A stretch of 62,178 nt of DNA from Paludibacteraceae bacterium (GTDB taxonomy: Bacteria; Bacteroidota; Bacteroidia; Bacteroidales; Paludibacteraceae), in NCBI GenBank assembly GCA_024401455.1, contig JAKSLA010000015.1, forward strand, positions 1 through 62,178, written 5' to 3'. The notes beneath the pieces were generated by a model that did no database searches, was not told where the DNA came from, and saw only the letters and a list, made by a program, of their open reading frames with translations. The translations under genes were made by a program, and so were the position numbers. This document shows positions 1-62,178 of the stretch, in pieces; position 1 is the first letter of the stretch, and each line of letters starts with the position of its first letter.

Positions 1-982
1 GTCCGCCGTTTATCTCGTTGCCGAGCGATACGTATTCGGGGTAGATCTCTCTTTGAGCCAACTCCTTCATGATGCGTCGGGTGTAGTCACCGAGCAGTTG
101 CGTTAGTTTTTGCACAATGGCGTTCCTATCGTTCATCCATTGTATTTCTTGCTTCCAGTCTGCCGGAATGTTTTGTCGCTCTCCGTTCGACCAATAGTCG
201 GAATAGTTGAAGGTAAATTGGATTTTCATGCCCTCTTCGTGTGCCAATTCGGCCAAGAGTAGGCAATCTTTCTCGTCTTGAAAACCTTCGGGCAGGAAGT
301 AGGTGTTGGAGTTGTCTGGCTGTGACTTGCCAGGAAGGTTGGAGAGGCGGATGCGGACCAGATCCATCCCCTTCTTGCGAAGGAAACGGATGACGTTGCG
401 AGCCTTCTCCTCCATTGGGTCGTTGGGATGATAAAGCGGCTCGCCCTTCTCGTCGTAGTAATTGCCTCCGTTGGCAAGGACGTAGTTGAGTTCGGTGATG
501 TCGCCGCCTTGGCCAAATGAGTAGGCTTTCTGTTCGCGTGCTATTTGGATTTTATCGATGAACAGGTCGTGAGAACCGTCGTTTTCAAATCCCACTTCCA
601 ATAGGCCGTCTTCGCTTTGAACGCCTTTGACGATGACGTTGGTTGGGGAAAATTCGGATTGGGGAATGGCCGTTGAGGCTTGGGTGAAACCTTCTCCTTG
701 TCCGAAGACGAAGCAAGTGCCGTTGCTGGCAGACGATTGCACCTCTGTTTTTATCACATAACTGCCTTGTTCGACTTTTGTCTTTTGTGAGACTTTCGTA
801 TTCTCGCCTGCATAGATATGTAACTTCCCGTTTTCGATAGTGGCTTTTCCCCCTTCGATTTTCCACCCGTCTATTGCGTTGAAGTCTGCGTTTTTCAGTT
901 CTTGGGCAGAAATGGAGGTTACCGCCATCCATACTGGCAATAGGGCGATCAGCCTTTTGTTGTGTTTTTCATTGATGCGCAT
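1..982 (-). CDS. GH53 endo-beta-1,4-galactanase, 3' part outside window
   Basis: Secreted arabinogalactan endo-galactanase that would cut beta-1,4-galactan side chains of pectin. The reading frame is open from an ATG at 982 to the window edge (327 complete codons). Residues 1-26 form a signal peptide ending SISA-QE. Residues about 27-155 form a beta-rich region without a catalytic motif, probably an accessory or carbohydrate-binding domain. The GH53 domain starts near residue 158 (GGDITELNYV) and shows MDLVRIRLSNLP. The general acid/base motif GNEI has its Glu at residue 323. The nucleophile Glu lies beyond the edge. No other gene is close on this strand, and the next gene is divergent. The family assignment is fairly sure. 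The exact specificity is inferred. Confidence 0.85.
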   Translation of the reverse strand, partial: MRINEKHNKRLIALLPVWMAVTSISAQELKNADFNAIDGWKIEGGKATIENGKLHIYAGENTKVSQKTKVEQGSYVIKTEVQSSASNGTCFVFGQGEGFTQASTAIPQSEFSPTNVIVKGVQSEDGLLEVGFENDGSHDLFIDKIQIAREQKAYSFGQGGDITELNYVLANGGNYYDEKGEPLYHPNDPMEEKARNVIRFLRKKGMDLVRIRLSNLPGKSQPDNSNTYFLPEGFQDEKDCLLLAELAHEEGMKIQFTFNYSDYWSNGERQNIPADWKQEIQWMNDRNAIVQKLTQLLGDYTRRIMKELAQREIYPEYVSLGNEINGG

Positions 983-1185
983 GGCCTAATCTATGTCTGT
1001 GTTTTTTAATATGGTTAAAACGATGCAATTTACGAAAAAAAAAGAGGATAGTGACGGTTGAAAATGTGTTCGAGAACATATATAAAAGAAAGTTCCAATA
1101 TTGGGGAATTTGTATGCGTTGTAAATGCTTATCGTTGTTTGAGTGATTTATTTTAAGATTGATGTAAATTTTTTGCACATTTTCC

Positions 1186-1216
1186 TTTGTTTTGTGTATT
1201 TTTCTGCCTATTTTTG
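1186..1216 (+). promoter_or_regulatory. Bacteroidota-type promoter of the acyl-CoA ligase gene
   Basis: TTTG at 1186-1189, 19 bases, then TATTTTTG at 1209-1216. This matches the Bacteroidota -33/-7 consensus (TTTG, N19-21, TAnnTTTG) and leaves a 5' leader of about 18 bases before the ATG at 1240. Confidence 0.7.
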
Positions 1217-1239
1217 CACATATTTTATTAAAATGAGCA

Positions 1240-2910
1240 ATGGTAAATAAGAATTTCATTAAACTCTTCGAGGAGTCCTTTAAAGAAAATTGGGATCATT
1301 TGGCGATGTCGGATTACGCCACAAAGACAGATTATACATATAAGCAAGTGGCAGAAGAGGTGGCTAAGATGCACCTTTTGTTTAAGGAATTAGGCATAAA
1401 GGAGGGCGAAACCATCTCTTTGGTAGGAAAGAATACGCCAGCGTGGGCAATTACGTTCATCTCTGTAGTAACTTATGGAGCGGTTATCGTTCCTATTTTG
1501 CAGGATTTCCACCCAGACGATATTCAGCACGTTGTCAATCACTCGGATTCGTCGCTTCTTTTCTTGAGCGATAATATTTGGGAAAACATCGACGAGAGCA
1601 AGGTCAATAATTTGAGGGGCATCTTCTCTTATTCGGAGTTCAGATGTTTGTACCAAGGTCCAGGCGAGACGATCCAAAAGACGATGAAGCAGTTGGATGC
1701 TCTTTTTGCCGAGCGTTATCCTAATGGTTTGACAAAAGAGGATGTCGTATATTCCAATAGGACAAATGATGAGATGGTTGTCCTCAACTATACATCAGGT
1801 TCGACCGGTTTCAGCAAGGGTGTAATGTTGAATGGTAATGCGTTCATGGGTAACATTGACTTCATGTTTGAGCATACGAATCTTTCAAGTAAGACAGGAA
1901 GAAAGAAACTTTTGACCTTCTTGCCATTGGCTCACGTTTATGGTTGCACGTTGGACTTCCTTGGTCAGATCACCTCGGGTTCTCATATCACGTTCTTGAA
2001 CCGTGTTCCTTCTCCAAAAATTTTGTTGAAGGCATTGGAGGAGGTTCAGCCAGATGTCATCTTTACTGTGCCTTTGATTATCGAAAAGGTGTACAAGGCG
2101 ATGATTGTTCCTTTGTTGGAGAAGGCTTCTACGCAAGCAGCAATGGCTATCCCAGAGTTGAGAGACAAGATGTACGCCGAAATCAGTAATAAATTATATA
2201 ATGCGTTCGGTGGTAAATTTATTGAGATTGTGCTTGGCGGTGCCGGCGTCAATGCTGAGGTGGACGAGTTCTTGTGCAAGATAAAGTTCCCTTTCACGGT
2301 AGGTTACGGTATGACGGAGTGTGCTCCGCTTATCAGCTACTGTTCAAAGGATCAGCATAAGGTCGGTTCGGCAGGTATCTTGCTTACCAATATGGAGGCT
2401 AAGATTGTTTCTGACGATCCAGAAAACATAGCAGGCGAACTTTTGGTGAAGGGTCCTAACGTCATGATGGGTTACTACAAGAATCCGGAGGCAACGGCGG
2501 CTGCGTTTACAGAAGACGGCTGGATGCGTACGGGTGATATGGCTACGATGGACAGCGAAAAACACATCTTCCTCAAGGGCCGTTGCAAGAATATGATTTT
2601 GGGTGCTTCTGGTCAGAACATCTATCCTGAGACTATCGAGGCTAAGATTTCTAACTTGCCGTTCATCCAAGAGTGCGTTGTTATCGCCCGCGAGAGTAAG
2701 CTTGTCGCTTTGGTTTATCCTGATTTCGCCGCTATGGACGAGAATAATGTCAGCCGCGACGAATTGGATGTGATCATGGAGGAGAATAGAAAGACAATCA
2801 ATAAGTCGCTCGCATCATACGAGGCTATCACAAAGATGGTTATCTTCCCTAATGAGTTTGAAAAGACGGCTAAGAAGAACATCAAGCGTTACTTGTACGA
2901 GGGTCTATAA
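1240..2910 (+). CDS. AMP-forming acyl-CoA ligase (long-chain fatty acid-CoA ligase type)
   Basis: Adenylates a carboxylic acid with ATP and transfers it to CoA (or an acyl carrier). The protein has 556 residues, a usual length for the ANL family. The P-loop-like motif YTSGSTGFSKG is at about 183-193, the A5 motif GYGMTE near 354-359, the A7 motif GWMRTGD near 427-433, and the C-terminal hinge and lysine region ends KKNIKRYLY. There is no membrane segment. It is a single gene, with its own promoter close upstream and a terminator downstream. Family members of this size in Bacteroidales are annotated as long-chain acyl-CoA synthetases. The acyl substrate cannot be read from the sequence. Confidence 0.88.
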   Translation: MVNKNFIKLFEESFKENWDHLAMSDYATKTDYTYKQVAEEVAKMHLLFKELGIKEGETISLVGKNTPAWAITFISVVTYGAVIVPILQDFHPDDIQHVVNHSDSSLLFLSDNIWENIDESKVNNLRGIFSYSEFRCLYQGPGETIQKTMKQLDALFAERYPNGLTKEDVVYSNRTNDEMVVLNYTSGSTGFSKGVMLNGNAFMGNIDFMFEHTNLSSKTGRKKLLTFLPLAHVYGCTLDFLGQITSGSHITFLNRVPSPKILLKALEEVQPDVIFTVPLIIEKVYKAMIVPLLEKASTQAAMAIPELRDKMYAEISNKLYNAFGGKFIEIVLGGAGVNAEVDEFLCKIKFPFTVGYGMTECAPLISYCSKDQHKVGSAGILLTNMEAKIVSDDPENIAGELLVKGPNVMMGYYKNPEATAAAFTEDGWMRTGDMATMDSEKHIFLKGRCKNMILGASGQNIYPETIEAKISNLPFIQECVVIARESKLVALVYPDFAAMDENNVSRDELDVIMEENRKTINKSLASYEAITKMVIFPNEFEKTAKKNIKRYLYEGL

Positions 2911-2946
2911 TTCTTTTGTATAGAAATACTTAAAATTGCATAAATA

Positions 2947-2977
2947 AAGGGCATTGACGAAAGTCAATGCCCTTTTT
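2947..2977 (+). terminator. Intrinsic terminator after acyl-CoA ligase
   Basis: Perfect stem AAGGGCATTGAC / GTCAATGCCCTT with a short GAAA loop, followed by a T run. It lies 37 bases after the stop codon. Confidence 0.85.
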
Positions 2978-3105
2978 CGTGTCAAAAGTAGAATATTGTG
3001 CAAGAAAATTCAAATTTGACCGATTTATAACTGATTTTATGTTTTTTTTGCATTTGGAACCCTAAATTTCCCCAAGTGAAATGAAATAATGAGTGAAAAA
3101 ATATC

Positions 3106-3113
3106 TAATTTTG
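3106..3113 (+). promoter_or_regulatory. Putative -7 box of the Ala/Val-rich lipoprotein gene
   Basis: TAATTTTG matches TAnnTTTG. No clear TTTG lies 19-21 bases upstream. It would give an AT-rich leader of about 65 bases. A very similar block (CTAATTTTGTGC) precedes the malic enzyme gene at 59507. Confidence 0.4.
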
Positions 3114-3183
3114 TGCGTTTTTTAAAAGAGACAAAAACAAAGAACATAAGCACGAATCGTTGTTTAATTTATTTATATAAAAA

Positions 3184-3420
3184 ATGAAAAAAGTAGTTTT
3201 ATTTTTCGCTGTAAGTGCATTTGCACTTGTTTCTTGTAATGAGACTTGCAACAAGGCTGCTGACGCTGCTGTTGCTGCTGATTCTGTAGTTGTAGAAGAG
3301 GCTGTTGCTGTAGTTGATTCTGCTGTTGCTGTAGTTGATTCAGCTGCTGCTGTTGCTGTTGATTCTGCTGCTGCTGTAGTTGCTGCTGCTGCTGAGACAG
3401 TTGCTGAGGCTGTTAAGTAA
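3184..3420 (+). CDS. Small Ala/Val-rich low-complexity lipoprotein
   Basis: A 78-residue protein of unknown function. Residues 1-19 form a lipoprotein signal peptide with lipobox LVSC (Cys18), so it is probably membrane-anchored in the envelope. The remainder is almost only Ala, Val, Asp, Ser and Glu, in imperfect repeats of AVVDSAVA. At the DNA level this is a run of GCTGTT and GTAGTTGATTCT units, so replication slippage is likely to change its length. It may form an amphipathic helix or coiled coil, like small envelope lipoproteins of the Lpp kind, but no homology is claimed. It has its own terminator and is monocistronic. Confidence 0.7.
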   Translation: MKKVVLFFAVSAFALVSCNETCNKAADAAVAADSVVVEEAVAVVDSAVAVVDSAAAVAVDSAAAVVAAAAETVAEAVK

Positions 3421-3442
3421 TTAATTACGAGACGGTGAAAGA

Positions 3443-3475
3443 AAAAGGGGCTTGAATATTTTCAAGTCCCTTTTT
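3443..3475 (+). terminator. Intrinsic terminator after the small lipoprotein gene
   Basis: Stem AAAAGGGGCTTGAA / TTCAAGTCCCTTTT (one G-U pair) with loop TATT and a T run. It may also serve the convergent ttcA-like gene. Confidence 0.8.
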
Positions 3476-3508
3476 TCGTGCTTCGCCCAATAGTCTATTT
3501 CCCCGATG

Positions 3509-4267
3509 TTACACTTCTTTGGGTAAATAGGCTTCCTGTATATTCTTCATCGCATTCCACATGCTGCTGCGCATATCTGGCGCGATACGTTCCATTTCTG
3601 CCATTAATCCCTTTATGTCGCTTCGGTTGCTCTCGCGTTCGTACGGACAATTCTTCTTTTGCTTTTTGTATTGTCTTATGGCTTCCAGTTCTTGGATTTC
3701 ACTCTCCTTGATGAGGGCGAGTGGACGGATGATCTGCATATCAAACTTATCCATTTTCAGTAGGGGAGGCATGGTGCTGATGGAACCTTGAAAAAGCAAA
3801 TTCATCACGAGCGTCTGTAATATGTCGTCCTGATGGTGGCCTAAGGCAATCTTGTTGCATCCCAACTCCTTTGCCAATTCGAAAAGGGCTTTTCTCCGAT
3901 GCCACGAGCAGAGGAAACAATGGGTTTTCCGCTTGTCCGTGCTTTCGTCGAAACTGGTGGTGCGGTGCTCGAATGCCACTCCGTGCTTTTCGCAGTGCGC
4001 ACGCAAATAATCAATGTCAGACTGGTATTTTATGTTGCTGACCGTTATATGGGCGGCGGTGACGGAAAAACGGGGCTTGAAGATTTTTTGGCGCTCTCCT
4101 AACAATTCAACGAGAGCCAACGAATCTTTCCCTCCGGATAACCCAATCAATATTTTGTCGCCTTCGTTGATGAGGCCATAGGTCTCAATGGCTTTCCTTA
4201 GTTTGCGTTGTAGCGTATAGATGAGTTTCGACTCTCTTTTTTCTTCTTCTGTCATCTTCTCAACCAT
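3509..4267 (-). CDS. ttcA: TtcA-family tRNA 2-thiocytidine biosynthesis protein
   Basis: PP-loop ATPase predicted to thiolate C32 of some tRNAs in the cytoplasm. The protein has 252 residues. The ATP-pyrophosphatase loop SGGKDS is at 44-49. The CxxC pair is Cys117/Cys120 and the third family cysteine is in KKNCPYE (Cys207), the set that holds the Fe-S cluster in TtcA. GHHQDD is at 143-148. The start may be Met1 or Met5. It reads convergently to the small lipoprotein gene, and a terminator separates it from the upstream lipoprotein gene. The family is clear, but it could be a TtcA paralogue with another tRNA position as its target. Confidence 0.85.
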   Translation of the reverse strand: MVEKMTEEEKRESKLIYTLQRKLRKAIETYGLINEGDKILIGLSGGKDSLALVELLGERQKIFKPRFSVTAAHITVSNIKYQSDIDYLRAHCEKHGVAFEHRTTSFDESTDKRKTHCFLCSWHRRKALFELAKELGCNKIALGHHQDDILQTLVMNLLFQGSISTMPPLLKMDKFDMQIIRPLALIKESEIQELEAIRQYKKQKKNCPYERESNRSDIKGLMAEMERIAPDMRSSMWNAMKNIQEAYLPKEV

Positions 4268-4287
4268 AAAATCTCCGATTTTTAATT

Positions 4288-4318
4288 AAAAAAGCGAATC
4301 CGTGAAGATTCGCTTTTC
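4288..4318 (-). terminator. Intrinsic terminator after the Tyr-rich lipoprotein gene
   Basis: Perfect 11-bp stem AAAAGCGAATC / GATTCGCTTTT with T run on the minus strand. It lies between the lipoprotein stop (4321) and the ttcA start (4267). Confidence 0.8.
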
Positions 4319-4320
4319 GT

Positions 4321-4740
4321 TTATCTATAATTGTTAATGCCTGTGATTTCTACGATGGGAACGATAAGTCCGTTGTGGTTTTCGTCTCCTAACCAAATGA
4401 ACCTTACCATAATTTCACCGTCGTGTGGGTAAGGAATGAATTGCTGAAGATTGGTGGGCCTACAAACCATACCCATATAAGGATTTTCCCTTAGGACGAT
4501 GGCGTAGCCGAAGTTGTTGCCCTTCCATTCGATGCGAGCGTTGTAGAAATGGTGGCTATCCCATGCATAAGGGTGCGTATAGTAAGGGTCTTCGTAATAG
4601 ACGCCGTTATAGTAGTAATATGGGTGGTCGTTGTAGTATGGGTATGTATAAGTTCCATACGGAGAGTGTTTGTGGTCCGTGCTGCATGAGGAGCACAACC
4701 CTACGAATGCCAATAGAATGAAGAGTAATTTTGAACGCAT
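4321..4740 (-). CDS. Hypothetical Tyr/His-rich lipoprotein
   Basis: A 139-residue protein that I do not recognise. It has a lipoprotein signal peptide with lipobox LCSSC (Cys19). Residues 24-65 are very rich in Tyr, His, Pro and Asp (YYYYNGVYYEDPYY and similar), and the C-terminal half looks like a small beta domain (RIEWKGNNFGYAIV, GEIMVRFIWLGD). Its place between ttcA and trkH gives no functional hint, and both neighbours are separated by terminators. Related Tyr-rich surface proteins are common in Bacteroidales envelopes. Confidence 0.65.
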   Translation of the reverse strand: MRSKLLFILLAFVGLCSSCSTDHKHSPYGTYTYPYYNDHPYYYYNGVYYEDPYYTHPYAWDSHHFYNARIEWKGNNFGYAIVLRENPYMGMVCRPTNLQQFIPYPHDGEIMVRFIWLGDENHNGLIVPIVEITGINNYR

Positions 4741-4782
4741 AATTGTCTATATATTCATTTGCCTATTTAAAAGCAAAAAGCG

Positions 4783-4824
4783 AGCCAAACTCTTTCCCGT
4801 TTGCGGTTCAATGTGAGTTTGGCT
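4783..4824 (-). terminator. Terminator of the trkA-trkH operon
   Basis: Stem AGCCAAACTC / GAGTTTGGCT with a 22-base loop, followed on the minus strand by a T-rich stretch. It lies 20 bases after the trkH stop. Confidence 0.6.
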
Positions 4825-4843
4825 TTAAAAAATCTCAAAAAAC

Positions 4844-6358
4844 TTAACGTCTCCAGAAGGATGGCGAAAGGATAAACAGCACGGTGAAAATATCCAAACG
4901 ACCTACCAGCATGAAGAAGGCCATCACCCATTTGGCCACATCGGGGAAGTGGTCGAAGTTGCCGACCGGACCAGATGCTCCCAAGCCGGGGCCTACATTG
5001 GCTACGCTGGTGATGGCGGCTCCGATGGATTCCTCCATGTTTACGCCGATGAAAAGGAATATGAGTATTCCGACCAGGACGGTAATGGCATAGATGACGA
5101 TGAATGCCAATACATTTGTAATGATGGCTGGTGGTACTACTTTATTGTTGAGTTTCACGGGGATGATGGCATTCGGGTGAAGCAGACGCTTGAACTCAAA
5201 GTAACTGTTCTTGATGAGCAGTACAAGGCGAACGGTCTTGATGCCTCCGCATGAAGATCCTGCACAGCCGCCGAACGACATGGCGATGATCATCAGTACC
5301 GACAAGAATGGTGCCCAAGTAGTGTGGTCGGACAGCCCGAATCCCGTTCCTGTGGTGAAAGCGAAGGACGAGAAGATGGCGACTCTGACCCCTTCCTCGG
5401 AGATTCCTTCGGTAGGAATGTTGTAGCCGACGATGATGGCGGCAATGGCAAATCCGATGAGAAGGTAATATTTTATCTCTTCGTTGTATATGAACTTTTT
5501 GACGTTGCCTCGAAGCGCGGCGTATAACACGGTGTAGTTCATAGCCGCAACAATCATGAAAAAGATGATGATGTAGTCAATGAATGGCGAGTTCCAATAG
5601 GCTATGCTCGCATTTTTCGTGGAGAAACCGCCCGTGGCGATGGTCGTACAGGCATGGCAAATGGCATCAAAAGCATCCATCCCAGCGATGTAAAGCATGA
5701 TGGCCTCGACGAGCGTAATGGCTGCGTATAGCCCCCAAAGCAGTTTGGCAGTTTGGGTTACGCGAGGACTGATTTTGTCCTTGGTCGGTCCGGGCACTTC
5801 GGCGGCATACATCTGCATTCCTCCGATGCCGAATAGCGGCATGATGGCCAAAGAGAGTACGATGATACCCATTCCGCCCTGCCATTGGATGATGCTTCTC
5901 CAAAAGAGAAGTCCGTGGGGGAGCGCCTCTATGTCGGATAGTATGGTCGCACCTGTGGTGGTATATCCCGATATGGTTTCGAAAAATGCATTGGTATAGT
6001 CTGGAATATAACCGCTTAGATAAAACGGCAGGGTGCCGAAGAGAGAAAATAGTACCCATACGAATGCCACGATGAAATAGCCTTCGCGCTTTTTTAGTTG
6101 GTGCATATTCCTTTCTTTCTTTTCTTTAAAGCAGAAATAGAGCAGTCCGGCGGTCAATGTCGTAACGCCTGTGGATATGAGCAGTGCGTTTAAATCGTCC
6201 TCTCCATAGAGGAGTGATACGATAGCGGACATGGCCATGAATCCTGCTTCGAAGAGAAGGAGCAGTCCGAAAGTGGCATTGATGATCCTTATGTTTAGTA
6301 ATCGTTCTTGTCTCATTTTAAATATTGGCCGCATTTGACTCTTTGCGGTCTTGTTCAT
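4844..6358 (-). CDS. trkH: TrkH/KtrB-family potassium uptake membrane subunit
   Basis: Pore-forming subunit of a Trk potassium transporter in the inner membrane. It has 504 residues with many hydrophobic segments. Selectivity-filter-like loops are visible as SGYTTTGAT (near 130), ATGGFSTKN (near 240), TTGTGFGLSD (near 338) and SVANVGPGLG (near 460), the four P-loop repeats of this family. The C-terminal GRLDIFTVLFIL is typical. The gene lies 64 bases downstream of trkA on the same strand and shares its terminator, so the two are almost certainly co-transcribed and form one complex. Confidence 0.92.
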   Translation of the reverse strand: MNKTAKSQMRPIFKMRQERLLNIRIINATFGLLLLFEAGFMAMSAIVSLLYGEDDLNALLISTGVTTLTAGLLYFCFKEKKERNMHQLKKREGYFIVAFVWVLFSLFGTLPFYLSGYIPDYTNAFFETISGYTTTGATILSDIEALPHGLLFWRSIIQWQGGMGIIVLSLAIMPLFGIGGMQMYAAEVPGPTKDKISPRVTQTAKLLWGLYAAITLVEAIMLYIAGMDAFDAICHACTTIATGGFSTKNASIAYWNSPFIDYIIIFFMIVAAMNYTVLYAALRGNVKKFIYNEEIKYYLLIGFAIAAIIVGYNIPTEGISEEGVRVAIFSSFAFTTGTGFGLSDHTTWAPFLSVLMIIAMSFGGCAGSSCGGIKTVRLVLLIKNSYFEFKRLLHPNAIIPVKLNNKVVPPAIITNVLAFIVIYAITVLVGILIFLFIGVNMEESIGAAITSVANVGPGLGASGPVGNFDHFPDVAKWVMAFFMLVGRLDIFTVLFILSPSFWRR

Positions 6359-6422
6359 AAATTAATATGGCGGTTATAGGCTAAGCCTTCAATTCCCCGG
6401 ATTTCTAATCGTAGCGTTCTCC

Positions 6423-7757
6423 TTAATTGAATAGTCTATCCAATTTGTGGATGCTGGAGGAGAGGCTGAATACGATGACGTTGTCATTCGGTTCAATCTC
6501 AGTGTTACCGTTGGCGATATGTCCCTCTCCGTTTCTTACGATGCCACCGATGAAGATGTCATGCGGCAATTTCAAGTCCTTGAGTTTGCCTTTGGTGATG
6601 TCCGAGTTGAGTTTTGCCGTTACCTCCACCACTTGGGCATCCACATGGGTGAGGCCTTTCACTTTGTTGACGGCTGCGTCGAGGGTATATTGGAATATGG
6701 CACTCGCGGCGATCAATTTCTTGTTGATAACGGTACCGATGTCGAGGTTCTCCGCAAAACGGATGTAGTCATTGTTTTCTACTTCCGAGATAGTCTTCTG
6801 CAATCCAAGCGATTTGGCTGCGATGCAGGCAAGGATGTTGGCTTCCGAATTGCTGGTCAAGGCCACGAAAGCGTCCATGCTTTCGATATCCTCTTCCTGT
6901 AATATCTTCGTGTCGCTGGCATCGGCGTTGATGACGAGCGTGCCGTCCGGTAGCAATTCGTTTAGTCGGTCGGCTTTGTTCAAATCTTTTTCCAGCACCT
7001 TCACCGTCATGTTGTCAGGAAGGGATTCTACCGTCTTCACCGTCATGCGGCTACCTCCCATAATCATGATGTCGCGCACGTTGATGACGTCTTTTCCTGC
7101 GGCCTCCCTCACCTTAGGAATGAACTCCTTGGTAGTGATGAAGTAGCAGATGTCATTAGGGAGGATCAAATCTTGTCCTTTCGGAATGATGGTTTGTGTG
7201 TCTCGGCTGATAGCAACGACACGGTAGCCTTCGCTGTCTGTCAAGTCCATCAAGCGATGGTTGACGATAGGGGCGTTGGCCCTGACTTTGATACCGATTA
7301 GGGTGAGTGCTCCATCGTTGAACTCCATCCATTGGCGTACCCAGTTCATACGCAAGGAGTTAACAATCTCTTCAGCGGCAAGTAGTTCGGGGTAGAACAT
7401 GGCGTTGATACCCAATTTCTCAAAGAAAGCCTTGTTTTCTGGAAGCAAGTATTCGTAGTTGTCGATACGGGCTACTGTCTTTTTCGCTCCGAGGTTCTTT
7501 GCTAAGATGCAGGCTGTAATGTTCTGACTCTCGTTGGGTGTGACGGCTATGAAAAGGTCCGCCTTCTTTACTTGTGCCTCAATGAGGTCTTTCAACGATG
7601 TTGGCGAGCCTTCAATGGTCATGATGTCATATTTTTCTTGGATTTTGTGGACTTTCAATTTGTCCTCTTCAAGAAGGAATATGTCGTGCTTCTCGTTTGA
7701 AAGTTTGCTTGCCAAGTGTGTGCCTACTTCGCCGGCACCTGCTATTGTGATTTGCAT
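6423..7757 (-). CDS. trkA: Trk system potassium uptake regulatory protein TrkA
   Basis: Cytoplasmic nucleotide-binding ring subunit that gates TrkH. It has 444 residues with the duplicated RCK_N-RCK_C layout. The first Rossmann motif GAGEVG is at 7-12, with the acid of the nucleotide ribose site at the end of the next strand (LLEED). The second RCK_N starts near 230 (IMIMGGSRMTVKTVE), a form with a weaker glycine motif. The two RCK_C parts follow each Rossmann domain. It is the first gene of the trkA-trkH operon. Confidence 0.93.
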   Translation of the reverse strand: MQITIAGAGEVGTHLASKLSNEKHDIFLLEEDKLKVHKIQEKYDIMTIEGSPTSLKDLIEAQVKKADLFIAVTPNESQNITACILAKNLGAKKTVARIDNYEYLLPENKAFFEKLGINAMFYPELLAAEEIVNSLRMNWVRQWMEFNDGALTLIGIKVRANAPIVNHRLMDLTDSEGYRVVAISRDTQTIIPKGQDLILPNDICYFITTKEFIPKVREAAGKDVINVRDIMIMGGSRMTVKTVESLPDNMTVKVLEKDLNKADRLNELLPDGTLVINADASDTKILQEEDIESMDAFVALTSNSEANILACIAAKSLGLQKTISEVENNDYIRFAENLDIGTVINKKLIAASAIFQYTLDAAVNKVKGLTHVDAQVVEVTAKLNSDITKGKLKDLKLPHDIFIGGIVRNGEGHIANGNTEIEPNDNVIVFSLSSSIHKLDRLFN

Positions 7758-8114
7758 TTTCTTCTTAATTACGTTTCTTAGAGATGGTTTCGCCGTTTCT
7801 TTTTTAGAATCGACAGATGATTTCTCCGCCTTGGAAACAATTGATGAGCGGATTCTACCTCTCTTTTTTATTTATACCAACCCGTAGAGACGTCCCCATG
7901 GGGCGTCTCATGGGCAAAGCCCTTTTTCGTTTAGAAAGCCTCTGCCCTCAGAAATCCTTTGCGTTTAATTCTATCGTATTGGTTTGTCAAGGAATCTGGG
8001 ATACAAATTTAGTTATATTTTTTGTATTCGAGATATGAAATGGCAAAAAGCGAAAAACGCTATGAGCCTTTCGTGATATATGCTTGGATTTGATTGCCAG
8101 ACGCTATCCTAAAG
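7758..8114. other. Intergenic stretch with one dispersed palindromic repeat
   Basis: Lies between trkA and the PAP2 gene, both on the minus strand. It holds the REP-like element at 7881-7909 and otherwise AT-rich sequence upstream of trkA. I see no gene and no convincing RNA in it. Confidence 0.5.
7881..7909 (+). repeat. REP-like palindromic element, copy 1
   Basis: CCCGTA followed by GAGACG-T-CCCC-AT-GGGG-CGTCTC, a near-perfect palindrome with one bulged T. The same 29 bases occur as reverse complement at 30728-30756, and a shortened copy is at 47322-47346. All three lie between genes. Confidence 0.8.
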
Positions 8115-8801
8115 TTATGCCCAAGCGGGGGTAAGAGAGAGGATGGCAAACACGGCAAAAGTGCCCATCAGAAGGGAAACAAGGATGTTGAGGTCTTTTC
8201 TCAAAAATCCGGACTCGGTGAAGACTGAGTTGGGCGTCCGGAAGGGCTCTCCGAAAAATCTTCTATAGCAGAAGTAGCAGAAAAAGCCGACGGAGATACC
8301 CAATAGGGTACCTACCAAGATGTCGCCGGGGAAGTGAACGCCTAAGTAAATACGAGAGTAGGCGCATACTGCAGCCCACAGCAAAGCGGCGAACGTGTAT
8401 AGTCGGTTACGGAAAAGCAATGCCGAGAAAGTGGCAAATCCAAATGAGTTGGCGGCGTGTGAGGAAGGGAAGCCGAACTGGCCGCCATGGTAATCACGCA
8501 CATATTCCAGCATATCCATTACCAATGGATCGTGGCTGGGACGAAGCCGGGCAACGTAAGGCTTTAGTAGCGAAGAGGAGATTTGGTCGCAGAGCAAGAA
8601 TACGATTGCGATGGCAAGGACAATCCACAAGGCTTGTTTGCCTTTCGTTTTGTACAAAATGTATATCAGCATTAAGATGACAGGCAACCAAACAACTATC
8701 ATAGAGGACATCCACATGAATCCATCAAGAAATACATTGTGCGAACCACTTAAATTCAACTGGACCATCAATTCACGGTCCAACGCCAATAACTGCTCCA
8801 T
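8115..8801 (-). CDS. PAP2-superfamily membrane phosphatase
   Basis: Integral membrane acid phosphatase, probably acting on lipid phosphates such as undecaprenyl pyrophosphate or phosphatidylglycerophosphate. The start chosen is the ATG at 8801 (MEQLLALDRE), which gives 228 residues. An upstream ATG at 8876 would add 25 residues that are unlike the family. The three phosphatase motifs are present: K80...RP at 87-88, PSSHAAN at 112-118, and SRIYLGVHFPGD at 149-160 with the catalytic His. It has five or six membrane helices. Its lipid substrate cannot be assigned from sequence. Confidence 0.85.
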   Translation of the reverse strand: MEQLLALDRELMVQLNLSGSHNVFLDGFMWMSSMIVVWLPVILMLIYILYKTKGKQALWIVLAIAIVFLLCDQISSSLLKPYVARLRPSHDPLVMDMLEYVRDYHGGQFGFPSSHAANSFGFATFSALLFRNRLYTFAALLWAAVCAYSRIYLGVHFPGDILVGTLLGISVGFFCYFCYRRFFGEPFRTPNSVFTESGFLRKDLNILVSLLMGTFAVFAILSLTPAWA

Positions 8802-9024
8802 CTTAAATATGAGATATAATTGAAATTTATGCAAAATTACATTAATACGTTGAAAGTGCAAATGTTTGGAGAACAATACTGTGGGGTAGGCAGGGAAAGT
8901 GTGTTGTTTTGTGAAAGGAATTGTCTCTCTCTTCTTTATTTTTTTTCAAATTTTCAATTTGTTAGGCCCATCCCTTCTCGTCACAGCCCAATTTATGGAG
9001 ACCCCTAACTGGGAGGAAGGGAGA

Positions 9025-9058
9025 CAAAAAAAGGATGCCTTTCGACATCCTTTTTTTT
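9025..9058 (-). terminator. Intrinsic terminator after tonB
   Basis: Stem AAAGGATG / CATCCTTT (extended by A/T pairs), loop CCTTTCGA, with T tracts on both strands. It lies 17 bases past the tonB stop. Confidence 0.85.
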
Positions 9059-9074
9059 ATTATGTGTAATCAAA

Positions 9075-9758
9075 TTACTGCAATTTGAACATAACTGGCA
9101 AAGTGTATCTTGCACGAACTGGCTTACCACTTTGCTTACCAGGCTTCCATGCTGGCATTGATTGAACGACTCTGACAGCCTCTTTGTCCAAACTCTCGTG
9201 AACACCTCTGACAACTTGAACGTCAACGATCTTACCGTCCTTGTTAACGACGAATGATACTGTAACACGTCCCTTGATACCAGACTCGGCTGCGATAGTA
9301 GGGTACTTGATGTTCTTAGAAAGATACTCCATCAAGGCCTTGTCGCCACCAGGGAAAGAAGGCTTCTCTTCTACGATAGTGAAGATTTCCTCGATTTGCT
9401 CCTCTTCAACTGGTTGCTCAACTACAGTTGGGATTTCAACGACAGCGTTTACATCCTCGCCCTTGATTTCTCTTGACTCAACTACCTCCTCGTTCTTAAC
9501 GATGTTCAACACCTCGTTTACAACGGCTGCTGGTGGTGGTGGTGGTGGTGGCGGTGGAGTATTCTGTTGTACTGTCTGTTGGACAATCTCCTCCTCGAAT
9601 TCACCTCCGTCAACGGCTGCGATTTCAATCTTCTTTACCTCTGTTTCTGTCCACTCAAAACAGATGTACATAAAAGACAAAGCCAACACCAAACCTAGAA
9701 GAACATACGTTGAACGTTTGTTCTCCAAATCTGCTTTGGGTGATTTTTTAATTTCCAT
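9075..9758 (-). CDS. tonB: TonB energy-transducing protein
   Basis: Couples the inner-membrane proton-motive force to outer-membrane TonB-dependent receptors. It has 227 residues: a cytoplasmic N-terminus, one membrane helix at about 17-36, nine consecutive prolines (68-76) followed by an acidic Glu/Val-rich periplasmic spacer, and the TonB C-terminal domain at about 145-227 (YPTIAAESGIKGRVTVSFVV and YTLPVMFKLQ). No exbB or exbD is next to it. It sits alone, with a terminator close downstream. It is one of the several TonB paralogues usual in this phylum, so its receptor partner is unknown. Confidence 0.9.
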   Translation of the reverse strand: MEIKKSPKADLENKRSTYVLLGLVLALSFMYICFEWTETEVKKIEIAAVDGGEFEEEIVQQTVQQNTPPPPPPPPPAAVVNEVLNIVKNEEVVESREIKGEDVNAVVEIPTVVEQPVEEEQIEEIFTIVEEKPSFPGGDKALMEYLSKNIKYPTIAAESGIKGRVTVSFVVNKDGKIVDVQVVRGVHESLDKEAVRVVQSMPAWKPGKQSGKPVRARYTLPVMFKLQ

Positions 9759-9912
9759 CTTATTATGTTATCTAATTATTACTTGTTTTCGCTATGCGAT
9801 TACAAATGTAAGATAAAAAAATATAAAATGACTTTGTTTGCTATGGTTTTTTTTTAGAAAAAATAAAGATTGTTGCTTTTGTAGAGGGCAATTCCATTTG
9901 AGGAAACAAAAA

Positions 9913-9946
9913 TCCCACAAATGCCGAATGGTGGGCGCTTGTGGGA
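9913..9946 (-). terminator. Hairpin terminator after the 174-residue membrane protein gene
   Basis: Stem TCCCACAA / TTGTGGGA with an 18-base loop, followed by ATTTTTG on the minus strand. Confidence 0.55.
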
Positions 9947-10010
9947 CTATAGTATAGTGAGGCTTGCTGACTTGCTTGTGTTTTTAACCAAGTTGATTTG
10001 TGAACTTCGG

Positions 10011-10535
10011 CTAAAAATGTTCAAGTGCCGCTATGGGTATCATATATTTATTTTCCATCCTTTTCCGAGAAAAATGGCGGATGTGGTCGATTAAATCATC
10101 GAAAACTTGCCCTGTTGATTTTTCTCGAATTTCGGAACGTTCCAAATTGTTCTCAAAAACCAAGGTGTCGTTGCGGTTGACCTCCATTGGTGCGGTACTC
10201 ATAAAATAGATACGGTTGTTTTCTTTTTGATAGTATATGGTGGGGTCTTCCACATTGTCTATTTGCTTCTTAATCTCCATAGTGATGACATCCGCTTTGT
10301 ATAGTTTTCTATATGCCCCATGTAAGATTCCGATATATTCGACATTGGTCACTTCTATCAGATAGTCCGTGTCGGTTCTATACTCAACATCGACAATCGG
10401 TGGCTGATAATCGGGGTCCTTTTTGGCTTGTTCTGATCCATATACTTTATAGATTATCGTAGCCACAATGCCCAACCACAATAGAATGAATGGACTTGCG
10501 ACTAAAAGGATAGGAGAGAAAGATTTTTTACTCAT
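10011..10535 (-). CDS. Hypothetical single-pass membrane protein
   Basis: A 174-residue protein that I do not recognise. It has one membrane helix at about 9-30 (ILLVASPFILLWLGIVATII) and a soluble domain of roughly 140 residues with alternating beta strands and charged loops (TDYLIEVTNVEYIG, TIYYQKENNRIYFMS). It is probably anchored in the inner membrane with the domain outside the cytoplasm. It lies 74 bases downstream of the DPP III gene on the same strand, with a long hairpin between them, so it may be read only partly from that operon. Confidence 0.6.
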   Translation of the reverse strand: MSKKSFSPILLVASPFILLWLGIVATIIYKVYGSEQAKKDPDYQPPIVDVEYRTDTDYLIEVTNVEYIGILHGAYRKLYKADVITMEIKKQIDNVEDPTIYYQKENNRIYFMSTAPMEVNRNDTLVFENNLERSEIREKSTGQVFDDLIDHIRHFSRKRMENKYMIPIAALEHF

Positions 10536-10561
10536 ATTCTACCATTATACAATTCTCAAAA

Positions 10562-10596
10562 ATCATATAGGGCTATAAAATATTAGCCCTACATGA
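10562..10596 (-). terminator. Long hairpin between the DPP III gene and its downstream neighbour
   Basis: Fourteen-base arms ATCATATAGGGCTA / TAGCCCTACATGAT with one mismatch and loop TAAAATAT. There is no T run, so it may be an RNA-processing or partial termination site rather than a full terminator. Confidence 0.4.
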
Positions 10597-10609
10597 TATT
10601 GGGTGAAAT

Positions 10610-12664
10610 TTAGTTGATGACGGGGAGGTGAGAATGCTCTTTTCCGTAACGGAGCATTTGCTCGGTATATCCTTCGTCGTATTTGACTTTGACATCGATG
10701 ATTTCGCCGTTTTTGTCCATCTCCGGTTCGTAGATTGGGTTGACGAAACCTTTGTATGGTGCAAGATTTAGTTTCGCATAGCGCTCTTTCACCTCTTTGT
10801 GTAGGGTGGAATCAACTTTCACGGCATAGGTCTCTACGAGGTTTTTCGCTCCCTCGAAGTCTCCCTCTGATTTGATGCGTTGGATTTCGGCAAGCAGTTG
10901 TCCTACCAAACCTCTCATCTTTTGATAGTCGTTGATGACGACGAATGTCTTTCCGTCTCTCTTCTTGAGTTCGACTACCTTCTCTGCGGCTCCCTTTTCA
11001 AGGATCCAACGGGCTATCAACTGTCGGTTGCGCATGTGGGCCTCTTCTATGTCATTGCCTAATTCGATGCGCATGAGTTGCGTCATCAGTCCGTTCATCA
11101 TATAACTGTAGTATTCAGCCTTGAAAGCCTCTTTGTTAGGCAACAAGCCGAGTTCGACAAGTTTGTCGTCTGCTTCGTAGTAAAGTCCGAATAGGTCGGC
11201 GCGTGCCTCTTCGATGGTGGCTCCGTAGGCGCGGAGTGCATCTTGGCTGACGCCCGGGAGCAGTTGGCCGGAACCGTGTCCGAGGCATTCGTGGAGGTCG
11301 GTGTGCATATTGCCTGTGATGAATCCGTATTGGTTCATCAAATCGATTTCCGTTTGGCTCCAAACGAACTCTTCTTTAAATCCATTGCCTTTGGCTGCCT
11401 TGTCGTATGCATCGGTGATGTTTTCGATGGTCACGGATTTTGAGCCGTGGATCTGTCTAATCCAATTGCTGTTGGGCAGATTGATGCCGATTGGAGTGGC
11501 AGGGTAGCAGTCGCCGGCTAAGATGGCCGCCGTGATTACCTTGGCGCTTACGCCCTTCACCTCTGGTTTCTTGAACTCTTTGGCCACTGGTGAATGGTCT
11601 TCAAACCATTGTGCGTTTTGGCTGATGACCTCTGTGCGGTGCGTCGCCTCGATATCTTTGAAATTGACGATGGATTCCCAACTTGCCTTCAATCCGAGCG
11701 GGTCGCCATAGGTCTCGATGAATCCGTTGACAAAGTCGATGCGAGAGTCTTGGTCTTTTACCCAGAGGATGCTGTAGTCGTCGAAAGTCTTCAAATCGCC
11801 TGTTCGGTAAAACTCGATGAGTTTTTGGATGACCGCCTTTTGTTTGTCGTTTTCTGCCACGCTTTCTGCCTGCTCCAACCAGTAGAGGATTTTTTCGATG
11901 GCCGCGGTGTACATGCCACCCTCTTTCCAACATTTTTCTGTCAGTTGGCCGTTCTCTTTGGTCAGTTTGCTGTTGAGGCCGTATGAGATTGGTGTGGCGT
12001 CGGTTGTGTCGCGCATGGCATCGTAGAAAGCATCGACCTCTTTCTCCGTTACGCCTTCGTAGTAGTTGTTGGCGGAGGTGACGATAAGGTCGGCACCCTC
12101 GGCCTGGTTGACGCGCTTGGCGTAGATGGTCGTGTCGAAGATGACAGGAACGATGGCATCGAGCAACTTTTGTTTGTCGTTCCCGTAGGCTGCGAGTGGT
12201 AATTGCTCGTTGTTGGTTTGCATGATTGCCTCACGGAAGAATTTCTCTGAAAATTCAGGGCGGAATTTATCCGTTGCGTAATGATGGTGGATACCGTTGG
12301 AGAACCATACGCGTTTCAGGTAGGTTTCCAAAGCCTTGAAATCCTTCGAGTTTTTGTCCGGATAACTTTCGTAAATACCTTCGAGGGTTTTACGGATGGT
12401 GAGGTTGTATTTGTTGTTTTGGTCGAAGAGGATGTCTCTTCCCTCCAAAGCGGCTTGCGAAAGGAAATAGACCAGTTTCTTTTGCTTGAGGGTCAGTGAT
12501 TCGAAGCCGGGCACTTTGTAGCGCAGTACCTCGACATCGGCAAATTTGTCAACTGAATAGCAGAATTCATCTTCTGCTGGGAGGCTTGAGTTGTTGTTAA
12601 TGCCGCCTCCGCATGCGGATAAAAGATATGTCATGGATGATAAAATTAATATTCTCTTCTTCAT
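10610..12664 (-). CDS. Dipeptidyl peptidase III (M49) lipoprotein
   Basis: Zinc peptidase releasing N-terminal dipeptides, here predicted to be lipid-anchored. It has 684 residues. The lipobox is LLSAC (Cys18), followed by GGG. The M49 zinc motif HECLGH is at 458-463 and the second motif EEARAD at 485-490, giving the two His and one Glu zinc ligands plus the catalytic Glu459. The length agrees with bacterial family members. The gene starts 4 bases after the stop of an upstream secreted-protein gene, so both form an operon, and the product may work with it in the envelope. Confidence 0.9.
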   Translation of the reverse strand: MKKRILILSSMTYLLSACGGGINNNSSLPAEDEFCYSVDKFADVEVLRYKVPGFESLTLKQKKLVYFLSQAALEGRDILFDQNNKYNLTIRKTLEGIYESYPDKNSKDFKALETYLKRVWFSNGIHHHYATDKFRPEFSEKFFREAIMQTNNEQLPLAAYGNDKQKLLDAIVPVIFDTTIYAKRVNQAEGADLIVTSANNYYEGVTEKEVDAFYDAMRDTTDATPISYGLNSKLTKENGQLTEKCWKEGGMYTAAIEKILYWLEQAESVAENDKQKAVIQKLIEFYRTGDLKTFDDYSILWVKDQDSRIDFVNGFIETYGDPLGLKASWESIVNFKDIEATHRTEVISQNAQWFEDHSPVAKEFKKPEVKGVSAKVITAAILAGDCYPATPIGINLPNSNWIRQIHGSKSVTIENITDAYDKAAKGNGFKEEFVWSQTEIDLMNQYGFITGNMHTDLHECLGHGSGQLLPGVSQDALRAYGATIEEARADLFGLYYEADDKLVELGLLPNKEAFKAEYYSYMMNGLMTQLMRIELGNDIEEAHMRNRQLIARWILEKGAAEKVVELKKRDGKTFVVINDYQKMRGLVGQLLAEIQRIKSEGDFEGAKNLVETYAVKVDSTLHKEVKERYAKLNLAPYKGFVNPIYEPEMDKNGEIIDVKVKYDEGYTEQMLRYGKEHSHLPVIN

Positions 12665-12668
12665 ATAT

Positions 12669-13490
12669 TTAATAATTGTTTTTCATGTCGATGTTCTCCT
12701 CCAGGATCCATTTGCCTTTCTTCAGGACGAATGAGTCGTATGTGAAGTCGGGGCCGTAGTAGGAGTAAACTTTGTTGTAGATGGGGTCTGAAGGGACAAG
12801 GTGGTCGAATACGATTCGCTTGTTCTTTTCCTCAAGGTTGAGGTTCACCTTCGCATCTGCGCTATATTCAAGGACGAAGCGTTGGAGGGTTCTTCCCTTG
12901 GGCTTTATCACGGTTTTGCCGAAATTCGGGCGGCCTTTGCTGTCGAAATCCACCGGTTCGATTACTTTGAACGAACTGGCGGCATTATTTCCGCCCCAAC
13001 CTAATAGGATGTAGTAGTCGCCTTTGCTGACATGGAGGGCCTTGTAGTAGAGAGCCCCGTACCAGTCGCCTGCCGGAATGCGTTGGCCTGAACCTGGAAT
13101 GCGAGCTTTGCGTTTAGTTACCAGTCGGTTGACCGCCAACTCTTTTTTTGACTTCTTATATTGGATAAGCCCCCCATAGCCGAATGTCTTGTCGAAGAGA
13201 GGGTAGAGCCAAGTGTAGATGCGGATTTTCTTGTCGTCGGAAGTGACCTTGCCGAGGTATTTCAGTTTGTCGAAAGGGTAGTCGAACGACTCCTGTTGTT
13301 GGAGCATCTGTGTTAGTTGCGATTCGATTTCCTTGCTGATTAGGGCTTTTAGGGAGTCGTCCTCCGATGCTTTTAGCGAATCGAAAAGTCGTGCGACCGT
13401 CTCCTCCTTTTGCGCTAAATCTGTTTGTGCGAAGGCACATAGAGGCCAAAGGAGTAAGAGTAATGTTCCGATGATCGTTTTCTTTGTCAT
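12669..13490 (-). CDS. Hypothetical secreted protein, operon partner of DPP III
   Basis: A 273-residue protein with a clear signal peptide (MTKKTIIGTLLLLLWPLCAFA, cleaved before QTD). I do not recognise the mature domain. After an alpha-helical, Glu/Ser/Leu-rich stretch (27-70) it is beta-rich, with many short aromatic strands (IRIYTWLYPLFD, GDYYILLGWGGNN, YSYYGPDFTYDSFVL). It would be periplasmic. The stop codon lies 4 bases before the DPP III start, so the two are translated from one message. A role beside peptide degradation is a guess from context only. Confidence 0.65.
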   Translation of the reverse strand: MTKKTIIGTLLLLLWPLCAFAQTDLAQKEETVARLFDSLKASEDDSLKALISKEIESQLTQMLQQQESFDYPFDKLKYLGKVTSDDKKIRIYTWLYPLFDKTFGYGGLIQYKKSKKELAVNRLVTKRKARIPGSGQRIPAGDWYGALYYKALHVSKGDYYILLGWGGNNAASSFKVIEPVDFDSKGRPNFGKTVIKPKGRTLQRFVLEYSADAKVNLNLEEKNKRIVFDHLVPSDPIYNKVYSYYGPDFTYDSFVLKKGKWILEENIDMKNNY

Positions 13491-13621
13491 ACGCTATATG
13501 ATTGTTTTATGCAAAATACGGAAATTTTAGGCAGAATTGGTGTTCAGATTGGTTATAAAATGTGTAGGAAATGGTAAGTTTGGTTAAAAAGTAGGCGTTT
13601 GTGTATTCGTAGGTATGTAAA

Positions 13622-13652
13622 AAGGGCCGTCTAACGATGTTAGACCGCCCTT
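13622..13652 (-). terminator. Intrinsic terminator after the ECF sigma factor gene
   Basis: Stem AAGGGCCGTCTAAC / GTTAGACCGCCCTT (one mismatch), loop GAT, T run on the minus strand. Confidence 0.8.
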
Positions 13653-13688
13653 GTGATGTCACCACAACCGCCGAACGGAGGTGGGTTG

Positions 13689-14279
13689 TTAATACTCGAG
13701 TGAAATTTTGTTTTCTTCTGCCATTCTGCGGATGTTCAACAATGCATAGCGCATGCGGCCGAGTGCCGTATTGATGCTTACACCTGTAGTGTCTGCGATT
13801 TCCTTGAACGAGAGGTTTTCGAAATATCTCATCTTCAATACCTCTTTTTGGCTGTCAGGCAAATGCTCCATCAACTTCACGATGTCGGCAAATACTTGCT
13901 CGCGGACCATATCGTCTTCGATGCTTTCATCGTAGAGTTTGCAGTCGTTGAAGAGGTCAATCTCTGAATCCTCGTTCGAAATCGTGTTCTCGCTTCTGTC
14001 TCTTCGGAAGAAGTCGATGATTAAGTTGTGGGAGATACGCATGATCCAGGCAATGAACTTCCCCTTCTCCGTGTATCGGCCTTGCTTGATCGTCGTAATC
14101 GCTTTGATGAACGTCTCTTGGAAGAGGTCGTTTGCAAGATCTCTGTCCTTGACGGCAAGGTAAATGTAAGAAAACACTTTGTTTTTATGCCTCGTAAGCA
14201 GAAGGTCAAATGCTTCGTTTACATCTTTGGCATACAATTCAACCAACTCTTCGTCGGTCAAAGTCTCTAAAGCTTCCAT
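13689..14279 (-). CDS. ECF-type RNA polymerase sigma factor
   Basis: A 196-residue sigma-70 family member with regions 2 and 4 only. Region 2 runs from about 22 to 95 (LANDLFQETFIKAI, GKFIAWIMRISHNLIIDFFRR). Region 4 is at about 135-190 (LPDSQKEVLKMRYFENLSFKEIADTTGVSI), a helix-turn-helix for the -35/-33 element. It would direct polymerase to a stress or envelope regulon. No anti-sigma gene is next to it, since the downstream side is closed by a terminator and the upstream side is a long gene-free region. It therefore does not belong to the usual sigma/anti-sigma SusC/D sets. Confidence 0.9.
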   Translation of the reverse strand: MEALETLTDEELVELYAKDVNEAFDLLLTRHKNKVFSYIYLAVKDRDLANDLFQETFIKAITTIKQGRYTEKGKFIAWIMRISHNLIIDFFRRDRSENTISNEDSEIDLFNDCKLYDESIEDDMVREQVFADIVKLMEHLPDSQKEVLKMRYFENLSFKEIADTTGVSINTALGRMRYALLNIRRMAEENKISLEY

Positions 14280-15056
14280 TTCCTTTTTTGTTTAAATGTT
14301 CAAAAAAGTAAGTGTCCGTCTATAGGCTATCGTGTTTTAAGTTAGTAATCATGTTTGTTTTTTAGAACGTGGCCAGAAAAATCGTTTGAACGACTCTCTC
14401 GTCTTGTCCTGTGCAAATATATGACTTTTTAATTTTGAAATTCATCCGTTTTTTTCGTTTTTTTACTCGTTTATGTCGTAGAACATAAAAAACGGGGCTT
14501 TTTTGTCGGCCTTGAGCCAAGCAGGAAGCCCTACGTATTTTCATTTTCTGTTTCTTTTTGAATCATTGTGTCTAAAAATTTGGTGTTTTGCAAAAATATT
14601 GTACATTCGCATTAAATATTGATAATTGCGGCAACCGTAATAATTCGTGGGTGTTCGCAGTTTGAATTATTATGTAGGAAGCTTATGGGGAAGCAAGTCA
14701 TAGTCTATTCTACAATAGTAAAAGCAGATTAATATTCTTTTGATAATTCACATGGGTGTTTGGCTCTGTGTCTGTTTGTTTGTTGCACCATGTCTTTTTA
14801 AGTCATGTTGACCATTGATGAATAAGAGAAGATGGTTTCGTTTGCAATGCACATACGGGTATCCTATGGCAAGTATCCGAGAATATAGAATCGGACTTTA
14901 ATTGGCGTGGTGTCCGTTTACGGTGGCTTATCTGTTTTGAATGTGTCTGCCGATTGGACGGAATCAAGTTGCTTTATGAATAACTTAAGGTGACCTCCTA
15001 TTTGCGGGGGGTATAGTGATATAATAATTTCTATAAACAATTTTAAACGGTTAATA
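14280..15056. other. Gene-free stretch of 777 bases with a possible long leader or small RNA
   Basis: No coding frame of note. A promoter-like pair at 14579-14609 would start a transcript near 14616, leaving a leader of about 440 bases before the lipoprotein gene at 15057, or a separate RNA. The stretch after it is less AT-rich than usual spacer (for example GATAATTGCGGCAACCG). I found no clear terminator inside. Confidence 0.35.
14579..14609 (+). promoter_or_regulatory. Candidate promoter far upstream of the lipoprotein gene
   Basis: TTTG at 14579-14582, 19 bases, TACATTCG at 14602-14609. This matches the Bacteroidota consensus with one mismatch in the -7 box. Confidence 0.4.
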
Positions 15057-16040
15057 ATGAAAACGTACTTTGTTAGTTTCTTTTTTTTGACGCTGATAGT
15101 AGCGTGTGGTGAACAACATTCCAATCAACCAAGCGAAGTCGCACAAAGTTCAAGGGCAGTAATTAATCAACAACGGCAAGTCTCTTTCCCAAATTCAAGT
15201 AGTCCCAATGCCGAAATAGTAGAGGATGAGGCAGAGATTGAGGAAGACTCGGACTCTGATTTCGAGGATATGGAAGAGGAGCGATCTCCCGAAGAATCAG
15301 ACGTTTTGGCTCTTTATAACGTGTGTAAAGCGAACTTTAAAAATACAATGCTTGCAGACATTCAGAAGATAGAGGATTCTGATGAACAGGAGTTTAACTT
15401 AGCCGACTTTATGTCGTCAGATGCCAGACTGCACGATGTTCGTGGCAAAGTCTCCAATGTGGTCGTTTACCGAATAAAAACCGATTCTGTGTATAATTAC
15501 AAAGAAGAAGATTGGGGTCTTAAAGACGAACGTGTCTTTTCGTATATGACTGAGCATTGTGCTTTTGAGGATTACGTGCCGATTACTACCTTTTCATTTG
15601 ATTTAAATGGTAAAGCCATATATATGCCCCTTGTTGATCAAGGAAGCAATTGGGTGACTTGGGTCTCAAAACGAAATGACGCTGGACAACTGGTGTCGTT
15701 TGTTTTGGACGAAAAATACGGGTATGGTGCTGATATCACTTTCTGGTACGGGAGAAATGGCATGTTGGACTCAATGGATTATAGGGGAATGACTCACGAT
15801 TTGACAACTTACAAGTATGATAACTTATTGAATCTTGTGTCGTCACATTCGAAGTGGTCGGGAAGCAGTGAAACGCAAGGCGACGATTATGTAAGTTATA
15901 AGATTGCCAAGCGCGACCGTTTCGGGAATTGGATAAAGCGTTATAAAAATATAACGAAAGAAGATCGCTCCGAGGGTGAATACCACGTTTTTCTTAATTA
16001 TGAAATAGAATATCGAAAAATTCAGTATCGGGATGAATAG
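15057..16040 (+). CDS. Hypothetical lipoprotein with an acidic linker
   Basis: A 327-residue protein of unknown function. It has a lipoprotein signal with lipobox LIVAC (Cys17). Residues about 55-80 are strongly acidic (EDEAEIEEDSDSDFED), likely a flexible linker after the lipid anchor. The C-terminal two thirds are rich in beta strands and hold short motifs of the RHS/YD type (FSFDLNGKAIY, YKYDNLLNLVSS, RDRFGNWIKR), so it may be a small relative of YD-repeat proteins. It is preceded by a 777-base gene-free region and faces fmt convergently. Confidence 0.6.
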   Translation: MKTYFVSFFFLTLIVACGEQHSNQPSEVAQSSRAVINQQRQVSFPNSSSPNAEIVEDEAEIEEDSDSDFEDMEEERSPEESDVLALYNVCKANFKNTMLADIQKIEDSDEQEFNLADFMSSDARLHDVRGKVSNVVVYRIKTDSVYNYKEEDWGLKDERVFSYMTEHCAFEDYVPITTFSFDLNGKAIYMPLVDQGSNWVTWVSKRNDAGQLVSFVLDEKYGYGADITFWYGRNGMLDSMDYRGMTHDLTTYKYDNLLNLVSSHSKWSGSSETQGDDYVSYKIAKRDRFGNWIKRYKNITKEDRSEGEYHVFLNYEIEYRKIQYRDE

Positions 16041-16067
16041 GAGTAGAAGGGCTTCGTTCACGGAAAG

Positions 16068-16112
16068 GAATGGACAATGACTATCCAAGTTTGGGTAAGA
16101 CATTGTCCATTC
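16068..16112. terminator. Hairpin between convergent genes (lipoprotein and fmt)
   Basis: Perfect 12-base arms GAATGGACAATG / CATTGTCCATTC separated by 21 bases. T runs are weak on both sides, but the position between two convergent stops suits a shared terminator. Confidence 0.5.
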
Positions 16113-16154
16113 TCCTAAAACCTTTGAAATGCGTTAAGGTAAATATGGCTTCAA

Positions 16155-17141
16155 TTATATCTTTGCGGATTCATCTGTGAAACAGAAGTCATCCTCTATT
16201 CTGAACCCGCGTAGGAACTCTTCTATGGTCAATCGTTTCTTGCCCGGGATTTGGAGTTCTTTCACCCGGAGAAATCCATCTGCGGTGGCTATGTCAAGGT
16301 ACTTCTTGTTGTCTGTCTTGATGCTTCCTGGCTTGAGTTGATGTGCTGCTTCGATGCACTCTGTCTCGTATATTTTAGTGGACAGTTCCTCTTTGCCCGT
16401 GTTGAGCGTACACCAAGCGGCAGGGTACGGCGATAGACCTCTGACGAGGTTGTGTACCTCTTGCGAAGTGCGGTTGAAATCGATTTTGCAAGTCTCCTTG
16501 AAAATCTTTGGGGCGGGTTTGAGTTCTGACTCCGATTGGAAAAGTTCCTCTTGGGGTTTGGGCTTGACTGTGCCTGCGATGATGGCATTGACCGTTTCCA
16601 AGATGAGGTCGCAACCTTTGTACATCAATTTGTCGTGTATGGTGCCGGCGTTGTCCGAGTCGAGGATGGGAACCCTCTCTTGTTGGATGATTTTGCCTGT
16701 GTCGATCTCGTGGGTGAGGAAGAAGGTCGTCACACCCGTCTCCTTTTCACCATTGATGACGGCCCAGTTGATAGGCGCTGCTCCACGATATTGAGGCAAG
16801 AGAGAGGCATGGAGGTTGAATGTACCCAACTTAGGCATCCCCCAAACTACTTCGGGCAACATGCGGAAGGCTACGACAATCTGAAGGTCGGCCTCCAAGG
16901 AGCGCAATTCGTCAACGAACTGCTCGTCTTTCAATTTCTCGGGTTGCAACAATCGAAGGCCTTGCTCCAATGCGTAGTTCTTCACTGGCGAGAATTGGAT
17001 TTTGTGTCCTCTTCCTGCTGGTTTGTCGGGCATTGTGATGACGCCGACGATGTTGAATCCGTTTTCGTGCAATGCTTTCAATGGCTCGACAGCAAAGTCG
17101 GGCGTTCCCATATATACGATTTTCAAATCTTTCTTATCCAT
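16155..17141 (-). CDS. fmt: Methionyl-tRNA formyltransferase
   Basis: Formylates initiator Met-tRNA with 10-formyl-THF in the cytoplasm. It has 328 residues, a usual length. The N-terminal formyltransferase domain carries the catalytic set Asn109, His111 (FNLHASLLPQYRGAAPI) and Asp147 (HEIDTG). The C-terminal tRNA-binding OB-like domain runs from about 210 to 328 (VHNLVRGLSPYPAAW). It lies 49 bases downstream of the NAD kinase gene on the same strand, so both are probably co-transcribed. Confidence 0.95.
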   Translation of the reverse strand: MDKKDLKIVYMGTPDFAVEPLKALHENGFNIVGVITMPDKPAGRGHKIQFSPVKNYALEQGLRLLQPEKLKDEQFVDELRSLEADLQIVVAFRMLPEVVWGMPKLGTFNLHASLLPQYRGAAPINWAVINGEKETGVTTFFLTHEIDTGKIIQQERVPILDSDNAGTIHDKLMYKGCDLILETVNAIIAGTVKPKPQEELFQSESELKPAPKIFKETCKIDFNRTSQEVHNLVRGLSPYPAAWCTLNTGKEELSTKIYETECIEAAHQLKPGSIKTDNKKYLDIATADGFLRVKELQIPGKKRLTIEEFLRGFRIEDDFCFTDESAKI

Positions 17142-17190
17142 TGTCTTTTACTTTTCTGTGAAACCCCTTTCTTGAAGGTGTTCTACCATA

Positions 17191-18078
17191 TTATATAAGG
17201 TATCTGCGATTGTCAGACCCCCACATTAGTTTTGTACGGAGCGTGTTGAAGAAGTCGTTGTTCTCGCGCTTGATGGACTTCACGCTGAACGACGCCTTTT
17301 TGATGGTGAGTTTCGTCTTGTTCTCAAACACGTTGTTTCGACCATCGAGGGCGATGAGGAAGTGCTTGTTCCTACTCTCCACCTGAAGTTCTATTTCCCA
17401 GTCGTCCGGAATGATGAGTGGCCTGACGTTGAGGCTGTGGGGAGCGACTGGCGTGATGATGAGACTGTTGGATTGCGGCACGATGATAGGGCCTCCAACG
17501 CTCAATGAGTAGGCGGTCGAACCGGTTGAGGTGGCCACCAACAATCCGTCGGCTTGGTAGGAGTTGAGGAATTTCCCGTTCACCCAAGAGTGTATGGTAA
17601 TCATCGAGGAGGAGTCCTGCTTCAATACGGCAATCTCGTTGAGCGCGTAGTTGAAGTCGGTGTAAGCCTTGTCTGGCGTGTGCAGGCGGAGCAGGGTGCG
17701 GTCCTCTATTTTGTATTGCCCGTTGACGATTTCAGAAACGGCCGCATTGATGTCGTCTCCGTGGACGTCGGCAAGGAAGCCCAGACGACCTGCGTTGATA
17801 CCTAAAATCGGAATCTCCTTCTTTCCAATTTTTGCAGAACTGCGGATGAATGTTCCGTCGCCACCGACGCTGAAAGCGATGTCGGCATCGAAATCATCTC
17901 CTTCTTTGATTATTTTGGTGGCAAAAGAGGTGTCGAACCCAGAATCGGACATATATTGTGCGAAATCTTTTTCAATGGTGATGTCACGACAATCGTTTTC
18001 CCTGAGAGCATAGACGATGCTCATCGTGTAGTTGGCGATGTCCTTTCTGAATTTGTTTCCGAAAATGACGAATTTCAT
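17191..18078 (-). CDS. nadK: NAD kinase
   Basis: Phosphorylates NAD to NADP. The start chosen is the ATG at 18078 (MKFVIFGNKF), giving 295 residues. Upstream in-frame codons up to 18201 are not family-like and overlap a promoter. The GGDGT motif is at 72-76, followed by NAGRLGFLAD at 95-104 and the C-terminal domain motif TGSTAYSLSVGGPI. A -7 box TACCTTTG is at 18103-18096 on this strand, which supports the shorter start. First gene of a probable nadK-fmt unit. Confidence 0.93.
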   Translation of the reverse strand: MKFVIFGNKFRKDIANYTMSIVYALRENDCRDITIEKDFAQYMSDSGFDTSFATKIIKEGDDFDADIAFSVGGDGTFIRSSAKIGKKEIPILGINAGRLGFLADVHGDDINAAVSEIVNGQYKIEDRTLLRLHTPDKAYTDFNYALNEIAVLKQDSSSMITIHSWVNGKFLNSYQADGLLVATSTGSTAYSLSVGGPIIVPQSNSLIITPVAPHSLNVRPLIIPDDWEIELQVESRNKHFLIALDGRNNVFENKTKLTIKKASFSVKSIKRENNDFFNTLRTKLMWGSDNRRYLI

Positions 18079-18095
18079 ACGCATAAAAATTTTAG

Positions 18096-18126
18096 CAAAG
18101 GTAGCGAAAAAAGTGGAGACGTGAAA
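18096..18126 (-). promoter_or_regulatory. Promoter of nadK
   Basis: On the minus strand TTTC (18126-18123), 19 bases, then TACCTTTG (18103-18096). The -7 box is perfect and the -33 box has one mismatch. It places the transcription start about 12 bases before the ATG at 18078. Confidence 0.55.
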
Positions 18127-18247
18127 ATTTGATTTTTGAGATTTAAAAAGAGTGAAAAAGCCTGAGGGAAAGAGGCTCTGTGTGTTTGTGCGGCAACGCA
18201 ATGTCGTAAAAAGAGAGTATCTTTGCAGCCTGTAAAAACGAAAGAAG

Positions 18248-19588
18248 ATGAGACGTCAGATAGATATGCTGAATGGCCCCTTGCTGGGCAAGATGTTGAT
18301 GTTTGCTTTGCCGATAGCGGCGAGCAGCATTCTACAGCAGTTGTTCAACTCGGTGGATGTGGCCGTGGTAGGAAAATTCGCTACACCTCAAGCGTTGGCG
18401 GCTGTGGGGAGCAACGGCTCGCTCATCAATTTGATGATTAATTTGTTCGTCGGCATTTCTGTCGGTGCCAATGTGGTTATATCCCGGTATGTGGGCCGTC
18501 GTGACGATGGGGGCGTTAAGCGTGCGGTCTCTACGGCAATATCCGTTTCCCTGGTCAGTGGCGTCGTTTTGCTTGTTTTCGGATTGCTGACGGCACGGGT
18601 AATTTTGGAGGCTATGGATACGCCTGCCGATGTTATAGACTTGTCCGCTCTCTATTTGCGCGTCTATTTCTTAGGTATGCCCGCCATTATGTTGTTCAAT
18701 TTCACCTCTTCCATATTCAGAAGTGTAGGCGATACGCGTCGTCCGCTCTATTGTTTGGCGGCTGGAGGCGTCGTCAATGTGATAGTCAATCTGGTATTGG
18801 TCATCTTTTTCCACCTTGATGTGTTGGGTGTTGCGATAGGAACCGTGTTGGGAAATGTCATTGCGGCTACGTTGGCGTTGCGCCTTTTGTGTAGAGAGAC
18901 GGGGCCTCTTCGTCTGCAGTGGGCGGAGGTGCAGTTTTTCCGCAAGGAGTTGTCGCATATGTTAAAGATTGGAATTCCAGCGGGCGTGCAAGGTATGGTA
19001 TTCTCTTTTGCCAATGTCTTTATCCAGACCACAATCAATGGCTATGGGGCTATGGCGGTGGCCGGATCATCTGCGGCGCTCAATTACGAGCATTATTGCT
19101 ATTTTGTGATAGCGGCTTTCGGAAGTGCGGCGACAACCTTCACGGGGCAGAATTATGGGGCGAAGCAGGGCGCGCGGTGTCGTGTCGTTTTTCGCCACGC
19201 TTTGTGGATGAGTGTTTTAGGGTGCGGTTTGTTGAACTTGTTTTTCGTGTGGCAGAAGCATTGGGCGATTGGCCTTTTCACCTCCGATCCGGAAGTGATG
19301 GAATTTGCCTTTATACGATTGGAGACCGTCCTTTTCTGGCAGTGGATTGCGTGCAGTTATGAAATATCTTCGGCCTCTTTGCGTGGCCTCGGTTACTCCA
19401 TGTTGCCTGCGGTATTGACCATTTTCGGTACTTGCGTTCTGCGTCTTGGGTGGATCTTCTTCTATTGTCCGTCGCATCCTGGGTTTCAGAACTTGATGGT
19501 TGTCTATCCGATTTCTTGGGTTTTGACCGGGGTGATGGTTGTGGTGGCGCACTATATAGTATTCCGTCATAAAATTAGTATAGACTGA
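18248..19588 (+). CDS. MATE-family efflux transporter
   Basis: Inner-membrane sodium or proton antiporter of the multidrug and toxin extrusion family, 446 residues with about 12 membrane helices in two homologous halves. The N-terminal start is family-like (LNGPLLGKMLMFALPIAASSILQQLFNSVDVAVVGKF), with the VDVAVVG motif of the first helix pair. The gene is divergent from nadK and monocistronic. The substrate cannot be read from sequence. Confidence 0.92.
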   Translation: MRRQIDMLNGPLLGKMLMFALPIAASSILQQLFNSVDVAVVGKFATPQALAAVGSNGSLINLMINLFVGISVGANVVISRYVGRRDDGGVKRAVSTAISVSLVSGVVLLVFGLLTARVILEAMDTPADVIDLSALYLRVYFLGMPAIMLFNFTSSIFRSVGDTRRPLYCLAAGGVVNVIVNLVLVIFFHLDVLGVAIGTVLGNVIAATLALRLLCRETGPLRLQWAEVQFFRKELSHMLKIGIPAGVQGMVFSFANVFIQTTINGYGAMAVAGSSAALNYEHYCYFVIAAFGSAATTFTGQNYGAKQGARCRVVFRHALWMSVLGCGLLNLFFVWQKHWAIGLFTSDPEVMEFAFIRLETVLFWQWIACSYEISSASLRGLGYSMLPAVLTIFGTCVLRLGWIFFYCPSHPGFQNLMVVYPISWVLTGVMVVVAHYIVFRHKISID

Positions 19589-19698
19589 ATTTGTTTGCTT
19601 CCCCCAGAATTTTGAAATGCGTAGGGTGAAATTCTTGTTCGGAATATAGTGTGGGGGGAGCGTCTGGGTGATGAAAGAAGGGGGAGAGTCGTAAACAA

Positions 19699-19730
19699 AA
19701 AAAAGGGGGACGAATTCGTCTCCCTTTTTT
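19699..19730 (-). terminator. Intrinsic terminator after rpmE2
   Basis: Near-perfect stem GGGGGACGAA / TTCGTCTCCC with A/T extension and T runs on both strands. It lies 19 bases past the rpmE2 stop. Confidence 0.8.
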
Positions 19731-19748
19731 GAAAATCCGAAAAGTGGA

Positions 19749-20000
19749 TTATTTCTTTCTGTTACCGTAACGGCTAAGGAACTTATCAACACGACCAGCT
19801 GTGTCAACCATCTTTGCCTTGCCAGTGAAGAATGGGTGAGATGAACTAGAGATTTCAAGCTTAACCAATGGCAAAGTCTCGCCGTCGATTTCGATAGTGT
19901 CCTTAGTGTTCACTGTAGAACGAGTGATAAATACGTCACCGTTAGAAAGGTCCTTGAATGCTACAGGACGGTAATTTTCTGGATGAATGTCTTTCTTCAT
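19749..20000 (-). CDS. rpmE2: 50S ribosomal protein L31, type B
   Basis: Ribosomal protein of 83 residues. The N-terminus [17 protein letters not shown] and the motif [20 protein letters not shown] are diagnostic. It lacks the zinc-binding cysteines of type A L31, so it is the cysteine-free B type. It is a single gene between a terminator and an AT-rich promoter region with TAATTTTG at 20078-20071. Confidence 0.96.
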
Positions 20001-20339
20001 TTCAATCTATGTTATTGTTGTTTTTTACTATTTTTATTTGTTTTGGTAACCTTTTTGTGTAATTGCGATGCAAAATTATATAAAAAATTTGTACTGAAAA
20101 ACATTCTTTCTAATTTTGTCATCGAAAAATAATCAACAATTTGATTCTTTCTCACAATAATGATGTTTTCGGGTTTATTTTTATTAATTTTGAACGAGTT
20201 TTAATGCTTGGCCTCTTGGACGATGGGTGTGGTGTAGAGAAAAACTTGAAAGAGAGAAGGTTGAATAGACGAACGGTTTTAAGTAGGTAGTTGAACTCCT
20301 TTTCGTCGAATAAGGGTCAAGGTCTAAAGTTTTAAGTTT
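20001..20339. promoter_or_regulatory. Divergent promoter region between rpmE2 and the cyclophilin gene
   Basis: AT-rich 339 bases. On the minus strand a -7 box TAATTTTG (20078-20071) precedes rpmE2 by about 70 bases. On the plus strand I see no convincing TAnnTTTG for the cyclophilin gene. No small gene or RNA is visible. Confidence 0.4.
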
Positions 20340-21152
20340 ATGCGTATATTAAAATTATTTGTATTAATATTTGTATCGATGTCATTTATGGCTGCAAGTG
20401 CACAGGAACAAGAGAAGATGGTTGTTTTGACCACCGAGTTCGGAACGATGAAGATTAAGTTGTATAACGAAACTCCTCAACACAGGGACAATTTCTTGAA
20501 GTTGGTGAAGGAAGGATTTTATAACGACCTGCTTTTCCACCGAATCATCAGTAATTTTATGATACAAGGAGGAGACCCGGAGTCAAAGAATGCTCCTGCT
20601 TCTAAGCGTTTGGGTGCTGGCGATGTGGGTTACACTATCCCTGCTGAGTTCGTTTACCCTAAGTATTATCACAAGAAGGGTGCTTTGGCTGCTGCGAGAC
20701 AGGGAGACCAGGTTAATCCTCAAAAGCGTTCTTCGGGTTGTCAATTCTATATTGTGCAAGGTAAGAAGTACTCAGATGCAGAGTTGGACAAGTTGGAGAT
20801 AATGATGCAACGCAAGGTGCAGGAAGCCCGTTTCTTCGAAATCGTAAAGGAGAAGACGCCTGAGATTAAGAAACTCAGAATGGCTAAGGATTCGGTTGGC
20901 CTTCAAGCTTTGCAGATGTCTATTGACGAGCAAATCAAGGCTGAGTTCGCAGACAAAAACATTGGTTTGACTCCAGAAATGCGCAACGATTACGCTACTA
21001 TCGGCGGAACTCCTTTCTTGGACAACGATTATACTGTCTTCGGTGAAGTTGTCGAAGGCTTGGATATCATTGATAAAATCGCTGAGGTGGAGACAATGCC
21101 TGGCGATCGTCCAAAGAATGATCTCAAGATGAAAATTGAAATTGTAGAATAA
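20340..21152 (+). CDS. Secreted cyclophilin-type peptidyl-prolyl isomerase with an inserted helical segment
   Basis: Periplasmic proline isomerase of 270 residues. A signal peptide ends near residue 21 (MAASAQEQ). The cyclophilin fold shows the active-site set FHRIISNFMIQGGD (Arg68, Phe73, Gln76) and SSGCQFYIV (131-139). Between the strand ending at 143 and its continuation at about 218 (YATIGGTPFLDNDYTVFGEV) lies a charged, helical insertion of about 70 residues, absent from small cyclophilins but seen in several Bacteroidota homologues. It has its own terminator. Confidence 0.9.
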   Translation: MRILKLFVLIFVSMSFMAASAQEQEKMVVLTTEFGTMKIKLYNETPQHRDNFLKLVKEGFYNDLLFHRIISNFMIQGGDPESKNAPASKRLGAGDVGYTIPAEFVYPKYYHKKGALAAARQGDQVNPQKRSSGCQFYIVQGKKYSDAELDKLEIMMQRKVQEARFFEIVKEKTPEIKKLRMAKDSVGLQALQMSIDEQIKAEFADKNIGLTPEMRNDYATIGGTPFLDNDYTVFGEVVEGLDIIDKIAEVETMPGDRPKNDLKMKIEIVE

Positions 21153-21162
21153 AATAGGAGAT

Positions 21163-21195
21163 GCGAGGCGGAGTTTTTTCCGCCTCGTGTTTTGT
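21163..21195 (+). terminator. Intrinsic terminator after the cyclophilin gene
   Basis: Perfect stem CGAGGCGGA / TCCGCCTCG with loop GTTTTT, then GTGTTTTG. Confidence 0.75.
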
Positions 21196-21287
21196 TTGCA
21201 GGTTATGGTATAAGTTCCGTGTGAAACGGGAATGTCGTTTTTCTTTAGGAGAAGAAGATTGATTTAACTAAATATTTAAAGTATAAA

Positions 21288-22460
21288 ATGAAGGCGGTTT
21301 CGATCGTGCGCACTAAGCATAATGCGCGTAGGGCCTTGCTGGTCCAATATTTCTTGATGGGATTGGTATTTTCGTCGTTGTTGTCCCGTCATCCAGGAAT
21401 CATAGATATATATGGAATGTCGATGGCTCAGTTGAGTCTGACCATGTTCTTCATGTCCATCGGCTCTGCGTTGGTCATGCCTTTCTATGGCTATTTGCAG
21501 GGGAAGTATGGCTGTAAGCGATTGTCGGGAATGGGCTATGTCTATATGTCCATGATGCCATTCTTGGCCGTGATGCCCAATATCATCGTGCTCTATGTAT
21601 ATTGTATGTTGTATGGCGCCATGGTGGCCATTACGGATGTCTCCATTAACGGAAATTCCATTATTGTGGAGCATGCCTATAAACGTCCGATTATCGCAAT
21701 GTTCCATGCCCTTTTCTATGTGGGTATGTGTGCGGGTGCGTCTTTGGGCATTCTTTTCATGTCGTTGGGAGTCTCCGTATTCTTCCATCTGTTGACTATC
21801 TCCGTCTGTGCGCTTGGCACTTTTTATTACATCCGTTCTTTCTTCTTGAAAGAGACCCCGTCCAAGGATAACCGTTCTGGTGGCTTCCGATTCTTGTTGC
21901 CTAAGGGCATCTTGCTTCTGATTGCCTTCATTGCCCTTTTCGGCCGTATTGTCGAAGGTGGAGTCTCCGATTGGAGTACAGTTTATATGAAGAGCGTCAT
22001 TGAGTTTTCGGAGAATATGGCGCCTGCAGGCTTGGCCATCTATTCCGCTTTTATGGCTTTCGGTCGCTTTTTCGGAGATTCGGTTCGACGCCGTTATTCG
22101 TCACCGACCATCTTGTTGGGCAGTTGCGCCATTACGGCTCTCGGTTTGATCATGCTTGTGTCAAGTTTGATGCCGTGGCTATCGATTGCCGGCTTGCTTG
22201 TTTCCGGTTTGGGCCTTTCGTGCCTTGTGCCTGTAATCTATAGCATGGCGGGCGACCAGAAAGAGGTTACACCTGCCATGGGGTTGGCGATGGTCAACAC
22301 CGTCAGCGGAACAGGCTTTTTGTTCGGTCCGTTTGTTATCGGTCTCATTGCCGATGCCTCTTCGATGAGAGTATCCTTCCTTTATGTGTTGGGGCTTGTC
22401 ATCGGCATGATGATCTTGACCTCCATTTTACGCTCTAAGAAAAAAGTTGAGGGAGCGTGA
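21288..22460 (+). CDS. Major facilitator superfamily transporter (YbjJ-like)
   Basis: A 390-residue, 12-helix inner-membrane transporter. The loop motif after helix 2 (YGYLQGKYGCKRL) fits the MFS A motif in relaxed form, and the second half shows GRFFGDSVRRRYSS at the equivalent place. Overall it resembles the YbjJ group. The last 26 bases overlap the end of the convergent DUF456 gene. No substrate can be assigned. Confidence 0.85.
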   Translation: MKAVSIVRTKHNARRALLVQYFLMGLVFSSLLSRHPGIIDIYGMSMAQLSLTMFFMSIGSALVMPFYGYLQGKYGCKRLSGMGYVYMSMMPFLAVMPNIIVLYVYCMLYGAMVAITDVSINGNSIIVEHAYKRPIIAMFHALFYVGMCAGASLGILFMSLGVSVFFHLLTISVCALGTFYYIRSFFLKETPSKDNRSGGFRFLLPKGILLLIAFIALFGRIVEGGVSDWSTVYMKSVIEFSENMAPAGLAIYSAFMAFGRFFGDSVRRRYSSPTILLGSCAITALGLIMLVSSLMPWLSIAGLLVSGLGLSCLVPVIYSMAGDQKEVTPAMGLAMVNTVSGTGFLFGPFVIGLIADASSMRVSFLYVLGLVIGMMILTSILRSKKKVEGA

Positions 22461-22956
22461 CATCCATTCCTTTGATGGAGGAATAGACGGCTTCTATATA
22501 ATAATAGGTGAACACGAGTCCCAAGGCAAGTTTCGCTCCGGTGGAAAGGATGAATCCGATGAACGAGCCGACGCCGGAAGAAAGGGCGCCTTTCGTGTCC
22601 TTTCCGTCGATTAATTCACCGATGACGGCGCCAACGAAGGGCCCGATGATGAATCCGAACGGGATAGGGGCGATGATTCCGACGACAAGTCCGATGATGC
22701 TGCCCCATACGCCCTTTTTGCTGCCTCCGAATTGCTTGGTGCACCAAGCGGGCACGAAGAAGTCGAGGAGGAATACCACCACGCAAGCGATGAAGGTGAG
22801 GATGAGAAATTCGTAGGAATATTCGACTTTTGAAGTGAAATGCACTAATAAAAGTCCGAGGTAACTGCAGGGGCCGCCGGGAATGCCGGGAACGACCGTT
22901 CCAATGAGCCCGATGACCATCAATAAGCCGGCTGCGATAAAAAGAAAGATGTCCAT
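22435..22956 (-). CDS. DUF456 membrane protein
   Basis: A 173-residue, very hydrophobic protein of the DUF456 family, which has no established function. The N-terminal motif LIGTVVPGIPGGP and the Gly-rich repeats (GLVVGIIAPIPFGFIIGPFVGAVIGE) are typical and suggest re-entrant or tightly packed helices. It overlaps the MFS gene tail to tail by 26 bases. Confidence 0.85.
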   Translation of the reverse strand: MDIFLFIAAGLLMVIGLIGTVVPGIPGGPCSYLGLLLVHFTSKVEYSYEFLILTFIACVVVFLLDFFVPAWCTKQFGGSKKGVWGSIIGLVVGIIAPIPFGFIIGPFVGAVIGELIDGKDTKGALSSGVGSFIGFILSTGAKLALGLVFTYYYIEAVYSSIKGMDVTLPQLFS

Positions 22957-23179
22957 AATTTTGTCAAAATTTAGTTGTTTCGATATAGGAAGCGAGCCTT
23001 CCGTTGTCGTTGTAAAGATAGTTATAAATTCAAAAAGAGAGTAGGGCGTGAAACTTTATTAATGTTTTTTACGGGTTGTTGAAAATAATTTGGTTGATTG
23101 GTGCTTATTCCGAAAGTTTTTATAAATTTGCACGTATAACTCTTGCATCGTAACAGCAAAAAGAGCTAAAGATAACAAA

Positions 23180-23266
23180 ATGTGGAAAGGCTTCCGCTGC
23201 CCGAGAAACAAGGATTGGCAGGAAGTTTTCTTTATTAAAAATAGAAAAACTAATGGACATACTTGA
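23180..23266 (+). other. Possible 28-codon upstream reading frame overlapping the DUF349 gene start
   Basis: ATG at 23180 opens 28 codons (MWKGFRCPRNKDWQEV at its start) that end with TGA at 23264-23266, 14 bases inside the DUF349 gene and in another frame. The same leader holds an inverted repeat CTTCC-CTGCC / GGCAGGAAG. A -7 box TAAATTTG at 23123-23130 would include it in the transcript. It may couple or limit translation. Equally, it may be chance. Confidence 0.25.
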
Positions 23267-25094
23267 TCAGAAGGATTCTCAACAAGTGCAAGGTGAGGTT
23301 AATGACCAATTGGATGGTCTCGGTGAGATGATTATTGCAGGGTCTGAAGAGGACACCGATGTGAATGTGGAAGTTGAAGATTTCAGCTCTTTGTCGATGC
23401 CTGAACTTGTCGCCAAGGCAAAAGCCTTAACTGCAGGTGAAATTGAGGAGTATGCTCCGTTGAAGGCCAGTTTGGATTCTATCAAACACCTTTTCTACAG
23501 ACAATTGAAGGTCAACAACGACGAGGCCAAGAAGAAATTCTTGGAGGAGGGCGGTTTGGAAGAGGATTTCAAGGCGCAAGAAGAGCCGTTGGAGGCTGAA
23601 TTGAAACAAACCCTTTCTGCTTTCAAAGAGAAGAGAAATGCGGAGTTGCAGCGTATAGAGAAGGAAAAGGCGGATAATCTTGCCGCTAAAAATCGTATCT
23701 TGGATGAATTGAAGGATTTGATTGCCAATGCAGAGGACTTTGGCAAGAAGTTCCAAGTTTTCCAAAAGTTGCGTCAAGAGTGGAAGAGCATAGGCCAAGT
23801 GCCTGCTTCTGAAGTTTCTGGACTTTGGAAGAATTACCAAATGTGTGTAGAACAGTTCTACGATAATTTAAAGATAAACAACGAGTTGCGTGATTTGGAT
23901 TTCAAGAAGAACTTGGAAGCCAAAACGAGTTTGTGTGAGCAAGCCGAGGCATTGGCAGAGGCGGCTGATGTGATTGGCGCCTTCAAGAAATTGCAGATGC
24001 TTCACGAGGAGTGGCGTGAGATCGGACCCGTTTCAAAAGAGAGCAGAGAGTCTATTTGGAACCGTTTCAAGAACGCTTCAACCGTTGTCAACAAACGTCA
24101 CCATGACCATTTCGACGCTTTGCGCGAGGAGGAGTTGAACAACTTGGCCAAGAAGACCGTTCTTTGTGAGAAGGTCGAGGCCGTTGACATTGAGGCTCTT
24201 TCTACTTATAAGGAGTGGCAAGATCAGTCGGATGCGATTGTCGAGATTCAAGGTGAGTGGAAAAAGATTGGATTTGCCCCTAAGAAGAACAACGTAGCCA
24301 TCTATGAGCGCTTCCGTTCGGCATGTGATAGATTCTTCGATGCCAAGAATGAGTTTTACAAGAGTTCAAAGGATAAGTTGGCTGCCAATTTGGAGAAGAA
24401 AATTGCTTTCTGTGAAAAGGCCGAGGCTTTGAAGGAGAGCGATGATTGGAAGGGCGTAACAGATAAGTTGGTTCAGTTGCAGAAGGAATGGAAGACCATC
24501 GGCGCTGTGCCTAAGAAACATTCTGATGCTGTTTGGAAGCGTTTTGTTGCTGCATGTGACTACTTCTTCGAAAGAAGAAACAAGCAGCAGAAAGCAATGA
24601 AGAACGATCAGGAGGACAATATGAAGAAGAAGAAGGACTTGATCGCCCAGATCAAGGCACTTCAAATCGGAGATGACCATAATGCAGCTTATAAGGCTTT
24701 GAAAGGCTTGATTGCAGAGTGGAACGAAGTTGGTCATGTCCCATTCAAAGATAAGGACAAGGTATATAAAGAGTACAAGGCAGCGATAGACGAGAAGTTC
24801 GACAAGTTGAACTTGGATCAAGCGGCTAAGCGTATGGATGTATTCAAGTCTAATCTTGAGGAGATGGCCGAGAAGGGACAACAGAAACTTCTTAGCGAAC
24901 GTAAGCGTTTGGTAAAGTTGTATGACACGTTGTCTGCTGATATCACAACCGCAGAAAATAACATCGGATTCTTCTCTAATTCTAAGAATGCCACAAGTCT
25001 CATTAAGGAGATGGAACGCAAGATCGAAAAGTTGAAGGAGGAGAAAAAACTTGTGCTTGAGAAAATCAAGATGTTAGAAGATACAGTTAAATGA
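23253..25094 (+). CDS. DUF349 multi-repeat protein
   Basis: A 613-residue, highly charged helical protein with an acidic N-terminus (1-60) and five DUF349 repeats. Each repeat has a core like EWKxIGxVPKKxxxxxWxRFxxACDxFF. They are visible near 172-205, 250-285, 330-370, 405-445 and 485-520. A coiled coil closes the C-terminus (570-613). No signal peptide is present, so it is cytoplasmic. The function of the family is not settled. The gene has a 120-base leader and is well separated from its neighbours. Confidence 0.85.
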   Translation: MDILDQKDSQQVQGEVNDQLDGLGEMIIAGSEEDTDVNVEVEDFSSLSMPELVAKAKALTAGEIEEYAPLKASLDSIKHLFYRQLKVNNDEAKKKFLEEGGLEEDFKAQEEPLEAELKQTLSAFKEKRNAELQRIEKEKADNLAAKNRILDELKDLIANAEDFGKKFQVFQKLRQEWKSIGQVPASEVSGLWKNYQMCVEQFYDNLKINNELRDLDFKKNLEAKTSLCEQAEALAEAADVIGAFKKLQMLHEEWREIGPVSKESRESIWNRFKNASTVVNKRHHDHFDALREEELNNLAKKTVLCEKVEAVDIEALSTYKEWQDQSDAIVEIQGEWKKIGFAPKKNNVAIYERFRSACDRFFDAKNEFYKSSKDKLAANLEKKIAFCEKAEALKESDDWKGVTDKLVQLQKEWKTIGAVPKKHSDAVWKRFVAACDYFFERRNKQQKAMKNDQEDNMKKKKDLIAQIKALQIGDDHNAAYKALKGLIAEWNEVGHVPFKDKDKVYKEYKAAIDEKFDKLNLDQAAKRMDVFKSNLEEMAEKGQQKLLSERKRLVKLYDTLSADITTAENNIGFFSNSKNATSLIKEMERKIEKLKEEKKLVLEKIKMLEDTVK

Positions 25095-25240
25095 GATATG
25101 TAGTGGGGGATGTCCGTTGGACATCCCATCTGCACATCGAAGATGTTGACCTGTATTTGTCTGGTTGTCAGTGATGACATAGCGTAGAAAATAAAAATAC
25201 ATTACATAAATTACTATTAATTTAAAAGAGTGAATAAAAG

Positions 25241-26689
25241 ATGAAACCTTTTGACGAAAATTGGCAACAGGATTCCGGGAGGAATTTCAGTGCCGACCGA
25301 GATGGTGAAAATTCAGGTGAGAAGAAAAGCTTCAATCCTAATTTTACAAGTGATAACAGATTGAACGGTGGCGTAAAGCGTCCAAGAAAAAGAATTAGTG
25401 AGACAAGGTTCAATGTGGAGAACGATTATTCCAATAGACCTAATTATCGCTCAAACAATGGTGATTACCAGCCACGCCGCAACAATCAAGACGGTGTAGA
25501 GGGTGGTTACAGCAATAATCGTGGTGGTTACAATAACAACCGTGGCGGAGGTTACAACAACAACCGTGGCGGAGGTTACAACAACAACCGTGGTGGCTAT
25601 AACAACAACCGTGGTGGCTACAACAACAATGGCGGTGGCTACAACAATAATGGCGGAGGTTACAATAACAACGGCGGTTATAATAATAATCGTGGTGGTT
25701 ATAATAACAACGGCGGCTACAACAACGGTGGTTATAACAACAACGGCGAAGGCGGTTATAACAACGAGGGCGGCTATAATAACAACGGCGGCTACAACAA
25801 TCGTCGTCCAGGCGGCAACAATAACCACAGACCAAATAACTTCAACAACCGTAACAACAATGGCGGATTTAACCGCGGTAACAACAATCGTGGAGGTAAT
25901 CAAAAGCCTAAGGCTCCAAAATACAATCCACAAAGACAAATTGAATACCGCTCTATCGTGGTTGACCCTAACGAGCCAATCCGTTTGAACAAGTTCTTGG
26001 CTAATGCGGGTGTTTGCTCAAGACGTGAGGCTGATGAGTTGATCCAAGCCGGTGTGGTTTCTGTAAACGACGTTATCGTTTGCGAACTCGGTACTAAGAT
26101 ACTTCGTGGCGACAAGGTGATGATCCACGACCAATTGGTGGCTCCTGACAAGAAGGTTTACATCCTTTTGAACAAGCCAAAGGATTGTGTTACAACAAGC
26201 GATGATCCATACGCAAAATTGACGGTTATGGATTTGGTGAAGAACGCTTGTAACGAGCGTATCTACCCTGTAGGTCGTTTGGATAGAAACACAACGGGTG
26301 TGCTTTTGTTGACTAATGACGGTGATTTGGCCGCTAAGTTGACTCATCCTAAGTATAACAAGAAGAAGATTTATCAAGTTGCTTTGGATAAGCCTTTGGA
26401 ACAAGAGCATTTCGACCAATTGTTGGAGGGAGTTACCTTGGAAGATGGTGAAATCAAGGTGGATGCTTTGAACTTTATCGATGAGGCTGATACGAAGAAG
26501 GTGGGCGTTGAGATCCACTCTGGTAGAAACCGTATCGTTCGTCGTATTTTCGAGCACGTTGGTTATCGTGTGACTCGTCTTGACCGTGTTTATTTTGCAG
26601 GTCTTACCAAGAAGAACTTGCGTAGAGGTCAATGGCGTTTCTTGACAGAGAAAGAGGTGAATATGCTTCGTATGGGTGCTTTCGAGTAA
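25241..26689 (+). CDS. rluB: RluB/RsuA-type 23S rRNA pseudouridine synthase with an Asn/Gly-rich N-terminal region
   Basis: Converts a uridine of 23S rRNA to pseudouridine. It has 482 residues, about twice the core enzyme. Residues about 1-85 are charged and polar. About 87-220 are a low-complexity array of GGYNNN and GGYNNNRGG units, which is probably disordered. The S4 RNA-binding domain starts at about 247 (RLNKFLANAGVCSRREADELI). The catalytic domain follows with ILLNKPKDCVTTSDD and GRLDRNTTGVLLLTND, where the catalytic Asp is residue 348. The array is built of 15-24 base DNA repeats and could change length by slippage. Extended tails of this kind occur in Bacteroidota RluB proteins and may help RNA binding or condensation. 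Confidence 0.9.
   Translation: MKPFDENWQQDSGRNFSADRDGENSGEKKSFNPNFTSDNRLNGGVKRPRKRISETRFNVENDYSNRPNYRSNNGDYQPRRNNQDGVEGGYSNNRGGYNNNRGGGYNNNRGGGYNNNRGGYNNNRGGYNNNGGGYNNNGGGYNNNGGYNNNRGGYNNNGGYNNGGYNNNGEGGYNNEGGYNNNGGYNNRRPGGNNNHRPNNFNNRNNNGGFNRGNNNRGGNQKPKAPKYNPQRQIEYRSIVVDPNEPIRLNKFLANAGVCSRREADELIQAGVVSVNDVIVCELGTKILRGDKVMIHDQLVAPDKKVYILLNKPKDCVTTSDDPYAKLTVMDLVKNACNERIYPVGRLDRNTTGVLLLTNDGDLAAKLTHPKYNKKKIYQVALDKPLEQEHFDQLLEGVTLEDGEIKVDALNFIDEADTKKVGVEIHSGRNRIVRRIFEHVGYRVTRLDRVYFAGLTKKNLRRGQWRFLTEKEVNMLRMGAFE
25505..25815 (+). repeat. In-frame GGYNNN-coding tandem repeat inside rluB
   Basis: Imperfect repeats of GGTGGTTACAACAACAAC with codon changes between units (GGT/GGC, TAC/TAT, AAC/AAT). 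The variable third positions show selection on the protein rather than a recent expansion, though a few adjoining units are identical. Confidence 0.8.
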
Positions 26690-26710
26690 TTCATATAGGG
26701 CTTGAATGAT

Positions 26711-26742
26711 AAAAGGCGGAGGTCGTTGACTTCCGCCTTTTT
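26711..26742 (+). terminator. Intrinsic terminator after rluB
   Basis: Stem AAAAGGCGGAGGTC / GACTTCCGCCTTTT with a four-base loop and a T run. Confidence 0.85.
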
Positions 26743-26808
26743 CGTAGCATTAAAAAAGGATGGTTATTGGTCGTCCTTCTTGTAGTGGAATCCCAATTCA
26801 CTAAATAA

Positions 26809-27297
26809 TTATCTGCGACGCTCCCCTATAACGAGGCCTTTCGTCTCTTGGGAAAGATCGACGTCAAAAGCAGTGCCATCTACGATGAAGTGGTATTCCC
26901 GGGCGGAAATGCCGGTAATCTTCGTTTCTATGTCATAAGGACAAACACAATCGCAACTAATTTCAGAGTATGCTTCGTATGCGTTGATTTCTATGCCTGT
27001 TGACGTTAGTTTTGTAATGCTGCTTAAATTGGTAGGGCAGCAGTTTAATTCTACATTTTTGGAGGTGATGGTTCCTTCTCCGGCTGCAAGGTCGAATTCG
27101 TAAGTCACCAATGTGTCTTCTATCTCTCCATTTCTAAGTCCGTTTGATTTGCAACCTGACGAGTTAGAAAAGTAGCCTTTGATCTCTTCTTGTGGCTCTT
27201 TGGACGTTGAATTGTTGCTGTCGTCTTTGTCGCAGGCAACAAATGCGATAGCGGATAGAGCAGTCACTATCCCGCAAAAAATCATTTTCTTAACCAT
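26809..27297 (-). CDS. Lipoprotein, single-domain member of a local paralogous family
   Basis: A 162-residue protein, taking the ATG at 27297 (MVKKMIFCGIVTA), which places the signal peptide at the start. A longer frame to 27348 has no signal sequence. The lipobox is AFVAC, then DKDDSNN. The mature domain shares its layout with the genes at 28128 and 29099: a SSGCKxxGLR start, TYEFDL, GTIT, a Cys pair (NCC), the motif CDCVCPYDIETKITGISAREY, and a closing FDVDLSQETKG. No known family is recognised. It is probably an outer-membrane-anchored beta domain. Its promoter region shares TGGAAACGTTT with that of the gene at 29099. Confidence 0.7.
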   Translation of the reverse strand: MVKKMIFCGIVTALSAIAFVACDKDDSNNSTSKEPQEEIKGYFSNSSGCKSNGLRNGEIEDTLVTYEFDLAAGEGTITSKNVELNCCPTNLSSITKLTSTGIEINAYEAYSEISCDCVCPYDIETKITGISAREYHFIVDGTAFDVDLSQETKGLVIGERRR

Positions 27298-27376
27298 TGT
27301 ATATAAGTTTTTTTTGTTGTTTTTAAATTCTGTTGTCTCAAAATTCATTAGGAGGCAACGTGACCTTCATTTCTAA

Positions 27377-27387
27377 TGGAAACGTTT
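27377..27387. promoter_or_regulatory. Shared site TGGAAACGTTT, lipoprotein gene 1
   Basis: It contains the palindrome AAACGTTT and lies 13 bases downstream of the -7 box TAAATTTG (27408-27401, minus), that is, at the transcription start. The same 11 bases are at 29668-29678 in the other lipoprotein promoter. A candidate operator. Confidence 0.4.
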
Positions 27388-27745
27388 TTTTTTGTTGTAT
27401 CAAATTTATGTAATATTTTACAGTTAACCTATTGTTTTGAAAGAAAAAGTTGTGCTTTGGGCCTCCTGAAATTACCCTTGTCCTATTTTGTTTCTCTCTT
27501 TCTATGTGGATAATTTGAAAATCTATGTGGACAAATTGCAAAAAACGCCCATTCCATCGAAAAATCCACATTGTTTTTCGAATATTGAACATCGTTCTTC
27601 CTTTTTCTGCTTAAAATTGCAATGTGGTTGAGAGACAAACAATCTCCAATCCATTTTAGATTTGACCCTATTATATAAATATACTATATCCAAAACCTTT
27701 TCTAATACCTGTATTGAAAGACACACACGGTGTTTTTTAAACACC

Positions 27746-27780
27746 AAAAAAGCTTCGAAAGTGATTTCGGAGCTTTTTTT
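27746..27780 (-). terminator. Terminator below the coding-like block
   Basis: Stem AAAAAAGCTTCGAAA / TTTCGGAGCTTTTTT (one mismatch), loop GTGA, with T runs on both strands. It follows the stop codon at 27783 by two bases in the minus direction. Confidence 0.7.
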
Positions 27781-27782
27781 GT

Positions 27783-27902
27783 TTAGGTAATTTTCAGGAC
27801 CATAGGGGCAACCATCTTGTCGCAGTCGGCGAATCTAAGGGCGCGAACTTCATTAACGAACGGAGACGGGCCGTATTCTCGTTTTAAGACACTGCGGGCC
27901 AT
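27783..27902 (-). CDS. Possible 39-residue protein or coding-like relic
   Basis: A minus-strand frame with ATG at 27902 (MARSVLKREYGPSP at its start) and stop at 27783, directly before a terminator. The frame stays open upstream without an ATG for a further 34 codons (to a stop near 28006), so it could be the 3' remnant of a longer gene or part of a dispersed repeat or RNA gene. It is bounded by terminators on both sides, so it is transcriptionally separate from the lipoprotein genes. No function is recognised. Confidence 0.3.
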   Translation of the reverse strand: MARSVLKREYGPSPFVNEVRALRFADCDKMVAPMVLKIT

Positions 27903-28070
27903 ACTGCCGTTGTAGTGCCTACAGCGAGGAAGAGAATCGTTACTACAGCCACAATCGGTCGAAGTGTTTGTGGTGTCGTATTGGGAGAATAAAGGTGCAA
28001 ACCAAGGCTTTTACCCTAATCGTTTCTCTTCGCGTCAACGCTAAGGAGCGTTTCTTGTTTACGTATGCCA

Positions 28071-28109
28071 ACAAAAAAAAGGACCGCCAACTTAACTGGC
28101 AGTCCTTTG
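28071..28109 (-). terminator. Terminator of the two-gene lipoprotein operon
   Basis: Stem AAAGGACCGCCA / TGGCAGTCCTTT (one wobble), seven-base loop, followed by eight T on the minus strand. It lies 19 bases past the stop at 28128. Confidence 0.8.
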
Positions 28110-28127
28110 CTAATCGTATTCTCTCTC

Positions 28128-29027
28128 TTATTGATTTATGATCGTTCCGCTTGTCTCTTGGCTCAAGTCGATGTCAAAAGAATTCGTGTTTTCAGGATCA
28201 GTAATAGTAACATGATACTTTTGGGCAGAAACGCCAGAGATTTGGCTTGTTATATCGAACGTACACAAGCACTTGCAAAACTCATCTCCTGTCTCTATTA
28301 ATTCAATGTTGATGTTGTCTCCGTCGATAGATACTTCTGAAACTGCTTTTCCGCAGCAATTGAATAGGCGATTGACAGCAGTAATTGTACCAACGCGCTT
28401 CTCCATATCAAAAGAGTAAGTAGCAATGGTGTCATTGTTTATTCTTACTGATCTTAGACCATCCTCTTCTTCTTCAAATGCATCATTTTTGCAAGCACTT
28501 CTTGAATGGAACGTTCCGTTCAACTCTTCTGATTCTTCTTTGATGATAAATCCATAGGAATGAATAGTAAGATCTAGGTCGAATGAATTGATAGAGATTC
28601 CTTCTTTCGTGAATACGCTAATGTTGTATTTCTTAGCATCAAGTCCTGTGAATTTGTAGGTGAAGTCTCGATAAAGAGGGGCTCCGCAAACGGTATTGTC
28701 AGGAGTGTCGTCAGAAAGCGTGATTTTAATAGAGTCGTTCTTGAAGTCGAATGTGCTACTGTATTTCGCATTAGGGCATGATGGCCGAAAGACATCCAAC
28801 AATTGGAGAGTTCCCTCTTTCTTCTGCATGTCGAAAGAGTAGGATGCCATAGTGTCTTTATTTACAGCATTCTCTCTTGGGTCGCTTGTGTCAACCAAAC
28901 TACCCTCCACCTTCACATTGTTTGAGGAATCTCCACCGTTGTTGTCGTCGTCATCGTCCTCACAGGCAACAAAAGAAAACGCAGCCATCAATGATGCTAT
29001 GCCGCAAAGTAATAATTTCTTATTCAT
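28128..29027 (-). CDS. Lipoprotein with two copies of the local family domain
   Basis: A 299-residue protein with lipobox SFVAC, then a run of Asp and Asn. It contains two tandem copies of the domain found once in each neighbour: residues about 40-165 (diverged, with few cysteines) and about 168-299 (closer, with SRSACKN, GTITAVN, NCC, CKCLCTFDITSQISGVSAQKY, FDIDLSQETSG). The N-terminal copy has lost the CxCxC motif. It lies 71 bases downstream of the single-domain gene at 29099 with no promoter between, so the two are co-transcribed. Function unknown. It is probably surface or periplasmic. Confidence 0.7.
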   Translation of the reverse strand: MNKKLLLCGIASLMAAFSFVACEDDDDDNNGGDSSNNVKVEGSLVDTSDPRENAVNKDTMASYSFDMQKKEGTLQLLDVFRPSCPNAKYSSTFDFKNDSIKITLSDDTPDNTVCGAPLYRDFTYKFTGLDAKKYNISVFTKEGISINSFDLDLTIHSYGFIIKEESEELNGTFHSRSACKNDAFEEEEDGLRSVRINNDTIATYSFDMEKRVGTITAVNRLFNCCGKAVSEVSIDGDNINIELIETGDEFCKCLCTFDITSQISGVSAQKYHVTITDPENTNSFDIDLSQETSGTIINQ

Positions 29028-29098
29028 AATGATTCGTGTTTTAAATTAGATTATTTGATGAATGAACAAGAATTTTATTCTTCTCACCCAATGTTTTA

Positions 29099-29623
29099 TT
29101 ATTCCTTGATGATAACGCCAGAAGTACTTTTGCTCAAGTCGATATTGAAGGATTGGCCTTCTATTTTTCCAAAAGTAATTTCATATTCTTTCGCCTCAAT
29201 ACCTGTAAATTGGCTTGTGATGTCATATCTACAAATGCAGTTGGCGTGTAATTCTATAGTGTCGCCATCTTCTGTGATGTAGATAGGGTATTTAGTGGTT
29301 GGCATTATTGTTATGGCGTTTCCTTGAACGGAAATTTCGGCTGAATGTGTAGTTTCACATTCGTCAGTATAATTGACGATTGTGATGGTTCCTGTATTCT
29401 TTTCCAAATCAAAATCATAGGTTAAAATCGTGTCTTTGCCGAGCGCATCTCCCGATCGCAGGCCACTGCCCTTGCAATCGCTGCTACTAAGGAAAGACCC
29501 TGTTAATGTCTCTTTTTTTTCGTTCTTTTCTCCCGCATTGTTGTTGTCGTCGTCGTCCTCGCAAGCGACAAAGGAGAGTGCAGCCATAGATGCCAAGCCG
29601 CATAGCAATAATTTTTTGTTCAT
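29099..29623 (-). CDS. Lipoprotein, first gene of the paralogous pair
   Basis: A 174-residue protein. The N-terminus MNKKLLLCGLASMAALSFVAC is almost identical to that of the gene at 28128, which shows recent duplication of the signal part. The mature domain has SSDCKGSGLRSGD, LTYDFDLEKNTGTITIVN, CICRYDITSQFTGIEAKEY and FNIDLSKSTSG. No known family is recognised. It is driven by a consensus promoter at 29726-29696. Confidence 0.7.
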   Translation of the reverse strand: MNKKLLLCGLASMAALSFVACEDDDDNNNAGEKNEKKETLTGSFLSSSDCKGSGLRSGDALGKDTILTYDFDLEKNTGTITIVNYTDECETTHSAEISVQGNAITIMPTTKYPIYITEDGDTIELHANCICRYDITSQFTGIEAKEYEITFGKIEGQSFNIDLSKSTSGVIIKE

Positions 29624-29667
29624 GATGATAAATTTTTAGTTTGTAACCCTATTGTGAAAATTAAAAT

Positions 29668-29678
29668 TGGAAACGTTT
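29668..29678. promoter_or_regulatory. Shared site TGGAAACGTTT, lipoprotein genes 2 and 3
   Basis: Same 11 bases as 27377-27387, here 17 bases below the -7 box at 29703-29696 (minus). It sits at the expected transcription start and is a candidate regulator site for both units. Confidence 0.4.
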
Positions 29679-29695
29679 AAGTTCTAATTTGTAAG

Positions 29696-29726
29696 CAAAG
29701 ATAGCGAAAAATTTTTCATGTGCAAA
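29696..29726 (-). promoter_or_regulatory. Consensus promoter of the lipoprotein operon
   Basis: On the minus strand TTTG (29726-29723), 19 bases, TATCTTTG (29703-29696). This is an exact match to the Bacteroidota consensus. Confidence 0.75.
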
Positions 29727-29909
29727 TATATTTGGGGGAGAATGAACAGGAAGTTTTTGGGAAAGAAGAAGAAGGTGGTGTCGGGGATATAATTGAATGT
29801 GTGGGTGGCTTTTGAAATCGGCAGAGAGGGTTAAGATTAGTAATGAAACAATACGAGAAAAAAATTGTATGCAAGAGCAAGATTGGTCTCGATGAGGGGG
29901 CGGCTTATA

Positions 29910-30083
29910 GATACCCGAACGGGTATCGTGTCAAAAAATAGATTCGTTTAGAGGTAAAAATGCCCCAAAAAGGAGATGTTGATACCCGAACGGGTATCTT
30001 GTTTTTTCTTGCTTATTGTAATTGTTGATTGTTTTAATAGTTTTTGATCAAGTGTAATGGCATTTTGATACCCGAACGGGTAC
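29910..30083. repeat. Three copies of the palindrome GATACCCG-AA-CGGGTATC
   Basis: Copies are at 29910-29927, 29981-29998 and 30067-30083 (the last changed in its final bases). Eight-base arms flank a central AA. They lie between the divergent lipoprotein promoter and the CRISPR leader. They could be operator sites for a dimeric repressor or stem-loops of a small dispersed repeat. Confidence 0.8.
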
Positions 30084-30132
30084 TAAAAATAAAAAAAAGA
30101 AAAATAGGATGGAAAATAAAGAAAAATTTCGC

Positions 30133-30236
30133 TATTTTTGCGATGGAAAAATGCACATTTTTTCAAGCGATTTTTGATGTTTTTGCATTTTTTTTAGTCT
30201 TAAGGGTCTGCAAAACTGCGACTTGCATTTTTTGCG
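30133..30236 (+). promoter_or_regulatory. Putative CRISPR leader
   Basis: An AT-rich stretch directly before the first perfect repeat. It contains TATTTTTG at 30133-30140, a possible -7 box reading into the array. Near its end (30197-30222) is GTCTTAAGGGTCTGC...GCGAC, which resembles the reverse complement of both ends of the CRISPR repeat. The leader is placed on this side because the repeat at the other end is degenerate. Confidence 0.5.
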
Positions 30237-30715
30237 GTCGCAGACCAACTTCCATTAAAACAAGGATTAAGACATTAAGAAATCTAGTATCATAATTTTT
30301 TTTTAAATTGTCGCAGACCAACTTCCATTAAAACAAGGATTAAGACCTTGAAGACATATTGCCAAAATGGTTTCTTCAAAGTCGCAGACCAACTTCCATT
30401 AAAACAAGGATTAAGACTAACTCCAACTTTATAGGTCTCAGGGCTTAGTCCGACTGCGTCGCAGACCAACTTCCATTAAAACAAGGATTAAGACTTTTCT
30501 ATTAGTTCGACGTATTTTTTTTTTTAAAATTGAAGTCGCAGACCAACTTCCATTAAAACAAGGATTAAGACTGATTGGCTGTTTCTAAATAATGCTTTTG
30601 TTTCCATGTCGCAGACCAACTTCCATTAAAACAAGGATTAAGACTCCCACGCATATGCGTAAGGATTTGTTTCGCTCTCATTTGTCGCAGACCAACTTCC
30701 ATTAAAACAAGGATT
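30237..30715 (+). CRISPR. Orphan CRISPR array, seven repeats and six spacers
   Basis: The repeat is 37 bases, starting GTCGCAGACCAACTTCC and ending ACAAGGATTAAGAC. Starts are at 30237, 30310, 30381, 30458, 30535, 30608 and 30684. The first six repeats are identical. The seventh matches for 32 bases and then departs (GGGGC for AAGAC), so the leader is on the left. Spacers are 36, 34, 40, 40, 36 and 39 bases. An ATTAAGAC end resembles the ATTGAAAC-type 5' handle of class 1 (type I or III) systems, which is an inference. No cas gene lies in this window. Confidence 0.97.
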
Positions 30716-30727
30716 GGGGCATTGTTA

Positions 30728-30756
30728 GAGACGCCCCATGGGGACGTCTCTACGGG
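30728..30756 (-). repeat. REP-like palindromic element, copy 2
   Basis: Exact reverse complement of 7881-7909 over 29 bases. It begins 12 bases after the truncated last CRISPR repeat, so it may have been inserted into, or recombined with, the array end. Confidence 0.8.
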
Positions 30757-30911
30757 GGAGGTTTTTTCCCGACATTTTTGACAAAAAAACGCAATCTCTT
30801 TTTATTTCTCTCTTTTTTTTTATAAACTTGCATCGAAATTACTATCTGGTCGTATTGCATTGGTGTGGTACGACGAATTGTATTTGAAGAACAACTAAAA
30901 CTCAGAATAGA

Positions 30912-33737
30912 ATGATTAAAAAAGTAATCAAGGCTATGGCCTTTTGGACTATGGCTTCTTTAGCGACGGTCGCTTCGGCCGCTCCTACAACTTGCCTCAA
31001 TGGCAAATTGAAGGGATTTGGAGCAACACCTCCTATTCACGTGGAGGGAAATAAACTTGTGGATGATTGTGGACATCAAGTCGTACTCCATGGTGTGATG
31101 GATACGCCGAATGGTTATTTCAATGGTAATTTCAGCCGTTGGGCATTCGATTGGGGGAAAGAGTATGATGCTCCTTCGGCCATCCCTAACGTAATGGGCT
31201 ATTTTGACAAAATCTTTACGGTTCTTTCCTCTCAAGACAAGGGCGTCTATTGTAATGTGTTCCGTTTGCACATGGATCCTTGTTGGACGAACGACCGTCA
31301 AAAACCTCTTGTGGGGCAAGGTGGTGAACATAATATCAGCCAGTTCTCGGCCGATAGACTTCGTCATTTCTTAGACAATCTATATTTCCCGTTGGCCAAG
31401 GAAGCCATTAAGCATGGCATGTATGTCATCATGCGTCCTCCTGGCGTATGTCCTGAGAATATAAAGGTAGGCGATGAGTATAACCAATATTTGAAGACCG
31501 TTTGGGACATCGTCTCTTCGCACGACTCTATCAAGAAATACTCCGGTGTCATCTCGCTTGAGTTGGCCAACGAGCCTGTTCGCCTTTACGATCAAAACGG
31601 TAGGGAGACGGGGGTCGCTCCTTGGGCTCCTCGTGATTTCTTCCAACCAGTATTGGATATCATCCGAAAGAATGGCTTCAAGGGAATTGTATGGGGTGCA
31701 GGTACGGGTTACCAATCTCAATATGGTGGCTATAAAGATTATCCTTTGGTTGACCCGTTGAACAATTTGGGCTATGCTTGCCACGTCTATACGGGATGGT
31801 ATGGAAATGCCGACGATTATGGAAACACGCAACAATTCATTGAACAGTTCAAGAAGCAAGTGCCTGTTGTTGAGACCAATCCTGTTGTCGTTACGGAGTG
31901 CGACTGGAGTCCAGGACATGTCGTTGGTACTAATTCCGATGGTTCGTTGAAGTCTCAAAATCTCGGTACTTGGGCTACCGGTTCTACCAGCAAGTGGGGT
32001 AACCGCTTCAAGGCGGTGATGGACAAATATAATCTTTCTCTCACGTTGACAGGAACGGACGATTATGTCGATATGGAGCACTACTTGAAAACAGGCGAGA
32101 TTCGTTACGCATTCTACGGAAAGCAAGGCGCTGAGGATGCTTGTGGTAAGGCTTGCTGGGATTGGTATAAGGAGTATGCAAAGGTGAATTATGGAGAATT
32201 CTGTGACGCGAATAGTGCAGGTGATTCAGGCGATTCAGGCGATTCCGATTGTGACGAAAAGGAGAATTTCCAAGTCTATTTGGCCTTTGGTCAATCCAAT
32301 ATGTGGGGTAATGCGAGGGTAGAGAACAGCGACAAGGTGGCTCATCCACGCGTAAAGAAGATGATCACGGTCGATGGTAACAACCTCTATAGTTGGCAGG
32401 AGGGTATGGCTCCTTATGCGGCTCCCAATGCTGGTTACTCTATGTGTGACCAATTTGCGAAAACATTGGCCAATACGGTAGATGAGACGGTTACAATCGG
32501 TATGGTTTGCGTGGCTATTCCGGGCGCAAGTATCAAGGCTTTCGATCCTGCTCAATACCAACAGAATATTTCTGAAGGTCCAGACTGGTTGAAGAATTAC
32601 GCCAAGTCTTACGGCGGCAATCCTTACCAGCGATTGCTCGACTGTGCTAAAAAGGCGCAAGAGAAGGGTGTCATCAAGGGTATGATTTTCCACCAAGGTG
32701 AGTCTGACTGGGGCTACGGAGATTGGTCCAACACGGTGGCGAAACTGTTTAAGAGCCTCTGCAAAGATTTGGGCATTGACCCTAATGAGACAGGTTTTGT
32801 GTTGGGTGAACTTACGGACGGTGGCGGAAGAGAGCGTATGGATGCCATCGCAAGGCAATTGTCTAAGTGTATTGTGGTCGATTCTGATGGGCTCCCTGCC
32901 GAGTCTGATGGCCTACACTTTACGCATGCGGCCTACGAAACCTTGGGCAAGAGATATGCTGAGGCTATGACGAAACTTGTTCCTATGGATGGTTGCAGTG
33001 GCTCTTCAACGCCAAAAGTGTCCACTCCATATAAAGGTGTTGCGGCTCAAATTCCGGGTATCATTGAGGCAGAAAACTATGACGAAGGCGGCAACCGTGT
33101 AGGCTGGTATGACAAGTCTTCCGGCAATGAATGCGACGAGGTTGCTGATACTTACCGTTCTGATGACGTGGACATCAAGAAGGATGGAAACGGATATATC
33201 GTAGGAAGTTGCCAAGAGGGCGAGTGGATGAAATATACAGTAAATGTGCTATATTCTGGTGAATTCAGTATTGAGGCTCGTGTCGGAGAAGGTTTTGAGA
33301 CCGGCAAGTTCACTTTGCTCATGGATGGCGAACCGCTTGCTGTTTGCAATGTGGAAGGCACAGGAGATTGGGGTCAATATTCAGTTCAATCATTTGGCTC
33401 TGTGTCGCTCACGGAAGGAGAGCATGTCCTAACGCTAAGAATCGACCAAGATTGGGTTGATTTCGACTGGCTTAAATTTATTGATGTCAATTCAACGGAA
33501 ATTGAAACAGTAACAGCAAACCGCATGGAGATTGTTCCAAATCCAGCCATCACGTCGGCCACTGTTGTTGCCAATGGTGATGTTCAAAAGGTAGAGGTCG
33601 TTAATGCGCTTGGCAAGACGGTGATGTCATCGTCTTCGGCTACAATCGATGCTTCTTCCTTGACGGCGGGCGTCTATATCGTCAAAGCAGTAGTGGATGG
33701 AGCGCTCGTTGTAGAACGATTGGTTATTGTGAAATAA
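30912..33737 (+). CDS. Secreted multidomain glycanase: GH5, CE6-type esterase, CBM6, type IX sorting domain
   Basis: A 941-residue extracellular plant-polysaccharide enzyme. The signal peptide is 1-23. The GH5 domain is about 30-425, with acid/base Glu221 in LELANEPV and nucleophile Glu329 in VVTECDWSP. A GDSGDSGDSD linker is at about 437-447. The esterase domain of the SASA/CE6 type is about 450-695, with Ser462 in FGQSNMWG, FHQGESDWG near 595, and DGLHFTH as the Asp/His block. CBM6 is about 710-855 (IEAENYDEGG). The last 80 residues (MEIVPNPA...LTAGVYIVK) are a type IX secretion C-terminal domain. It would cut and deacetylate xylan or glucomannan. Cellulose or mannan specificity is not decided by sequence. 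Confidence 0.9.
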   Translation: MIKKVIKAMAFWTMASLATVASAAPTTCLNGKLKGFGATPPIHVEGNKLVDDCGHQVVLHGVMDTPNGYFNGNFSRWAFDWGKEYDAPSAIPNVMGYFDKIFTVLSSQDKGVYCNVFRLHMDPCWTNDRQKPLVGQGGEHNISQFSADRLRHFLDNLYFPLAKEAIKHGMYVIMRPPGVCPENIKVGDEYNQYLKTVWDIVSSHDSIKKYSGVISLELANEPVRLYDQNGRETGVAPWAPRDFFQPVLDIIRKNGFKGIVWGAGTGYQSQYGGYKDYPLVDPLNNLGYACHVYTGWYGNADDYGNTQQFIEQFKKQVPVVETNPVVVTECDWSPGHVVGTNSDGSLKSQNLGTWATGSTSKWGNRFKAVMDKYNLSLTLTGTDDYVDMEHYLKTGEIRYAFYGKQGAEDACGKACWDWYKEYAKVNYGEFCDANSAGDSGDSGDSDCDEKENFQVYLAFGQSNMWGNARVENSDKVAHPRVKKMITVDGNNLYSWQEGMAPYAAPNAGYSMCDQFAKTLANTVDETVTIGMVCVAIPGASIKAFDPAQYQQNISEGPDWLKNYAKSYGGNPYQRLLDCAKKAQEKGVIKGMIFHQGESDWGYGDWSNTVAKLFKSLCKDLGIDPNETGFVLGELTDGGGRERMDAIARQLSKCIVVDSDGLPAESDGLHFTHAAYETLGKRYAEAMTKLVPMDGCSGSSTPKVSTPYKGVAAQIPGIIEAENYDEGGNRVGWYDKSSGNECDEVADTYRSDDVDIKKDGNGYIVGSCQEGEWMKYTVNVLYSGEFSIEARVGEGFETGKFTLLMDGEPLAVCNVEGTGDWGQYSVQSFGSVSLTEGEHVLTLRIDQDWVDFDWLKFIDVNSTEIETVTANRMEIVPNPAITSATVVANGDVQKVEVVNALGKTVMSSSSATIDASSLTAGVYIVKAVVDGALVVERLVIVK

Positions 33738-33756
33738 TTGATTATAACGAATTATC

Positions 33757-33796
33757 AAGGAGGGCTTTGGCGTGGGTGTCAAAGCCCTCCTTTTTT
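33757..33796 (+). terminator. Intrinsic terminator after the GH5-CE6 gene
   Basis: Perfect stem AAGGAGGGCTTTG / CAAAGCCCTCCTT, ten-base loop, T run. Confidence 0.85.
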
Positions 33797-33874
33797 GCGG
33801 TCTATTCATATAAACTTTCAAAGTAAATAGACTCCATAAAACAATCACGGTTGAATTGTTTATACTCAGGGGGG

Positions 33875-34066
33875 CTAAGAATTTTTTAAATAAGATCTTA
33901 CAAAAATGATGATCACTATGATGAAATACGTAAAAATAGCCCATGGAATTTCATCATTAGACAATGGGGGGCTTCCTTTAAATTCGCCTGTTGTCATATA
34001 TAAAAAGCCACCTACAAAAACTGCAGCACAAAGCAATATGTTTTTTATAATCTCTTCCTTTTTCAT
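33875..34066 (-). CDS. Small two-helix membrane protein
   Basis: A 63-residue protein: a charged start (MKKEEIIKN), one membrane helix (ILLCAAVFVGGFLYM), a short polar loop with GEFKGSPPLSNDE, and a second helix (AIFTYFIIVIIIFV) with a basic end. No known family is recognised. The composition is fully that of a membrane protein on this strand and not on the other, which favours a real gene. There is no near neighbour on the same strand. Confidence 0.5.
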   Translation of the reverse strand: MKKEEIIKNILLCAAVFVGGFLYMTTGEFKGSPPLSNDEIPWAIFTYFIIVIIIFVRSYLKNS

Positions 34067-34198
34067 GTATGCATCTATTATTTATCTCTACAAAAGCAAT
34101 AAACAATGCTATAAGACAAAAAAATCAGCCCGTTAGGACTGATTCCCAATTTGCCTCCAAGATGTTGGCACTCCGTTGGAGATTCGTCATTCAACAAC

Positions 34199-34231
34199 AA
34201 AGCCACAGCGAAAAAAAAACGCTGTGGCTTT
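34199..34231 (-). terminator. Hairpin terminator of the abcF-rlmB-rluA-like operon
   Basis: Perfect 12-base stem AAAGCCACAGCG / CGCTGTGGCTTT with a nine-A loop, 23 bases after the last stop. The following T run is short. Confidence 0.65.
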
Positions 34232-34253
34232 GTTTTCTATAGAGGAGCGGCAC

Positions 34254-35027
34254 TTACATTCCGAATTTTTTCATCTCTTCAGCACGCTCTTGTTCTAATT
34301 TTTCGTATTCTTCTGGTTCCATCACCAAGATGCTACCATCGGGGTTGGCATTCAATTTGTAAGCAAATTCATTCCACAAGACGTCGTTCGGAAGAGGTGC
34401 TTCAATGCCAATCAGTTTCTTGGACACGGGGTGGATGAACTCCAAATAGCGGGCGTGCAGACAGATGCCGCCATCGGGGTTGGTGCGTTGCGCTCCGTAT
34501 TTGATGTCACCTTTGATAGGGCAGCCTATGGCGGAGAGTTGGCACCTGATCTGGTGGTGTCGTCCTGTCTTCAAATCCACCTCCAGCAAATGGTAGTTGT
34601 CCGAGTCGGCAATGCGTCTGAAAGAGAGGATGGACTTTTTGGATCCCTCTACACGTTCGTCGTTGGCGAACGTCCTGTTCAGTCGCTCGTTGCGTGTCAG
34701 ATAGTGGACGAGCGTCATCTCGTCTTCTGGTGGCAAGTTTTTAACGATGGCCCAATATTGTTTTTTTAGGTTGGAGTGGTACCTGAACATATCGTTCAGT
34801 CGCGACAATGCCTTGCTCGTCTTGGCAAAAAGCACAGCACCGCTCACGGGGCGGTCTATTCGGTGGGTGATGCCTAAGAAGACGTTGCCTGGCTTTTGAT
34901 ATTTCTCCTTTAGATATTCTTTCACCATCTCGCTGAGTGGTTTGTCGCCAGACTTGTCTGCTTGAACGATCTCGGAGCTCGATTTGTTTACGACAATCAC
35001 ATGATTGTCTTCGTAAAGAATTTCCAT
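34254..35027 (-). CDS. RluA-family RNA pseudouridine synthase
   Basis: A 257-residue pseudouridine synthase without an S4 domain. The catalytic motif HRIDRPVSGAVLFAKT is at 55-70, with Asp58 as nucleophile (the usual Leu is Ile and the usual Thr is Pro). The motif LKTGRHHQIRCQLSAIGCPIKGD follows near 170. It has a Glu/Lys-rich helical C-terminus. It is the third gene of a minus-strand operon after the ABC-F and rlmB genes, all concerned with ribosome or RNA function. Its rRNA or tRNA target is not known. Confidence 0.85.
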   Translation of the reverse strand: MEILYEDNHVIVVNKSSSEIVQADKSGDKPLSEMVKEYLKEKYQKPGNVFLGITHRIDRPVSGAVLFAKTSKALSRLNDMFRYHSNLKKQYWAIVKNLPPEDEMTLVHYLTRNERLNRTFANDERVEGSKKSILSFRRIADSDNYHLLEVDLKTGRHHQIRCQLSAIGCPIKGDIKYGAQRTNPDGGICLHARYLEFIHPVSKKLIGIEAPLPNDVLWNEFAYKLNANPDGSILVMEPEEYEKLEQERAEEMKKFGM

Positions 35028-35065
35028 TATATATCTCTTTTTATGGTTCGCTTACCCATCTGATT

Positions 35066-35806
35066 TTATTCTTGGTTTTGTCGGAGTATCTCGTAGATGA
35101 ATACGCCCGCTGCAACAGATACGTTGAGCGACTCGATTTTTCCTACGATAGGAATTTTCACCATTTCATCGCAAATTCTCAACACTTCGGGCGAGATGCC
35201 TGAGTCTTCGGCACCCATGACGAGGGCGATAGGTGCGCTCAAATTGGTTTGGGAATAGACCTTTTCTGCCTTTTCTGTGGCTGCGATGACGCGAAGGCCG
35301 CTGTTCTTCAAGAATTTGATGGTCTCCACCAAATTGGTCTCTTTGCAGACAGGAAGGGTGTGGAGTGCTCCGGCTGAGGTTTTGATGGCATCAGCATTGA
35401 CTGTTGCTCCCCCTTTGGCTGGAATGATAAGGGCATTTACGCCGGCACATTCGCAAGTGCGGGCGATGGCACCGAAATTGCGCACGTCTGTTACGCCGTC
35501 AAGCACCACAACGAATGGACTTTTCCCCTCCTCGTAGAGTGTCGGGATAAGTTGGTCAAGACGTTGGTAGGTCGTCTGGCTAATGAATGCGATGGCGCCT
35601 TGGTGGTTCTTTCGCGTATAGCGGTTGATGCGTTCGATAGGCACGCGTTGCACTTGGATGAAATCATGGTTGCGCAGAGCCATGAAGAGTTCGTGGGACA
35701 AGTCGCTTTGCAAGTCTTTCTTGATGATGATCTTGTCAATCTCCTTGCCTGCTTCGATGGCTTCGATGATGGCTCTGATGCCGAATATCATTTCGTTTTC
35801 CTTCAT
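35066..35806 (-). CDS. rlmB: 23S rRNA (guanosine-2'-O-)-methyltransferase RlmB
   Basis: SPOUT-fold 2'-O-methyltransferase of 246 residues. It has the N-terminal substrate-binding domain (GIRAIIEAIEAGKEIDKIII, 9-28) and the knotted SpoU domain with the three motifs VTDVRNFGAIARTCECAG, ALVMGAEDSGISPE and VGKIESLNVSVAAGV. It follows the ABC-F gene by 59 bases and precedes the pseudouridine synthase gene by 38, which suggests one transcript. Confidence 0.93.
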   Translation of the reverse strand: MKENEMIFGIRAIIEAIEAGKEIDKIIIKKDLQSDLSHELFMALRNHDFIQVQRVPIERINRYTRKNHQGAIAFISQTTYQRLDQLIPTLYEEGKSPFVVVLDGVTDVRNFGAIARTCECAGVNALIIPAKGGATVNADAIKTSAGALHTLPVCKETNLVETIKFLKNSGLRVIAATEKAEKVYSQTNLSAPIALVMGAEDSGISPEVLRICDEMVKIPIVGKIESLNVSVAAGVFIYEILRQNQE

Positions 35807-35865
35807 AGATATCTATTTTTATTTGTGCTTTTTATTCAAAAAATTGTTGTCGAAGTTCGCTGCCT

Positions 35866-37806
35866 TTACAGTTCCGTCTCGCTCTTTATTGTTTCCAACT
35901 CTTCCGAGAGGAGTTCCCACTCGTACATCTTCTGCTCCAACTCGTGTTGTTTCTTTTTGTATTCGTCAAAAAGATTGGCGTCGGTTGCGTTTTCAGGGTC
36001 TTCGAGTAGTTTCTCGATCTCCTTGATACGGGTTTCGATGGCGTTGATGGCTTTTTCTGCCTCTTCTACGTTGCGTTCAGCCTTTTTTATCTTCTTGGCG
36101 GCTTCCTTGCGTGCTTCGTAAGAGAGTTTGCTGTCGGCATTGGCTTTCGGTGCAGCCTCATCTTTCTTGTTGATGTTCGTGTCCAACTCTTTGAGCGATT
36201 CCATCTTCTTGGCTTGCAAGAAATCGTAGATGCCGCCCAAGTGTTCCACAATCTTGTGGTTGGTGAATTCGTAGGTCTTTTCCACCAATCCATCGAGGAA
36301 TTCGCGGTCGTGCGAAACAACAACAACGGTACCGTCAAAGGCTTTGATGGCCTCTTTCAGGACGTCTTTCGAACGCATGTCGAGGTGGTTGGTCGGCTCG
36401 TCGAGCACGAGGAAGTTGACGGGTTCGAGCAGAAGGCGAATCATCGCCAAACGGGTACGCTCTCCTCCAGAAAGCACCTTTACTTTCTTTTCGGAAGCCT
36501 CTCCGCCAAACATGAAGGCACCTAAGATGTCGTTAATCTTTGTTCGGATGTCGCCCGTGGCCACATCGTCGATGGTTTGGAATACCGTTCGGTTCTCGTC
36601 GAGCAGAGATGCTTGGTTTTGGGCGAAATAGCCAATCTTTACCAAATGGCCCAATTTGAGCTTTCCTTGGTACTCGATTTCGTCCATGATGCACTTTACG
36701 AACGTAGATTTACCTTCTCCGTTCTTTCCGACGAACGCCACTTTTTGTCCTCTTTCGATGATGATGTCCACATCGTCAAGCACGGTTTTCTCTCCGTATT
36801 TTTTGGTGAGATGTTCGGCCTCAACGGTGATGGAACCGGAGTGGGGTGCCGGAGGGAACTTGAGGTGGAGGCTTGAGTTGTCCTCTTCATCCACTTCGAT
36901 CCGGTCTATCTTCTCCAATTGCTTGATGCGCGACTGCACCTGGACTGCCTTGGTCGCCTTGTAGCGGAAGCGTTCGATGAAGTCTTCGGTGTCTTGAATC
37001 TGTTTTTGCTGATTCTCGTAAGCGCGAAGTTGTTGCTCTCGGCGCTCTTTTCTGAGTTCAACATATTGAGAGTAAGATACTTTGTAGTCGTATATTTTGC
37101 CCAACGAGATTTCGATGGTGCGGTTGGTCACTGCGTCGATGAAGGCGCGGTCGTGCGAAACGAGAATGACGGCGCTTCCGCTGGTGGCGAGGAAATTCTC
37201 CAACCATTGGATGGATTCGATGTCGAGGTGGTTGGTCGGCTCGTCGAGCAGAAGGACATTCGGGCGTTTGAGCAGGATCTTGGCCAATTCGATGCGCATT
37301 CTCCAGCCACCGCTGAATTCGCTGGTTTGTCGGTCGAAGTCAGAACGCTCGAATCCGAGTCCCATGAGTGTTTTTTCTATGTCGCCCTTATAACTGTTGA
37401 TGCCCATGATGACCAATTGCTCGTTGGCGTGAGTGAGCTTATCAATTAGGTTGTGATAACTTTCAGATTCATAGTCTGTTCTGTTGGCCAACTCTTCGCC
37501 CATCTTGTTGATTTCGTCCTGAAGACGGAATAGGTGGTCGAAGGCTTTCTCCGCCTCTTGCATCACGGTCACGCCGTCGTTGTGGATCATGTGTTGGGGA
37601 AGATAACCGATGGTCACCTCTTTAGGAATGGAGATGGTGCCTCTTGTGGGAGGTTGTATGCCCGCGAAAATTTTGAGCATAGTGGATTTGCCCGCACCAT
37701 TCTTGCCCACGAGCGCAATTCTATCACGTTGATTAACAACAAATGAGATGTCGTTGAAAAGTGCCACACCACTAAATTCAACAGAAAGTTTGTCAACAGA
37801 AATCAT
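35866..37806 (-). CDS. ABC-F family ATPase
   Basis: A 646-residue soluble protein with two ABC ATPase domains and no membrane part. The first Walker A GKNGAGKST is at 34-42, the first signature is FSGGWRMRIEL, and the Walker B region is LLLDEPTNHLD. The second Walker A GKNGEGKST is near 353-361, with signature LSGGERTRLAM. The linker between them (about 235-310) is the P-site tRNA interaction motif of ABC-F proteins, and a charged coiled coil closes the C-terminus (560-646), as in Uup-like members. It acts on the ribosome. First gene of the operon with rlmB and the RluA-like gene. Confidence 0.92.
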   Translation of the reverse strand: MISVDKLSVEFSGVALFNDISFVVNQRDRIALVGKNGAGKSTMLKIFAGIQPPTRGTISIPKEVTIGYLPQHMIHNDGVTVMQEAEKAFDHLFRLQDEINKMGEELANRTDYESESYHNLIDKLTHANEQLVIMGINSYKGDIEKTLMGLGFERSDFDRQTSEFSGGWRMRIELAKILLKRPNVLLLDEPTNHLDIESIQWLENFLATSGSAVILVSHDRAFIDAVTNRTIEISLGKIYDYKVSYSQYVELRKERREQQLRAYENQQKQIQDTEDFIERFRYKATKAVQVQSRIKQLEKIDRIEVDEEDNSSLHLKFPPAPHSGSITVEAEHLTKKYGEKTVLDDVDIIIERGQKVAFVGKNGEGKSTFVKCIMDEIEYQGKLKLGHLVKIGYFAQNQASLLDENRTVFQTIDDVATGDIRTKINDILGAFMFGGEASEKKVKVLSGGERTRLAMIRLLLEPVNFLVLDEPTNHLDMRSKDVLKEAIKAFDGTVVVVSHDREFLDGLVEKTYEFTNHKIVEHLGGIYDFLQAKKMESLKELDTNINKKDEAAPKANADSKLSYEARKEAAKKIKKAERNVEEAEKAINAIETRIKEIEKLLEDPENATDANLFDEYKKKQHELEQKMYEWELLSEELETIKSETEL

Positions 37807-37932
37807 TTTTGTACCTAATCTGCTTTTTTATAAAGTGCAAATATAGTCATTTTTGGAACAACTTGGGGTGTTTTTTGTGGGGACAATTTGATTGCTGGCT
37901 TCACTTCGGGTAGGAAGAGGGGGATGGGCAAT

Positions 37933-37980
37933 GGGCAGGCACAGGACACTGCCCTTGAGGGCAGGCACAAGGCACTGCCC
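37933..37980 (+). repeat. Tandem pair of GGGCAG...CTGCCC palindromes
   Basis: GGGCAGGCACAGGACACTGCC(C) at 37933-37954 and a near copy at 37959-37980, each with arms GGGCAG / CTGCCC. The second copy is followed by CTACGGG, the same edge that borders the REP-like elements at 7881 and 30728. A second kind of intergenic palindromic repeat. Confidence 0.7.
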
Positions 37981-37991
37981 CTACGGGTATT

Positions 37992-39278
37992 TTATCTGAC
38001 TATTGTATTTGTGCCGATTAACCATTCGTAAGCTGAAATACATTTTATTTTAATGTTTTGATACTCAATGGTTTCGTTGTGGCTGTTGGTAATCAACCAA
38101 ACATTGTCACATTTAGTGGCCTTAGCTGCTGATACACATCCCGCAATTTCACGTTGGCGAGTTTTGTCAGAAGAAATATCGTAACTTACCTGATAAACGC
38201 CGGTTACTGTATTCCCATCAACGGTCAAGAAATCACATTCGCTCTTTTGTACAGCATAATAATATATGTCTTCGCTTGCATATTTCATGCGTCGGCGTAA
38301 TTCCAGATAAACTATTGTTTCCAATCGCCAGCCTAAATTGCTGCCAACCAAGGCATTTTGTCTTTTATTCATCATAGCCACATCTATCGCATAGATTTTT
38401 TCGCTTTGTGTTCTTATACTGCTCTTGTTGGAATATTTTTTAATCGGCAAAATTAGGTACGCCTGCATCAAATACGAAAGGTAATTATCCATTGTGATTG
38501 CAGACTTAATTTCCAATAAATTACACAAATCGGGTTTGTTTATTATTGCAGGAGAAATATTCAAAAGATGTTGAGACAATCTGCGGAGTGCCTCGATATT
38601 CCTTATGTTGAATCTTCGTTTGATATCTTGTGTTAATATGCTTTCATATAATGAATTAACATATCCTAATGCGTCCTTTTCATACAAAAGTTCTGGCAAT
38701 CCTCCTTGTGATAGATATTGGTCGAATGCTCTTGCAATCAGACCTCTATTTTTAGTGGACAATGGAGATAACGTGACTTGATTATACTCACAGAATTCAG
38801 CGAAAGAGAAGGGTAATAACTCTATCTTAGAATGTCTTCCCGTAAGATGTGTAGCCAAATCTTGAGACAACAACTTGGAATTACTACCTGTTATAAGCAA
38901 ATGTTTCCCTTGACGCAACAAACGATTTATGAAAAGTTCCCAATGCTCCACATTTTGAATTTCATCAAAAAAGAAATATTCCAAATCTCCGTTTATTTGA
39001 TATAAAGTCAGAAGTATATCATCTAAATCATCCGCCTTAATTCCTCCTAATCTTTCATCATCAAAATTAATATACCCAAATTTCACTTTTGCTTTTTTTA
39101 AAACATTTTTGCAAAGAGTTGATTTGCCACATCGTCTGACACCTATCACTACTTGAGCAAGATGGCTGTTTAAGTCAACTAAATCTTCTTCCTTACGATG
39201 ACAGAGGTTTGGAATGGACTGGGTTCCCAATTCTTCTGTCTGATCTATAAGTATTTGTTTTAATTTCTCTTTGTCCAT
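37992..39278 (-). CDS. AAA_14 / DUF4143 ATPase
   Basis: A 428-residue protein of the widespread AAA_14-DUF4143 family in Bacteroidales, with no agreed function. Walker A GVRRCGKST is at 46-54, Walker B YFFFDEIQN at 101-109, sensor LLITGSNSKLL near 130, and the C-terminal DUF4143 part carries a nuclease-like basic and acidic patch (YYYAVQKSECDFLTVDGNTVTGVYQVSY), comparable to the core of PD-(D/E)XK folds (EC-D...Q). It is more AT-rich than its neighbours and stands alone, with the 33-base tandem repeats directly upstream, which suggests horizontal acquisition. Confidence 0.85.
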   Translation of the reverse strand: MDKEKLKQILIDQTEELGTQSIPNLCHRKEEDLVDLNSHLAQVVIGVRRCGKSTLCKNVLKKAKVKFGYINFDDERLGGIKADDLDDILLTLYQINGDLEYFFFDEIQNVEHWELFINRLLRQGKHLLITGSNSKLLSQDLATHLTGRHSKIELLPFSFAEFCEYNQVTLSPLSTKNRGLIARAFDQYLSQGGLPELLYEKDALGYVNSLYESILTQDIKRRFNIRNIEALRRLSQHLLNISPAIINKPDLCNLLEIKSAITMDNYLSYLMQAYLILPIKKYSNKSSIRTQSEKIYAIDVAMMNKRQNALVGSNLGWRLETIVYLELRRRMKYASEDIYYYAVQKSECDFLTVDGNTVTGVYQVSYDISSDKTRQREIAGCVSAAKATKCDNVWLITNSHNETIEYQNIKIKCISAYEWLIGTNTIVR

Positions 39279-39297
39279 ATTTGCGGATTTTTTGTTG

Positions 39298-39305
39298 CAA
39301 ATATA
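39298..39305 (-). promoter_or_regulatory. -7 box of the AAA_14 ATPase gene
   Basis: TATATTTG on the minus strand, 19 bases before the ATG at 39278. The place of the -33 element falls inside the first tandem repeat unit. Confidence 0.5.
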
Positions 39306-39317
39306 CTCATTTTTCGA

Positions 39318-39568
39318 TTTCTAATATATTATCTCGGTCCGAAATAGCAGTTTCTAATATATTATCTCGGTCCGAAATAGCGGTTTCTAATATATTATCT
39401 CGGTCCGAAATGGCGATTTCTAATATATTATCTCGGTCCGAAATGGCAGTTTCTAATATATTATCTCGGTCCGAAATAGCGATTTCTAATATATTATCTC
39501 GGTCCGAAATGGCGGTTTCTAATATATTATCTCGGTCCGAAATGGTGGTTTCTAATATATTATCTCGG
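39318..39568 (+). repeat. Eight-copy 33-bp tandem repeat
   Basis: Units start at 39318, 39351, 39384, 39417, 39450, 39483, 39516 and 39549. Each unit starts TTTCTAATATATTATCTCGG and continues TCCGAAAT followed by five partly variable bases (A or G at fixed places). The eighth copy stops after 20 bases. TCGGTCCGA and AATATATT inside each unit are palindromic. Because 33 is a multiple of three, a 105-codon frame runs through the repeats, but it is probably not a gene. The array separates the divergent ATPase and transglycosylase genes. Confidence 0.95.
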
Positions 39569-39683
39569 CTACGCTTTTGTGTGTTTAGTGTGAATTGATA
39601 GTTCCTCCTTGATTCGATTCCCTTTATGGACTCAACATCGTGGGAAATCAGTCAAAAAGTACAATAGAGCCTATTATTTTTTC

Positions 39684-39691
39684 TATATTTG
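39684..39691 (+). promoter_or_regulatory. -7 box of the transglycosylase gene
   Basis: TATATTTG, 42 bases before the ATG at 39734. No clear TTTG at the proper distance. Confidence 0.45.
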
Positions 39692-39733
39692 TAGAAAGGT
39701 TATTCCCGTTTGGAAAATTAAAAGAGAATAGTG

Positions 39734-41767
39734 ATGGGTAAGTTTTTCAAGTTCATGACGTTATTGGCCTTGCTTGCCGTATTGGCTGCAGGTGTGTTGT
39801 ATTGGCAGCGAAATACGTTGTTGGATAGAGTCTTGCGTTCGAAAATAGCCAAGGTGGAGGCGGACCGAAACATACGCATTGATTTCGGTTCTGTTAATTT
39901 GGACGGTTTGCGAAACCTCCAACTCACGGATCTTTGTGTGATGCCATCAAAGGATGATACACTGGTGACGCTTGGCAAAGCCGAGGCAAAGGTGAGCCTT
40001 ATGAATTTGTTGAGGCGTTCGATTGTGCTGAAGCGATTGCGATTGGCCGATGTCGATTTACGCTTGGTGGATACGGCAGGTGTCCGTAACTTTGATCGGC
40101 TGATGCGTGGGCGAGAAATCGTTGCCAAGGTCCAGCCGAACGATACGTTGGCTGTGGCCGATTCTCTTTCCGAGGCTGGGGGCTACTCGGCTCGCATTTC
40201 CCAAATTCTCGCCCTCTTTTTCAGAGTGGTACCCGACGAAATCAACATTCGCGAGATGAATGTCTCCTTGCAGAAGGATAGCGATTTTATCCATGCCTAT
40301 CTGCCTGAATTTTCCATCGATGATAAGAATTACAACACGAGTGTGGAGGTGACTGAAAATGGTTTGTCGCAAAAGTTCTTGTTGTCGGGCTCTTTTTCCA
40401 ATAAAGATCGTTCGTTGGATTGTAATGTCTCGTCAGCCAATGGTTGTCAGGCGAAGATTCCATACGTTGCGTCCAAATTCGGTGTTGAGGTGCGTTTTGA
40501 TTCGCTCCAACTTCAATTCAGGGAGAAGAGAGATGAGGCGGATTTGTTGCAGTTGGACGGTCGGCTGAACTTTGCCCATTTAAGTGTCAAGCATCCTAAA
40601 CTCTCTGACACGTTGGTCTCTTTCCCTTCCGTTGGAATTGATTATCTCTTGAATGTTCATCCCGATGGTTTTGAGTTGGATAGCGCTTCTGTGGTGACGG
40701 TCAATCAATTGCAATTCTCGCCCTATGTGAAGGTGACTCCTCGCCCGGAGATGAAGTTGCGGCTCTCTATCCACAAGGGATTTTTCCCTTCTCAGCAACT
40801 GTTTGCCTCGTTGCCCGATGGCCTGTTCAAAAACTTGGAGGGCATCCGCACGAAAGGCGATTTGTCTTATGATTTGGATTTGGACTTGGATATGGCCGAG
40901 GTGGATAGTCTGAAGTTTTATTCATTCTTGGGGAAAAGGGATTTCAAGATAGAGCACTATGGCAAGACGAACTTTGCGTTGATGAACGAGCCGTTTGTCT
41001 ATTCGGCTTACGAAAATGGTGCGTTGGTTCGCAGTTTTGAGGTAGGCGAGGGGAATCCAGATTTTCGTCCTTTGGAGAAAATCTCCCCTTATCTGCAATG
41101 GGCTGTGATGTTCTCTGAAGATGGCGCTTTTTATGGCCACAAAGGTTTCTTGCCTACAGCCTTGACGGCCTCCATCATCCAGAATATAAAGGAAGGTAGA
41201 TTTGCCCGTGGAGGAAGCACCATTTCCATGCAGTTGATTAAGAATCTGTATCTTAGTAGGGATAAAACGCTTACTCGAAAATTGGAGGAGGCATTGATTG
41301 TTTGGCTGGTGGAGAATAACCGTTTGGCTTCCAAACAACGTATGTTGGAGATCTATTTGAACATCATAGAGTGGGGGCCTGGCGTTTATGGGGCGAATGA
41401 GGCTTCGCGTTTCTATTTCGACAAGGATGTTTCAAAATTGACGCCAGAGGAGGCCATCTTTATGGCTTGTGTCATTCCTCGCCCGAAGAAATTCTATTGG
41501 ATGTTTGACGAGCACAACGAACTCCACGCTTATGTGGAAGGTCATTATAACGTGGTTGGAAAACGAATGTTGGACAATCAAGTCATCACGGAATCACAGT
41601 TTGAGAAGTTGAAGCCTTCTGTCAAGTTGACGGGCAAAGCAAAATCTTATCTGAAGGGCTCTGAAAAGGTCTCTGAGGCAGACGATGATTCGGAGAGCGA
41701 TTCAGGTTGGAACATTTTCCAAAAGACAAAGAGTTTCTTCAAAGGCCTACGCCATAAGGAGAAGTAG
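39734..41767 (+). CDS. GT51 peptidoglycan glycosyltransferase with a long AsmA-like N-terminal region
   Basis: Polymerises lipid II into glycan strands at the outer face of the inner membrane. It has 677 residues from the ATG at 39734. A membrane helix lies at about 5-24. Residues about 30-400 are beta-rich and AsmA-like (FGSVNLDGLRNLQLTDLCV, LDGRLNFAHLSVKHP). The GT51 domain follows from about 440, with EDGAFYGHKGF at about 462-472 holding the catalytic Glu, RGGSTISMQLIKNLYL near 493, and KLEEALIVWLVE. There is no transpeptidase domain. The combination of an AsmA-like front with GT51 is found in Bacteroidota and differs from MtgA. It ends 24 bases before the GH13 gene. Confidence 0.85.
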   Translation: MGKFFKFMTLLALLAVLAAGVLYWQRNTLLDRVLRSKIAKVEADRNIRIDFGSVNLDGLRNLQLTDLCVMPSKDDTLVTLGKAEAKVSLMNLLRRSIVLKRLRLADVDLRLVDTAGVRNFDRLMRGREIVAKVQPNDTLAVADSLSEAGGYSARISQILALFFRVVPDEINIREMNVSLQKDSDFIHAYLPEFSIDDKNYNTSVEVTENGLSQKFLLSGSFSNKDRSLDCNVSSANGCQAKIPYVASKFGVEVRFDSLQLQFREKRDEADLLQLDGRLNFAHLSVKHPKLSDTLVSFPSVGIDYLLNVHPDGFELDSASVVTVNQLQFSPYVKVTPRPEMKLRLSIHKGFFPSQQLFASLPDGLFKNLEGIRTKGDLSYDLDLDLDMAEVDSLKFYSFLGKRDFKIEHYGKTNFALMNEPFVYSAYENGALVRSFEVGEGNPDFRPLEKISPYLQWAVMFSEDGAFYGHKGFLPTALTASIIQNIKEGRFARGGSTISMQLIKNLYLSRDKTLTRKLEEALIVWLVENNRLASKQRMLEIYLNIIEWGPGVYGANEASRFYFDKDVSKLTPEEAIFMACVIPRPKKFYWMFDEHNELHAYVEGHYNVVGKRMLDNQVITESQFEKLKPSVKLTGKAKSYLKGSEKVSEADDDSESDSGWNIFQKTKSFFKGLRHKEK

Positions 41768-41791
41768 TGATAATCAGTAACGATAGAAGGG

Positions 41792-42898
41792 ATGGAAAAA
41801 GATGAATTCATATATCATATCTTGGTGGACCGATTTACGGGGAATGTCGCTCTCAAGAACGAAAACCGTTTCTTGGGCGGTACGTTGCGTGGCATAACCG
41901 ACCGTTTGGATTATATACAAGGCTTGGGAGCCACCTCAATTTGGTTGTCGCCCATCTGCACGTCTGCCAATTATCATGGCTACCACGTTACCGATTTCAT
42001 GCGTGTTGATCCTCATTTTGGAACGCAGGCTGATTTGGAGGATTTGATTGCTGCTGTTCATTCCCGAGGCATGAAAATCTATACGGATTTTGTGCCTAAC
42101 CATTGCCACGTAACCCATCCTTTCTTTTTGGATGCGAGAACGAATCTGCACTCGCCTTATCGCCCTTGGTTCTATTGGATGAAGGGTGGAACGTATAAAT
42201 GCTTTTTAGAGGTGGATGAACTTCCTAAAATCAATTTGGATTATCCCGAGGCTTGCCAATATATGATTGATGTGGCTCGTCATTGGTGCCGGTTGGGATT
42301 TGACGGTCTGCGTATAGACCATGCCATTGGTCCCTCTTTCCTTTTTTGGGAGAAGTGTATGAAGGCGATGCGTAAAGAGTTTCCCGACAGAGTCTTTTTC
42401 GGTGAGGTGTGGGGCGCAGGTTTGGAAAAACGTCATTATAAGACCATCCATTTGAAAAATAGTTGGTGGAAGCGAATGTTTGGCCTTTCGCAAGAGGAGT
42501 TGCAACACGATTATGTGGGTGTGTTGGATGGTGTGCTCGATTTTGAATATCGCAATATGTTGATTGACCACCTTTGGCGGGGCGAACATTTAGAGGGCAA
42601 CCAAGCGTTAGAAAAACGTATATGTCAGCATTTTGCGAAATATCCAGCCAATTTCAAGTTGATACTTTTCTTGGACAATCATGATATGGATCGCTTGCTG
42701 TTCTGTTGCCACGGCGACATTGAATTGATGAAAGAGGCTATTGCATTCTCTCGCAAATGGGGCAAACCATTTGTTCTCTATTATGGTACGGAATTAGGGA
42801 TGCAAAATACCCAATCCGTATTTGATGGCTCTCCTTATGCTGATTTGCGTGTAAGGGAATGTGTGGATTGGAAGAAGGCAAAAAAGATTCTACCTTGA
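41792..42898 (+). CDS. GH13 alpha-amylase family enzyme without domain C
   Basis: A 368-residue cytoplasmic enzyme with no signal peptide. It has the GH13 regions: DFVPNH at 99-104, GLRIDHA with nucleophile Asp176, FFGEVW with acid/base Glu205, and LDNHD at 295-298. It ends soon after the barrel ([12 protein letters not shown]), so the usual C-terminal beta-sandwich domain is missing or very short. It would act on alpha-glucans or malto-oligosaccharides. It follows the GT51 gene by 24 bases, probably on the same transcript, which is not an obvious functional pair. Confidence 0.85.
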
Positions 42899-42924
42899 GA
42901 GCAATCTTTCCTATATAAGATTTG

Positions 42925-43674
42925 TTATCGGATTTCAATCGGTTCAGCCGAACAGACTTTATCGTCGTGACCTATGATTTTTATATTGCTTATGTAGTAG
43001 GTTTTTCCTTTCACTTTGGTTGCAATCTTGTTTGCATCTTGGGGTGATAAAGTGTTTCCTGTATAAGTTGTGTAACCGTGCATTGAATCAAAAGTTTTCA
43101 AAACGAAGCTTGTGACCTTGAATTCTTTTCCAAAACCGTCATAAGCAAGCACTTGGTTGTTGACGAGGCGAGCCTTGTAATGGTAGTGTGTAATAGAATT
43201 GAGCGTATAAGTTTTTTGACCTAAGAGTTTGTTTTGCTTATGTTGATAAATGCTGATGGTTATATCGTTGTTGTCTTGGTTTATATTGCGGACAACACAG
43301 TATTGGACCTGTACAGGTTGTCTTAAAATCGTTCCTTCTTGGATTGTCAGATAGTCCAATATGTTTTTGCCAGAGTGTTTGCAGACTTTGGGATTTCCAT
43401 TGCTTATCTCAATTCTTATGGTAGGATATGTAAAATTCCTTGATTGTAAAAGGATAGTGTTGCTGTCGACTCTTGTGATGTGAATTATATTGGTAAAGTA
43501 TTTTTTGTAGTCAGCAACTGAGATTATAGAGGAAATGTCTTTTGCAAAGCTTCCGTCGGAATAGAGTTCTAAAACATTATCATCCTCAACATTTGAGGTC
43601 TGTGCCTGCGTTGTTATTCCCAACAGGAGATACATTGCACAAATTAATGCTATTATGTTGAATCTCATTTTCAT
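42925..43674 (-). CDS. Hypothetical secreted protein
   Basis: A 249-residue protein from the ATG at 43674 (MKMRFNIIALICAM). Longer upstream frames lack a signal sequence. The signal peptide ends near residue 25 (LLGITTQAQ-TSN). The mature part is beta-rich and unrecognised (NTILLQSRNFTYPTIRIEISNG at about 75-97, VQYCVVRNINQDNNDITISIY). It reads convergently to the GH13 gene with only 26 bases between the stops. No functional hint comes from the context. Confidence 0.6.
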   Translation of the reverse strand: MKMRFNIIALICAMYLLLGITTQAQTSNVEDDNVLELYSDGSFAKDISSIISVADYKKYFTNIIHITRVDSNTILLQSRNFTYPTIRIEISNGNPKVCKHSGKNILDYLTIQEGTILRQPVQVQYCVVRNINQDNNDITISIYQHKQNKLLGQKTYTLNSITHYHYKARLVNNQVLAYDGFGKEFKVTSFVLKTFDSMHGYTTYTGNTLSPQDANKIATKVKGKTYYISNIKIIGHDDKVCSAEPIEIR

Positions 43675-43744
43675 AAAGATAATGATTAAATGAATGGTTG
43701 GGTTTTCTCTTTCCGAAGAAGTGGTAGGATTGCTATAATGCAAT

Positions 43745-43770
43745 AAGGGCAGAAATAAGACTCTGCCCTT
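43745..43770 (-). terminator. Hairpin after the small winged-helix gene
   Basis: Stem AAGGGCAG / CTGCCCTT with ten-base loop, 27 bases past the stop at 43797 on the minus strand. The following bases are TTATTGC. Confidence 0.5.
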
Positions 43771-43796
43771 AATACAACGAAAAAGTTGAAACTTTA

Positions 43797-43976
43797 TTAT
43801 TTCGAAGGCTCCCAATAGCAACGCTTAGGAGATACGATTGCGCCTTCTTCTTTGAGTTGCTTCATGGCTTTGTCAACCTCTTTGCGGTCGATGCCACTGA
43901 TTTCTGCAATTTTGCCTGCGTTGAGAGGTTCGCCGGCTTGTTTCATTGTTTCCAATACTTTGTCTTTTACTTCCAT
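43797..43976 (-). CDS. Small winged-helix DNA-binding protein, 59 residues
   Basis: A short gene with ATG at 43976 and TAA at 43797. The protein reads as a complete winged helix: helix 1 ([12 protein letters not shown]), helix 2 ([10 protein letters not shown]), recognition helix ([16 protein letters not shown]) and the wing ([14 protein letters not shown]). Small MarR-like or replication-terminator-like regulators of this size are common in Bacteroidales. It lies 12 bases downstream of the membrane-protein gene at 43989, so both are probably co-transcribed. The target is unknown. Confidence 0.8.
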
Positions 43977-43988
43977 ATTATTTGATGT

Positions 43989-44498
43989 TTAAATTGAACG
44001 ACTGTTTTTAATCTTATAGTAGGCTGTCTCGATATCGATGGTGGGATCTTCGACGCACACTTTCTCCGCAACGGAATAGCTGCCCAACAAGTCTCCTTGG
44101 CGGTCGTATAAATTCATATTGTACGAGTGTTTCAATTTGGCGGGTGTTACGTCCAAATGTCCGATTTGAGTCCACGAAAAATGCGCCTTGACGCGTTTAT
44201 ACTCCAATTCGTTTGATTGGTCGATTTCAATTCCTTCTGTTGTCAGTTTTATAAAGTCACGATATCGATTGCTACATAGGTCGGATAGAGCCCAGATGCC
44301 CATTATTAGGCATATAGCACCCATTACCAAGCCGGGTTCATTGAGGTTCTTGATTCCAACATTAATAAAAAAGTGATAAATCCCTATTCCTGATAGAAGG
44401 AATAAAACAAATGTCCTGAATATGGAGCCTTTGCTGAATTTGAATGTGTAACAAGATTTCGGATTGTTCTTTTCCATTTGATTTTTGTGTTGTTTCAT
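43989..44498 (-). CDS. Hypothetical two-helix membrane protein
   Basis: A 169-residue protein, possibly starting at Met8 (MEKNNPKSCY). Two membrane helices lie at about 30-46 and 57-72 (GLVMGAICLIMGIWALSDL), followed by a soluble C-terminal domain (FIKLTTEGIEI, FSWTQIGHLDVTPAK) that looks like a small PH-like beta domain. It is the first gene of a probable pair with the winged-helix gene. Function unknown. Confidence 0.6.
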   Translation of the reverse strand: MKQHKNQMEKNNPKSCYTFKFSKGSIFRTFVLFLLSGIGIYHFFINVGIKNLNEPGLVMGAICLIMGIWALSDLCSNRYRDFIKLTTEGIEIDQSNELEYKRVKAHFSWTQIGHLDVTPAKLKHSYNMNLYDRQGDLLGSYSVAEKVCVEDPTIDIETAYYKIKNSRSI

Positions 44499-44578
44499 TT
44501 CCTGCCAAAGATAGGAAAAATATTGAAAGAGCGGTTCATTTGTAAATGGTCAAATGGTAAATCAAAATCGCTTTTTCG

Positions 44579-44586
44579 TACCTTTG
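44579..44586 (+). promoter_or_regulatory. -7 box of the M24 peptidase gene
   Basis: TACCTTTG, 24 bases before the ATG. No clear -33 element. Confidence 0.5.
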
Positions 44587-44610
44587 CAATCCCCACATAT
44601 TGTATAGATT

Positions 44611-45777
44611 ATGATGAACGAAGAATTGAAATGGCGGGTTGCCCGCATCCAAAAAATGATGGCGGAACAGCAGGTGGATGCTTGTTTGGTCACTTCTAAT
44701 ACGAATTTGTTGTACTTGACAGGCCGATTGGTGAGCGGTTATGTCTATATCTTGCCAGAGGGCGATCCTTACTACTTTATCCGTAGGCCTCAGATGGAGG
44801 AGGCCAATCGTCGATTTATGGTTCGTAAGCCGGAGTTGATGCCTTCGATTCTGCAGTCTGAAGGCGTAGGCATGCCTAAACGTCTTATGGTGGAGGCCGA
44901 TGAGATGACGCATGCGGAGTGGCTTCGTTATCAGGCTATATTCCCCAATGCGGAGTTGTGTGACGGGACGCATCATCTTCGTGTCGTTCGCGCGGTGAAG
45001 AGTGCGGCTGAATTGGATTTGGTGCGCGAGAGCGGGCGGTTGCAGTCGTTAGCCTATGAGTCGTTCCCTTCGCTCTATAGACCGGGCATGTCGGACAACG
45101 AATATGCCGTCGAGATGGAACATAGGATGCGCCAATCAGGCAATTTGGGCATCGTCAGAATCTTTGGACAAAGTATGGAAATCTTCTTCGGGTCGGTCCT
45201 TTCGGGCGATAACGCACAGGCAGCCTCGACATTCGATTTTGCTTTAGGTGGAGCAGGCTTGCATCCTTCGGTGCCCGTTGGACAAAATGGAACGGTTCCC
45301 ACGGATGGTCAGACTTTCATGGTGGATATCTGCGGCAATTTCAATGGCTATCATGTCGATCAGACACGCGTCTTTTCAGTAGGTAAGACGACGGATGCGG
45401 CCTATTATGCGCACAATGTCTCGCTCGAGATTCATCAGATGTTTCAAGAGAAAGCCCGGCCAGGCGTGACTTGCGAGGAGTTGTTTGAGAATGCTTGGGC
45501 GATAGCTCGCAAATATCATTTGGAAGACCATTTCATGGGTACTCGCCAGCAGGCTAAATTTGTGGGTCATGGCATTGGATTGGTGTTGAATGAATTGCCT
45601 GTCATCTGCGCAAAGAACAAAATGGTGCTTCAGGCTGGTATGACGATTGCTTGGGAACCTAAATTTATTGTAGATGGAGTAGGGGCTGTGGGGAATGAAA
45701 ACACATTCATCGTACGCGAAAACCAAGATGCGGAGTGTGTGACTACAGCCAATCCGCTGATTGTCAATTTGAAATAA
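44611..45777 (+). CDS. M24-family metallopeptidase (Xaa-Pro aminopeptidase type)
   Basis: A 388-residue cytoplasmic dimetal peptidase. The N-terminal creatinase-like domain is 1-140 and the pita-bread domain follows. All five metal ligands are present: Asp239 and Asp250 (VDICGNFNGYHVDQTR), His320 (FVGHGIGL), Glu349 (TIAWEPKF) and Glu363 (VGNENTF). It probably removes N-terminal residues before proline. The NAD(P)HX repair gene starts 4 bases after its stop, so the two are co-transcribed. Met1 and Met2 are both possible starts. Confidence 0.9.
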   Translation: MMNEELKWRVARIQKMMAEQQVDACLVTSNTNLLYLTGRLVSGYVYILPEGDPYYFIRRPQMEEANRRFMVRKPELMPSILQSEGVGMPKRLMVEADEMTHAEWLRYQAIFPNAELCDGTHHLRVVRAVKSAAELDLVRESGRLQSLAYESFPSLYRPGMSDNEYAVEMEHRMRQSGNLGIVRIFGQSMEIFFGSVLSGDNAQAASTFDFALGGAGLHPSVPVGQNGTVPTDGQTFMVDICGNFNGYHVDQTRVFSVGKTTDAAYYAHNVSLEIHQMFQEKARPGVTCEELFENAWAIARKYHLEDHFMGTRQQAKFVGHGIGLVLNELPVICAKNKMVLQAGMTIAWEPKFIVDGVGAVGNENTFIVRENQDAECVTTANPLIVNLK

Positions 45778-45781
45778 GAAT

Positions 45782-47290
45782 ATGAAGATATTTAAAACCG
45801 AACAAATAAAGGCATTAGACGCTTATACGATAGAACACGAACCCATCTCTTCCTTCGATTTGATGAAACGTGCCTCTACAGCGTTGTTTAACGAGTTGTT
45901 GCAACAATTGGATAGGGATGCTGTCATACATGTTGTGGCGGGGCCTGGCAACAATGGTGGAGATGCGTTGGTTGTGGCTCGATTGCTGAAAATGGTAGGC
46001 TTCCAGTTGAAGGTCTATGTGTTTTCTACGTTTGGCAAATATTCAAGCGACTGTCTTGCTGCCCAAAACGAGTATCAAATGGCAGGTGGCGTGGTGCATG
46101 TTTTTGATGATGGCACTCCGATAGATCTGGATATTCAACCGTCTGATTGTGTGATTGATGGATTGTTTGGTTCAGGGCTTAACCGTCCGTTGGAAGGTTT
46201 TTATGCTGCAGTCGTTAAACACATCAATCAGAGTGGTGCGAAGGTCTTTTCTATTGATGTTCCTTCGGGTTTGTTTGGCGAAGACAATCGTACAAACACG
46301 CCGGAATCTATTGTCCGGGCTGATGTAACCTATACGTTTCAGTTCCCTAAAGTAGCCTTCCTATTATATGACAATGCTCCTTATGTGGGCGAGGTGAAGG
46401 TGCTCGACATACGGTTGCATCCGCAGGGAATGGAGCAGTTGCCGTCTGAATATTACCTTTTTGGCAAAGACGAGGCAAGAGGTCTGTTGCGCAAGCGTGA
46501 CATATTTTCGCATAAAGGCACATACGGCCATGCTTTGTTGGTGGCAGGTTCTTATGGCATGATGGGCGCGGCCCTTCTGGGGGCAAAAGCAGCTTTCCGT
46601 GCGGGGTGTGGTCTGCTTACGGTGCATGTGCCATCCCTTTGTTGTGACCTTTTGCAAGGAGCAGTGCCGGAAGCCATTGCATCGTTGGATTCGGATGAAA
46701 AGGCATTCTCTGAACTACCCGATTTGAATCGTTTCTCGGCGGTGGGTGTTGGTCCTGGATTGGGCAAAAAGATGCAGTCGCATAAGGCATTGTTGTCATT
46801 GTTGGAACAAATATCAGTCCCGTTGGTTCTGGATGCTGATGCGCTCAACATTATTGCCGAAGAGAATTGGTTGGCTAAGATTCCGAAAAATGCCATCATA
46901 ACGCCTCATCCGAAAGAGTTTGATCGTTTGGCTGGTGCTTCTTCTTCTGGTTACGACCGCTTGGAAAAGCAGATGCAGATTTCTAAGAAATATGGAATCG
47001 TCGTTGTCTTAAAAGGGGCACATACGAGTGTTTCATTGCCCGACGGCCGCTGTTTTTTTAATATGTCAGGCAACCCTGGGATGGCAACGGCTGGTAGTGG
47101 CGATACATTGACGGGCATCATCCTTTCTCTTTTGGCGCAAAAATACACGGCAGAGCAGGCGGCTCTCTTGGGCGTCTATCTGCATGGCTTGTCGGGCGAT
47201 TTGGCGGCTGCCGTTTATTCGCAGGAGGGGCTTATGGCTGGAGACATAGCTGATTATGTGGGGAAAGCGGTGAAGAGAGTTAAGAGTTAA
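45782..47290 (+). CDS. nnr: Bifunctional NAD(P)HX epimerase / dehydratase
   Basis: Repairs hydrated NAD(P)H. It has 502 residues. The N-terminal epimerase domain (YjeF_N, about 1-215) has AGPGNNGGDALVVARLL with the loop at 54-61. The C-terminal ADP-dependent dehydratase domain (about 225-500) has GLGKKMQSH, DADALNI and the ATP/ADP loop AGSGDTLTGI near 436-445. It is joined to the peptidase gene by a 4-base gap. Confidence 0.94.
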   Translation: MKIFKTEQIKALDAYTIEHEPISSFDLMKRASTALFNELLQQLDRDAVIHVVAGPGNNGGDALVVARLLKMVGFQLKVYVFSTFGKYSSDCLAAQNEYQMAGGVVHVFDDGTPIDLDIQPSDCVIDGLFGSGLNRPLEGFYAAVVKHINQSGAKVFSIDVPSGLFGEDNRTNTPESIVRADVTYTFQFPKVAFLLYDNAPYVGEVKVLDIRLHPQGMEQLPSEYYLFGKDEARGLLRKRDIFSHKGTYGHALLVAGSYGMMGAALLGAKAAFRAGCGLLTVHVPSLCCDLLQGAVPEAIASLDSDEKAFSELPDLNRFSAVGVGPGLGKKMQSHKALLSLLEQISVPLVLDADALNIIAEENWLAKIPKNAIITPHPKEFDRLAGASSSGYDRLEKQMQISKKYGIVVVLKGAHTSVSLPDGRCFFNMSGNPGMATAGSGDTLTGIILSLLAQKYTAEQAALLGVYLHGLSGDLAAAVYSQEGLMAGDIADYVGKAVKRVKS

Positions 47291-47321
47291 GGATTAAGAG
47301 TTAAGAATTAGGCGGTTCTCT

Positions 47322-47346
47322 CCGTAGAGACGTCCCTGGGGCGTCT
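47322..47346 (+). repeat. REP-like palindromic element, shortened copy 3
   Basis: CCGTAGAGACGTCCC-TGGGGCGTCT, the same as the copy at 7881 but with the central A and one C lost. It lies between nnr and amt. Confidence 0.7.
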
Positions 47347-47383
47347 ATTATTGTTGCAACGGAGAAATAGCATAAAATAAAAA

Positions 47384-47420
47384 GTCACCCCGCTAATCTT
47401 TGTGAAGATTAACGGGGTGT
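47384..47420 (-). terminator. Terminator between the convergent nnr and amt genes
   Basis: Stem CACCCCGCTAATCTT / AAGATTAACGGGGTG (one mismatch), four-base loop. It is 38 bases past the amt stop. Confidence 0.7.
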
Positions 47421-47457
47421 GTTATATCAAAATAAACAGGAGACTAGGTATGATCGA

Positions 47458-48843
47458 TTAGAAATCTCTGTTCTCTTCGTCGTCGTGGTTGTCGAAATAC
47501 TCGGCAATTTCACGCTCTGCAGAATCAGAGAAGGCATATGACTCGTCGTGTTGGCTGACGTCAAGACCCATCTTTTCGCTCTTGCTACTTACACGCATTG
47601 GAATCATTTTGTTGGTGATCCAGTATAGACCGAAACTGAGGATGAATGTGTAAACGATTACGATAACAACACCGATGATTGAGTTTACGAACTCTCCGAC
47701 ACCTCCGTGAATCAAGCCTGTGTAAGAGAACACACCCGTAAGGATTGTAGCAGTGATACCACCCACACCGTGAGTTGGGAATACGTCGAGTGCATCGTCG
47801 ATGCTTGAACTTTCACGCCAGTGAACGGCAATGTTGCAGACTAAAGTTGTGATAACTGCGATGATGAAACTCATGCTTGTTGTAACAACGTCGGCACAAG
47901 GAGTGATGGCCACCAAACCGATGACAGCACCTACTGCTGCACCCATACCAGATGGCTTTCGTCCGCGAAGGCAGTCCATAAAGATCCATGTCATCATGGC
48001 TGTTGCTCCTGCTGTGTTCGTGTTGAGGAAAGCCTTGATGGCTGTTCCGTCTGCTGCCAAGCCCGAACCACCGTTGAATCCGAACCATCCTAACCAAAGA
48101 AGACCTGCTCCAAGAATGACGAATGGAATGTTGGCTGGCAAGTGGTGGTCTTTGCTGCTTTGTCTGCGACCAAGGAAGATGGCGCCTGCAAGGGCGGCAA
48201 CACCAGACGATGCGTGAACGACAATACCACCGGCAAAGTCGTGGATGTCAAGCCATTTGTGCAACAATCCGTCTGGATGCCATGTCCAGTGCGCCAATGG
48301 ACAATAGATGATGAGACAGAATAGAATCATAAACACCATATAGGCTGAGAAGCGAACACGCTCTGCGAATGATCCCGTGATAAGCGATGGCGTGATGATG
48401 GCGAACTTCATCTGAAACAAAGCGTAAAGTGCCAAAGGAATTGTGCTTGTCAAATAAGGCTCTGGCTTTGCTCCAACATGTTGGAACATGAAATATTGGG
48501 TTGGATCTCCAATTAGACCGAGGCCGCCAACGTCATTACCAAATGCCAAACTGAAACCTACCACCACCCAAAGGATGCTGATGATACCCATGGCGATGAA
48601 TGATTGAAGAATGGTGCTGATGACATTTTTCTTTCCTACCATACCACCGTAGAATAGAGACAAACCTGGGGTCATCATCAATACGAATATGGTGGCGGTA
48701 ATCATCCATGCTACATTACTGGAAGTACACTCTTCCGTTTCTACAAACTCCCATAATCCTTGTTCTTCGGGAATGAATATTCCCACAATCGATATCAAAG
48801 CAATGAATGCCATGAATACGAACCATCTCTTTTTGATCTGCAT
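47458..48843 (-). CDS. amt: Ammonium transporter
   Basis: Trimeric ammonium channel of the inner membrane, 461 residues with 11-12 helices. The family signature region FAGGIVVHASSGVAALAGAIFLG is present, which holds one pore His, and DVFPTHGVGGITATILTG holds the second. The N-terminal part up to residue 40 has an additional hydrophobic segment, a signal-peptide-like first helix. The acidic C-terminal tail (about 420-461) would bind a PII protein, but no glnK or glnB gene is adjacent. It is monocistronic, with a 439-base AT-rich upstream region. Confidence 0.93.
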   Translation of the reverse strand: MQIKKRWFVFMAFIALISIVGIFIPEEQGLWEFVETEECTSSNVAWMITATIFVLMMTPGLSLFYGGMVGKKNVISTILQSFIAMGIISILWVVVGFSLAFGNDVGGLGLIGDPTQYFMFQHVGAKPEPYLTSTIPLALYALFQMKFAIITPSLITGSFAERVRFSAYMVFMILFCLIIYCPLAHWTWHPDGLLHKWLDIHDFAGGIVVHASSGVAALAGAIFLGRRQSSKDHHLPANIPFVILGAGLLWLGWFGFNGGSGLAADGTAIKAFLNTNTAGATAMMTWIFMDCLRGRKPSGMGAAVGAVIGLVAITPCADVVTTSMSFIIAVITTLVCNIAVHWRESSSIDDALDVFPTHGVGGITATILTGVFSYTGLIHGGVGEFVNSIIGVVIVIVYTFILSFGLYWITNKMIPMRVSSKSEKMGLDVSQHDESYAFSDSAEREIAEYFDNHDDEENRDF

Positions 48844-49282
48844 AATTTTCGTCTTTTTTTCAAGGAAACCGATGAATTCTTCTCTCCATTTTTACTCTCT
48901 TTTGCCATCCTTATATCCGGATTTTAGGAGGCTTGTTGTTGATGAATGCGAAAGAGCATTTACTTTGTCGGTTCCCTTTTTTGTTTGTATTTATTTGTCT
49001 TTTCTGACGCAAAATTATGTGATATGTTTGACTTGATGGCCTAATTTCTGCCGATGATGAAAATAAGATGTTTTTATATTATTAAATGAAAGTATTTGCT
49101 TTATTTTAGTTTTAAATCGTAATGTAATTATGGTTATTGGTAATGGTTTTATATATGCTTATTTTGATGGCCTTTATTCAAAATGGTAGTGAAATTATGA
49201 TAATTGTGTCTTTATGGTTTTGTATATTGTGTATTTGCTTGCAAAATGGTATTTCTTTTGTACCGAAGAGGGGCGTGGCCCC
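48844..49282. other. Gene-free AT-rich stretch upstream of amt
   Basis: It probably holds the amt promoter and nitrogen control sites, but I see no convincing TAnnTTTG with a -33 partner in the right place, no hairpin and no coding frame. The centre (49060-49250) is almost only A, T and G on the plus strand. Confidence 0.3.
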
Positions 49283-49864
49283 TTATTTGCCCTTCTTCTT
49301 TTTCTTCTTTTGAACGCTCCATCCGAACTTGCCGATTTGTTCGCCTAACTGAAAATAGCCGCCGTGGCTGTAAGCGATGAGGCGTGCGGCTTTGAGATTG
49401 AACGAACCGGTCTCTTGGTCCATGAACCGGTCGTCAGCCAAGACATTCACCACGTCGGCGATGAACATGTGGTGAGACCCCAATTCGATAATCTCTTTTA
49501 CCCTGCATTCGATGGAGAGGGGTGCCTCTTCCACCAGCACGCTGTCGATTACTTCGGTCTTCATGGGGGTTAGTTTCATCTCCTTGAATTTGTTGTAATC
49601 CCTTCCCGAACGGACGCCGCACCAATCGGTAGCCTTGGCGAGATCCTCGTTGGTGAGGTTGATCACAAACTCTCCGTTGCGTTTGATGATGTCGTAGGAG
49701 TGACGTTCCGGGCGGATGGATACGTAGCACATCGGAGGGTTGGTGCAGATGGTTCCCACCCAACTGGCGGTGAAGATGTTGTATTCCTCTTCCACCTTCC
49801 CGCAACTTATCATGGCTGCCGGAACGGGGTAAATCATGGTGCCGGGTTTGAATGTATGCTTCAT
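49283..49864 (-). CDS. Flavin reductase-like FMN-binding protein
   Basis: A 193-residue protein of the flavin reductase-like split-barrel family, which binds FMN. Typical parts are PVPAAMISCGKVEEEYNIFTASWVGTICTNPPMCYVSIRPERHSY and EFVINLTNEDLAKATDWCGV. The C-terminus carries a run of seven lysines near the end (KKKKKKGK). The electron donor and partner are unknown, and the neighbours (amt, pyrI) give no lead. It is monocistronic. Confidence 0.85.
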   Translation of the reverse strand: MKHTFKPGTMIYPVPAAMISCGKVEEEYNIFTASWVGTICTNPPMCYVSIRPERHSYDIIKRNGEFVINLTNEDLAKATDWCGVRSGRDYNKFKEMKLTPMKTEVIDSVLVEEAPLSIECRVKEIIELGSHHMFIADVVNVLADDRFMDQETGSFNLKAARLIAYSHGGYFQLGEQIGKFGWSVQKKKKKKGK

Positions 49865-49957
49865 ATTCCTTAATTTTAAAGGAGGCCTCTATAATCCCCC
49901 TGATTGGTGTGCTTTGTGATTTTGTCGTTTGGGGGAAAATTCAGGAGCCCCCTAAAA

Positions 49958-49990
49958 AAGAAACCGGTCTTGATGTAGGACCGGTTTCTT
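49958..49990 (-). terminator. Terminator of pyrBI
   Basis: Perfect stem AAGAAACCGGTC / GACCGGTTTCTT, nine-base loop, T run on the minus strand (A run 49954-49959), 26 bases past the pyrI stop. Confidence 0.85.
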
Positions 49991-50015
49991 GATGCCTAAA
50001 TGTAGGATAAACTCC

Positions 50016-50480
50016 TTATTCAATGATCAAATCTTCGCGTTTGATTACTCTTTCGCAGTAATAGCATTTGAAGAGTCCCTTCATCTTGTCGATGGTGATG
50101 AACTTTGAGAACATAGGTTCGTTGTTGGTGATGCACTTGGGGTTGATGCACTTGATGGCGCCTTTGATCTCGGTTGGCAGTTCCAGTGTCTTTTTCTCCA
50201 CCACCTCATAATCTTTGATGATGTTGATTTTAGCGTTGGGTGCAAGAAGTGCTACTTTGTTCACTTCGTCTTGTTCCAAGAATTTGTCGGCCACTTTTAT
50301 GATGGCTTTCTTGGTCAAGCGGTGGCTCTCCAAGTTGATGCCGAATGTCATTTGGCAGTTGCATTGGTCGAGTTTCAATATAGTGATGACATTGAACAAC
50401 TTGTCAGAAGGGATGTGGTCGATAACGGTGCCGTTTTTCAACGCGGCAACCTTCAACTCTTTCTTATTGTCTTTTTCCAT
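50016..50480 (-). CDS. pyrI: Aspartate carbamoyltransferase regulatory chain
   Basis: Binds ATP and CTP and controls PyrB. It has 154 residues. The N-terminal allosteric domain contains IDHIPSDKLFNVITIL. The C-terminal zinc domain has all four cysteines, Cys111, Cys116, Cys139 and Cys142. It lies 44 bases after pyrB on the same strand and has its own terminator. Together they form the class B dodecameric enzyme of pyrimidine synthesis. Confidence 0.96.
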   Translation of the reverse strand: MEKDNKKELKVAALKNGTVIDHIPSDKLFNVITILKLDQCNCQMTFGINLESHRLTKKAIIKVADKFLEQDEVNKVALLAPNAKINIIKDYEVVEKKTLELPTEIKGAIKCINPKCITNNEPMFSKFITIDKMKGLFKCYYCERVIKREDLIIE

Positions 50481-50524
50481 TGTCTTCCTTTTTTACAGTG
50501 CAAAAAATGTTGTGTTGCTCGTTA

Positions 50525-51433
50525 TTATAGTCCGAGTAGGTCGCAGATGACTGCTTGACGGGCAAAAACTCCGTTGCGGGCTTGCTCGAAGTAGTAAGCC
50601 TTCTCGTTTTCGTCCACCTCCTGTTCAATCTCGTTGACGCGAGGAAGCGGGTGAAGGATGCGCAAGTTCGGCTTGGTGTGATCCAGCAAACTGTTTTTCA
50701 AGATGTAAACATTCTTTACCTTCTCGTATTCGAACAAGTCGGTGAAACGCTCTTTCTGCACGCGTGTCATGTAGAGGATGTCTGCATCGGCAATGTTCGC
50801 TTCATTGAGTTCGCTATATTCCTTGTAGGCAATGCCATGTTCGGTGCAGTACATCTTGTATTCCTCAGGCATCTTCAATTCGTCGGGAGCGATGAATGTG
50901 AAGGTCGGGTTGAAGTGGGACATGGCCATAAGCAAAGAGTGGACCGTACGTCCATACTTCAAGTCGCCCACCATGCAGATGTTGATGTTCTCCAAACGGC
51001 CTTGAGTCTTTTTGATGGAGTAGAGGTCGAGCATGGTTTGCGTAGGGTGTTGGTTGGCGCCGTCACCTGCGTTGACGACAGGCACGCTGGCCACTTCGGA
51101 GGCATATCTCGCAGCCCCCTCGATAGGGTTGCGCATGACGATGAGGTCGGCATAATTGCTCACCATTTTGATGGTGTCCTTCAACGTCTCACCTTTGGTG
51201 CCGCTGGTGGTTGATTTGTCGGCAAAGCCGATGATGCGTCCGCCAAGACGATTGACCGCCGTTTCAAAACTGAGTCGGGTTCTTGTGGAAGGCTCAAAGA
51301 ATAGAGTGGCCACTACCTTTCCGTCGAGAATCTTTTGGTTCGGATTCTTCTCGAATTCTGCCGCCTTTTCCAGAATCTGCAGAATCTTCTCTTTCGAGTA
51401 GTCCGTAATTGAAACTAAACTTTTATTTTCCAT
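50525..51433 (-). CDS. pyrB: Aspartate carbamoyltransferase catalytic chain
   Basis: Condenses carbamoyl phosphate and aspartate, the first committed step of pyrimidine synthesis. It has 302 residues. The carbamoyl phosphate motif FEPSTRTR is at 46-53, and the HPTQTMLD and [10 protein letters not shown] motifs are present. First gene of pyrBI. It is preceded by a leader with a peptide and an intrinsic terminator (51487-51572), which points to attenuation control by pyrimidine supply. Confidence 0.97.
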
Positions 51434-51486
51434 TGTATTCCTTTCTGTGAAGTGTCAGAGAACGGGACTTTGACACCCTTGTTATG

Positions 51487-51523
51487 AAAAAAAACCAATA
51501 TAAGCCGGAACTTATATTGGTTT
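51487..51523 (-). terminator. Attenuator terminator in the pyrBI leader
   Basis: Perfect 13-base stem AAACCAATATAAG / CTTATATTGGTTT with loop CCGGAA (plus-strand view), followed on the minus strand by eight T. It lies 54 bases before the pyrB ATG and 8 bases after the stop of a 13-codon leader frame. No other gene is upstream on this strand that it could terminate. Confidence 0.75.
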
Positions 51524-51530
51524 CTTGCTA

Positions 51531-51572
51531 CTATTTGATACTAATATGTTTTCTGTTTTTTAGCATTCGCAT
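51531..51572 (-). CDS. Putative pyrBI leader peptide, 13 residues
   Basis: ATG at 51572 opens 13 codons (MRMLKNRKHISIK) and stops at TAG (51533-51531), with a second TAG next. The terminator stem starts 8 bases later, so a ribosome reaching the end of the frame would cover its left arm and prevent termination. A five-base hairpin CACTA-AAA-TAGTG sits directly before the ATG. This is the arrangement used by pyrBI attenuators in enteric bacteria. The exact mechanism here is inferred. Confidence 0.5.
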   Translation of the reverse strand: MRMLKNRKHISIK

Positions 51573-51590
51573 CACTATTTTAGTGTTATG

Positions 51591-51598
51591 CAAAAGTA
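51591..51598 (-). promoter_or_regulatory. -7 box of pyrBI
   Basis: TACTTTTG on the minus strand, 19 bases before the leader-peptide ATG. The nearest TTTG is 26 bases upstream, longer than the consensus spacing. Confidence 0.5.
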
Positions 51599-51900
51599 AA
51601 AAATAAATTTTGGAAAGCGTGAAACAAACGGTGCTTAATTTTGAACGAATTTTTAGGGTGTAGTAGTTTTAGTTGCATCTTCTTGTTTTTGAGAGGAAAG
51701 CGTTTTGTTCGTTTCTCGTTATGAGGTGGGTAGCCCGATTGAAGACCTTTTTTGCTTGATTTCCCTTTAAGAGATTAACATTGAGAAAAATCAGTCAAGA
51801 AGTGCGTTGTTGCCATCGTTTTTTTGTAATTTTGTTTGTTCAGAGGCATTTAGATGGCTGCTGAATTTGAATTGTTAATCACAAACTAAAAAAAGCATAT
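51599..51900. other. Divergent intergenic region between pyrBI and the lipoprotein gene
   Basis: It holds TAATTTTG at 51827-51834, a possible -7 box for the lipoprotein gene at 51901 with a leader of about 60 bases. No other signal is seen. Confidence 0.4.
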
Positions 51901-52590
51901 ATGAAGGCACGTTTTATGATCCCGGTTGCATTTGTGGCTCTTGCGTCGTGTACGGGAGGTTCTCAACAAAAGAGTGAGGAAGTCGCAAATAGTGGCAACG
52001 CAACGTCAACGGTAGAATCGGCTTGTCCGGCTGCGGCAATCGACATGGCAAAGGTAAAGTCTGTGTGGACTGAGCAAGTGAAAAAATTCAATCCCGAGGA
52101 TGAGGGTACAAAATTTAACAAGAAAGCTTTGTATGACATTGATGGAGACGGAATCAATGAGGTGATTTTTGCTGAGTGTGTTCAGGATAACTTTATGGGT
52201 TTCATTGGCGTCTTCACAAATTCAAAAGATGGTTTGTCGTTGGTCGATTTTTCTAATGTTGCCTGGCAAATAGGATATATTGATATCCGTCCGGGCGGTT
52301 TTGTCCATACGGATGGTGGAAATGAAAGTGGCTCCTATAGTTGGGACAGATATTCGAAAATTGTCAATAGCAAGGTGGACGAAGTCTATTTCTTGGAGAG
52401 TCGGTACGATGAAGAGGAAATGGAAGAAGGTCCAGATTTGTTAACTGGAAAAGCGGAGTATAAGTGTACATTGGAGAAGAAGGGTCAAGGCGTCAAGTCC
52501 ATTTCTAAGGAAGAGTACGACAAGGCTGTCCCTCAAAATGTGGATAGAATCGAGTGGGAAGGTCTGAAGTGGGAAGACGTACAGTTCTAA
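51901..52590 (+). CDS. Hypothetical lipoprotein with an EF-hand-like loop
   Basis: A 229-residue protein of unknown function. The lipobox is ALASC (Cys17), followed by TGGSQQ. Residues about 75-90 read LYDIDGDGINEVIFAE, a DxDxDG calcium loop followed by a strand, as in FG-GAP and VCBS-like repeats. The rest is acidic and mixed alpha/beta. It is single, with a divergent promoter towards pyrBI. The lipid anchor and calcium loop suggest an envelope protein. Confidence 0.6.
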   Translation: MKARFMIPVAFVALASCTGGSQQKSEEVANSGNATSTVESACPAAAIDMAKVKSVWTEQVKKFNPEDEGTKFNKKALYDIDGDGINEVIFAECVQDNFMGFIGVFTNSKDGLSLVDFSNVAWQIGYIDIRPGGFVHTDGGNESGSYSWDRYSKIVNSKVDEVYFLESRYDEEEMEEGPDLLTGKAEYKCTLEKKGQGVKSISKEEYDKAVPQNVDRIEWEGLKWEDVQF

Positions 52591-52664
52591 TTTTCTGTCG
52601 AACATTCATGTCGATATGAAACGTTAACATAAGTATTAAAATAATACAAAAAGAGGCTCGCGGA

Positions 52665-52695
52665 TTTGCATTTCTTCCGAATGTTATTATATTTG
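52665..52695 (+). promoter_or_regulatory. Consensus promoter of the DUF6515 gene
   Basis: TTTG at 52665-52668, 19 bases, TATATTTG at 52688-52695. An exact match to the Bacteroidota consensus, about 55 bases before the ATG. Confidence 0.75.
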
Positions 52696-52750
52696 TAATA
52701 CAAACATCGGAGCAAAGGTGATTCTGAGCTCCCTTTAAATTGATAGGCTT

Positions 52751-53518
52751 ATGAAAATGAATAGAATATTGAGTGTGGCGGTATGTGTGGCAACATTGTT
52801 GTTTGCCGGAGTTGAGGCTTCTGCTCAACGCGGAACTTCTACTCGTTCATCCTCATCGTCAACAACGACAGTAACAAGTTCAGGCCGTAGTTCGGCATCC
52901 GACCGCAATGCGACAACGAGAGATCACAGTAATGTGGCTCCTCGCAATGCGAAGTCGTCAACGACATCGTCAACGTCAAAGCCTGCTGCTCCGGAAGCAA
53001 AGCCGACTTTGGAGCCTCGTGGTTCCGTGCAGACGGGTACGAACAACAAGCGTTTGAAGCCAGAGCACGTTTCGCCTTCTGAAAATTACAAGAAATTGCC
53101 TTCTCGCGGAACGACAGTTACCAAGTACAAGGCAACGAAGAATGCTCACTATGTGAAACATGGAACGGTGGATTACTATTTTAAGAAGGGCGTATTCTAT
53201 AGTTACGATCCTATCCACAAGCACTATGTTGTGTCTCGTCCGCCAGTAGGCTTGAGGGTGCCAACCATTCCTCAGTCTCGCATCATCTATTTGCATGATA
53301 CGAACTATTATTACTACTACGGAGTGTTCTATAGAAGAGTGGCTTCGGTTTATGAGGTTGTCCTTCCTCCTGTAGGTGCTATCGTTGAGAGCATCCCTGA
53401 TGGATACGAGCAACTTATGATCAACGGAAACACTTACTATATTGTCGATGGCGTACAGTACAAAGCGGTAGTATATCACGGCGAAATTTGGTATGAGGTG
53501 ATTAAACTATTGGATTGA
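52751..53518 (+). CDS. DUF6515-type secreted Tyr-rich protein
   Basis: A 255-residue secreted protein with a signal peptide up to about residue 25 (FAGVEASAQ-RG). Residues 27-90 are Ser/Thr-rich low complexity. The C-terminal half has the repeated pattern of DUF6515: YYFKKGVFYSYDPIHKHYVVSRPPVGLRVPTIP, YYYYYGVFYRRVASVYEVVLPPVGA and NTYYIVDGVQYKAVVYHGEIWYEV. Met3 is an alternative start. Function is not known. The layout suggests a surface-exposed or envelope-spanning beta protein. Confidence 0.8.
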   Translation: MKMNRILSVAVCVATLLFAGVEASAQRGTSTRSSSSSTTTVTSSGRSSASDRNATTRDHSNVAPRNAKSSTTSSTSKPAAPEAKPTLEPRGSVQTGTNNKRLKPEHVSPSENYKKLPSRGTTVTKYKATKNAHYVKHGTVDYYFKKGVFYSYDPIHKHYVVSRPPVGLRVPTIPQSRIIYLHDTNYYYYYGVFYRRVASVYEVVLPPVGAIVESIPDGYEQLMINGNTYYIVDGVQYKAVVYHGEIWYEVIKLLD

Positions 53519-53539
53519 GTTTAGATCATTAAAATAGGA

Positions 53540-53571
53540 AAGGGGGGCTAATCCAACGATTGGCTCCCCTT
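53540..53571 (+). terminator. Terminator after the DUF6515 gene
   Basis: Stem AAGGGGGGCTAAT / ATTGGCTCCCCTT (one mismatch), six-base loop, then TGTTTG. It marks the left edge of the AT-rich island. Confidence 0.65.
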
Positions 53572-53575
53572 GTTT

Positions 53576-53775
53576 GTGTGTGTTCGCACGAACGTATTCT
53601 AACGGGTGGGAGTCCCTCAACCGCCCAAACAGAGGGAAAGCTACTGCCAAAAGTAGTGTCTCTATCGTGATGTGAAATCTGAAGGAAGCATAACTTTAAC
53701 ATAGCAAGTGCTCTCCTAATAACAGTAAGAGGAAAACAACCTACGTTATCTTCCTCCTACTCGATTGAAGGAAAT
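53576..53775 (+). ncRNA. Probable 5' remnant of a group II intron (domain I region)
   Basis: It starts GTGTGTGTTCGCACGAACG and contains blocks typical of bacterial group II intron domain I: an AACGGGTGGGAGTCCC segment, GGGAAAGCTACTGCC with its pairing partner AAAGTAGTG, CTGAAGGAAGC, and AGTAAGAGGAAAACAAC. No intron reverse transcriptase gene and no convincing domain V or VI follow, so it is a fragment. The assignment rests on recognition of these motifs and should be tested with a covariance model. Confidence 0.5.
53586..53613 (+). repeat. 28-base direct repeat, left copy
   Basis: GCACGAACGTATTCTAACGG continuing GTGGGAGT. It matches 56995-57022 in 26 of 28 bases. The two copies enclose the AT-rich island, and this copy lies within the intron-like sequence. 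Confidence 0.85.
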
Positions 53776-53859
53776 ACAACATCCATATGTATTTTTACCT
53801 TATTTGTGAACAGATTTTGATTACTAATTGTATTTTTGCTTTATCTTAAGTTGTAAAAA

Positions 53860-55962
53860 ATGGCAATTCATATATATAGTAAAAAAATCTGTGATAATAA
53901 TAAAGATTTATTTGATTATCGAGATAAAGTAATTAGTGAACCTTTAATATTCTCAGATTGTGAGTTTGAAACAGATGTTCTCTTTCAATATTGTAATATT
54001 GAGAGTCGAATTATGTTTGAAAGATGTGTTTTCAACAAACAATTGATCTTTGGAGATAAGAAAGATAGTTATCATGCCTATGTTTCTCAAAACATCGAAT
54101 GTAATGATTGTACATTTCATGACAAGGTATTGCTAGATGGTTTGATATGTAAGGGAAATGTATTTTTCAGTAAATGTGTTTTTTCATACAAGAGTCAAGA
54201 TTATAGTGATTACGGGTTAAGTATTAGTCGCTCGGTTATAGATAATTCATTACAACTTCGGAATTGTGAGTTTAATTGTGGTATTGATTTTTCAAACAGC
54301 AATTTCACGCATAATGGATGTGTTTTTGAAGAAGTCAATATAAAATCAAAAAAAGGAGTATTAGATTTTTCGTCTTGCCATGTTGGAAAAGAATTGACTT
54401 TCCATAAATGCCAAATAGTCATTGGTATGATAAGGATGGAGCAGTTAGGAGTAAATGAGTCAACAGGAAGCGTGAAATTTATTGGTGATGGGAATGCTAT
54501 ATCTAAAATAGAACTTACAGACAATCTATTAGAAAGAATCAAAGATCCTAATACGAGAATTGAATTTATTCTGTCATTACCAATTATTGAAGAATATGGT
54601 GGCTATAAGTCTTTCTCTATAATGAGAGAGAATATTATTACAGTTCGTGTTGGAAATGGTTTTCTCTGTTTCAAAAAGGAAGAAAAGAATGAGAGAGTAT
54701 ATTTCAGTGTTTATAATTGGGGGTACTTGAAAGTTATAAATGATTTTTTTCTAAGTAACGGGAACTTAGGATGTACTGTTTTTTTTGAGGATATAGAGGT
54801 TCATTGTACTATTTTAGATGTCCAAGAATCAAGATGTGGAAGTTTTACTATTGACAATGCCGTTATTGAAAGCAATGTGTGGGATTTAAGGAGTATGCAG
54901 ATTTCCAATAATTTTAATGTGAATCATACTCTGTGCCAGTTTTTCGATATGGGTTTGGATATGGATAAGTTGTTTAAAAAGAGTAAGTTTGGCCATATTC
55001 AAACATGTTCCACCGAGATTGGACATGATTTTGACTTTAATGATAATTACTTTGAAATAGCCGGATTAAATGGAGAGCCTTTTTATGATGAAGAAGGTAA
55101 TGTTGACTTGACGCCACGGTCTGTTCATTTGGATTTTGATCGAATGAGAATTGGGGGATCTATTACAATGGAAAACTTATATTTATCTCGTCACTCTCAT
55201 TTAATTGATACCAATAATGAATCAGAGATAATAGCTCATGAATTACATGTTAATTTGGAGGCTACGACAACAGAGACATGTTTTTTTAATTTTACAGATG
55301 AAAACTGGTGCAATCTTTATATTGAAGACTTCAAATTTGCTAATATATTGATAAACGGAAAATTACCAGGTAAAACAGAGTTGATTGCTATGATTCCAAA
55401 AGAATCAAGTTTTATAAGGCCGAAGGAATACGATAAGATAGTAAAAGGTTCTAAGCAAGGATGTAATATACAAACTGGTATGATAAGTTTTATGCGAGAC
55501 TGCCAGGATAAATTGATTAAAACCAAAGATGGATACGATGAAGCAAATGAAATTTGGAGATTGAGAAACCAATTAAGGCTGTTTCAACAATACAAGAACA
55601 AAAGATTAAAATATTTCCTATACAGAACATGGAATAAGTTTACAGATTTTGGGCTTACAAGTACCACAATTCTCTATGTTGTATTGGGGGTATTTGTATT
55701 ATATCTTGGGCTAAATATATTAATATTATCACTTTATACACAATATGATATTGCATCTGATAAGATGAGTGTGATTGGTCAAAGTCTGATTCAGTATATT
55801 CCAACAATTGATTTTGGAGATGAAATAAAAATAATTAATTTTGAGCAGGGGCTTCCGCCAGAGTATAAATATCTGGTAATAGCAGCGAGAATAACTGGTT
55901 TTATTCTTATTTCGATTTTAATTGCATCACTTGGAGGACTTTGGAAAGGCCGAAACAAATAA
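53860..55962 (+). CDS. Pentapeptide/beta-helix-like protein with two C-terminal membrane helices
   Basis: A 700-residue protein without signal peptide, much more AT-rich than the genes around. Residues about 25-200 are built of short strands with the pentapeptide-like pattern (FSDCEFETDVLF, FERCVFNKQLIF, CNDCTFHDKVLL, FSKCVF, LRNCEFNCGIDF). A second such stretch runs at about 305-430. The C-terminal 100 residues have a helix at about 602-625 (ILYVVLGVFVLYLGL), a loop with LIQYIPTIDFGDE, and a helix at about 671-695 (ILISILIASLGGLW). This end resembles that of actinobacterial membrane proteins with pentapeptide repeats (LLPVVDLG followed by a GW helix). Function unknown. It is probably membrane-tethered with a cytoplasmic solenoid. 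Confidence 0.65.
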   Translation: MAIHIYSKKICDNNKDLFDYRDKVISEPLIFSDCEFETDVLFQYCNIESRIMFERCVFNKQLIFGDKKDSYHAYVSQNIECNDCTFHDKVLLDGLICKGNVFFSKCVFSYKSQDYSDYGLSISRSVIDNSLQLRNCEFNCGIDFSNSNFTHNGCVFEEVNIKSKKGVLDFSSCHVGKELTFHKCQIVIGMIRMEQLGVNESTGSVKFIGDGNAISKIELTDNLLERIKDPNTRIEFILSLPIIEEYGGYKSFSIMRENIITVRVGNGFLCFKKEEKNERVYFSVYNWGYLKVINDFFLSNGNLGCTVFFEDIEVHCTILDVQESRCGSFTIDNAVIESNVWDLRSMQISNNFNVNHTLCQFFDMGLDMDKLFKKSKFGHIQTCSTEIGHDFDFNDNYFEIAGLNGEPFYDEEGNVDLTPRSVHLDFDRMRIGGSITMENLYLSRHSHLIDTNNESEIIAHELHVNLEATTTETCFFNFTDENWCNLYIEDFKFANILINGKLPGKTELIAMIPKESSFIRPKEYDKIVKGSKQGCNIQTGMISFMRDCQDKLIKTKDGYDEANEIWRLRNQLRLFQQYKNKRLKYFLYRTWNKFTDFGLTSTTILYVVLGVFVLYLGLNILILSLYTQYDIASDKMSVIGQSLIQYIPTIDFGDEIKIINFEQGLPPEYKYLVIAARITGFILISILIASLGGLWKGRNK

Positions 55963-56071
55963 TGCATTCTTTGATAATTACAAAAAGTGTTATTGTAGAA
56001 CATATCTGAAAATAACTGAACACAAAACAATTTCAGAAGAAGAGATTCAATGCAAGTGTAATAGAAAATGA
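55922..56071 (+). pseudogene. Relic of a third zinc-ribbon peptide
   Basis: A frame of 49 codons, without ATG (TTG at 55922), that overlaps the end of the 700-residue gene in another frame and stops at 56071. Its end KCYCRTYLKITEHKTISEEE followed by IQCKC parallels the zinc-ribbon part of the next two genes (CPQCKKMTEHEYKSEDRLKC), but the CxxC pairs are broken. It is read here as a decayed copy. Confidence 0.4.
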
Positions 56072-56093
56072 TTAATTATTAAACTCAAAAAAT

Positions 56094-56276
56094 ATGCAGT
56101 TACCCATTAGTTTCATAATATCTGGTATAGACCGACGAGAGATGAAGTCGAATGACAAATTTGGACAGACAAAGAAATCTTATTGTCCCCAATGCAAGAA
56201 GATGACAGAACATGAATACAAATCAGAAGATAGGTTGAAATGTTCTGAATGTGGGAATATAAATGAAGAAGGTTAA
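56094..56276 (+). CDS. Small zinc-ribbon protein, copy 1
   Basis: A 60-residue protein. A hydrophobic start (MQLPISFIISGIDRRE) may be an untranslated leader if Met17 is the real start. The C-terminal part is a compact zinc ribbon, CPQCKKMTEHEY and KCSECGN, with two CxxC pairs. It lies directly before its near copy (the TAA is followed at once by ATG) in an AT-rich operon with the 700-residue membrane protein. Function unknown. Ribbons of this size often accompany membrane or nucleic-acid-binding proteins. Confidence 0.6.
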   Translation: MQLPISFIISGIDRREMKSNDKFGQTKKSYCPQCKKMTEHEYKSEDRLKCSECGNINEEG

Positions 56277-56504
56277 ATGTTAATAATAAGAATTATAAAA
56301 ATGGGTTTGTTAGATATTTTAAAAGGTACTGGTGTAGTAGCGGCTTGTGCTAGTCCAGTTTTTAGAAAGACGTATAAAGATAGTTTAATTGGGTCATCTA
56401 AAAAGTATTTTTGTTCCCAATGCAAGAAAATGTTACAGCATAAGTACATATCAGAAGAAGAATTGAAATGTTCTGAATGTGGGAATATAAGCATAGAGGA
56501 TTAA
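56277..56504 (+). CDS. Small zinc-ribbon protein, copy 2
   Basis: A 75-residue frame starting immediately after the previous stop. Met9 at 56301 (MGLLDILKGTGVVAACASPVF) is the more likely start. A Gly/Ala-rich hydrophobic segment, perhaps membrane-associated, is followed by the ribbon FCSQCKKMLQHKY and KCSECGN. The ribbon is a clear duplicate of the preceding gene, with the same spacing and the motif SEEELKCSECGNI. Function unknown. Confidence 0.6.
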   Translation: MLIIRIIKMGLLDILKGTGVVAACASPVFRKTYKDSLIGSSKKYFCSQCKKMLQHKYISEEELKCSECGNISIED

Positions 56505-56540
56505 AGTTTTCCATAGTAACTATTTTGGATTCGTGTATAT

Positions 56541-56849
56541 ATGATTAATGTTAATTCGAAGGCCGATATAAAAGAAGCTTTAAATAGAGGTGAAAGAGAG
56601 TTTTATACAAGTAATAAAACACTTTTGTACGCTTGTGCTTTAGTGTCTAAGGTAAAATCTTTTTCGTTTTTGACTTTAGGATTAAAGGCCAATATGTCAG
56701 TTGCCTTGGCAGAAACAACCGTCATTGTAATTACTATAGCTGTGCTTACTACAGCAGTGGCGTTGTATGCTATATTTAAGGACTATGATATAGAAGTGGA
56801 TATCCCAAATGGAAGGATAAAGTGTAGAAAAAAAGTAGAAGAAACTTAG
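56541..56849 (+). CDS. Small membrane protein of the AT-rich island
   Basis: A 102-residue protein of unknown function. It begins with a short soluble part (INVNSKADIKEALNRGEREFY), has a weak hydrophobic region (40-55), and a strong membrane helix at about 58-80 (TTVIVITIAVLTTAVALYAIF), then a charged tail (DIEVDIPNGRIKCRKKVEET). It is the fourth same-direction gene of the island, 36 bases after the second zinc-ribbon gene. Confidence 0.6.
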   Translation: MINVNSKADIKEALNRGEREFYTSNKTLLYACALVSKVKSFSFLTLGLKANMSVALAETTVIVITIAVLTTAVALYAIFKDYDIEVDIPNGRIKCRKKVEET

Positions 56850-56994
56850 TGTGAATCGTAATATCTACGATTAAGTTAAAACATAATAACTTGTTCAAAA
56901 AACAGAAATATAAATGTTAGCCATAGATGCGATGGCCGTTCTCACGCCGATAGGTACCCTGCCCCTAACAGAATGCCTATCTTGGGGTCGCCCT

Positions 56995-57022
56995 GCACGA
57001 ACGTATTCTGACGGGTGGAAGT
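56995..57022 (+). repeat. 28-base direct repeat, right copy
   Basis: GCACGAACGTATTCTGACGG continuing GTGGAAGT. It is the partner of 53586-53613. The intron-like sequence that follows the left copy is absent here. Confidence 0.85.
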
Positions 57023-57121
57023 GTATTTTCCTGATTTAGGTTGACTCTGGTTTATAAATTATTACTGATATAAATTTACTTTTAAATTTTATTCCTAATA
57101 TTTCTTTACCATACAAGACTT

Positions 57122-57178
57122 ATTCCGGTCAGGAGTTGACTGAAGTCCGTAGGACGGAAGGAGACTCCTGACCGGAAT
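57122..57178. repeat. Perfect 15-base inverted repeat at the transposase end
   Basis: ATTCCGGTCAGGAGT at 57122-57136 and its exact complement at 57164-57178, 27 bases apart. It covers the transposase stop codon. It may be an insertion-sequence end or a terminator for the transposase gene. Confidence 0.7.
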
Positions 57179-57974
57179 GCAAAGGTAAAGACTTCTCAGT
57201 GTTAACAAAATTATTTTTGGCTTTTATCGCTACATGTCTGTATCTTGTCCATTTCATATCCCTGTCGCCCGTACAATTTGCAGCCTCAGCTGGTGTCATC
57301 ATACCGATGCTCATGTGTGGTCTTCTGTTGTTATAGAAGTCGACTGCTACGGCTACTGCTGCGACAACTTCAGCCATGTTTCTAAATACTTTGTCCTTGA
57401 GAAGCTCATTCTTCATCGTATTGTTGATGCGTTCTGCTTTGGCATTATCCCTTGGGTCTCCAGACTCAGTCATACTTACTCGTATTCCGTGCTTTCTCAG
57501 TAGTTCAACATATTCGCGACTTGCTGCGTATTGGCAGCCTCTGTCTGAGTGGTGTATGAGATCGACCTCCTTCCCTTCTATGCGGCGCAACGCCATCCTT
57601 AAGGCCTCCAATGGGTAATCCGTGTCAAGTGACGGTCCTACACACCATCCTACAATCTCCTCGCTGTAGGCATCTAGCATGAGAGACAGATAGCAGAAAT
57701 GATAGTGACTGTCGTCATCGTTTACCATGATATATGTTATATCGCTAACCCATAGTCTGTTGGCTGTCGCCGGAAGATACTCTCTTATGAGATTTGGATA
57801 TGTCGGCAATCCATGCGCGGAGTCGGTCGTCTGTGGTTTTCGTGTTCGCCTACGAACCTTCAGACCATTCTCGTCAATGATTCGAAAGAAACGATCTCTA
57901 CCTGTGTCAACTTTTTTCAGGATAAGACAAGGTTGTTTCCCTCCTACTTTTTTATTTGTAGATCGGGGTGTCAT
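57129..57974 (-). mobile_element. IS3-family transposase (orfB), 5'-truncated
   Basis: A frame from the ATG at 57974 (MTPRSTNKKV) to the stop at 57129, 281 residues. The integrase core is intact with the DDE triad Asp78 (VSDITYI), Asp144 (HHSDRGCQYA) and Glu181 (AKAERINNTMKNEL). The normal N-terminal HTH_21 domain is cut, and only its end (GGKQPCLILKKVDTGRDRFF) remains. No orfA is present. The ATG overlaps the rarA stop (ATGA), so the element fragment was joined exactly to the 3' end of rarA. It is probably not able to transpose on its own. Confidence 0.85.
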
Positions 57975-59245
57975 TTCTTCCTTTCTCCCCAGAGTCGTTT
58001 CATATTGTCGTGTAGGCGGGCTTCGGCAGGGTTGTCTTGCGCCAGCCAGAATTGGGTGCCTTGAATCTCTTTTGGCATATAGTCTTGGACGACGAAGTGG
58101 CCTTCGTAGTCGTGGGCGTATTTGTATTCTTTCCCGTAGTTGAGTTCCTCCATTAGTTTGGTAGGTGCGTTGCGGAGATGCAATGGCACCGGCAAATCTC
58201 CCGTTTGGCTGACGGCTGCCAGAGCGGAACCGATGGCCTTGTAGGCGGAGTTGCTTTTCGGGCTTGTGGCCAAATAGACGGTGGCTTCTGCCAAAAGAAT
58301 GCGACCTTCTGGCCAGCCTATTTTTTGTAAGGCGTCGAAGCATGCGTTGGCCATTAGCAACGCGTTGGGGTTGGCGAGGCCGATATCCTCTGCGGCTGAA
58401 ATGACCAGTCGGCGGGCAATGAATTTAGGGTCTTCGCCTCCTGCCACCATACGCGCCAGCCAGTAGATGGCGGCATCGGGGTCGCTGCCACGGATGGATT
58501 TTATGAAGGCGGAGATGATGTCGTAGTGCATCTCGCCGTTCTTGTCGTAGGCGTTCGGGTTTTGTTGTAGGCGCTCCACCACTTTGTCGTTGGTGATGTG
58601 GATTTCTGCCCCTTCCTCTTCGGCGTTGACTACAAGGTCTATGATGTTGAGTAGTTTGCGGGCGTCGCCACCTGAGAAGCGGAGCATGGCATCCGTTTCG
58701 TCAAGCAATATGGTGCGTTTCTTTAATTCAATGTCATTGTGAATCACGCGGTTGGCGAGTTCTATCAAGTCGCTTTTTTCGAGAGACTTCAAGACATAAA
58801 CTTGGCAACGGGAAAGCAATGGGGTGATGACTTCAAACGATGGGTTTTCCGTCGTGGCACCGATTAGCACGACCACGCCTTGCTCTACGGCTCCGAGTAG
58901 GGAGTCCTGCTGAGCCTTCGTGAATCGGTGAATCTCGTCGATGAATAGGATAGGAGGGGCGGAGTTGAAGAAGCGAGAACTTTTCGCCTTCTCGATAACT
59001 TCGCGTACCTCTTTCACGCCCGAACTGATGGCGCTCAAAGTAAAGAATGGGCGTTCGAGTTTTTTTGCAATGATGTTGGCGAGCGTCGTTTTCCCCACTC
59101 CGGGAGGGCCCCATAGGATGAAGGAGGAAACGAAGCCCGAATCGAGCATTCTCCGGAGGATGGAGTTCGCACCCACCAGATGTTTTTGTCCTATATAATC
59201 GTCCAATGTCTGAGGACGCATTCTTTCTGCTAACGGTTGTGGCAT
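57971..59245 (-). CDS. rarA: Replication-associated recombination protein A
   Basis: AAA+ ATPase working at stalled replication forks (MgsA/WRNIP1 family). The start chosen is the ATG at 59245 (MPQPLAERMRPQTL), giving 424 residues. A frame to 59317 exists but would cross the -7 box. Walker A GPPGVGKTT is at 46-54, Walker B LFIDEIHRF near 98, and the MgsA C-terminal domain contains RGSDPDAAIYWLARMVAGGEDPKFIARR. The stop codon TGA overlaps the ATG of a truncated transposase, so the last residues could differ from the ancestral form. The ending RLWGERKK looks family-like. Confidence 0.92.
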   Translation of the reverse strand: MPQPLAERMRPQTLDDYIGQKHLVGANSILRRMLDSGFVSSFILWGPPGVGKTTLANIIAKKLERPFFTLSAISSGVKEVREVIEKAKSSRFFNSAPPILFIDEIHRFTKAQQDSLLGAVEQGVVVLIGATTENPSFEVITPLLSRCQVYVLKSLEKSDLIELANRVIHNDIELKKRTILLDETDAMLRFSGGDARKLLNIIDLVVNAEEEGAEIHITNDKVVERLQQNPNAYDKNGEMHYDIISAFIKSIRGSDPDAAIYWLARMVAGGEDPKFIARRLVISAAEDIGLANPNALLMANACFDALQKIGWPEGRILLAEATVYLATSPKSNSAYKAIGSALAAVSQTGDLPVPLHLRNAPTKLMEELNYGKEYKYAHDYEGHFVVQDYMPKEIQGTQFWLAQDNPAEARLHDNMKRLWGERKK

Positions 59246-59305
59246 ATCGAACGAGGTCGGGCAGCCTAAACCACCCCTATTTTTTAATGAATCGAAATTG
59301 AGCCT

Positions 59306-59313
59306 CAAAGATA
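59306..59313 (-). promoter_or_regulatory. -7 box of rarA
   Basis: TATCTTTG on the minus strand, about 60 bases before the ATG at 59245 and downstream of the alternative ATG at 59317, which supports the shorter start. Confidence 0.5.
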
Positions 59314-59317
59314 ACAT

Positions 59318-59642
59318 TTTTTTTCGTCATAACTCATTTCAGGCCATTGGTGTGCATTGTCTCTCGTTTTGTATAAATATTGAAAAAAAGAAGAAGAAAT
59401 GAGTTTGTTTCGCACATTTTAATGGAAAGAAGAGAATTTAAATTCCATTTTGTTAGTGTTTTTGATAAAAAACATTCCTAAATGAAAAGGAAATGATAAA
59501 AAAATACTAATTTTGTGCATTGAAAAAAGCCTTCGTTTTATAGACGAGAGTAAAAAGGAGCCTCTTGACGGATTTGGATAAAAATCTAAAATGGGAGTAT
59601 AGCTCCGTCCAGATAGTCATTAACATTTATAATATAAAGCAA
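59318..59642. promoter_or_regulatory. Divergent region between rarA and the malic enzyme gene
   Basis: AT-rich 325 bases. TAATTTTG at 59508-59515 is the likely -7 box of the malic enzyme gene, giving a leader of about 120 bases. No small gene or RNA is seen. Confidence 0.45.
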
Positions 59643-61913
59643 ATGAGCGAAGAAAAGAAAACGGAAGCGTTGAAGTATCACGCAGAGGGACGCCCAGGTA
59701 AGATTCAGGTCGTTCCAACAAAACCAACCGCAACACAAAAGGATTTGGCATTGGCATACTCTCCAGGTGTGGCAGAACCTTGTCTTGCTATTCAAAAGGA
59801 TCCTCAGTTGGCTTATGACTACACAGCAAAAGGAAACTTGGTGGCTGTGATTTCAAACGGTACTGCCGTACTTGGTTTGGGTGATATAGGCGCTATGTCT
59901 GGTAAGCCAGTTATGGAAGGTAAAGGTTTGCTTTTCAAGATCTTTGCTGACATTGATGTGTTCGACATCGAAGTTGACGAGAAGGATATCGACAAGTTCT
60001 GCCAAACAGTGAAGGCTATTGCCCCAACTTTCGGAGGTATCAATTTGGAGGATATCAAGGCTCCTGAGTGCTTCGAAATCGAAGATAGATTGAAGAAGGA
60101 GTTGGATATTCCTTTGATGCACGATGACCAACACGGTACTGCAATCATCTCTTCTGCAGCCCTTTTGAATGCTCTTGACCTTGCAGGCAAGAAGATCGAG
60201 GACGCAAAGATCGTAGTAAACGGTGCTGGTGCTGCTGCTAACTCTTGTACTCGTCTTTATGTTGCCCTTGGTGCACAAAAGAAGAATGTCGTAATGTGCG
60301 ACTCTAAGGGTGTTATCAATTCAAAGAGAACAGATCTTAACCCACGTAAGGAGGAGTTTAAGACTGACCGCGATATCACAACTCTTGAGGAGGCTGTAAA
60401 GGGTGCTGACGTATTCTTGGGCTTGTCTAAGGGTAATGTGTTGTCTAAGGAGATGGTTCGTTCAATGGCTGAAAACCCAATCGTGTTCGCTCTTGCTAAC
60501 CCTACTCCAGAGATTTCTTACGACGATGCTATGGCATCTCGCCCAGACATCATCTTTGGTACGGGTCGTTCTGACTTCCCTAACCAAATCAACAACGTGC
60601 TTGGTTTCCCTTATATCTTCCGTGGTGCTCTTGATACTCACGCAACTGCTATCAACGAAGAGATGAAGTTGGCTGCCGTTCGTGCTTTGGCTGAGTTGGC
60701 TAAGCAACCTGTTCCTGAGGTAGTAAGTTTGGCTTACGGTGGTAAGAGAATGTCTTTCGGTCGTGAATATATCATCCCTACTGCATTCGACCCACGTTTG
60801 TTGGAGACTGTTGCTCCTGCTGTTGCAAAGGCTGCTATGGAGTCTGGCGTTGCTCTCCGTCCTATCACTGACTGGAACGCATACCGTGATCAACTCCGTA
60901 AGCGTATGGGAATGGACAACAAGTTGATCAACAGCTTGACAGAGAAGGCTAAGACTTCTCCTAAGAAGGTTGTCTTCACAGAGGCTAACAACGTGAATAT
61001 GTTGGCTGCCGCTTCTTCTGCTAAGAAGGAGGGTATCTGTATTCCTATCTTGTTGGGTAACGAAGAGCGTATCTCTAAGATTGCTATCGAAAACAACATC
61101 GACATCGATGGAATTGAAATCGTTAACCTTCGTCACGATAGAGAGGAGGCTCGTCGCGTTCGTTACGCTAAGTATGTGGCTGAGAAGTTGGCTCGTAAGG
61201 GTTACTCTTTCGCTGAGGCTAACGAGAAGATGTATGACCGCAACTACTTCGGTACAATGATGGTTGAGACTGGCGATGCTGATGCGATGATTACTGGTGT
61301 TTACACTAAATATACTGACGCTATCAAGCCTGCTTTGGACATCATCGGTACTCGCGACGGTGTGAACCACATCGCAGCGATGAACATCATGACGACTAAG
61401 CAAGGTACTTTCTTCTTCGCTGATACTTTGGTAAACAACCGTCCATCGGCTGATACTTTGGTAGAGATCGCTAACTTGACAAACGAGACTGTTAAGAAGC
61501 ACTTCTCTACAACTCCAGTTATCTCCATGTTGTCTTACTCTAACTTTGGCGCTGATACAACAGGTAGCCCTTGCACAGTTCACGAGGCAGTTGAGACTCT
61601 TCACAAGAACAATCCTGATATGTTGGTGGATGGTGAGATGCAAGTTAACTTCGCATTGGACAAGAACCTTCGTCACGAGAAGTTCCCATTCAGCAAGATC
61701 GACGGTATGGATGTCAACACATTCATCTTCCCTAACTTGAACTCAGCAAACATCACTTACAAGATGATTCTTGGCATGGGCCCTTGCGAAAATGTAGGTC
61801 CTGTTCAAATGGGCTTGAAGAAGCCTGTTTACGTACTTGACGTTGAGAGCTCAGTTCGCGACATCGTTAATATGACGACTATCGCAGTGATCGATGCTCA
61901 AAGCAGCAAATAA
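59643..61913 (+). CDS. maeB: NADP-dependent malic enzyme, MaeB type
   Basis: Converts malate to pyruvate and CO2 with reduction of NADP. It has 756 residues from the ATG at 59643 (MSEEKKTEAL). A frame to 59565 is not family-like. The malic domain (1-170) has YSPGVAEPC and LMHDDQHGTAI. The NAD(P)-binding domain (about 175-425) has VVNGAGAAANSC. The phosphotransacetylase-like domain (about 430-756) is a regulatory part in MaeB proteins. Codon use is strongly biased (few GGG or CGG codons), which suggests high expression. It is single, with a strong terminator. Confidence 0.94.
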   Translation: MSEEKKTEALKYHAEGRPGKIQVVPTKPTATQKDLALAYSPGVAEPCLAIQKDPQLAYDYTAKGNLVAVISNGTAVLGLGDIGAMSGKPVMEGKGLLFKIFADIDVFDIEVDEKDIDKFCQTVKAIAPTFGGINLEDIKAPECFEIEDRLKKELDIPLMHDDQHGTAIISSAALLNALDLAGKKIEDAKIVVNGAGAAANSCTRLYVALGAQKKNVVMCDSKGVINSKRTDLNPRKEEFKTDRDITTLEEAVKGADVFLGLSKGNVLSKEMVRSMAENPIVFALANPTPEISYDDAMASRPDIIFGTGRSDFPNQINNVLGFPYIFRGALDTHATAINEEMKLAAVRALAELAKQPVPEVVSLAYGGKRMSFGREYIIPTAFDPRLLETVAPAVAKAAMESGVALRPITDWNAYRDQLRKRMGMDNKLINSLTEKAKTSPKKVVFTEANNVNMLAAASSAKKEGICIPILLGNEERISKIAIENNIDIDGIEIVNLRHDREEARRVRYAKYVAEKLARKGYSFAEANEKMYDRNYFGTMMVETGDADAMITGVYTKYTDAIKPALDIIGTRDGVNHIAAMNIMTTKQGTFFFADTLVNNRPSADTLVEIANLTNETVKKHFSTTPVISMLSYSNFGADTTGSPCTVHEAVETLHKNNPDMLVDGEMQVNFALDKNLRHEKFPFSKIDGMDVNTFIFPNLNSANITYKMILGMGPCENVGPVQMGLKKPVYVLDVESSVRDIVNMTTIAVIDAQSSK

Positions 61914-61938
61914 GTAATTGCTTAATTAGCTATATGGG

Positions 61939-61970
61939 GCGCCTTCGGTATCACCGAAGGCGCTTTTTTA
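61939..61970 (+). terminator. Intrinsic terminator after maeB
   Basis: Perfect 11-base stem GCGCCTTCGGT / ACCGAAGGCGC, loop ATC, seven T. Confidence 0.9.
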
Positions 61971-62070
61971 TTCGTTTATAAAGGACTTACACCAAGAGTG
62001 CAAATATGCAAGTAATTGGAGTTGAGTATGTTGTGAAATTGTATAAATGAGGATCAAGGTTAAGGGAATC

Positions 62071-62101
62071 CTTGAAACCTGAAAGTTTTTCACTATCTTT
62101 G
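62071..62101 (+). promoter_or_regulatory. Promoter of the gene at the right edge
   Basis: CTTG at 62071-62074, 19 bases, TATCTTTG at 62094-62101. One mismatch in the -33 box. It lies 27 bases before the ATG. Confidence 0.6.
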
Positions 62102-62128
62102 TTGTGTCAATACATCTAAAAGTAATAA

Positions 62129-62178
62129 TATGAAATATCCGATAGGCATACAGACTTTTGAGAAAATCATAGAAGGAG
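62129..62178 (+). CDS. Start of an AAA-ATPase-like / PD-(D/E)XK family protein, cut by the window edge
   Basis: Only 16 complete codons are visible (MKYPIGIQTFEKIIEG). This is the characteristic beginning of the AAA-ATPase-like family with a C-terminal PD-(D/E)XK nuclease domain, which is present in many copies in Bacteroidales genomes. The start follows a good promoter. Function of the family is not established. Confidence 0.65.

Follow-up and report, generated by a model that had tools for sequence, protein, structure and literature searches.

A probable orphan accessory gene cluster, with a putative membrane-anchored pentapeptide solenoid, between group IIC intron relics of a Paludibacteraceae genome

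One review describes hairpins, for example those of terminators, as a recognition determinant for group IIC introns (PMC3898094). The two intron relics at the locus analysed here resemble such introns in domain I, in 3' end sequence and in their location behind hairpins, but one copy is internally deleted and the other retains the 5' end only. ORFans, in turn, have been linked to integrative elements (PMC2718499). Like the ORFan clusters left by such elements, the cluster between the relics has unique genes and a deviant composition and is missing in a congener; however, no integrative-element gene was found beside it. Compared with the pentapeptide-repeat proteins Qnr, MfpA and AlbG, the 700-aa protein of the cluster is far longer and carries two C-terminal membrane helices, and the solenoid that it has in common with them tells nothing about gyrase binding. 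We suggest, with a probability of roughly 0.6, that the locus as a whole is best explained as a genome-specific orphan accessory cluster accompanied by intron relics and encoding a membrane-anchored solenoid.

The window, by which we mean the whole stretch of 62,178 bases that was analysed (contig JAKSLA010000015.1), belongs to a 3.27-Mb draft genome of 119 contigs, 90.3% complete and with 5.28% contamination. A DUF6515 gene (52751-53518, + strand; Pfam DUF6515, 2.2e-27), also present in the congeneric genomes G001, G002 and G003, and a convergent rarA gene for an MgsA-type AAA+ ATPase (57971-59317, - strand; MgsA_C, 5.4e-72) delimit a slot that holds an AT-rich, same-strand cluster at 53860-56849. 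Its open reading frames, all on the + strand, encode 700 aa (53860-55962), 60 aa (56094-56276), 75 aa (56277-56504) and 102 aa (56541-56849). The G+C content is 31.1% across the cluster and at least 37.9% in segments of the same length elsewhere on the contig (mean 44.3%, sd 2.5), and the GC3 of the 700-aa gene (0.25) is the minimum among the 42 mechanical ORFs listed. The first-pass annotation had described a same-direction cluster of a 700-residue gene, a zinc-ribbon relic, two zinc-ribbon genes and a small membrane protein, sharply different in base composition from its neighbours; reading frames and profiles bear out every member, and the G+C values bear out the contrast. Strand and spacing suggest that the genes form a single short operon. 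A promoter candidate lies at 53803-53838 (+ strand; TTTG, then TAnnTTTG, with 24 bases between) and resembles the Bacteroidota-type consensus; it is weak, with the second motif alone occurring in 252 of 2000 shuffles and four times within the cluster. On the far side, the rarA stop is directly abutted by an N-terminally truncated IS3-family transposase remnant (57129-57970, - strand; NF033516, 4.5e-60, profile positions 148-368 of 369), whose mechanical ORF continues into rarA. No mobility gene of the cluster's own was found, and the stretch examined between 50 kb and 60 kb of the window yielded no identifiable gene of a phage, an integrase or a defence system.

The cluster is flanked by direct repeats at 53586-53613 and 56995-57022, 93% identical over 28 bases. 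These had been proposed to derive from an intron, and their alignment to a group II intron in the congener G002 confirms that origin. The G002 stretch passes the Rfam cut-offs, scoring 155 bits against the family group-II-D1D4-3, 49.7 against group-II-D1D4-1 and 45.8 against Intron_gpII; the window alone stays below the gathering cut-offs, with 53661-53711 reaching only 18.8 bits against group-II-D1D4-3, where the cut-off is 32. The relic with repeat copy 1 (53578-53766, start approximate, + strand) aligns in three collinear pieces, 53586-53689, 53688-53713 and 53727-53766, to positions 25-129, 394-419 and 783-822 of the G002 intron stretch, respectively (E-values 4.6e-25, 0.001 and 1.5e-4, from a very small database). 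It therefore represents a shrunken intron that retains 5', middle and 3' pieces and lies entirely upstream of the cluster. The relic with copy 2 (56976-57022, + strand) matches the first stretch of the intron only (83% over 47 bases). At less than 200 and less than 50 bases, without a catalytic core, the two do not show the combination of intact core and reverse transcriptase expected of a working intron; both are intron remnants, and neither is functional as it stands.

A 17-base core of the repeat, searched with up to two mismatches, occurs three times in the window's own genome, 13 times in G001, four times in G002 and not at all in G003 (against 0, 2, 1 and 1 for the pattern read backwards), and a similarity search found one further intron copy in the own genome. 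For 12 of the 13 copies in G001 and three of the four in G002, the contig stops 80-126 bases past the motif start, the pattern expected when an element present in many copies interrupts assembly. Among 21 intron 5' ends (13 in G001, four in G002 and four in the own genome), 20 follow a hairpin with a z below -2, scored against shuffles that keep base content only. Copy 1 is one of them: it lies behind the terminator hairpin 3' of the DUF6515 gene (53540-53571, + strand; 14 pairs, z -6.0), which was picked up by a terminator scan that found two terminators in the region against 1.3 expected. The sole exception is copy 2, whose hairpin 3' of the cluster (56949-56981, + strand), a possible terminator unflagged by the scan, is the weakest of the set (z -1.8, computed for a stretch of 49 instead of 47 bases). 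Since intron ends of this kind sit behind hairpins, the repeats mark gene ends and not island borders. In the best reading they stem from separate insertion events, one behind the transcription unit of DUF6515 and one behind that of the cluster, an account that yields their shared orientation and flanking position without any mobility of the cluster. The proposal that the repeats enclose the cluster as one unit is therefore not supported; copy 1 and copy 2 are best taken as separate relics.

That the segment is accessory is supported by the comparison with G003, where only about 0.68 kb separates the neighbouring DUF6515 and rarA genes and contains neither the cluster nor an intron or IS3 remnant. 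This interval could not be aligned with the window and carries a different small reading frame, so G003 documents absence of the cluster but provides no exact empty site. The comparison agrees with the foreign appearance that had been ascribed to this AT-rich segment. Different DNA lies behind DUF6515 in G001 and G002, and reading on for ~8.5 kb and ~9.4 kb, respectively, revealed no rarA. No second locus with the gene set was found in samples of 61, 393, 300 and 296 genomes, which partly overlap and leave room for rare recurrence; the island DNA had no match among plasmids and phages, and none of the published titles found describes this gene set. The view of the set as a system was to be given up if its genes never occurred together elsewhere, and for this sample of genomes it fails on present data.

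The 700-aa protein is, as had been proposed, pentapeptide-like with two C-terminal membrane helices: Pentapeptide_3 matches at 1.6e-12 (47.9 bits, against a Pfam cut-off of 27), and hydrophobic peaks lie at residues 604-622 and 672-690. Single-sequence models (mean pLDDT 40.2 and 64.0) predict an N-terminal beta-solenoid, with fair confidence at residues about 20-115 only, and a C-terminus of helix, helix, short helix and helix. No accepted relative was found in the samples searched. Matches were obtained in two of 61 related genomes (the protein itself and a 281-aa pentapeptide protein in G024) and, across the order, in two of 393 genomes (itself and a section of an 867-aa protein with no apparent kinship on visual inspection). 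Scans of GTDB and viral contigs, seeded by exact short peptides and so reaching close relatives only, gave no confirmed relative, and there was no match among phages, plasmids or PDB sequences. The C-terminal 160 aa matched in eight of 296 genomes of the phylum, itself included; four of the seven others look like unrelated membrane proteins, and for the remaining three (L059, L061 and L062) only a short piece of the frame was seen. Against the PDB, the C-terminal 120 aa drew one designed helix (E 0.27).

The putative small partners are of two kinds. Zinc-ribbon genes 1 (56094-56276, up to 60 aa) and 2 form a tandem repeat with 78% identity over 106 bases; genus relatives place the likely start of gene 2 at 56301, giving 67 aa (56301-56504), and a decayed third copy lies at 55958-56056 on the same strand (profile match, E 8.2e-4). 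Two CxxC-type knuckles are present, with four cysteines invariant in five aligned copies. All Pfam zinc-ribbon matches fall below the curated cut-off, so we claim no named family; profile matches in the PDB were to ribosomal and other zinc ribbons (best 0.0059). The two intact copies differ with a dN of 0.20 and a dS of 0.82 over 34 codons, a small sample. A single-sequence search found the family in three of 61 genomes, and a profile in four of 300 genomes of the bacterial family, namely the own genome, G001, G002 and G578; the weak G578 match is a 144-aa protein whose zinc-binding start differs and whose neighbours include no cluster gene, and it was set aside. The relatives comprise one on contig 79 of the own genome, two in G001 and one in G002, and three loci were found in two Paludibacteraceae MAGs; the nearest such MAGs come from water-buffalo reticulum and yak rumen, and to judge by its genus mates the organism of the window is probably of this kind. 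There was no match in phages, plasmids or viral contigs, and convincing relatives are confined to the genus in the samples searched. No other cluster gene was seen by eye around them in the ORF lists inspected (L052 from 6 kb onwards, all of L053, and 8 kb each of L054, from its start, and L055). The second kind, the 102-aa protein (56541-56849), has a hydrophobic peak at residues 61-79 and no accepted relative in the samples searched: it matched in two of 300 family genomes, itself and a stretch within a 1053-aa frame (29%) that we judge a chance match, and nothing in phages, plasmids or viral contigs. Its resemblance to holins is weak (E 0.02 and 0.14).

Could the segment nevertheless be a true mobile island, set between two intron copies by, for example, recombination between direct repeats? 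Two same-direction 28-base repeats flank it and it is missing from G003; however, the copy 1 relic also has the middle and 3' pieces of the intron ahead of the cluster, hairpins precede the intron 5' ends elsewhere in the genus without any such cluster being required, and the segment has no mobility gene that we could identify. We regard this origin as decidedly improbable. Somewhat less remote, yet still unlikely, is that the segment is dead foreign DNA in decay, or a misassembled piece of another genome. One zinc-ribbon copy has indeed decayed, IS3 and intron remnants surround the cluster, and the assembly is a fragmented, partly contaminated draft. Against this, a 700-codon frame has stayed intact at 31% G+C, the intact zinc ribbons show a dN well below their dS on the small sample given above, the bordering stretches match elsewhere in the own genome over 28-40 bases only, and the zinc-ribbon family belongs to this genus.

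The first-pass annotation had also raised the idea of a defence or stress module. An undescribed defence or abortive-infection module might use the solenoid to sense an infection product and the membrane helices to open a pore, regulated by the zinc ribbons and the small membrane protein; the compact same-strand arrangement of a membrane protein with small partners, its accessory presence and the weak holin resemblance are compatible with such a scheme. PADLOC, however, returned nothing for the 700-aa and 102-aa proteins, and the zinc ribbons drew only weak matches there, to the zinc-binding regions of proteins of other types, Cas12f among them (best 4.5e-4). Moreover, the gene set recurred in none of the searches made, and no phage, integrase or defence gene was identified alongside it in the part of the window examined. 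A defence-family match joined to a recurring gene set, the mark of a known anti-phage system, was not found; the suggestion of a defence system is unsupported, and we consider the module very improbable.

We therefore return to an ordinary orphan accessory cluster with a curious but unproven membrane protein. The part of this reading that joins an accessory cluster to intron relics we hold with considerable confidence. The alignments establish what the introns are and where they lie; that they arrived independently, and in which order, we infer. Two separate group IIC introns would have inserted behind the terminator-type hairpins of two transcription units, and their relics would record the ends of those units without having carried the cluster. 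The membrane-anchored scaffold, read from the anatomy of the 700-aa protein, is more tentative, at somewhat less than even odds. The protein would most likely be anchored in the inner membrane by the pair of C-terminal helices, leaving the solenoid in the cytosol as a binding surface; the duplicated zinc ribbons would be likely small cytosolic adaptors and the 102-aa protein a likely membrane partner. The loop between the C-terminal helices might form a pore, an activity that we predict only as quite unlikely. Less likely again would be a new type of solenoid-gated pore, in which a cytosolic solenoid bound to a ligand or partner opens a two-helix pore that includes a short re-entrant helix, and the zinc-ribbon adaptors and the small membrane protein tune its activity.

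The locus illustrates how direct repeats flanking a foreign-looking segment can mislead, since elements that home to terminators scar the end of each transcription unit alike and so mimic island borders. The 700-aa protein also adds an orphan example of what is probably a membrane-tethered pentapeptide solenoid, an arrangement for which we know of no established role. The pentapeptide family PF13576 was present in 18 of 41 genomes, and among the 20 loci read, which represent 19 distinct proteins, two proteins have two C-terminal membrane helices (L089 in G049 and L092 in G016, both from Bacteroidales). Their overall layout is that of the 700-aa protein, but kinship found no support, with 144 and 149 of 500 shuffles, respectively, reaching the alignment score of their C-termini with that of the window protein. 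In the own genome, G001, G002 and G003, PF13576 occurs in a different protein, one that has a signal at the N-terminus and lacks C-terminal helices. L092 had no match in phages and matched seven plasmid records at less than 60% query coverage, by position in the pentapeptide parts only; the C-terminal part of L089 drew two weak matches in 395 genomes.

The DUF6515-rarA interval, which in the window holds the AT-rich cluster, was occupied in the congener G003 by a different small reading frame of about 80 codons, as judged by eye, on the minus strand (within L020 about 7580-8250). Because the G003 interval carries this different frame, the slot is variable among congeners. Another AT-rich gene was seen in the window itself, where a minus-strand gene for an ATPase with AAA_14 and DUF4143 domains (37992-39278) has a G+C content of 35.3% and a GC3 of 0.32.

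A group IIC intron of about 0.8 kb in the congener G002, on the minus strand (L025 about 725-1540), lacks a full reverse-transcriptase frame and gave matches to three of the group II models in Rfam. A second short element was found in the draft genome that holds the window, in two copies on contigs 97 (L002 1501-1620) and 107 (L003 1501-1640). Its start resembles the same group IIC intron as the window relics, but the roughly 130 bases that follow are unlike the intron and 95% alike between the copies. Perhaps this element is a separate small intron-derived repeat. At contig ends, G+C-rich, repeat-like sequence immediately precedes the zinc-ribbon genes that stand alone, both in the same draft genome (L052 9672-10275, contig 79) and at two further loci (L053 1-300 and L054 1-385).
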